From positions 1 to 24,662 of the IMG/VR virus record IMGVR_UViG_3300037119_001375: a stretch of 24,662 bases of DNA; one strand, given 5' to 3'. The stretch comes from a virus. The notes beneath the pieces were generated by a model. The model was not told the DNA's origin. It worked only from the letters and a program-made list of their open reading frames with translations, and made no database searches. Below, piece after piece: positions 1 to 24,662 of the stretch. The position numbers and the translations under genes were made by a program. The stretch's first letter is position 1; each line of letters begins with the position of its first letter.

Positions 1-197
1 GGCGGCTGGAATAGCTCGCACGCGGCGATGTATTCCTGCCCGCGCCCGGATTCGTGCTCGTATTGCGCAAGGATAGTGCACATCGCCAGCAGCGCCTGCA
101 CCATAGGACGCTTGACGTCATCGCCCAGCATCTCATAGGACAAGTTGAACTTGCCCACTCGGCTCGATCCTTGCGAGACAACCTTTACGACGTCCAT
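1..197 (-). CDS. N-terminal part of an unknown protein (cut by window edge)
   Basis: An open frame runs from an ATG at 197 to the left edge (65 codons, partial). GGAG lies 5 bases before the ATG, supporting the start. The product begins MDVVKVVSQGSSRVGKFNLSYE and looks helical further on (PMVQALLAMCTILAQYEH). No family is recognised. It continues beyond base 1. Confidence 0.55.
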   Translation of the reverse strand, partial: MDVVKVVSQGSSRVGKFNLSYEMLGDDVKRPMVQALLAMCTILAQYEHESGRGQEYIAACELFQP

Positions 198-207
198 TCG
201 CACTCCA

Positions 208-657
208 TCAAAGCAGTCCGTATTCCCAAGTCACCTTAGACGCACCGGCGCTCTCCGTTGCCGCATCCGAGCAGAAATCGATCCGCAGCAGCGGCTCCTC
301 GAACTCGAACGCCCACGATCGCCAGCCGTCAATCGGTATCACGTAACGCTGGCCAGGCGTGCCAAGCATCGAGTCGGCCTCTGCATTGGAAGCGGCGTTG
401 AACACGACGAAAAGCAGCTTTCCATTGCTGGACCGGCTGATGTCCATATACTCGATGGCAAAATAGGAAGCCCCCGATCCGCTTGGGATCACCGTGGTAC
501 GGTTGACCGCCGGCAGATGCAGCTGGTCCGCCACCTCGCCGACCACGATTCCATAGGGCAGCTCCGCGAGCGCACGCACATGCGCCGCTCCAGAGGTCCC
601 CTGGAGCGGCTCCGGGACCGCGCTGCGATTGGCATAGGCGCCAACTGGAGTGGGCAT
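208..657 (-). CDS. Unknown beta-rich phage protein
   Basis: This 149-residue protein has its ATG directly after the holin stop. The sequence reads as beta-rich, with YVIPIDGWRSWAFEFEEPL and KVTWEYGLL, plus a serine/glycine loop region. No family is recognised. The N-terminal residues include VPEPLQG, but there is no membrane helix, so this is not a PEP-CTERM tail. Its position by the holin and tail genes suggests a minor tail or host-contact protein. Confidence 0.55.
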   Translation of the reverse strand: MPTPVGAYANRSAVPEPLQGTSGAAHVRALAELPYGIVVGEVADQLHLPAVNRTTVIPSGSGASYFAIEYMDISRSSNGKLLFVVFNAASNAEADSMLGTPGQRYVIPIDGWRSWAFEFEEPLLRIDFCSDAATESAGASKVTWEYGLL

Positions 658-945
658 CTATTTGCGCCGTCCTATCGCCTGCGTGGTGATGACCCGCAGG
701 CCCGCCATGATGATCGCCACGCCGATCAGGACCAGTCCGAAGGCTCGGTCGCTCAGCAGCGGTTTCAGGACGTCTGAGGAGGCCTGAACGACTCCCAGCA
801 TGGCAATGGCAGCCGCTGACCACAGCGCGCGCGACTTGAAAACCGTTCTATCCGGCTTCGGGGTACGCCTGTCCCGCACCTCGGTAATCCTCCGGTCCGG
901 TGTGCGTGATGACGCCGTGGAATAGCGTCTATCCGGTGGGCTCAT
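658..945 (-). CDS. Holin (putative)
   Basis: The ATG at 945 overlaps the upstream stop, and a longer frame to 1113 is rejected because it would overlap that gene. The 95-residue protein has a basic N-terminal part (residues 1-38) and two hydrophobic helices (about 41-56, LWSAAAIAMLGVVQAS, and 68-83, AFGLVLIGVAIIMAGL), then RVITTQAIGRRK. The W..A.LG(V/A) pattern, the hairpin and the LR.(I/T)T...I ending resemble a family of two-helix phage holins that form pores to time lysis. An endolysin is not seen in this window and could lie to the left. Confidence 0.65.
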   Translation of the reverse strand: MSPPDRRYSTASSRTPDRRITEVRDRRTPKPDRTVFKSRALWSAAAIAMLGVVQASSDVLKPLLSDRAFGLVLIGVAIIMAGLRVITTQAIGRRK

Positions 946-1175
946 GTCAGCCTCTCCAAGGTGTAGCAACGCTGCTTGTTCCGAAAGAAGCGTCCCGGAA
1001 CATTCACCCAGCGCCCGGTGATCCGCCAGCCAGCCGCCGCAATGCAGCGGTTCAGATGCGTGAGCGTGTCGGCGATGCGCTCGAACGGGATCGGCAGCTC
1101 GGCTGCGAAGCACGGCCCGCGGCGCAGCAGTGCCAGCACCTGGTGGGAATAGTTGCTGACTGCGAGCTTGCTCAA
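942..1175 (-). CDS. Small winged-helix-like protein
   Basis: Only the C-terminal 77 residues of a longer open frame look like real protein. I therefore use the TTG at 1175, which overlaps the upstream stop (TTGA) and has AGGA 9 bases before it. The product reads SKLAVSNYSHQVLALLRRGP, then helices around FERIADTLTHLNRCIAAAGW and a strand pair with WRITGRWVNVPGRFF and CYTLERL. This resembles a winged helix-turn-helix fold with a basic wing. The long upstream extension (1176-1556) is low-complexity Arg/Gly/Ala and lies over the preceding membrane gene, so it is a shadow. Confidence 0.55.
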   Translation of the reverse strand: MSKLAVSNYSHQVLALLRRGPCFAAELPIPFERIADTLTHLNRCIAAAGWRITGRWVNVPGRFFRNKQRCYTLERLT

Positions 1176-1543
1176 TGACCTTTGTCCTGTACCGCAGGGT
1201 GATTCAACCCCTGCCGCATGTGACAGCGCAGGCAGTAGACCGGCCCGTTGCTCTCCAGCTCGTGAATTTTGGTGAGTGCGAACTCGTGCTCGTGGCGCAG
1301 TTGCAGCAGCTCGAGCTGGAGCGCTCGCAAGCGTTCTTCCGTGATCGGCAGGATTCCCTTGGATACGACCACGCGCATATCGGCAACCTGCTCGCGTATC
1401 ACGATCAGCGACACCGCCGCCCCGGCCAGGCTTGCCAGCAGGAACGGCGCCGCGATGCGCGCCCACTGCTGGACGCTCGAGGGCGCCGCCATGACATATA
1501 GGATATGGTCCCAGTGCTGGACCACGCTGGTCCAATGGCTCAC
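1172..1543 (-). CDS. Single-helix membrane protein with coiled coil (possible lysis protein)
   Basis: The GTG start has GGAG 7 bases upstream. The 123-residue product has a membrane helix (about residues 30-50, APFLLASLAGAAVSLIVI), then a coiled-coil-like region (about 70-97, RLRALQLELLQLRHEHEFALTKIHELES) and a C-terminal CLRCH. An inner-membrane helix followed by a coiled coil resembles i-spanin organisation, and the neighbouring likely holin fits a lysis cluster, but no outer-membrane partner was seen. A structural role cannot be excluded. Confidence 0.5.
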   Translation of the reverse strand: MSHWTSVVQHWDHILYVMAAPSSVQQWARIAAPFLLASLAGAAVSLIVIREQVADMRVVVSKGILPITEERLRALQLELLQLRHEHEFALTKIHELESNGPVYCLRCHMRQGLNHPAVQDKGH

Positions 1544-1555
1544 GGATGTTCTCCA

Positions 1556-1840
1556 TCAGACATCTTCCTTTTCCAGCAGTGCGATGGCGCGGTCAATGGC
1601 GGCCTGCTGCGCAAAGTTGGATCGCTTGGCCCGCAGGTCGGCGGCGACTTGAAGCAAGAGCGAGCGAACCGTCACGGTCTGATCGAGCACCAGAGAGATG
1701 GGCAGCGCGCCGAAGTCCTGTCCAAATCCCCGCAAAACCTGCGTATCCAGAGACACGAATGCGTCGTTCACACGCTTGGCGTCGGCGCTCGCCCCGCGCT
1801 GCCGGATCATGTCGACCAGTTGCTGGAGAGAGAGCGCCAT
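1556..1840 (-). CDS. Small helical protein after the tail fibre
   Basis: This 94-residue protein starts with an ATG immediately after the fibre stop. It looks all-helical, with LSLQQLVDMIRQRG, LVLDQTVTVRSLLLQVAADLRAKR and AIDRAIALLEKEDV. No family is recognised. Its position suggests a fibre chaperone or a lysis-region gene, but nothing in the sequence decides between these. Confidence 0.55.
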   Translation of the reverse strand: MALSLQQLVDMIRQRGASADAKRVNDAFVSLDTQVLRGFGQDFGALPISLVLDQTVTVRSLLLQVAADLRAKRSNFAQQAAIDRAIALLEKEDV

Positions 1841-2710
1841 TTAAGCGGGACCCACGAACACCCAGCCCACGGTCGCAGCTATGTGCGATGGATTGGTTGC
1901 GGCAAAAGAGAATCCAGACCCCGTCAGGCTGTTGAACTGCACCGCGATGTGCAATGGTGAACCGGCCACAGCCGAGCCCGCGTATCCAAGAGGGGATCCG
2001 GAAAATGCGGTCAGGAATGTCTCGCTCGCGAAGCCCCCTGCAGATGAAAGAGAGGATCCCACGTTGACGCGCAGCGCTCCGATCCGAAACGTTGCTTTCG
2101 CTCCACTGATGGAAGCCAGCGCGCCGATCCCGCTTGGCGTCACTGCACGGACCGCGTCGGACCCGGCCGCCGTCTCCGCGGAGGTGGCCAGCTCGACCTT
2201 GCCTGAGACTGTGGTGCTGGCCGCCGTATTGAACGCAGACAGCCCGGCGAACGAGTTGGCTATATCGTTGAGGTTGATAAGCTTTGGCAACAGGCCGTCA
2301 CTTGCATCCGAAGCGAATACGGCATCATTGACGATGTCTGGCGATACTGTAGCTATGCCGGTATTGACAATCACCCCTGGCGTATCGGGCAGATACCAGG
2401 CGCGGTCCGCAGTCAGCGTCGAGGCGTTCAGCGTCCCGGTGTAGTTGGTCTGCTTCCACTTGATAGACTCGGAAATCCAGGCCCGCACCCAGCGCAGCGC
2501 CGCGCTGCCAAGCGAGTAGGAGACGTCCGCATTCGGCTTGAAATCCGCCGTAGGCTTGGACTGCCCGTCCTTGGTCAGGGTCGCGGCAATCCCGTCACGG
2601 AGCTCGTCATCGTTCTCGTCGTGCCGAGAGGCGAGGATCTTGATCGAGGCGTCCCGATCGTTGGTCCAATCTTTGGTTCTGACGAAACTGCCGTTACCAT
2701 CCCAAGTCAC
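1841..2710 (-). CDS. Tail fibre or spike protein
   Basis: The 289-residue protein starts at a GTG overlapping the upstream stop. It contains elements common in phage tail fibres: NADVSYSLGSAALRWVRAWI (a fibre trimer-like repeat), and GKVELATSAETAAGSDAVRAVTPSGIGAL, a motif seen in many tail-fibre collars. The N-terminal part (TWDGNGSFVRTKDWTNDRDASIKI) resembles tail-attachment segments. The C-terminal third is Ser/Gly/Ala-rich beta sequence that would bind the host surface. At 289 residues it is short, so another fibre gene may lie to the left of the window. Confidence 0.78.
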   Translation of the reverse strand: MTWDGNGSFVRTKDWTNDRDASIKILASRHDENDDELRDGIAATLTKDGQSKPTADFKPNADVSYSLGSAALRWVRAWISESIKWKQTNYTGTLNASTLTADRAWYLPDTPGVIVNTGIATVSPDIVNDAVFASDASDGLLPKLINLNDIANSFAGLSAFNTAASTTVSGKVELATSAETAAGSDAVRAVTPSGIGALASISGAKATFRIGALRVNVGSSLSSAGGFASETFLTAFSGSPLGYAGSAVAGSPLHIAVQFNSLTGSGFSFAATNPSHIAATVGWVFVGPA

Positions 2711-4257
2711 AGTACCGACCCCCTCTTGTATCCGAGCGCGAACGATGACCAGTCCAGGCCAGACGTCCCGGTCGTGAAGCGCAGACGCAGGCCGAAGTTG
2801 TAGCCAATCCCGCCGGCCGAATGCCAGTTGTCGAACTGGACACTCTCAGCCGGCCAGGCCGTGACATCCCAATCCGAGGTATCCCAGGCGCCTCCGACGC
2901 CCTGCCCTGGCGTACTTCCTGAAATCTCCCGCCGCAGCACGCTGAAATCGGTTCCAACGTCCACGGTGTAGGCAATCTCGCCATCGGCCGAGCCCAGCAG
3001 CCGGCACAAGGTCAATTCCTTCAGCTGTCCGCGCTTTTGCAGGTAGTTCCACGCCGGCTGCCCAACGAAATTGATCGCCGCGGCCCCGTCTGCGGTGCCA
3101 TCGTCGGCCTTGTAGACCACGCCACCGGCGCCACCGAAGTACAGCGCATCGTTGTAGATGCCCCAGCAACGGGCATTCAAGCCCGTCCAGCGGCACCAGG
3201 CGCCGGTCGCCACGTTGACAACATGCTGCTGGAACTCCGCCCCTGACAGCGGCACGTTGAAAATGCAGCACGTTCCAAGCGAATGTCTGGGGTAAAGCAG
3301 AGCCTGCCAGCCGAACGTCGCCGCGTAGGAATTCAGCGCATCGCTGACCGCGCCGCGGATCTTGGCAGACAGCGCGAAGTCCGCTTCCTTGGCCTGGCCG
3401 TCAGAGAGCACCTTGGACAACGGCAGGTATCCAGAGCGTGTAATGATCCACAGGTCACCGGCAACCTTGGCATAGCCCCTGATCGACAGCGGCGAGCCCA
3501 TCGCAAACACGCCAAGCAGCGCCCAGTCGGTCGCGTCCCCTGGATTGCTGCCCTGATACACCAGCACGTCGCCAGAACTGAGCGCGAACACGGCCAAATC
3601 GTCCATGCCGCTGCCAGAATCCCGCGTCCACGTCGCCATGAACTGCAGATTGCCGCCAGTGCCCTGGACCCGGCCAAGCGGGAACTTGGTCAGCGTACCG
3701 CCGAGCGCGTTGACCGCGGAATACCAGAAATTCTGCGTACGGTTATCCCAGAAATAGCTGCGGTTCTTGTAGATGTTGATGCCGATCAAATTCGCGACCG
3801 TGAGCCCGGAACCCGACACCGTCATCGCCGACACCCCGGAGCCATCGTAGATCTGCGGGGCGTCCGTGCCGTTTACCAGGCCCATGCGCGCGCCGTTTGC
3901 GGCCGAGTCGAACTGCGCCCACTGCCATTTATCGACCGTGAATCCGGAGGCAAGCTGCGTAGCCGCACCAGCCGCCGAGATGTTCCAGAACTTGCCGTCA
4001 GCCGCCGCGATCAGCTTGCGAAATGACCCGGCATTGAACTCGGCCAGGGTAAACACCGTTCCGGTCATCCCGGTGGCGTAGGAAGTCGAGCCTTTGCGGG
4101 TAGAAACCTTGCCGAAGCCAGGAAACATGTTGTCGAGCTGGACCGCGTCTTTCTCGTCCATGTTGTCGACGCTGTCGCGCGCATTCCAGCCGCCCACCGG
4201 GGCCGGAATGACGTGAACCGAAGCGCTCGCGGCGCGGTTTGGCTTGAGTCCTATCAC
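2707..4257 (-). CDS. Tail / packaged-DNA stabilisation protein (P22 gp10-like)
   Basis: The 516-residue, beta-rich protein begins VHVIPAPVGGWNARDSVDNMDEKDAVQLDNMFPGFGKVSTRKG, a typical start of podovirus tail hub or stabilisation proteins. It continues as repeated beta-blade units with YDG, YKN, FWYS and WD patterns, for example KNRSYFWDNRTQNFWYS and NDALYFGGAGGVVYKAD, which suits a propeller. It plugs or closes the portal-tail channel in related phages. The start is GTG, with no strong ribosome-binding site, 10 bases after the HNH stop. The end overlaps the fibre gene (GTGA). The call rests on size, start motif and position. Confidence 0.75.
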   Translation of the reverse strand: MIGLKPNRAASASVHVIPAPVGGWNARDSVDNMDEKDAVQLDNMFPGFGKVSTRKGSTSYATGMTGTVFTLAEFNAGSFRKLIAAADGKFWNISAAGAATQLASGFTVDKWQWAQFDSAANGARMGLVNGTDAPQIYDGSGVSAMTVSGSGLTVANLIGINIYKNRSYFWDNRTQNFWYSAVNALGGTLTKFPLGRVQGTGGNLQFMATWTRDSGSGMDDLAVFALSSGDVLVYQGSNPGDATDWALLGVFAMGSPLSIRGYAKVAGDLWIITRSGYLPLSKVLSDGQAKEADFALSAKIRGAVSDALNSYAATFGWQALLYPRHSLGTCCIFNVPLSGAEFQQHVVNVATGAWCRWTGLNARCWGIYNDALYFGGAGGVVYKADDGTADGAAAINFVGQPAWNYLQKRGQLKELTLCRLLGSADGEIAYTVDVGTDFSVLRREISGSTPGQGVGGAWDTSDWDVTAWPAESVQFDNWHSAGGIGYNFGLRLRFTTGTSGLDWSSFALGYKRGSVL

Positions 4258-4267
4258 GGACCGAATC

Positions 4268-4747
4268 TCACACGTGCCGCCATTTTTCGCGCCGCTTGAT
4301 CAGCCCAACCAGAACGTCGGTCACGCCGTACTCGCGCGATAGCGCTGCGCATGTCTTGCCGGCATGTAGAGCCGAGCGGATAGCGCGCACCTGATCCTCT
4401 GTCAGTTTGGCGGCCGGATTCAGCGAGCCGGTCAAGCCTACGCTTCGGCCCTTCGAGACCATGTCGGCCATGTTCTCTTGGTGGGTACCTAGGAATAGGT
4501 GCTCTGGATTGACGCATGCAGGGTTGTCGCAGTGATGGCAGACGCACATCCCTCCCGGAACTTGCCTGCCGCTTGCAATCTCCCAAGTCGCCCGGTGAAG
4601 ACGAACATTCCTACCGTCACGGTGGATGCGCCCGTATCCGCATTCGTCTTTGCAGCCAGTCCATTCCCAGCACCAGGTCTCGACATTGACAACCGTTCCA
4701 GCGTGCAAGCGGTTTTCAAACGTCACGCCTTTCTTTGGCCTAGCCAA
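4268..4747 (-). CDS. Stand-alone HNH homing endonuclease
   Basis: The 159-residue protein has an HNH_3-like core (CHHCDNPACVNPEHLFLGTHQENMADMV) with H71/H72, N80 and H83 and zinc-binding cysteines C68, C70, C73 and C78. Before it lies CWEWTGCKDECGYGRI and RLHRATWE. The C-terminal part (115-155, LTEDQVRAIRSALHAGKTCAALSREYGV) looks like a helix-turn-helix DNA-reading module. It starts at a TTG with AGGGAG 7 bases upstream, overlaps the adaptor stop by 8 bases and is followed by a 10-base gap. Such genes are common free-standing homing elements in phages, so this one is probably inserted between adaptor and tail genes. Confidence 0.85.
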   Translation of the reverse strand: MARPKKGVTFENRLHAGTVVNVETWCWEWTGCKDECGYGRIHRDGRNVRLHRATWEIASGRQVPGGMCVCHHCDNPACVNPEHLFLGTHQENMADMVSKGRSVGLTGSLNPAAKLTEDQVRAIRSALHAGKTCAALSREYGVTDVLVGLIKRREKWRHV

Positions 4748-5453
4748 AACCGCTCTCCCTGATGTTCATCCGCCAGGCCGCATCATTGGATAGCGCCCGC
4801 CCCATGTTGATCGCACCCGCCCCGGACTCCGCCCCGAAGATGGCCTCGAGCTGTTCGTCGTATTCCTTACGCGCCTCGGCGTAATCCAGCCCCTTGGCGG
4901 CTCTGAACCGCCAGATGCCGGACATCTCTAGCAGCTCTTCCTGGAACAGCGACACATCGGTGTCCGCAGTAAACGCCGTCTTGAGCGCCCCGCTGCCTGT
5001 CTCCCGCGCCCAAGCGGTCGACAGGTACTCGAATACCAGCGTCACCACCTCACCAGGCGTGGGGTCGATATAGAACTTCTTGACCCCAGCAAGGGCTTTG
5101 ATGCGGAAGCGCTTGCGCGTGCTCACGCTCACCGTTATGGCAGATTTACGCACCTGCCACTCCTGCGGCGTCAGTCCGCCTCGCAACTGCCAGTAGTTGA
5201 CCCGATCCCAGACCGTGTCGGAGAGCAGTTCAGAGAAGTCGGCCGGCAGTGCGTAATCCGGCGTCCCGGCCACCGTCGCAAACGTGTATTCGGTCTGCAG
5301 AATCGGCCAGGGCTTGCGCGCCAAGCGACTCCCGGCCCGGTTCACGATGCGCAGCAATTGCTTGGCGGTACGGTCCTGGCTGCCAGCCACACTCGATGGC
5401 GCAGAGACTCCCACCTCCTCAGCAATCGTCTGCACAATTGAGAGCATGGTCAT
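4740..5453 (-). CDS. Head-tail adaptor protein (podovirus)
   Basis: This 237-residue protein has a pattern shared by podovirus adaptor/tail-tubular proteins (P22 gp4/T7 gp11-like): an early helix with LLRIVNRAGSRLARKPWPILQTEYTFATVAGTPDYALPADF, then DTVWDRVNYWQLRGGLTPQEWQVRKS, and a helical end with ARKEYDEQLEAIF. The adaptor ring joins the portal to the tail. It lies two genes before the tail/stabilisation protein. The ATG overlaps the upstream stop, and the end overlaps the HNH gene by 8 bases. Confidence 0.8.
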   Translation of the reverse strand: MTMLSIVQTIAEEVGVSAPSSVAGSQDRTAKQLLRIVNRAGSRLARKPWPILQTEYTFATVAGTPDYALPADFSELLSDTVWDRVNYWQLRGGLTPQEWQVRKSAITVSVSTRKRFRIKALAGVKKFYIDPTPGEVVTLVFEYLSTAWARETGSGALKTAFTADTDVSLFQEELLEMSGIWRFRAAKGLDYAEARKEYDEQLEAIFGAESGAGAINMGRALSNDAAWRMNIRESGFG

Positions 5454-6124
5454 TCAACAACCTCGTTCGGCGTGCGAGGCCCGCGCGGCTTACCCTTCGG
5501 CCAGCCCTTGCGATTTACCTTGGACTTTTCCGCCAGCTTCGCCTCGCCTGCCAGAGTTATGGCCGCCAGTTCGGCGACTTGCTGGCCTAGGGCTTCCATC
5601 TGCGCTTGCAGCGCGGCCGTTTTGGCCCGTTCTGCGGCCAGGGCCTGCTCGAGCTCGACCGCCTTGGACGAGGTCCGGCCCAGAAACGCCTTCGCCTTGG
5701 CCTGCAGATCCCGGGCGCCCGTGCCGATGCCCTGGAGACCGTCATCGCCCAGCTCGGCCAGGTCCTCGACGGTGCGAATGCCCTTGATGCGCATCATCTC
5801 CACGCTAGACGGACCTAAGCCCAGCATTTCAACCGGGGTCCCGGTCACCGGCGCCTCGATGCCGCGCTTGAACGCCGCATATGCATTCGGGAACCGTTGC
5901 TTGTCCTCGAGCGTGACCTCGCGCACGAACACCTGCTTGTCCTGCCCCTTGACCAAAATCTTGACGTATTCACGGTCCTCGTAGATCGGCCGGCCAGCCT
6001 CGTGACTCTTGAGCCCCATCAGTTTTTTCTCTACCGTGAACGTCGCGTAACAGGCCCGGTCATCCTGCGTCGCGCCCGGCATGAAACTGGTGAAACTGGC
6101 GTCGGACTCGATATCAAGCTGCAT
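5450..6124 (-). CDS. Helix-hairpin-helix virion-region protein with AT-hook-like tail
   Basis: I prefer the ATG at 6124, with GGGAG upstream, over a TTG at 6148. The 224-residue product has an N-terminal beta domain (1-95), a helix-hairpin-helix-like region about 105-148 (MRIKGIRTVEDLAELGDDGLQGIG), a coiled coil about 154-200, and a Lys/Gly/Pro-rich end (NRKGWPKGKPRGP, residues 204-216) like an AT-hook. These elements point to DNA binding. It overlaps the glycosyltransferase stop by 11 bases and sits just before the adaptor gene. A role in DNA contact at the head vertex or in regulation is possible. The family is not named with certainty. Confidence 0.62.
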   Translation of the reverse strand: MQLDIESDASFTSFMPGATQDDRACYATFTVEKKLMGLKSHEAGRPIYEDREYVKILVKGQDKQVFVREVTLEDKQRFPNAYAAFKRGIEAPVTGTPVEMLGLGPSSVEMMRIKGIRTVEDLAELGDDGLQGIGTGARDLQAKAKAFLGRTSSKAVELEQALAAERAKTAALQAQMEALGQQVAELAAITLAGEAKLAEKSKVNRKGWPKGKPRGPRTPNEVVE

Positions 6125-7514
6125 CGCGTTGTGGCTCCCAATGGTCAATGATCCAGCTGATTAAACCGTCCCCGTGCACGGTGATGTTGCAGCCCATCTC
6201 GAGCAGCAGCGGCAGGAAGGCCTGAAAGTCAGATGCCTGCTTGGCCATCCATCTCCCGCACAGGAACTTGCGGTCCGCGCAGATGATCTCGAGCGTTGCT
6301 TCGTCATCGTTGAGCGCCTGCGGGTAGGCGTGGTGCGTGCCGCGGTAGCACGAGTCGAAGCCATACAGATGCAGCTTGCGATAGCCCCACAGAGCCACGA
6401 TGCACATGGCCTTTAAGCCCACCGTGTTGCCACCGCCAACAATGGTCAGCGGTTTGTGGACCTTGTCGCACAGACTTTCTGCATCCGGGTGATAGCCCAC
6501 CCACTGGACCACGTCGTAGCCCTCGAGCGCATCGAATACGCTTGGATGGCACTGCGAAGCCACCAGGTAGGTTGTTTTCTTGTGCGGGCGCAGGAACTGG
6601 ATATTCTCTGGCCGCGCGTCGAGCAAGACGTGAAACTCGGGCCGGATCCCGCGTTCCTCGAGCCACGCATAGGCCCCGTTCATGGCATAGATGTGCCCGC
6701 CGCGATCGTGGCGCTTGCGCAGGAATGGCAGCTCTTCCACGAGACTGGGCCCCCCGCCCACCAGGATGGCCTCGCCGGCGTGCGGGTCCATCTGCCGGAA
6801 TAGCTTGGTCTCCCGGTTGAGGTTGTGCTCCATTTGCTTGAGCATGACCTCGAGCGGGGTGTTGAGCCCGCGCACCCAGCGCGGCTGGCCTAAGCCACCG
6901 ATCTTCCACACCTGCGGCACCCAGCGATCGGTGACCTCGTGCGGCCGCGGCTCGCCGTGGAAACACACGATCGAGGTATTCACGCTCGGAATCCAGCTGA
7001 TCGCGTCGCGCTTATAGCTGCAGATCTGCTCTGGATACAGGTCCTGGAGCCGCTTGGTTTCCGGGTCCGGAATCCGGATCTGTTCGATCCACTCCTGGTC
7101 CCCGCCCGCGGGCTTAGGGCGCCCTGCATCGAGCCACATGCGCCACAGGTAGGAGTGATCACCGTGCCAGCGCATCACCGCCGATTGCAGCCCATCCCAG
7201 CGGTAGAAGTCACGCAGGATGGCAAAGTCTGAATCATCGTCGGCCAGAAACTCGAGCGGCCCGGTGATGACGGTGTCCAGATCGAAGTAAAGGACATCGC
7301 CTTTCAAGACTTCGAACAGGTAGAGCTTGGCCCACCAGCCCTTGAGATCTGGCGGCGCCTCGATGCACTCGATCCCTTTGATCGGCTCATCGGTCAAACA
7401 CACGAAGCGAAACGGCCGGCCAATATTGCGCCCGACCATGTCGCGCAGAATCTTGACGTACTCCTCGCCGCGGCCGAGGTAGTTGCCGACGTTCACACAA
7501 GCTACCGTCAGCAT
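6114..7514 (-). CDS. Glycosyltransferase fused to DUF115/MptE-like domain
   Basis: The 466-residue protein has two parts. Residues 1-205 resemble a GT-A-fold glycosyltransferase: a strand start (MLTVACVNVGNYLGRG), KLYLFEVLKGDVLYFDLDTVITGPL with a DxD-type D78-L-D80 metal site, and CFHGEPRPHE near 184-193. Residues 245-466 resemble the DUF115 (6-hydroxymethylpterin pyrophosphokinase MptE-like, also Maf flagellin-glycosylation) domain, with ILVGGGPSL (250-258) and LTIVGGGNTVG. Such fusions are known in phages and glycan loci. With the FkbM gene it forms a probable glycan transfer and methylation pair. The donor sugar and acceptor are unknown. Confidence 0.8.
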   Translation of the reverse strand: MLTVACVNVGNYLGRGEEYVKILRDMVGRNIGRPFRFVCLTDEPIKGIECIEAPPDLKGWWAKLYLFEVLKGDVLYFDLDTVITGPLEFLADDDSDFAILRDFYRWDGLQSAVMRWHGDHSYLWRMWLDAGRPKPAGGDQEWIEQIRIPDPETKRLQDLYPEQICSYKRDAISWIPSVNTSIVCFHGEPRPHEVTDRWVPQVWKIGGLGQPRWVRGLNTPLEVMLKQMEHNLNRETKLFRQMDPHAGEAILVGGGPSLVEELPFLRKRHDRGGHIYAMNGAYAWLEERGIRPEFHVLLDARPENIQFLRPHKKTTYLVASQCHPSVFDALEGYDVVQWVGYHPDAESLCDKVHKPLTIVGGGNTVGLKAMCIVALWGYRKLHLYGFDSCYRGTHHAYPQALNDDEATLEIICADRKFLCGRWMAKQASDFQAFLPLLLEMGCNITVHGDGLISWIIDHWEPQRDAA

Positions 7515-8113
7515 GCGAATACCTTGTCACGGTGAAGTTGCCCAACCTCGCGATATCCCATGCGCTCGAGCATGGCGAAAGCCTCGTTGCGAAGCCCAGC
7601 CACGGTGCACAGGTTCTTATCCTCGACCGCCACCACCGGCTTGAAGCGCGCCAGCGTGTTGCGAGCCCCGAACAGCGCTTGCGGCTCGTGGCCTTCGATG
7701 TCCAGATAGATCAGGTCGCAGGCCGTCAGGCCAAGCGAGTCGATCGTGAGCATGGGGATGATTCCAGCTCCGTCGATCTGGTGCGCGCCGATGTTGTCGG
7801 AAACCCGATTCATTCCCACCAGCACCGGGCGATCACCGAGGGCTGCCTGCAGCCGAATCACGTTTGGCCGCATGCGCGTATTCCAGGCCAGGCAGGAGAA
7901 ATTCTGCGGATCCGGCTCGAACGTGTAGACCGTGTTGAAATCACCAGCGAGATGGTTCGGCCACAGGCCGACGTTTCCGCCGGCCTGCACCGCCACCTCT
8001 CTGGCCTTGCAGAATCCCACCACGATATCGATGTCTCCCACCTCCTCGCGAGAAGATGGGAGACAGATTTGATCCGCGGCGGGAACTGCCAGGCCTCCGT
8101 CGAAACGAAACAT
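7508..8113 (-). CDS. FkbM-family methyltransferase
   Basis: The 201-residue protein matches FkbM-type SAM-dependent methyltransferases, which methylate hydroxyl groups, often on sugars. The SAM-binding region is AVQAGGNVGLWPNHLA (residues 41-56), followed by TVYTFEPDPQNF (61-72), where the acidic residue after the second strand is expected to hold the ribose. A later strand, IPMLTIDSLGLTACDLIYLDIEGHE, contains the DxEGxE signature of the family. The ATG directly follows the upstream stop. It overlaps by 7 bases with the glycosyltransferase gene, so the two are likely made together. The family function is well known, but the sugar substrate here is inferred. Confidence 0.82.
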   Translation of the reverse strand: MFRFDGGLAVPAADQICLPSSREEVGDIDIVVGFCKAREVAVQAGGNVGLWPNHLAGDFNTVYTFEPDPQNFSCLAWNTRMRPNVIRLQAALGDRPVLVGMNRVSDNIGAHQIDGAGIIPMLTIDSLGLTACDLIYLDIEGHEPQALFGARNTLARFKPVVAVEDKNLCTVAGLRNEAFAMLERMGYREVGQLHRDKVFAC

Positions 8114-8596
8114 CTACGGCGCCGGTGTCGGGAACGCCTCGACCATGATCGAGCAGGTCTTGTTCGCTCCAGATGCCGTTGCGGTATCGGTCAAAACAAT
8201 GCCGTTGACCAGCGTTTGCGAGGCAGCAGTATCGTCCAGGAACCCAGCCGTACCGGTGGTATACAGCGCCACCGCCGGCTGGCAGGAATTCTTGGCTTTG
8301 ATCTTGAGCAGATCATTGCCACCCTGCGTAGCCACCCAGCCATACTGGCCTGCCGCAAACGCCACTTGTGCAACCCCGACCTTGCGGCCGGCGTCAGCGT
8401 GCGCCTTAGTGATCGGATTCGCCGTGAATGACTTGTCCATCCCAACGCACGCATACTGCGCGATGGTTGAACCGGCCAGCACGTAAATCCACTTACTGTT
8501 GTCCTGACCCCAGGCGAATTCGCCTAGGCCAAACTCGGGCGAGCTCCCGACCGTATCGAGACGCACGCCAATGGGCATATAAATCTTCGTCGGCAT
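8114..8596 (-). CDS. Capsid decoration-like protein
   Basis: This 160-residue protein directly follows the capsid gene and has a strong AGGAGAG sequence before its ATG, suggesting high expression. It is rich in Ala, Gly and Thr with a beta pattern (WIYVLAGSTIAQYACVGM, AQVAFAAGQYGWVATQGGNDLL). Such proteins after the coat gene often stud the capsid surface. The family is not identified by a hallmark motif. Its exposure, if it is a decoration protein, would make it a natural target of the downstream glycan module. Confidence 0.6.
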   Translation of the reverse strand: MPTKIYMPIGVRLDTVGSSPEFGLGEFAWGQDNSKWIYVLAGSTIAQYACVGMDKSFTANPITKAHADAGRKVGVAQVAFAAGQYGWVATQGGNDLLKIKAKNSCQPAVALYTTGTAGFLDDTAASQTLVNGIVLTDTATASGANKTCSIMVEAFPTPAP

Positions 8597-8605
8597 GGTT
8601 CTCTC

Positions 8606-9565
8606 CTAGGCCTTAAGCACGCCCTGCAGCAGAAAGTTGCTGCAAGTCAGGTTGCCGGCCCACGTCATCAGCTGCACGATGGCGTCCTGGTTCATGCTCT
8701 GCACCTTGTCCAGCGGGGTAAAGTTCCGTTTGGGCGAATAGCGCAGATACAGGAAGTCCGTATTCAGGAAGTACATGTGCGAGGCCGGAATCCCGCTGGA
8801 ATCCTCGTAGACCACATCCGAACCGGCATACTCCAGCGAGCGATAGCCCGCCGAGCCTTTGTCTGACGTGGTGATGCGCTGGATTGCCTGCAGAGAATCC
8901 CAAAACAGCCGGTAGTACACCGAATCGGCCAGGATCAGGTCGGGCTTATCCGGCCCGCGCGTGAGCTGGATATACAGCCGGTTCATGTAGCTCTGGATAT
9001 TGGCGCTCGTGGCCGCCGTGCCGCCGTCAGTGCTGGCGTCATAGGTCTTGTTCTTGGCGAATGCCCAGGTCTGCCGATCCACCCCGCCCACGATTCCAGA
9101 CGTCGGTGTATCAGCTACCAGCAGTTGCAGCCCGCCGATTTCCTTGCCACCGTTACCCGTTCCGGTGGCGTAACAGCCCACCGTGACGTTGTTGCGCATG
9201 GTGCGCTCGGCGTTCTTGATGCGGGTTTCCAGCAGGTCGATAACCTGCTCGCGGCCGGTGTTCTGGACCTCGATTTCCAGGCCGGAAGCGCTAACCGAGC
9301 TCGCGCCCTGCTTCCAGTTGTACTCGAATGACGTGATCACATCGGGAGGCGATACGCTGATCTCCTCATAGCCCGAGTACCACTGCCAGTTTCCCTCTGC
9401 GTATTCGACCTCTTGGACGATGGTGCGTCCGGTGGCCGGTTTCCACGCCCCTTTCTCGCGGAGCTTGTTTAGGAGCGCGTTACCTTTCGATACCGCGTCC
9501 GCGACCTTGCCGCTGCGATTCCGGAGCGTAGTCGTGATAATTTCGCTCAGATTCGGCGAAGCCAT
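8606..9565 (-). CDS. Major capsid protein
   Basis: The 319-residue protein begins ASPNLSEIITTTLRNRSGKVADAVSKGNALLNKLREKGAW and continues with strands and helices that match podovirus coat proteins of HK97-like fold. Examples are FEYNWKQGASSVSASGLEIEVQNTGREQVIDLLETRIKNAERTMRN for the E-loop and spine region, and PDLILADSVYYRLFWDSLQAIQRI later. It has one of the strongest ribosome-binding sites here (AAGGAG, 9 bases before the ATG) and a 30-base leader after the scaffold stop, as expected for the most abundant virion protein. The preceding scaffold and following decoration-like gene support the call. Confidence 0.85.
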   Translation of the reverse strand: MASPNLSEIITTTLRNRSGKVADAVSKGNALLNKLREKGAWKPATGRTIVQEVEYAEGNWQWYSGYEEISVSPPDVITSFEYNWKQGASSVSASGLEIEVQNTGREQVIDLLETRIKNAERTMRNNVTVGCYATGTGNGGKEIGGLQLLVADTPTSGIVGGVDRQTWAFAKNKTYDASTDGGTAATSANIQSYMNRLYIQLTRGPDKPDLILADSVYYRLFWDSLQAIQRITTSDKGSAGYRSLEYAGSDVVYEDSSGIPASHMYFLNTDFLYLRYSPKRNFTPLDKVQSMNQDAIVQLMTWAGNLTCSNFLLQGVLKA

Positions 9566-9595
9566 CGTTGACTACTCCTTTGCGTAAAGTTGACA

Positions 9596-10492
9596 TCACG
9601 ACGGCCAGGCGGACTCCAAGTCCTGCCGAATGCTGTCGTGTTTGGGCGCAAGCTTCGCGCCGCCTTGTCCCTTCACGTCGAATCCAGCGCGTCTGGCCTC
9701 GTCTGCCTTGCGTTTGCGCTCCTCGGCTGCATTGCGCGCCGCGGATTCGCCTAGCTTGGCTCTGGTGACGGGGTTCGCGTGTGTGGCTCGGTCGTAGATG
9801 TCCTGCAGCGCCTGGACGGTAACGGCTTCCCCTCTAGCCTTCTTGCCGTTGATGAGAACGAGCATATCGTCGAGCACATCATCGAGCATCGGGTAGCGGG
9901 GCTGACCTTTCTCGTCCTTGGCCTGTGACCAATCAGAGATTTGAGCCTCGAGGGTTTGCATCTGGGTGTTGCTGTACTGACTGCCGAACTTTTGCAACTG
10001 CTGCCGCATCATTGCGACTTGCTGCTGCAGTGCATGAACTTCCGGTGAGCCTTGGGCCTGGCCGGCATTGATTTGGTTCAAGTCCACCCCGAAGCGCTGG
10101 GCGAGCCACTGCAGACCCTGTTGCGGGTTGCTCTGTATCGCTGCGTGCAGGTTGGTCAGGTACTGAACCGCGCCGAAGTCATCCATTCCCATCATCTGGA
10201 ATGTCTGCCGGTGCGGCCCGATGATCTCCTGGAGACGTTCCCAGTTTTTCTGCACCGGGGTATATTTCCCGGTTATTTCGTTGATGCCCTTGGAATACTG
10301 ACTCTCGCGCTCGAGCAAGAACTGTTGCCAGTCGCGATCGGCCTTGGAAAAACGTTCCTTGATCGCGGCTGGCCAGTGCGCATGCGGGTTGAGAGGCTCT
10401 GGCGCAGGCTCTGGCGATTCCGATACCTCTACGTCCGGCGTAGTATCGTCAGATGCGGCTGCGTTCAGGTCGTCTCTCAGGTCGTCACTCAT
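9596..10492 (-). CDS. Capsid scaffolding protein (putative)
   Basis: This 298-residue protein lies directly upstream of the major capsid gene. It is acidic at the start (SDDLRDDLNAAASDDTTPDVEVSESPEPAPEP), has a conserved-looking segment HWPAAIKERFSKADRDWQQFLLERE, a glutamine-rich coiled-coil-like region (about 170-205) and a basic C-terminal helix (AAEERKRKADEARRAGFD). An acidic, helical protein with a basic end just before the coat protein is typical of podovirus scaffolds, in which the basic helix binds the coat. No protease gene is seen nearby, consistent with a reusable scaffold. The start is an ATG overlapping the upstream stop. Confidence 0.75.
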   Translation of the reverse strand: MSDDLRDDLNAAASDDTTPDVEVSESPEPAPEPLNPHAHWPAAIKERFSKADRDWQQFLLERESQYSKGINEITGKYTPVQKNWERLQEIIGPHRQTFQMMGMDDFGAVQYLTNLHAAIQSNPQQGLQWLAQRFGVDLNQINAGQAQGSPEVHALQQQVAMMRQQLQKFGSQYSNTQMQTLEAQISDWSQAKDEKGQPRYPMLDDVLDDMLVLINGKKARGEAVTVQALQDIYDRATHANPVTRAKLGESAARNAAEERKRKADEARRAGFDVKGQGGAKLAPKHDSIRQDLESAWPS

Positions 10493-10839
10493 ACGTCGGC
10501 GTCAGTCCATTCGAAAGTTGATTCGTTGCGCGCTCGCGCGTGGTTGTGCGCAACCTCTTCGGCGCACGGCGGCGCCATGCTCTTGTCGGTGCCAACTTCC
10601 TCGAAGCCGTTGCGACGCAGGAATGCAGAGTGCTCATCCTGCGAGCGAATCCGCATCGGCTTGCCTGTGTCCTTGTCGTTCGCGATGGTCACATAGGGGT
10701 TGAACACCTTGACGAAAGTTGGGGTAATGACGCGCCTCATAGGACCGTGGCAGACGGGGGCATCATGGCGCTCCGCGATCGAGCGGAACGCTTCGGCCTT
10801 GGACCCGCACTGCGAACACGCGTAGCTATAGAGGGGCAT
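10489..10839 (-). CDS. FmdB-like zinc-ribbon protein
   Basis: The 116-residue protein begins MPLYSYACSQCG (C8, C11) and continues to VCHGPMRRV (C30, H31), the small zinc-ribbon signature of the FmdB family, which is often annotated as a regulatory protein and is also found in phages. I chose the ATG at 10839 because the family starts M-P-x-Y. An upstream TTG at 10878 would overlap the preceding stop but adds unrelated residues. No clear ribosome-binding site precedes the ATG. The second half (FVKVFNPYVTIANDKDTGKPMRIRSQDEHSAFLRRNGFEEV) resembles the tail seen in phage homologues. A role in capsid gene control or assembly is only inferred. Confidence 0.7.
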   Translation of the reverse strand: MPLYSYACSQCGSKAEAFRSIAERHDAPVCHGPMRRVITPTFVKVFNPYVTIANDKDTGKPMRIRSQDEHSAFLRRNGFEEVGTDKSMAPPCAEEVAHNHARARNESTFEWTDADV

Positions 10840-10849
10840 TGCAGGACGA

Positions 10850-10878
10850 ACGGTAAGACGCGCGCAAATCGCGGTCAA
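10850..10878 (-). promoter_or_regulatory. Possible promoter before the capsid block
   Basis: On the minus strand, TTGACC (10878-10873) lies within the 17-bp repeat. Seventeen bases further, TACCGT (10855-10850) matches the -10 consensus at only 3 of 6 positions. The weak -10 makes this uncertain. Support comes from the exact sharing of the -35 region with the stronger candidate at 22469 and from its position upstream of the most highly expressed virion genes. Confidence 0.27.
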
Positions 10879-10888
10879 TTACCGCGCA
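10872..10888. repeat. 17-bp repeat, copy 2 (partner at 22463-22479)
   Basis: The sequence cggtcaattaccgcgca is identical to 22463-22479. At this copy the palindrome is one base pair longer (GCGGT-CAATT-ACCGC). It spans the stop codon of the exported HNH gene and lies just before the FmdB-scaffold-capsid block. Confidence 0.6.
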
Positions 10889-11150
10889 CTTGCTTGCAAA
10901 GCTTGCGCTCGTCGACGTCCTTGGCCTTGGCATCCACGACGGTCTGCCATTGCATGTTCGTGCGCTTGTCAGGCCCGCCGGCGCACAGCGGAATGATGTG
11001 ATCGACGATCCAGCCCGGACAGGACCCCGTTGGCATGCCGGTGGACGGGCAAGGGTGCCGCACGACGAATGCAGAGCGCTCTGCGTGAGAGCGCTCGACA
11101 GCGTCGCACGGCAGCGCGACCACGGCGAGCAGAAGCAGGATCATGCGCAT
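10875..11150 (-). CDS. Exported HNH nuclease-like protein
   Basis: I chose the ATG at 11150, which overlaps the upstream stop (TAATG). A frame opening further upstream would run into the preceding gene. The 91-residue product starts with a signal peptide (MRMILLLLAVVALPCDA). The HNH motif follows, with D50-H51-I-I-P-L, N65-M-Q-W-Q-T and K77-D78. Four cysteines remain in the mature part (C34, C44, C56, C85), suggesting zinc or disulfide stabilisation. This matches a family of small HNH proteins with the pattern PCPSTG...CPG..VDHI.PL. An N-terminal signal implies action in the periplasm, which is unusual for a phage nuclease. The lipobox rule is not met at C15. Confidence 0.72.
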   Translation of the reverse strand: MRMILLLLAVVALPCDAVERSHAERSAFVVRHPCPSTGMPTGSCPGWIVDHIIPLCAGGPDKRTNMQWQTVVDAKAKDVDERKLCKQVRGN

Positions 11151-11782
11151 TAGAACTTGCGCCGCGGATCCCATAGCTGATCCTGCAAGCCCTGCAGCCC
11201 GCCTATCGGCGGATAGCCGTACTTCGTTCCTGGCTGGCCTGGCTTGGCTTGGCCTGGCTTGGCTGGCCCCAGGTTGTTCAACCAGTAGTTGGGATTCCGG
11301 GGGTTGTCGTAGGCATCGCCCTGGCCAGCGTAGCCGTATCGCGCATCCTCCTCGTCAGAGAACGGAGCAGGCGGGGGCTGCGACCAGGTCGGTGGAAGCG
11401 GGTTGCCGTAGGGATCCATGCCGGTCAACTCCTGGAATCCCTGGTCACCCCCGTAGTTTTCCTCCTGCTCTGGCGTCATCGCGCGCAGCAGCTCGGCCGG
11501 TGCGCTGCGGCCCTGCTCGTAAGGCGTGGCGCCGTGAAAGGCGTTCAGATCCTGATCTGAGGCGCTGGCAGGGCCCAGATAGTCCTGCCCCCAGATCGGC
11601 CGTTCCATCCCGAGCTGCGCCGCCTGGCCGGTCTCCCAGGCGTTTTCCTGCGCCATCCCGGCAGGCTCCACCAGCGCCGAGAATCCGGGCTGGTACGCAG
11701 AATCCGGTTGATTCAGCGGCGGCTGATTGCCCCCTTTGCCAAGCAGTTGAGCGAGCATTCGAATGGTGTCTGGGCTTGGCAT
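11150..11782 (-). CDS. Pro/Gly/Gln-rich unknown protein
   Basis: This 210-residue protein has a GAGGAC sequence before its ATG. After a short helical start (SPDTIRMLAQLLGKGG) the sequence is low-complexity and acidic, rich in Pro, Gly, Gln, Tyr and Asp, and probably disordered. Near the end are short repeats (PAKPGQAKPGQPG), encoded by a gcctggcttggc-type DNA run. It ends with LQDQLWDPRRKF. No family is recognised. Its place between ejection and scaffold genes suggests a virion or assembly protein. Confidence 0.55.
   Translation of the reverse strand: MPSPDTIRMLAQLLGKGGNQPPLNQPDSAYQPGFSALVEPAGMAQENAWETGQAAQLGMERPIWGQDYLGPASASDQDLNAFHGATPYEQGRSAPAELLRAMTPEQEENYGGDQGFQELTGMDPYGNPLPPTWSQPPPAPFSDEEDARYGYAGQGDAYDNPRNPNYWLNNLGPAKPGQAKPGQPGTKYGYPPIGGLQGLQDQLWDPRRKF
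11231..11270. repeat. Low-complexity (C)TTGGC/CTGGC run
   Basis: About 40 bases consist of alternating tggct, ggcct and ggctt units. They encode the PAKPGQAKPGQPG stretch of the minus-strand protein. This looks like slippage-prone coding DNA rather than a separate element. Confidence 0.55.
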
Positions 11783-11794
11783 GATGTCCTCGGC

Positions 11795-11938
11795 TTACCA
11801 GCTGATGAACAGGAATCGGCGCAGCTTTCCATCCGGTAACAGACGGAAGATGAGCCGCGATACAGGGCGCGCAATCAAAGCCACTAGCAGCAGCGCCACG
11901 AACGGACGCAACAGCCCTTCAAAGGCTAGATCACTCAT
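11795..11938 (-). CDS. 47-residue membrane protein
   Basis: This short gene fills the gap between two larger genes. Its ATG overlaps the upstream stop (ATGA), and it encodes MSDLAFEGLLRPF, then one hydrophobic helix (about residues 14-31, VALLLVALIARPVSRLIF), then a basic end (PDGKLRRFLFISW). The stop is TAA at 11797-11795. The exact fit to the gap, the start-stop overlap and the coherent helix with a positive flank support a real gene. The function is unknown. A single-helix protein with a basic cytoplasmic tail could act in lysis or membrane targeting. Confidence 0.6.
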   Translation of the reverse strand: MSDLAFEGLLRPFVALLLVALIARPVSRLIFRLLPDGKLRRFLFISW

Positions 11939-13722
11939 TGTTGCCTCTCGAGCATGATGGGAACGCCAGCCGCGGGCAGCCGGCTCATCACCTGGAACGG
12001 AATCTGCCGCAGCGGCGGCCGAGCAGCCGACAGTTGCGCCGCCAGAGCAGGGTCTAGCAAGGCCTCAGCCAGTCGGCGCTGCGCGGCAGGCTCTGCCACC
12101 CCGCCGTAGACCAGGTTCAAGGGCTTGGCCAGCGTCTGCAGCAGAGTCGTGTCGGTCCAACGCTCTGGCACCCCGAGCGGCCCCAGGGTTTGCCGCAGCA
12201 TGTTCTTGGTCGCCAGGTTCTGCGCCGTATTCGAGCCCGGCCCGCGCGCCATCTCGGCCGCACCGGCACGCCTGGACAGGTCCTGCGCCACCCCGGTCAT
12301 CAGCTGCTGATTCTGCGGTGTGAACGTGTTTTGCACCGTGCTCCCGGAAAATCCTGTCATCCCCGGCAGGACCTCCTCGAGGTTGCGCATGGCATTCGCG
12401 TATTGCTGCGCGTTCAACCTGGTTGGCGCGCCAGGCGCATAGTCCATCAAGGCCGGGCGCAGCTTCTCGGTCAACGCCTGGCCGGCTGCCATCTCGTTTA
12501 CAGGGCGCGAGGCCGCGGCATAGGCCTTGTCGACCGATCGCAGGCCCGGCGCGAGCTCCTGCATGGTCGACAGCAGATCAGATCGCGTCTGCTGCAGCGC
12601 GGCAAGCTGATTCTTGCCAATGCTCGATCCAGGCGTGCCGGCTTTCTCGATGATGTCGTCGAGCGCCTGCTTCAGATACTGCAGCCCCTTGGCCGAGCCT
12701 GCCTTGGTCTGCGCAATCTGGGATTCGTCAAAGATCTCTCCCGCGCGCGCCGCTGCCAGCTTCATGGACGGGCGCGCCATCAGGCTTTGAATCTGCGGCT
12801 GCATGCTGGCCGCAACGGCCGGGTCGATCGCCTGCGCTGTTGCCGCCTCATACCCGGCCCCAGCTGCCCGTTGCGCCGCCTTGGCCGCTGCCTGCTCGGC
12901 TGGCGTGCCGGCAATCTTCTCCAGCGCGCCTATCGCAGCGGCATTCTGAGCAAATTGCCGCTCAGCAATCATACGCGCCGCCTCAGGATTTGACGATTCT
13001 ACCCCGCGCTGCAGCACCGCGATGCCCGGATTCTGCGTCGCCTCGGCCGCCGTAGGGGCCCAGCCTGGTGTGGCAGCCGGGGACGGATTGACCGGGCCGC
13101 CCGCGAAGCCACGAATCGTCCTGCCTGCAATGCGCTCCTGGCCGCCTTTCGTGAAGGGATCGACGAATGCCTTGCCGCCACTCATCAGCGATGCTGCCAG
13201 CCGTCCAACAACCTGCGAGCCGAAACCGGCCGCGGCGCCCGTTTCGACATTGCGCAGGCGCTCACCTGGAGCCGCAGTCGGCTGAATCGCCCCCATCCCG
13301 GCGCCAATCAGGGTGCTGCCGGCGTAAGTGTTCGCCCCAGGAATGAATATCGTAGGAGCCGCGGCCGCAACCCCGCCGATGATCTCCCCAGCCTTGCCGG
13401 CGCGCGTCGCCGATAGCGGGGCGTCCAGCCGGCGCGCCTCGGCTTCCTGGCCGCTCAGCGCCTCCTGACGTGCCCCAACAGCCTTGCCCTCATACGGAGC
13501 CAGCATGGCCTGCTGGGTGCCCCTCGCCAGGCCGGTAAACGTCTTGCCAGCCCCCGCCGCAAGCCTCTCGAATGTGCTCATCCCAACCGTTGGATCGGCC
13601 GGCAGGTCCGAAATCATGGTCTGCTCGCCGCCACCGGCGTTGAGCGCCCGCAGCAGCTCCGGGTCCTGAACCGCCTGCAGCTTCTCGAGCAGCGCCGGGT
13701 CGCTGACCGGCTTCAGCTTCAT
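11935..13722 (-). CDS. Putative DNA-ejection / internal virion protein
   Basis: This 595-residue protein is rich in Ala, Gly and Gln. The first third holds glycine/alanine-rich, mildly hydrophobic stretches (AGEIIGGVAAAAPTIFIPGANTYAG and TLIGAGMGAI) that could cross a membrane. The rest is long amphipathic helix, including TPAEQAAAKAAQRAAGAGYEAA and LQYLKQALDDIIEKAG. This organisation resembles podovirus ejection proteins such as P22 gp16, which leave the capsid and help DNA pass the cell envelope. The ATG overlaps the upstream stop, and the end overlaps the next small membrane protein. The call rests on composition, size and synteny, since no catalytic motif is visible. Confidence 0.62.
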   Translation of the reverse strand: MKLKPVSDPALLEKLQAVQDPELLRALNAGGGEQTMISDLPADPTVGMSTFERLAAGAGKTFTGLARGTQQAMLAPYEGKAVGARQEALSGQEAEARRLDAPLSATRAGKAGEIIGGVAAAAPTIFIPGANTYAGSTLIGAGMGAIQPTAAPGERLRNVETGAAAGFGSQVVGRLAASLMSGGKAFVDPFTKGGQERIAGRTIRGFAGGPVNPSPAATPGWAPTAAEATQNPGIAVLQRGVESSNPEAARMIAERQFAQNAAAIGALEKIAGTPAEQAAAKAAQRAAGAGYEAATAQAIDPAVAASMQPQIQSLMARPSMKLAAARAGEIFDESQIAQTKAGSAKGLQYLKQALDDIIEKAGTPGSSIGKNQLAALQQTRSDLLSTMQELAPGLRSVDKAYAAASRPVNEMAAGQALTEKLRPALMDYAPGAPTRLNAQQYANAMRNLEEVLPGMTGFSGSTVQNTFTPQNQQLMTGVAQDLSRRAGAAEMARGPGSNTAQNLATKNMLRQTLGPLGVPERWTDTTLLQTLAKPLNLVYGGVAEPAAQRRLAEALLDPALAAQLSAARPPLRQIPFQVMSRLPAAGVPIMLERQQ

Positions 13723-15095
13723 TTCACCACCTCAAACCACTGGCCATTGCGCTTGACGTAGTTCTTGCCGCCAAGCGTCTTGGTTTCCTCGGCCGGCGCC
13801 TTTGCTTCTGCTTTTGGCGCAGCCTTGGGCGCACCTGGCGCGGCCTTGGCCCCTGGCCGCACCAGCGGCCGCACGATGTTGGCCGGATCTTGGCCTAGCC
13901 TCTTGGCTGTCTCCTCGTATCCCTTGACCACTTGCGCGTGCTGCTCGCCGATGGCGTCATAGAGCTGACCAGATCTAGCGACGAAGTCAGCGCGCAGCCG
14001 CGGATCGAGCGAGCCCTCCTGCGTCAAAAGCTTGTTGTACGCGCCAATGATGCTTTGCTCGACGTTCCCAGCATTGCGCGCGGTGGCGTACTCGCCTTCT
14101 CGCACAACAGAGTTGGGGTCTAGCATTTTCATGTAGGCGAAAATCAGCGAGACGTCGCCGGCTGGGCTGGGATTCTCGGCAGATTTGAGCACGCGGGAGT
14201 AGTGATCACGGACCAGGAACATCTCTTTGGTGTCCTGCCGGAAGTCATCCCGCAGGCCTGCGATGATCTTGTAATCATCCTGCTTCTGGCTGCGCTCGGC
14301 CCTGGCCCGCTCTTTCGCCTGCTTCTCTGCCTCCTTCCGGGCCTTCTCGGCTTCCCGCGGCAAACCGGCCGCCTCGAGCCGCTGCGCCACATGCTGGTAA
14401 TACGCTGGACTCTCGGAATCGTCCTCCCCGTATGCCGTGGGTACCGCTGTGTCCACAGGCATGCCCGTCGTGGGTACCGCTGTGTCCACAGGCATACCAG
14501 TGTCGGTCTGCAGCCCAACCGGCATGACTTGCCCCTCGCCCTCGCCGCCCGTTGGCGTGAGCACCGGCCCCTGCGGCCTGGGCTGCTTCTGCCGGCCGCG
14601 CCACTCCTTATCAATGCCCTGCATCGCTGCGGCCACACGTTGATTCTGCATCTCGCGCGGGTCCAGAGAAGACTTCAGGATTTGCGACAGCGCTCCGCCA
14701 GCGTCTTCCGGGTCCAGCGACGACATGGCCGCCACCAGAGCCGCCTGCCGCGTCTGCGGATCGCTGTTCGGGTCCTGCGCCGCCGGCATGTAAGTGGTAA
14801 GCGCCTTGGCAACCTCGTCCCGGCGCTTCTGCTTCTTAGCGGTCTCCTCGGCGAGCATGGTCGTGCGCAGCGCAGACTCCTCGCGGTCAGCCTTCTCAAT
14901 GCCCCGCTGACCGCTGATCGCCTGCGCCAGCTGCGCGATGCCGCCGAATGGGTTGGCCTTGACAACCTGATACGGGCCGGACTGCCCGACACTGGCCTGA
15001 GATGGGCTGGCGAAAGCGTTGCTCGATATAGCCTCGGCAATCTTGCGGCTGCGATTGATTCTGGCCAGCCTGGGATCTTCCATTGTCACAGCCAT
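13719..15095 (-). CDS. Putative internal virion/ejection protein with 11-residue repeat
   Basis: This 458-residue protein starts at an ATG preceded by GAGAGGAAAG. An N-terminal helical region (1-160) is rich in Ala/Gln. A proline/threonine linker holds two copies of TGMPVDTAVPT. A charged coiled-coil-like region (about 240-280, EAEKARKEAEKQAKERARAE) comes next. A conserved-looking domain follows with SLIFAYMKMLDPNSVVREGEYATARNAG, a segment I associate with podovirus internal or ejection proteins. The tail is Ala/Pro/Lys-rich and ends GKNYVKRNGQWFEVVK. Its location between the portal and the larger ejection protein supports a role in DNA delivery, but this is inferred. Confidence 0.6.
   Translation of the reverse strand: MAVTMEDPRLARINRSRKIAEAISSNAFASPSQASVGQSGPYQVVKANPFGGIAQLAQAISGQRGIEKADREESALRTTMLAEETAKKQKRRDEVAKALTTYMPAAQDPNSDPQTRQAALVAAMSSLDPEDAGGALSQILKSSLDPREMQNQRVAAAMQGIDKEWRGRQKQPRPQGPVLTPTGGEGEGQVMPVGLQTDTGMPVDTAVPTTGMPVDTAVPTAYGEDDSESPAYYQHVAQRLEAAGLPREAEKARKEAEKQAKERARAERSQKQDDYKIIAGLRDDFRQDTKEMFLVRDHYSRVLKSAENPSPAGDVSLIFAYMKMLDPNSVVREGEYATARNAGNVEQSIIGAYNKLLTQEGSLDPRLRADFVARSGQLYDAIGEQHAQVVKGYEETAKRLGQDPANIVRPLVRPGAKAAPGAPKAAPKAEAKAPAEETKTLGGKNYVKRNGQWFEVVK
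14436..14495. repeat. 27-bp direct repeat with 33-bp period
   Basis: The 27 bases from 14436 to 14462 recur exactly at 14469 to 14495. They encode the two TGMPVDTAVPT units of the protein linker. The near-perfect identity suggests a recent duplication, which could vary in copy number between isolates. Confidence 0.8.
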
Positions 15096-15766
15096 CTGCT
15101 TTCCTCTCTCACCGCGCGAGAAATCATCCCAAACCGCTCGAGCACAACGGCGCGCTTGTCGTCACTCAGGTTGGCGATGCGCTTTTGGTTCTCGTCAAGG
15201 AACGCGGTGCAATCCCAGCAGTCTCTGGACGTGTCCTCGCGATGGTAGTACGCTGGAACCTCGGCTTTGACCTCGCGCAGGTAAGCAAAGACCTCATCGC
15301 GCGTCCAATTCTCCAGCGGATACACGTACTCGATGCCCTCGTGCACCTCGCCGCTGCGCACCGGACCCTTGCGCGCTTCGTCGTTACGCTGGCCGCGTAT
15401 TATCTTGGTCACGCCCAGGCTTCGCATCGCCTCTCGCAACGGCAACCAGATGTTCTCTGCACAACACGCCATCCAGCCCTGAATCAAGTAGGGCGTTGGC
15501 GTGCCCAGCAGATTTCCCATCTCGGTGTAGCGCAGCGGCACCACATCGGAGGGAAAGCCACGCTTGGCAATCTGCGCCGGCTGATCGCTCTTGACCTCAA
15601 GGAAGTGCGGCAGGCGCTTAGCCCAGCTGCGCATGGTCTCGACTACCTCGGGATAGGCCGCCCCTGTGTTCACCCACACCACATACAGGTCATCCCACTG
15701 CTCTCGATACAGGTACAGGCATGCAAGCGAATCCTTGCCACCCGAGAACTGTAGGGCTGTGGTCAC
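15086..15766 (-). CDS. PP-loop Fe-S enzyme related to PAPS/APS reductase
   Basis: This 226-residue protein of the adenine-nucleotide alpha-hydrolase/PAPS-reductase superfamily starts at a GTG overlapping the upstream stop. The PP-loop SGGKDS is at residues 8-13. C101-C102 and C183-x-x-C186 form a CC-X80-CxxC arrangement, which in APS reductases binds a [4Fe-4S] cluster. Other conserved parts are RGQRNDEARKGP (124-135) and PLENWTRDEVFAYL (150-163). The C-terminal ECG(L/I)H motif with the catalytic cysteine of true APS/PAPS reductases is absent, since the protein ends EESRWL. It may therefore be a sulfur-transfer or nucleotide-modifying enzyme (DndC and some tRNA thiolases are relatives) rather than a sulfate-assimilation enzyme. 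Confidence 0.8.
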   Translation of the reverse strand: MTTALQFSGGKDSLACLYLYREQWDDLYVVWVNTGAAYPEVVETMRSWAKRLPHFLEVKSDQPAQIAKRGFPSDVVPLRYTEMGNLLGTPTPYLIQGWMACCAENIWLPLREAMRSLGVTKIIRGQRNDEARKGPVRSGEVHEGIEYVYPLENWTRDEVFAYLREVKAEVPAYYHREDTSRDCWDCTAFLDENQKRIANLSDDKRAVVLERFGMISRAVREESRWL

Positions 15767-16485
15767 AGCACAGCCGCCAGAACAACCGCGGTAGCGCCGA
15801 TGCCAGCCTGCGTGTTCTGCTGGTCCGCGTTGTAGCCGGCGAGCTGGCTCTGGTAGCCGCGGTTGATCCCGGCCTGCTCGGCCGCTAGAGCCTCGTTCGC
15901 GTCCACCCCGGTTGCCGGCGCCCCCGTGATGCTGGGCGGTGTGCCCTGGCCAAGCGCGTTGGCCACTTCGCTCCCCAGTTGCTGGCGAGTAGCCAAGGCC
16001 TGCGAGAAGCCCTGGCCAAGCGCGTTGGCAGAAGCCTGCTCATAAGCGCTGCTCTTCGACTTGTCGAAGTCGCTGGTAGCATCACCGTAAGCCTCTGAGC
16101 CTAGCGGAATGCCCTGGTTTGCAAGCTTCTGGTCAAGCTGATCTCCCTGGCGCCTGAACACGTCGTCGAGCATGTTCTTCTGGGCCGACCAATACTGGTT
16201 CGTGACCGGGTTGTTCGGATCGAACTGGAATGCTTGACCCAGACCATTGACCTTATTCTGGCCGGCGCCCAGCAAAGCGGTCGCCAACTGGTTGCTTGCA
16301 TTGAACCGGCCCTGAACCTCGGGCGAGTAGCTCTGGGTGGACGTGAACGTGCCCTTGCTCGGGTCGCCAGAGAACACCGAGCTACCATAAGGCCCGTAGG
16401 TACTCGGCAGCGCCTTGGCCTGCGCCTGGATCGTCTTGACCGGATCTGGCGCCGCTGGCGCGCTCGGTGCATCACCTCTACCCAT
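15763..16485 (-). CDS. Putative internal virion/ejection-type protein
   Basis: This 240-residue protein is rich in Gln, Ala, Asn and Gly and reads as long helices broken by glycine-rich linkers. The segments ALPSTYGPYGSSVFSGDP and RRQGDQLDQKLANQGI are of a type I associate with podovirus structural proteins placed between portal and ejection genes. It holds an internal ANALGQG repeat (two 20-bp DNA copies at 15944 and 16010) and ends in a hydrophobic GIGATAVVLAAVL tail that could insert in a membrane, as P22-type ejection proteins do. The assignment to ejection is inference from composition and position. Confidence 0.5.
   Translation of the reverse strand: MGRGDAPSAPAAPDPVKTIQAQAKALPSTYGPYGSSVFSGDPSKGTFTSTQSYSPEVQGRFNASNQLATALLGAGQNKVNGLGQAFQFDPNNPVTNQYWSAQKNMLDDVFRRQGDQLDQKLANQGIPLGSEAYGDATSDFDKSKSSAYEQASANALGQGFSQALATRQQLGSEVANALGQGTPPSITGAPATGVDANEALAAEQAGINRGYQSQLAGYNADQQNTQAGIGATAVVLAAVL
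15944..16029. repeat. 20-bp direct repeat inside the ejection-type gene
   Basis: The 20 bases from 15944 to 15963 recur exactly at 16010 to 16029, both in the same frame and encoding ANALGQG on the minus strand. The 66-base period corresponds to 22 residues. This looks like an internal protein repeat rather than a DNA element. Confidence 0.6.
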
Positions 16486-16963
16486 GTGCCGCCTCGCTCA
16501 GTTCAACAGGCCTGTGCGGCCCTACCGGAATGCCAACGGGCATACTCGGTTGTTTCTCAAACACCCACTCGGGTAGCTCTTCCTCGAGCAGCCCGAAGAC
16601 GAAAGCGTCATAGCCACCGGCATACCACTGCCGCAAGCGCCCCTCCTGCTTTGCTCCAAGCCACTTGCACAGGACTATGCAAGCTGCATTGTTCTCGTTC
16701 ATCACGAAGCTGACGCGCACCAGGCCAAGTTGCTTGAACGGGTAGGAGAAGCAAGCGCGGATGAACCCGCGCCGGGCCCATCGTGGCGTAGTTGATGCAA
16801 TCGACATCTCACAGCCGCAGCGCGTCCAATTCGAGTAGACCACCACCGCGCGCAGTTCGCCGTCGACCACATCGGCCAGCGTGAAGGAGTCGGCGTGGAA
16901 GGCCACGCCTAGCTGAGACTGCGCCCAGGCGAGTAAGCGCGTATCTTGTGCGGTGATGATCAC
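16478..16963 (-). CDS. GNAT-family acetyltransferase
   Basis: The protein resembles phage GNAT N-acetyltransferases, which move an acetyl group from acetyl-CoA to an amine. The visible pattern is a central strand (ELRAVVVYSNW), the acetyl-CoA-binding segment with RRGFIRACFSYPFKQLGLVRV, and the C-terminal signature NENNAACIVLCKWLGAKQEG followed by a strand ending DAFVFGLL. I prefer the GTG at 16963, which overlaps the upstream stop as GTGA and has GGAG 8 bases before it. An in-frame GTG at 16981 would add 6 residues. The substrate is unknown. Its place among portal and ejection genes suggests modification of a virion or host protein. Confidence 0.75.
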   Translation of the reverse strand: MIITAQDTRLLAWAQSQLGVAFHADSFTLADVVDGELRAVVVYSNWTRCGCEMSIASTTPRWARRGFIRACFSYPFKQLGLVRVSFVMNENNAACIVLCKWLGAKQEGRLRQWYAGGYDAFVFGLLEEELPEWVFEKQPSMPVGIPVGPHRPVELSEAAHG

Positions 16964-17223
16964 AGGTTGCGCTCCATCCACTGCAGCCAGGCCTGGTAGC
17001 GCATTGCCTCAGCAGCGGCAATCCTGTCCTCAATCATTTCTTGCACCATGTCATAGTTCACGCGAACGATGTATGGTTGCGTGAGCATGCGATATGATCG
17101 CAGCATAGAATAGTCGAAGTGATACTGGATCTCCGGCGGCTCGATAAGAAGCGGCGGCGGCGTCGACGGTATGATCCCGGATAGCGTCGGCGCCCAACTT
17201 CCGAATGGCCGCGGCTCGCTCAT
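16960..17223 (-). CDS. Unknown phage protein
   Basis: This 87-residue protein sits in a tight run of overlapping genes (ATGA upstream). The first 30 residues are proline-rich (SGIIPSTPPPLLIEPPEIQ). The remainder looks helical, with aromatic and acidic residues (YDMVQEMIEDRIAAAEAMRY). No family is recognised. The run of structural genes around it suggests a minor virion or assembly protein. Confidence 0.6.
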   Translation of the reverse strand: MSEPRPFGSWAPTLSGIIPSTPPPLLIEPPEIQYHFDYSMLRSYRMLTQPYIVRVNYDMVQEMIEDRIAAAEAMRYQAWLQWMERNL

Positions 17224-17402
17224 TTCACCCCGACCCTGAAATCCCCGATGCCGACAACCTGCAGCAGGATGATGATGAGAATCACCACGAAGATCACCGT
17301 TACCACCGTCTTACCAGGCTGCGGCATCGGCACATAGGAGGTGATGAGCCACCACACCAGCCCCAGAACCACGATGATCAAAACAAGATTCAGCAGACTC
17401 AT
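17220..17402 (-). CDS. Small two-helix membrane protein (Thivi_2564-like)
   Basis: This 60-residue protein has two hydrophobic helices, about residues 4-24 and 33-52, separated by a short polar loop with PMPQPGKT. That layout and the wording of both helices resemble the small Thivi_2564 family membrane proteins found in bacteria and prophages. The function of that family is unknown. The gene overlaps the portal stop by 4 bases and the next start by 4 bases. A role in membrane penetration or lysis is possible but unsupported. Confidence 0.7.
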   Translation of the reverse strand: MSLLNLVLIIVVLGLVWWLITSYVPMPQPGKTVVTVIFVVILIIILLQVVGIGDFRVGVK

Positions 17403-19408
17403 TGCGGCACTCCCTGAGGAAACGGAATCACCCCTTTCTGCATCGTGTTCGCTACCTTGGCTTGCTCGTTCTTGGCCTTCGCCTCCGCGGCTTGCGCACC
17501 AGCCTCAAGAGTCCGCGCCTCGGTCTGCTGCTGCAGCCCAGCGTTTGGATTCTGCTGCGCTTGCGGTGACTGCTGGTCGAATTCTCCATTCGCCCACCTC
17601 TGCAAGGTCTCCTCGAGCTGCGGCCCGACCTTGAAGGCGCGGATGCCAAACAGCATCAGCTCCATTGCCACTTCTTTCGGCAGCACGCCAGCCGCAACCC
17701 CTGGAATCGCCTTCTCCATGAATCCGGTCAGCGCCGTCAGAAGATCGGTGCGGTTCTGCTGCTCAAGATCGGCTTGCGGCTTGACCGTGGAATCGGTCTC
17801 GATGTCGACCCGGAAGCCCCGCAGCTTGTCCGACTTTAGGATCTGCATGACCTCATCCCAGGTCGGCTTTTCCGCGTTGGGATCTGGCTTGGCCGGCTGG
17901 CCTGGCTGAGTCATCTTGGCCTGCGCCTGGCCGATCATCTTCTGCTCGGCGCTGGGCAGCTCGATCCCCGTCATGGTCTGCAGGGTTTGAACACTGAAAT
18001 GCTCGGCGATGATCTCGGCTTTCAGGCGCAGCAGATCGCGGATGAAGCGGGCGACAGCCCCTTGCCGTGGGTTCAGCCGTATGCCGGCATATTGCGATTT
18101 CAGTTCCTGCGCGCCCAAGGTCTCGGTGGCCTTGGTGGTGCCGCGCATGATGTCCGAGATGCCGTCCAGCTCGTAGATCGTTTGCTTGACCCGCTCGCGC
18201 TGGTCGTAGAGACCGAGCAGGACCTTGGCAATGCCCTCGATCGGCAGCTCGGCCCAGAGATTGGCCAGCCCGCCCTTCTCAATCAGCGCGGTCCAGTCCT
18301 TGACCGGCAGGAACTCATTGTCTCCAGCCTTGGCCAGCCTTTCCAGAATTGTCCAGTTGGCATCGAAGACACCGCGACGTCTCAAGGCGTCGACCAAGTG
18401 CCGGATGCGCTCGGTCAGTTCCTCGAGCTCGATCGCCTGCTCCTGGAATTGCACGTAATCGGGTACCGGGATCAGGCTGTCCGTGGTCCAGATCGAGTAC
18501 ATCGGCCGCGGGCAGGGAAAGAAGCCCTCGAGGCGCAGCGGATCGTCCAGCACCGCCAGCGGGGCATCCTTGTAGCCGTCCGTGACCACGATGACTTGGC
18601 GCTTGCGCTTGTTCCAGACCATCCACACCAGCGCCTTGTTCTCGGCCTCGTCCTTGTCCGTGGCGCCAGTTGGTTTCCAGTTCAGCGCGACCGCGTCAGC
18701 CATCTGCGGGTTGAGTTTGCGCAGTTCCTCGCGATCCAGCGGCTCGCCGAAAGCCACCCACCAAACCTTATCCCAGCGCTTGACCGGCGCGGTACGGAAG
18801 AACTCCCAGTCTACGTACTCGCATTTGACCTCCTCGTAGACCAGCTCCTGCTCGAGCAGATGCGGGCCTTGCTCATCCATCTGGACGCGGGAAGGGTCGA
18901 CCGGCTGGTTGTCCTGACCCAGCAACTGCGTAGGATCCGCCGCGTTTGGTTGCAGCGGGACGCGCACCGGGCTGAACGTGGGAACGTACTTGACCCGCGC
19001 CTGGCCGCGCCCCGGCAGCGTTACGTCCTGCACGCACGCCTCGATCATCTCATCGAAGTCGTAGGCGTCAATCGCGTAGGTGAGCCCCTGCTCGAGCACC
19101 TTGGCCGCTTCCCGGCCGGCAGGATCATTGCGGCTGAGCCAGCGTCTGCGAACGTCCGGGATGGGCGTGCGCTGATACATCACGCCTTTCTTTACCTCGG
19201 TGTTGGCGTACAGGATGTTGAACTGCTGATTCGTCCCGAGAATGTCTGCTTTCTCGTTCCGGTACTTCTCGATGATGTCCCGCCCGCGCTTGCGCCATTT
19301 CTCCTCGTGCGTCCCGGCGCGCTCGATCGCCTTGAGCCAGGTCGTGACGAGCTCCTGGTCAGTCTTCTGCTGATCGGTTGGGCCGGCGGGTGCGAGAGGT
19401 TCAGCCAT
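17399..19408 (-). CDS. Portal protein (podovirus/P22-like)
   Basis: This 669-residue protein forms the dodecameric ring at the head vertex through which DNA is packaged and ejected. Position after the terminase, size (P22 gp1 is 725 residues) and segments near the N-terminus support the call: an early helical region with KWRKRGRDIIEKYRNEKAD, then NQQFNILYANTEVKKGVMYQRTPIPDVRRR, typical of podovirus portals. The middle holds YQRTPIPD and WEFFRTAPVKRWDKVWWV. The C-terminal 80 residues are Gln/Ala-rich and helical (QTEARTLEAGAQAAEAKAK), like the barrel or crown helix of P22-type portals. The start overlaps the upstream stop by 8 bases. Confidence 0.85.
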   Translation of the reverse strand: MAEPLAPAGPTDQQKTDQELVTTWLKAIERAGTHEEKWRKRGRDIIEKYRNEKADILGTNQQFNILYANTEVKKGVMYQRTPIPDVRRRWLSRNDPAGREAAKVLEQGLTYAIDAYDFDEMIEACVQDVTLPGRGQARVKYVPTFSPVRVPLQPNAADPTQLLGQDNQPVDPSRVQMDEQGPHLLEQELVYEEVKCEYVDWEFFRTAPVKRWDKVWWVAFGEPLDREELRKLNPQMADAVALNWKPTGATDKDEAENKALVWMVWNKRKRQVIVVTDGYKDAPLAVLDDPLRLEGFFPCPRPMYSIWTTDSLIPVPDYVQFQEQAIELEELTERIRHLVDALRRRGVFDANWTILERLAKAGDNEFLPVKDWTALIEKGGLANLWAELPIEGIAKVLLGLYDQRERVKQTIYELDGISDIMRGTTKATETLGAQELKSQYAGIRLNPRQGAVARFIRDLLRLKAEIIAEHFSVQTLQTMTGIELPSAEQKMIGQAQAKMTQPGQPAKPDPNAEKPTWDEVMQILKSDKLRGFRVDIETDSTVKPQADLEQQNRTDLLTALTGFMEKAIPGVAAGVLPKEVAMELMLFGIRAFKVGPQLEETLQRWANGEFDQQSPQAQQNPNAGLQQQTEARTLEAGAQAAEAKAKNEQAKVANTMQKGVIPFPQGVPQ

Positions 19409-19670
19409 GTTGCGCTGCGCGACGTTTGCGCATCAGTTGCCGCTGATAGGCGTTGTAGGCTTCCCGGCTCCAGCGTTGCTTAGTTCCTCCCTTGCCAGCC
19501 TCATGTAGCTGAGAACCATGTACGGGCGCAGGACCGGCAACCACCGCGCTAGCTGGAACCTCTGCGACTCTGTTAGATGCATGGTTAGATGCCCCGTTAG
19601 ATGCACAGACGTGCGTCCTGATCGTGTTAGATGCATCGAAGGCGCCGCATTGCTTGCAGTAGTAGCTCAC
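19401..19670 (-). CDS. Small zinc-ribbon-like protein with ASN repeats
   Basis: The 89-residue protein starts at a GTG overlapping the upstream stop (GTGA). It begins with a possible metal-binding site, YYCKQCGAF (C5, C8), with a further Cys after THV. A stretch follows in which Ala-Ser-Asn occurs four times, encoded by four identical GCATCTAAC copies. The C-terminal part, GGTKQRWSREAYNAYQRQLMRKRRAAQHG, is strongly basic and helical, which suggests nucleic-acid binding. Its end overlaps the portal start by 8 bases. The family is not recognised. Confidence 0.6.
   Translation of the reverse strand: MSYYCKQCGAFDASNTIRTHVCASNGASNHASNRVAEVPASAVVAGPAPVHGSQLHEAGKGGTKQRWSREAYNAYQRQLMRKRRAAQHG
19572..19634. 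repeat. Four copies of a 9-bp repeat (gttagatgc)
   Basis: The plus-strand sequence gttagatgc occurs at 19572, 19584, 19596 and 19626, so the first three copies are 12 bases apart and the fourth is 30 bases further on. All copies are in the same coding frame (Ala-Ser-Asn on the minus strand). The bases between them differ. The array lies between terL and the portal gene, so it could be a protein repeat, a DNA-binding site array, or both. Confidence 0.75.
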
Positions 19671-19855
19671 GTTGCCGGCGTAAAGATCCCAGCCACCGCC
19701 GTCAAGATATCGTCCAGGTCTCCAGACGTCACCGTCCCGCCGGCTGCGATCTGGTCCTTGAGCGCCTGGATCTGCGCGCCCAGATCGTTGACAGCCGCGG
19801 TCACCTGGTCGTGCTCGGCTTGCACTGCATCGAGTACTTCTTGCTTCGTTGCCAT
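19667..19855 (-). CDS. Small helical protein after terminase
   Basis: The ATG at 19855 has a strong AAGGAG sequence 8 bases upstream, so I prefer it over a TTG at 19903 that overlaps the terL stop. The 62-residue product starts MATKQEVLDAVQAEHDQV, has a heptad-like stretch (about residues 3-38) suggesting a short coiled coil, then an acidic, Gly/Thr-rich part and an alanine/isoleucine tail. Small helical proteins of this kind are common near phage packaging and portal genes. No function is recognised. Confidence 0.68.
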   Translation of the reverse strand: MATKQEVLDAVQAEHDQVTAAVNDLGAQIQALKDQIAAGGTVTSGDLDDILTAVAGIFTPAT

Positions 19856-19899
19856 GATTAGGCTCCTTAGGTCGTCATCGTGGAAGTAAACGTGAATCT

Positions 19900-22086
19900 T
19901 CAAATGCGTCTCCGCGCCTGCGGCCGATCGTTCCTCTCGATCAGGTCATTGAACGTTGGCGCCTTGATGTGCACGAAGTCGAAGGGCTTGCGCTCGATCT
20001 TGGTCGCCACCCACGGCCGCGCCATGCAGGCGTAGCGCGTCTCATCGCAATTGGATGCGACCAGGCCGTTGACTGAAAGCCAGCCCTCGGCCGTGCCTAG
20101 GCAATAGACGTTATACAGCCCTGGCAGCGGCTCGACGCCTACGCAGCGCTTTTGCCTTGCAGTTTTGATGGCAGAACTTTGCTCGATGCGCTTGGACAGC
20201 GCACGCCTCGAACGCTCGCCCGCATACCTCGCAAGTCTTGACAACGCGCTGCGCCATGACCTGAGCAACATGCTTGGCAAAGTGCTCGGCGTGCCAGCGC
20301 TTCCCCTCTGCGCTCCCGTGCCACCTTGCGGCCGCTTCTCTGGCTGTGCTTGGGATGACCCCTGGGGCTTGCTTTGCGTGGTGCGATAGGTGATCAAAGG
20401 CGCGCATGAGCGCGAGATTTGCGAGTCTGTTGTTAGCGCGGTCCCCGTCGATGTGGTGAACATGGCAGCCGGCAGGAACGGGGCCATGATGGCATTCCCA
20501 CACCACGCGATGAAGTCGCACGCCATTGCGCTGAAAGTACAGACCGCAGCGCCAATACCTGCGCCCGCCAAACTCCTGACAGCTTGCGCTGACGATACGC
20601 GGCTCCCCGCCAGGTTGAGCGCCGCTATCCATTGCCCACCATCAGCCAGAAACTTGTGATTCGGCGTGCAATCGATGCGCGATCCATCGTCGAAGTGTAG
20701 CCGCACCAGTTGCATATCGCAACCCGTCAGTTGCCCCACCTCTTCGACGCTCCCGAGCCCATCGATAACAGTCCCAGCCGCGAAGCAGGCATGGTCCTCG
20801 CCATCGGTGTCGACGTCCTCGGCCGATGCCTGGTCGTGCTGCAGGGCCGGCAGGGTGCGGATCGTGTGCTGGCAGGTCGAGAAGAACAGGATCATCGGCC
20901 AGCCCTCCTCGCCGATCAGGCGCGCTCGCACCTGATCCCAGCCGCCCATGGCACCACGCCGGCCCACGCGCGTGTTGTCGGCCCGGTTCCAGATGACACT
21001 ACGGCGCAGCATGCGCTCGGCAATGCTCGGCCCGCCGTCTTCTGCGAAGCAGGACGGGTCCAGCCGGCTGATCGCCTGGTTGATGGTCTCGCCGGCTTCC
21101 CGTAGCTTGATGCCGTCGGCGACCTCCTCCGCGGTCATCTTGAGCCCGACGTTAGGCTGGCCGGGCTGCATGCCGTACCACTCGCGATACTTGACCAGGC
21201 AGCCTCGTGGCACGGTTGGCAGGCTGCCGTCGCTGATCGCATACCAGCCCACCGAGAAGGGCTTGGCCGAGCCCCAGTCGCAGGCCCGGTAACGGCTCCA
21301 GCTCTCCGGGATCTCGAACGGATCGCGCACGTGATGCGTCATCGAGAACTCGGGGAAGAACGCCCCGGCAATCACACTCCAGTCGCCCTCGAGCCAGGCC
21401 TTGACCAGCTGCTCGTTGCCGACCAGGTGCAGTCGGTCGACGTAGCCAGGATCGCCCTGCAGCAGGATCTGGTTGTCCTGGACCTTGGACGGTATGAACA
21501 CGTAGCGGTGCACGTTGCCGCTGGGCAGCTTGCGCTCGAGCATGCGCATGCCGTGCGGGGCTGGATCCACATAGCGCATCTTGATCCACTGGTGTCCTGG
21601 GCCGGCAGGGTTAGCCGTCAGAATCAATTGGATGGGAACGCCGGTGGTTGATCGTAAGCAGCCGAACAGCCGGTCGATCGGTGCTGGGCTGGGATAGTTG
21701 CCGGCCTCTTCGACCGCGGCATCTGAGAGGTTCTGGCCCTGGTACTTCTCGGCGTCAGCCAGGTCCAGCAAGGGCCGGAAGCGCACGCGCCCTCCGCCAG
21801 GCATGGCAAAGGTCCTGCGATACTCGGACCACTTCGCGCCCACCGAGCAGAAGATCTGCTTTGCGCGCTCGACGACGTCGTCTTGCTGGGGTAGCTCTTT
21901 GCGGAAGAACACGGCGTTGAAGTGGCGTCCGTAACGGTTGGCTTTGATCGCCCACTTGCCCAGGATCCCATCCGTTTTACCGCCTCCGCGCGCCCCGCCA
22001 AAGAAGATCTCCGGCAGCGGGCAGTCAATTAGCGCTTTCTGAGGTCCCGATTGAGGGGCCCAGGCTATATCGTTCCTGCCAGTCAT
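19900..22086 (-). CDS. terL: Terminase large subunit, intein-containing precursor
   Basis: The 728-codon precursor is the motor and nuclease of DNA packaging. The ATPase part shows Walker A GGARGGGKT (residues 30-38), a Walker B-like DAAVEE (122-127) and the coupling motif LTANP (156-160). The RNase H-like nuclease shows ACDWG (D270), CFAEDGG (D350) and GEDHA (D431). Directly after A433 an intein begins (C434) and runs to N679, after which the extein resumes with CDETRYACMARPW. Removing it restores EDHA-CDETRY, the expected last nuclease motif, and gives a 482-residue protein of normal TerL length. A separate HNH gene is nested in another frame inside the intein. The start is the ATG inside the terS end, and no strong ribosome-binding site is seen, so translation is probably coupled. 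Confidence 0.9.
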   Translation of the reverse strand: MTGRNDIAWAPQSGPQKALIDCPLPEIFFGGARGGGKTDGILGKWAIKANRYGRHFNAVFFRKELPQQDDVVERAKQIFCSVGAKWSEYRRTFAMPGGGRVRFRPLLDLADAEKYQGQNLSDAAVEEAGNYPSPAPIDRLFGCLRSTTGVPIQLILTANPAGPGHQWIKMRYVDPAPHGMRMLERKLPSGNVHRYVFIPSKVQDNQILLQGDPGYVDRLHLVGNEQLVKAWLEGDWSVIAGAFFPEFSMTHHVRDPFEIPESWSRYRACDWGSAKPFSVGWYAISDGSLPTVPRGCLVKYREWYGMQPGQPNVGLKMTAEEVADGIKLREAGETINQAISRLDPSCFAEDGGPSIAERMLRRSVIWNRADNTRVGRRGAMGGWDQVRARLIGEEGWPMILFFSTCQHTIRTLPALQHDQASAEDVDTDGEDHACFAAGTVIDGLGSVEEVGQLTGCDMQLVRLHFDDGSRIDCTPNHKFLADGGQWIAALNLAGSRVSSAQAVRSLAGAGIGAAVCTFSAMACDFIAWCGNAIMAPFLPAAMFTTSTGTALTTDSQISRSCAPLITYRTTQSKPQGSSQAQPEKRPQGGTGAQRGSAGTPSTLPSMLLRSWRSALSRLARYAGERSRRALSKRIEQSSAIKTARQKRCVGVEPLPGLYNVYCLGTAEGWLSVNGLVASNCDETRYACMARPWVATKIERKPFDFVHIKAPTFNDLIERNDRPQARRRI
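20050..20787 (-). mobile_element. TerL intein (246 codons)
   Basis: This is an in-frame protein-splicing element. Block A is CFAAGTVIDGLGSVEEV, starting at Cys1 (precursor residue 434). Block B is RIDCTPNHKFLADGGQW, with the T-x-x-H pair (T474, H477). Blocks F/G are GLYNVYCLGTAEGW and NGLVASN, followed by extein Cys+1. The residue before the terminal Asn is Ser, not the usual His. The recognisable splicing parts add up to only about 95 residues. The roughly 150 residues between them in this frame are low-complexity (Ser/Ala/Arg/Gln-rich), look like no endonuclease, and coincide with the HNH gene read in another frame. Splicing is inferred from the motifs and the restored TerL sequence. Confidence 0.88.
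20111..20632 (-). CDS. HNH homing endonuclease nested out of frame inside the intein
   Basis: A 173-residue protein is encoded wholly within the intein but in a different frame from terL. It shows an HNH_3-type core: LHRVVWECHHGPVP (H41), then HVHHIDGDRANN with H59/H60, D62, N67/N68 and N72. A C-terminal zinc-finger-like segment follows, with CEVC (C134, C137) and CHQNC (C154, C158), as in many phage HNH endonucleases. An in-frame TGA lies four codons before its ATG, so the gene must start at or after 20632. The upstream TGGTGGG is only a weak ribosome-binding site. The first codons overlap intein block B, and the TAA stop falls inside block F codons. It probably cuts intein-free terL alleles, as homing enzymes do, but that is inference. 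Confidence 0.82.
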   Translation of the reverse strand: MDSGAQPGGEPRIVSASCQEFGGRRYWRCGLYFQRNGVRLHRVVWECHHGPVPAGCHVHHIDGDRANNRLANLALMRAFDHLSHHAKQAPGVIPSTAREAAARWHGSAEGKRWHAEHFAKHVAQVMAQRVVKTCEVCGRAFEACAVQAHRAKFCHQNCKAKALRRRRAAARAV

Positions 22087-22345
22087 TGATGGTCAGTGGT
22101 TCTCCGTTGATGACGTAGTTGCGCACTTCGCCGTCTACGTTCACGTCAATGCTGGACAGTCTTGGCAAGGCGCGATCGAGAAGCATTTCTATTGCTTTCA
22201 ACTGCGTAGGACTTAAGTCGTTTTTTCCCTCAATATGTCCCGTCAGACGGGTGAGTAAGTGCGAAACCTGGATCTTGGCGCGCACGTCGTCTGCGTGCCT
22301 CTTGCGCATCACCGGCAGGATTGGATTGATATGCTTGTCGGCCAT
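22025..22345 (-). CDS. terS: Terminase small subunit (putative)
   Basis: This 106-residue protein lies immediately before the terminase large subunit. It carries a pattern common to small terminase-like proteins of podophages: a helical N-terminal part (VRAKIQVSHLLTRLTGHIEG), the segment LSPTQLKAIEMLLDRALPRL, then a short acidic strand (SIDVNVDGE). The small subunit recognises phage DNA and loads the large subunit onto it. The GAGAG upstream of the ATG is a modest ribosome-binding site. Its 3' end overlaps the TerL start by 62 bases, which is long for this operon. The assignment combines motif similarity with position, and no helix-turn-helix is obvious. Confidence 0.65.
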   Translation of the reverse strand: MADKHINPILPVMRKRHADDVRAKIQVSHLLTRLTGHIEGKNDLSPTQLKAIEMLLDRALPRLSSIDVNVDGEVRNYVINGEPLTINDWQERYSLGPSIGTSESAN

Positions 22346-22439
22346 TGCTCTCTCGTTAGGTGGCGGACCAGTTCAACCCGAGGGTAGCAGCCCCGACCGA
22401 AAGCACTGGCCCGCCGTTTACGCACGCCTCGGCAGTGCA

Positions 22440-22469
22440 ATCATGCAAACGCTTTGGTTTCACGGTCAA
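22440..22469 (-). promoter_or_regulatory. Putative sigma-70-type promoter for the packaging operon
   Basis: On the minus strand, TTGACC (22469-22464) is followed after 18 bases by CATGAT (22445-22440), matching the -35 and -10 consensus at 5/6 and 4/6. It sits at the head of the only sizeable gap in the window (124 bases, 22346-22469), directly before the terminase genes. The -35 hexamer is part of a 17-bp sequence found again near 10872. No terminator-like hairpin with a T-run was seen in the gap. Confidence 0.4.
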
Positions 22470-22479
22470 TTACCGCGCA
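22463..22479. repeat. 17-bp repeat, copy 1 (partner at 10872-10888)
   Basis: The plus-strand sequence cggtcaattaccgcgca is identical here and at 10872-10888. It contains an imperfect palindrome (CGGT-CAATT-ACCG) and, on the minus strand, a TTGACC -35-like hexamer. Both copies span the stop codon of a gene that precedes a late module, but in different reading frames, so shared protein sequence does not explain the identity. Confidence 0.6.
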
Positions 22480-22685
22480 AGTCGGTTGAGTAGCGGATTT
22501 GACTTGACGATGTTCTCGGCAAGTCTGACCCGATACTTCTGAAGCGTTCCCTGGGCCAGATAGGCGAACGGCACACGCCTGTAATGCCAGCTCGCCTGGC
22601 TCCTGTGCCAGGTCCAGCCTCGACCTCGGCGGCGCCAGTGCCATTTGCCTTGGCTAAGGTGCCAAGCCGCAGTTGCATCGTCCAT
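22470..22685 (-). CDS. Small Trp/Arg-rich unknown protein
   Basis: A perfect Shine-Dalgarno sequence (AGGAGG) lies 6 bases before the ATG, which is the best reason to accept this 71-residue gene. Composition is unusual. The first 40 residues are dense in Trp, Arg and His (WHLSQGKWHWRRRGRGWTWH), which suggests nucleic-acid or membrane contact, while the remainder looks like one helix ending NIVKSNPLLNRLAR. It is the last gene before the packaging module. Its stop lies inside a 17-bp element repeated near 10872. A competing frame across the same bases lacks a ribosome-binding site and reads as a shadow. Confidence 0.55.
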   Translation of the reverse strand: MDDATAAWHLSQGKWHWRRRGRGWTWHRSQASWHYRRVPFAYLAQGTLQKYRVRLAENIVKSNPLLNRLAR

Positions 22686-22695
22686 AGGTCACCTC

Positions 22696-22902
22696 CTATC
22701 GCATCGGGCTGTAGGACACCGTCACGTTGATTGACAGCGCGCCGTTCTTGAGCAGCTTGGCAACCTCCTCGCACACCGCTTCACGGCAGTACTTCCGACT
22801 CAGAACCGAGCAGAGCCGATCGAGCGATATGCGCTTGTCGCGCCGGCACGCCACCAGGATGTCATGCTCGATGCTGGCTGGCTTGGGGCGGCCGGCGCTC
22901 AT
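22696..22902 (-). CDS. Small unknown phage protein
   Basis: This 68-residue basic protein starts with an ATG overlapping the RusA-like stop. The sequence reads as mostly helical, with helices around residues 10-18, 24-38 and 40-51 and then a strand-like INVTVSYSP. That could be a small winged-helix fold, but no family is recognised. Its stop codon overlaps the strong Shine-Dalgarno sequence of the next gene. Confidence 0.6.
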   Translation of the reverse strand: MSAGRPKPASIEHDILVACRRDKRISLDRLCSVLSRKYCREAVCEEVAKLLKNGALSINVTVSYSPMR

Positions 22903-23225
22903 ACAATCTCGAGCTCCACGCCGTAGTCGCCCTTGGCCTGGTCGTACACCCAGACGTCGAGCGCGTCATTGATGCCAAGCAGGCTGGCGATCGCATCTCG
23001 GACCGCCTTGGCGGAGGCCTGCAGCCCGTCGCCGTCCATCGAGCGCGGTCCAATGCGGGTGATCTTGACGCGCTGACCCTCGAGCAGGACGCGTGGCATC
23101 TTCGCCTCGAGCCAGGCGTAGTGCGTCGCATTGCGCTGAGCGCTGCGCCGGCCGGCATGGGTGGACCAGTGCGAGTGCGAGCCGTTGAGGGGATTGAACA
23201 GACGGATGGGCACGTGACAGATCAT
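22899..23225 (-). CDS. rusA: RusA-like Holliday junction resolvase
   Basis: Starting at the ATG that overlaps the YbcO-like stop (ATGA), the product is 108 residues, close to RusA at about 120. A longer frame to 23336 exists but would run far into the upstream gene, so I rejected it. RusA resolves Holliday junctions using conserved aspartates. Here R61-S-M-D64-G-D66-G-L-Q, K73, D77 and the ND..D segment near residues 86-90 match the RusA pattern R.xDxDN..K...D followed by an acidic pair. The usual Asn after the second Asp is a Gly (DGDG), a deviation at a conserved position. The end, WVYDQAKGDYGVELEI, is a typical C-terminal strand. Activity is uncertain because of the substitution. Confidence 0.65.
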   Translation of the reverse strand: MICHVPIRLFNPLNGSHSHWSTHAGRRSAQRNATHYAWLEAKMPRVLLEGQRVKITRIGPRSMDGDGLQASAKAVRDAIASLLGINDALDVWVYDQAKGDYGVELEIV

Positions 23226-23557
23226 GCAACCCTCAAAAGTCCGTAGCGCCAGCGGTAGGTATCCCACACCGGGAAGGCGATGCAGAACACCTCGAAGTGA
23301 TCCGTTGCCGACATCTTGTCCCAGATTGCGTGGCACGCAGGGCAGCCAGGAACGGCAAGGTTGTCATGAGACTTCTGGCCAAGCCCGCGGCCCAGCGCCA
23401 GACTCTTGGGATGGCATGGCACGCTGGGCCAGTCAGGATGGCCATCCTTGCAGCCATCGAAGCGCAGGAAGCAGGGCCGGTTGTGACACAGGTCGAGCAG
23501 ACCGCGGTTTTCCACAGCCGGCTCGCGTTGCCTGAGCCTGGCGTCGATCAATGTCAT
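23222..23557 (-). CDS. DUF1364/YbcO-like nuclease
   Basis: This 111-residue protein matches the DUF1364 (YbcO) family of lambdoid and related phages, which have an HNH-like metal-binding nuclease fold. Visible ligand candidates are C29 and C36 in RPCFLRFDGC, H49 in PCHP, and the C72/C75/H76 cluster in GCPACHAIWD. The middle segment SLALGRGLGQKSHDNLAVPGC follows the family pattern of an invariant loop before the second CxxCH. The start overlaps the upstream stop by 4 bases. Placement between ninB-like and rusA-like genes fits the usual location of this family. The nuclease role is taken from the family and is not shown by the sequence. Confidence 0.75.
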   Translation of the reverse strand: MTLIDARLRQREPAVENRGLLDLCHNRPCFLRFDGCKDGHPDWPSVPCHPKSLALGRGLGQKSHDNLAVPGCPACHAIWDKMSATDHFEVFCIAFPVWDTYRWRYGLLRVA

Positions 23558-24144
23558 TTCCCCATGCCGTTTGCCCTGACTAGCGCCAGCAGCCCCAAGC
23601 CCATGCCGAGCACGGCCAAGGCCGGCAGTTCTGGAACTTGCGTCATCTGCGCCGCCAGCGCGGTTGCGCTCACGCTGCCACCTGGAAGGACGGTGCGAAA
23701 CGCCTCAATCAGCGGGATTTGTTCAAAGGCAGGGTAGGTATGCGTCTCCTGACCGGCAAGTATCTGAAACTCACCCTGCGTGGCCTGGTGCAGATCTGCG
23801 TCGATGTCAAGCCGAAACTCGCGGTCGCCAAACCCGCTTGCGCCCCACTTGGCATAAAACACGCCGCCCTCTACCAGGTAATCCGCGAAGCCAAGATCGT
23901 AGAACGGCCGATAGGTCGCGCGATGCAGCACAGAACCCGCCGTTGTCCGGATGTCCACGCCGTCGTAGATCGATCCGCTTACCGGTGGCGTGATCGCGAG
24001 CCGTCCGGTGTCTGTATCGACGTTGAAAAAGCCGCTCGCGCTGCCGCCATCGGAAAAATTCACGTTGTCAAGGGTCCAGGTCACGACCTCGGCTTGGACA
24101 GGAACAGACGCGGCGATCAGCGCCGCAAGCAGGATGGTTCTCAT
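23554..24144 (-). CDS. Exported protein with PEP-CTERM-like sorting tail
   Basis: I chose the ATG at 24144 because a GAGGAG Shine-Dalgarno sequence lies just upstream, overlapping the ninB stop codon, and because the protein then begins directly with a signal peptide (MRTILLAALIAASVPVQA, residues 1-18). The 196-residue product continues with a beta-rich domain opening TWTLDNVNFSDGGSASG, a pattern common in bacterial PEP-CTERM proteins (DGG.ASG.F). It ends with VPELPALAVLG, a hydrophobic helix (about residues 173-189) and a short tail with R190 and K196. This signal peptide, motif, helix and basic-tail layout is that of substrates of exosortase, the PEP-CTERM processing system of Gram-negative exopolysaccharide producers. 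The motif reads VPEL rather than the usual VPEP, and the tail is only weakly basic. The function is unknown. It is a likely accessory (moron-type) gene inside a recombination operon. Confidence 0.75.
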   Translation of the reverse strand: MRTILLAALIAASVPVQAEVVTWTLDNVNFSDGGSASGFFNVDTDTGRLAITPPVSGSIYDGVDIRTTAGSVLHRATYRPFYDLGFADYLVEGGVFYAKWGASGFGDREFRLDIDADLHQATQGEFQILAGQETHTYPAFEQIPLIEAFRTVLPGGSVSATALAAQMTQVPELPALAVLGMGLGLLALVRANGMGK

Positions 24145-24155
24145 TTCGCTACTCC

Positions 24156-24533
24156 TCAGGTTGAAACTTCCACGTAGGCCCCACGTTCCGCCCCCCACAT
24201 CAGGGCAAACTCGATAAGCTGGCTGTACTCATGCCTCCCAGGCTCTTCAGAAGAGGCTACACGGGCATAAGGCTTCCCGGCAATGGTGTAGGACTCAACG
24301 CCGAAATAATCGGCTTTAACGGCCGCCTTGACAGCCCCAGGGGCATGTCCGAGCTGCAGCCCGATGTCACGGCAGATCGCATGGAACAATCTGCGTTGGC
24401 TGTTGGTCTTGGCCGGTTCGTGTTTCTGCAGTACCAGTTCCATCGGCTCGGCCGGGTCGATCTGCATGGCCTGCAGCCATACTGCAGCCCGCGCGCAGTC
24501 GGCTTTCTTCGTCAAGAGGATGCGCTTGTTCAT
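24156..24533 (-). CDS. ninB: NinB-like recombination protein
   Basis: This 125-residue protein resembles the NinB family of lambdoid phages. NinB (Orf) binds single-stranded DNA and works with SSB and the recombinase in phage recombination. The recognisable parts are an N-terminal strand ending in basic residues (KRILLTKKADC), a central K-T-N-S-Q-R-R-L-F-H-A-I-C-R-D-I-G segment near residues 58-74 that matches the family's QRRLFHA..RDI signature, and a following helix rich in A/V/K. The length is typical. It starts with an ATG overlapping the upstream stop and is followed by YbcO- and RusA-like nucleases, so a recombination module is a consistent reading. Family assignment is by motif recognition, without an alignment. 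Confidence 0.72.
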   Translation of the reverse strand: MNKRILLTKKADCARAAVWLQAMQIDPAEPMELVLQKHEPAKTNSQRRLFHAICRDIGLQLGHAPGAVKAAVKADYFGVESYTIAGKPYARVASSEEPGRHEYSQLIEFALMWGAERGAYVEVST

Positions 24534-24662
24534 GCCGCAGCTTCATCATCCGCGCCAGGTTCTCTGATAGGCGCCACCAGACCCATAGCCGCCCGCCCAG
24601 TCTTCGGCCCGCCCCATCCGAGCAAGTCTTCAGGCTCGTAGTACTGGTCCTCGCAGAACTGC
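24530..24662 (-). CDS. C-terminal part of an unknown phage protein (cut by window edge)
   Basis: An open frame enters from the right edge and ends in TGA, giving about 43 residues that start QFCEDQYYEPEDLL and end in the acidic/alanine tail GADDEAAA. Its stop overlaps the ATG of the NinB-like gene in an ATGA junction, the linkage seen throughout this operon. I do not recognise the family from the tail alone. The position just upstream of ninB would suit a recombination or replication protein, but that is inference from context only. Confidence 0.6.
   Translation of the reverse strand, partial: QFCEDQYYEPEDLLGWGGPKTGRAAMGLVAPIREPGADDEAAA

Follow-up and report, generated by a model that had tools for sequence, protein, structure and literature searches.

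The gene for the terminase large subunit (terL) in IMG/VR virus record IMGVR_UViG_3300037119_001375 raises the question of how a single open reading frame can contain an intein and, inside that intein, a complete endonuclease gene that is read in another frame. Inteins are taught as a single polypeptide with an optional fused endonuclease. In the following, the window denotes the whole stretch of DNA that was analysed (24,662 nucleotides); the features of the locus are collected in Table 1.

Table 1. Features of the terL locus in the window (SD: Shine-Dalgarno).
Feature	Positions	Strand	Details	Basis
terL ORF	19900..22086	-	728 aa, no stop throughout intein and nested HNH gene	
TerL N-extein	20788..22086	-	residues 1-433, end ...DTDGEDHA	alignment to intein-free TerLs
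Intein	20050..20787	-	246 aa, CFAAGT...LVASN, TerL residues 434-679	motifs, Hint fold (predicted), empty-site comparison
N-terminal splicing half of the intein	20590..20787	-	blocks A and B, residues 1-66	Hint half-fold predicted with confidence, intein alignment
Weak SD-like stretch	20633..20643	-	GATGGTGGGCA, just ahead of the HNH ATG	anti-SD duplex energy -6.3 kcal/mol
HNH_3 endonuclease gene	20111..20632	-	complete, 173 aa, ATG...TGA, frame other than terL	HNH_3 match, conserved residues, structure
Intein-frame linker	20260..20580	-	residues 70-176, out-of-frame reading of the HNH core	pLDDT, alignment
C-terminal splicing half of the intein	20050..20154	-	blocks F and G, residues 212-246, N246 then +1 Cys	pLDDT
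TerL C-extein	19903..20049	-	49 aa, begins CDETRYACMARP...	empty-site alignment

The encoded TerL has relatives at 44-69% identity, and comparison with intein-free TerLs shows that the insertion is precise, as is expected of an intein: where the intein-free proteins read EDHAADETRYACMSRP, the window reads EDHA/CDETRYACMARP (the slash marks the intein). The site is the conserved TerL nuclease motif, which removal of the intein would restore, the resulting junction being EDHA/CDETRY as compared to EDHAADETRY in intein-free relatives. As to motifs, the insert opens at C1 with block A (CFAAGT), T41 and H44 lie in block B (SRIDCTPNHK), block F reads VYCLGTAEG, and the end is LVASN/C. In an alignment of 28 relatives C1, T41, H44 and the C-terminal Asn (N246 in the window, then C) were invariant. 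Neither the block F His nor the penultimate His is present in the window copy (its end is A-S-N/C), so that its splicing could be slow or lost; many relatives have both. Because the window copy also scored below the cut-off of the Pfam intein model, its identification rests on the motifs, the relatives, the fold and the empty site; some of the relatives do score above the curated cut-offs of intein models.

In the AlphaFold (AF2) model of the intein frame, residues 1-66 and 212-246 form two halves that are predicted with confidence, and the stretch between them is disordered. The pLDDT was 94-97 for residues 1-60, 79 for residues 61-70 and 83-96 for residues 212-246, and dropped to around 40 for residues 70-123 and 139-176, the linker (residues 70-176) being of low complexity and mostly predicted to be disordered. 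The HHIDGD of the HNH protein, when read in the intein frame, becomes Ser/Thr-rich (MSTTxTGTxxTT). Low-complexity linkers of this kind might hamper folding. A Foldseek search with the model returned almost exclusively inteins or related Hint domains among the top 50 (best match: E 2e-3, probability 1.0), in a list led by the Mtu RecA mini-intein, and the two halves in the terL frame are thus predicted to adopt the Hint fold. Motifs, fold and empty site together show that the insert is a class 1-like Hint intein; that the protein splices is inferred.

The ORF nested in this intein matches the HNH_3 domain (E = 8e-17) with HNH motif and zinc finger intact. It carries four zinc-ligand cysteines, and H59, H60, N68 and H81 as well as C134, C137, C154 and C158 were invariant among 44 relatives. 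Its AlphaFold model reached a pLDDT of 92.5. The only convincing PDB match was I-HmuI (1u3e; probability 0.97, E 7e-3), but the overall superposition was poor (TM 0.31) and the resemblance is therefore one of class. The HNH ATG overlaps intein codons 52-53, some 8 residues past the block B His, and the stop sits just ahead of the VYCL strand of block F. The bases in front of the start read TGA TGG TGG GCA ATG, and the TGA four codons upstream makes an in-frame fusion impossible, so that the window element does not meet the criterion of a standard homing intein, an endonuclease fused in frame.

These results bear out a preliminary description of the locus, drawn up from sequence alone, in which intein blocks A, B, F and G were placed at the ends of the insert with a low-complexity region between them, a full HNH_3 protein with a C-terminal zinc finger was read from another frame and held to be unfused because of the TGA, and no terL-frame stop was seen across the nest. 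The description needed correction with respect to the two absent histidines; the overlap of the HNH start with block B and the location of the stop at block F held as well, the stop now being placed just before the VYCL strand.

Some further ORFs on the minus strand of the window deserve mention. A second, free-standing HNH_3 ORF (4268-4747, E = 3e-13), with a partial match to a zinc-loop homing endonuclease, lies amid structural genes. A PAPS reductase-domain protein (15086-15766, E = 1e-16) is encoded amid phage structural genes, and in the structural region (6114-8113) neighbouring ORFs bear domains of the MptE-like (E = 2e-19) and FkbM methyltransferase (E = 3e-8) types.

To establish how common the arrangement is, the HNH was used as query against viral contigs, bacterial genomes and phage records, including a profile search of genome contigs built on a 14-row HNH alignment, and the intein halves were scored in every frame, irrespective of openness. 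This yielded 180 loci of the HNH subfamily. At 133 of these, both intein halves lie in one frame that is open across an out-of-frame HNH, with the HNH offset of the window (+1) at 124 loci and the other offset at 9; both halves with a broken or changed frame were found at 15 loci and no intein at 25, the remainder being partial. An in-frame HNH fusion was found in none of 245 HNH domain matches. Carriers include Tetrasphaera phage TJE1, Acinetobacter phage vB_AbaM_Highwayman and Rhodobacteraceae phage LS06-2018-MD07, the annotation of which says terminase only, as well as Janthinobacterium sp. PC23-8. One locus (L235, 1-2832) comprises a single terL ORF with two inteins, at the ATPase site and at the nuclease site, each with an HNH of its own that lies out of frame in the same offset. 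Going beyond the preliminary description, an out-of-frame HNH within an intein is thus, at the level of sequence, the normal state of a large phage/prophage family. Two sister metagenome contigs (L001, L002) hold a copy identical to that of the window and more than 100 divergent relatives have the same build, which excludes compensating assembly errors.

Both coding layers are genuine, and selection acts on each of them. Synonymous shuffling of the HNH codons kept the terL frame of the window copy open with P = 0.0065. Over the 103 non-redundant +1 nests no container-frame stop was present where 200.3 were expected, and the same shuffling for the 8 nests in the other offset gave 0 stops against 76.6 expected; the controls (third frame, split relatives and free-standing relatives) were at expectation. 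The nests were classed partly by openness and the zero count as such is therefore by selection of loci; the result is nevertheless informative because nearly all loci with two halves fall in the open class and the controls do not. The nests are kept open even in genomes near 33% GC. Substitutions between relatives peak at the third codon position of terL outside the nest and at the third position of the HNH inside it. The differences at container positions 1/2/3 for one pair of relatives (L092/L137) amounted to 86/67/265 upstream, 8/36/11 in the nest and 6/4/22 downstream, and for another (L118/L128) to 24/14/107, 6/19/5 and 2/1/10, respectively. This switch in codon phase implies that selection in the middle of the element preserves the HNH protein: the container frame need only stay open and supply two Hint halves, whereas the HNH frame keeps its protein sequence. 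The out-of-frame HNH in several related TerL inteins (133/180 loci) and the conservation of its frame (codon periodicity, invariant residues) were checks that the preliminary description had proposed, and none of the outcomes that it named as refutation, i.e. an in-frame homologue, an HNH frame that is not conserved or a pair of assembly errors, occurred.

Separate translation of the HNH is supported, though not proven, by the sequences ahead of its start. A Shine-Dalgarno motif was found at the HNH start in 45 of 101 nests, as compared to 9.6% at control ATGs, and anti-SD pairing was stronger at the HNH starts (p = 4e-10); the 8 nests in the other offset showed no SD enrichment. Initiation in the window copy, with its weak SD-like stretch, is inferred.

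The element has spread across unrelated terminases. HNHs that are 50-55% identical occur in TerLs without BLAST similarity to each other, intein and HNH can both be alike across unrelated TerLs (e.g. L180/L215), and the TerL nuclease motif harbours a cluster of several insertion points. In a tree of 144 HNHs, 23 changes of architecture are required, albeit by a quick method and with many weak branches; the starred branches force at least 5 changes for the main class.

Related states were recovered too. Apparent TerL split inteins whose halves flank the HNH were found at L250, L189, L186, L194, L204, L223 and in Lactobacillus phage CL2 (L173), and the halves have their own start codons in L250, L189, L186, L204, L223 and phage CL2. 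In the latter, the C-terminal intein half and the C-extein are unannotated. At another locus (L124, 2648-3704) the intein halves share a frame that five stops interrupt along the HNH, which may represent a split or a decayed form. Free-standing relatives of the HNH directly adjoin terL in Pseudomonas PAE1 and FBPa53, in Sphaerotilus SN1 and in others. Finally, three inteins in DNA polymerase I (PolA; L154, L158, L159) hide an HNH_3 protein out of frame, in the other relative offset and with 0 stops against 4-9 expected. This HNH_3 has a different N-terminal region, and the different HNH type points to an independent origin; essentially no close relatives of the hidden PolA HNHs were found in viral contigs besides themselves.

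The reading that we consider likely is that of a cis-splicing homing intein in which the DNA of the linker doubles as the gene of an endonuclease with its own translation, where splicing, HNH translation, cutting and homing are all inferred. In one frame, the terL message would be read into TerL with a cis-splicing mini-intein (Hint domain) that has a disordered linker in its middle and that would excise itself to restore TerL. In the other frame, the linker DNA would yield a complete I-HmuI-like HNH from an internal start, a step that the SD enrichment supports. This HNH would then cut or nick intein-free terL at the conserved codons of the nuclease motif, and repair would copy intein and HNH jointly into the empty site. 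Cutting and homing are inferred from the insertion site, the sporadic distribution and the horizontal spread.

Among the alternatives, the one that survives best, though we regard it as unlikely, is that the HNH is a packaging helper nuclease and not a homing enzyme, with the intein as an incidental host. For HK97-like phages, it has been proposed that HNH genes which neighbour the terminase act in packaging, and since some free-standing relatives directly adjoin terL, such a role of the HNH is not excluded. Against it speak: the many empty sites (most terL relatives lack an HNH), the placement of the element exactly at conserved codons, the co-occurrence of intein and HNH in unrelated TerLs, the presence of a different hidden HNH in DNA polymerase inteins, and a homing endonuclease as best fold match. 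A ribosomal frameshift from terL that would give a fused intein-HNH protein without internal initiation is more doubtful still. A frameshift would agree with the near-constancy of the relative frame (103 of 111 non-redundant nests), but this is expected anyway because, given the HNH protein, stops are about 8-fold rarer in the +1 frame (200 vs 1627); moreover, the TGA upstream of the HNH ATG leaves a landing zone of only 9 bases in the window, and SD motifs are enriched at the HNH starts. Removal of the insert at the RNA level by a group I intron or the like, with the intein motifs as coincidence, can practically be ruled out: a nested HNH gene is what one would typically see in a group I intron, but the terL frame is open throughout, the intein motifs go together with a predicted Hint fold and with relatives above the curated intein-model cut-offs, and an Rfam search of the window and six relatives gave no match to a group I ribozyme core or other RNA element, on which ground such elements were rejected. 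Very unlikely, too, is the notion that the HNH is a relic or an accidental ORF in a high-GC linker and that only the intein matters (or the reverse): high GC does open alternative frames more often and a few single loci have P(open) > 0.5, but chance opening is rejected by the synonymous shuffling (103 loci, 0 stops where 200 were expected) and by the relatives with a GC content near 33%, and with invariant catalytic residues and HNH-frame periodicity within the nests the notion is refuted at the family level and very unlikely for the window copy.

A bolder reading suggests itself as well, to which we incline with some reserve. Phages and prophages would harbour a widespread, unrecognised class of dual-coded homing inteins in which a cis-splicing mini-intein and a free HNH with its own translation share DNA in different frames; the class would have arisen repeatedly, with one HNH type in terminases and another in DNA polymerase inteins, and the free-standing HNHs and split inteins would be related or intermediate states. 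The overprinting of an endonuclease on an intein, in another frame and at well over 100 divergent loci, seems to be a widespread way to build a mobile intein that has apparently not been described, with the reservation that splicing and cutting are inferred. It constitutes a natural case of gene overprinting within an essential gene, offers a testable route linking free-standing nucleases, split inteins and homing inteins, and could supply compact inteins that have tolerant linkers and come with matched endonucleases. Catalogues of inteins that rest on in-frame translation would overlook the nuclease of such elements.

How does the element compare to known systems? Homing inteins carry their endonuclease domain fused in frame (standard LAGLIDADG, in some cases HNH). 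The window element resembles them in its Hint splicing domain, in having conserved active-site codons as its site, in the position of the endonuclease in the middle and in its horizontal spread, but differs in that the endonuclease is encoded in another frame as a protein of its own (0 of the 245 family matches are fused). Established as well are fractured genes, in which a free-standing endonuclease gene lies between the two parts of a split intein. Those recovered here (L250, L189, phage CL2) share the HNH subfamily, the TerL site and the separate translation of the endonuclease, which is inferred, with the window; the window and most relatives, in contrast, have one continuous intein polypeptide that is overlapped by the endonuclease gene, and whereas the host gene of L250 and L189 is divided into two halves, each with a start and a stop of its own, its frame is open in the window. 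Nested HNH genes in group I introns are likewise established, and with those, such as I-HmuI, the window has in common the HNH class (best fold match) and the nested gene with its own translation, which for the window is inferred; it differs in that there is no ribozyme, the whole insert is translated and its removal would occur at the protein level.

In the full-text literature that we searched, an out-of-frame endonuclease inside an intein was not described, so that the earlier impression of an unreported arrangement held within these bounds; a preprint on non-canonical phage inteins (10.1101/2025.01.02.630785) fell outside the search, but the ShiLan paper of the same group (PMC11855218) cites it without mention of such an arrangement in inteins. 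In the ShiLan case an HNH is hidden in phage DNA methylase genes, and the authors tested the element and found it to be neither intein nor intron; the domain is thought to stay in the methylase (PMC11855218). We observed an element that resembles it, but in Bacillota: a DNA methylase gene of Oceanobacillus sojae (L277, 343-2076) contains an out-of-frame HNH_3 ORF, with no intein recognised, and tblastn from this hidden HNH to mycobacteriophage ShiLan records found no link. The ShiLan element and that of the window are alike in that an HNH with its own start and stop lies in another frame inside a host gene whose frame stays open, and in their sporadic, homing-like distribution. They differ in the container: that of the window is an intein that has both its splicing halves and sits in a packaging gene that is essential, whereas ShiLan elements have no detectable splicing domain. 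ShiLan, a near relative of the arrangement though without an intein, is the closest published precedent for an out-of-frame HNH.
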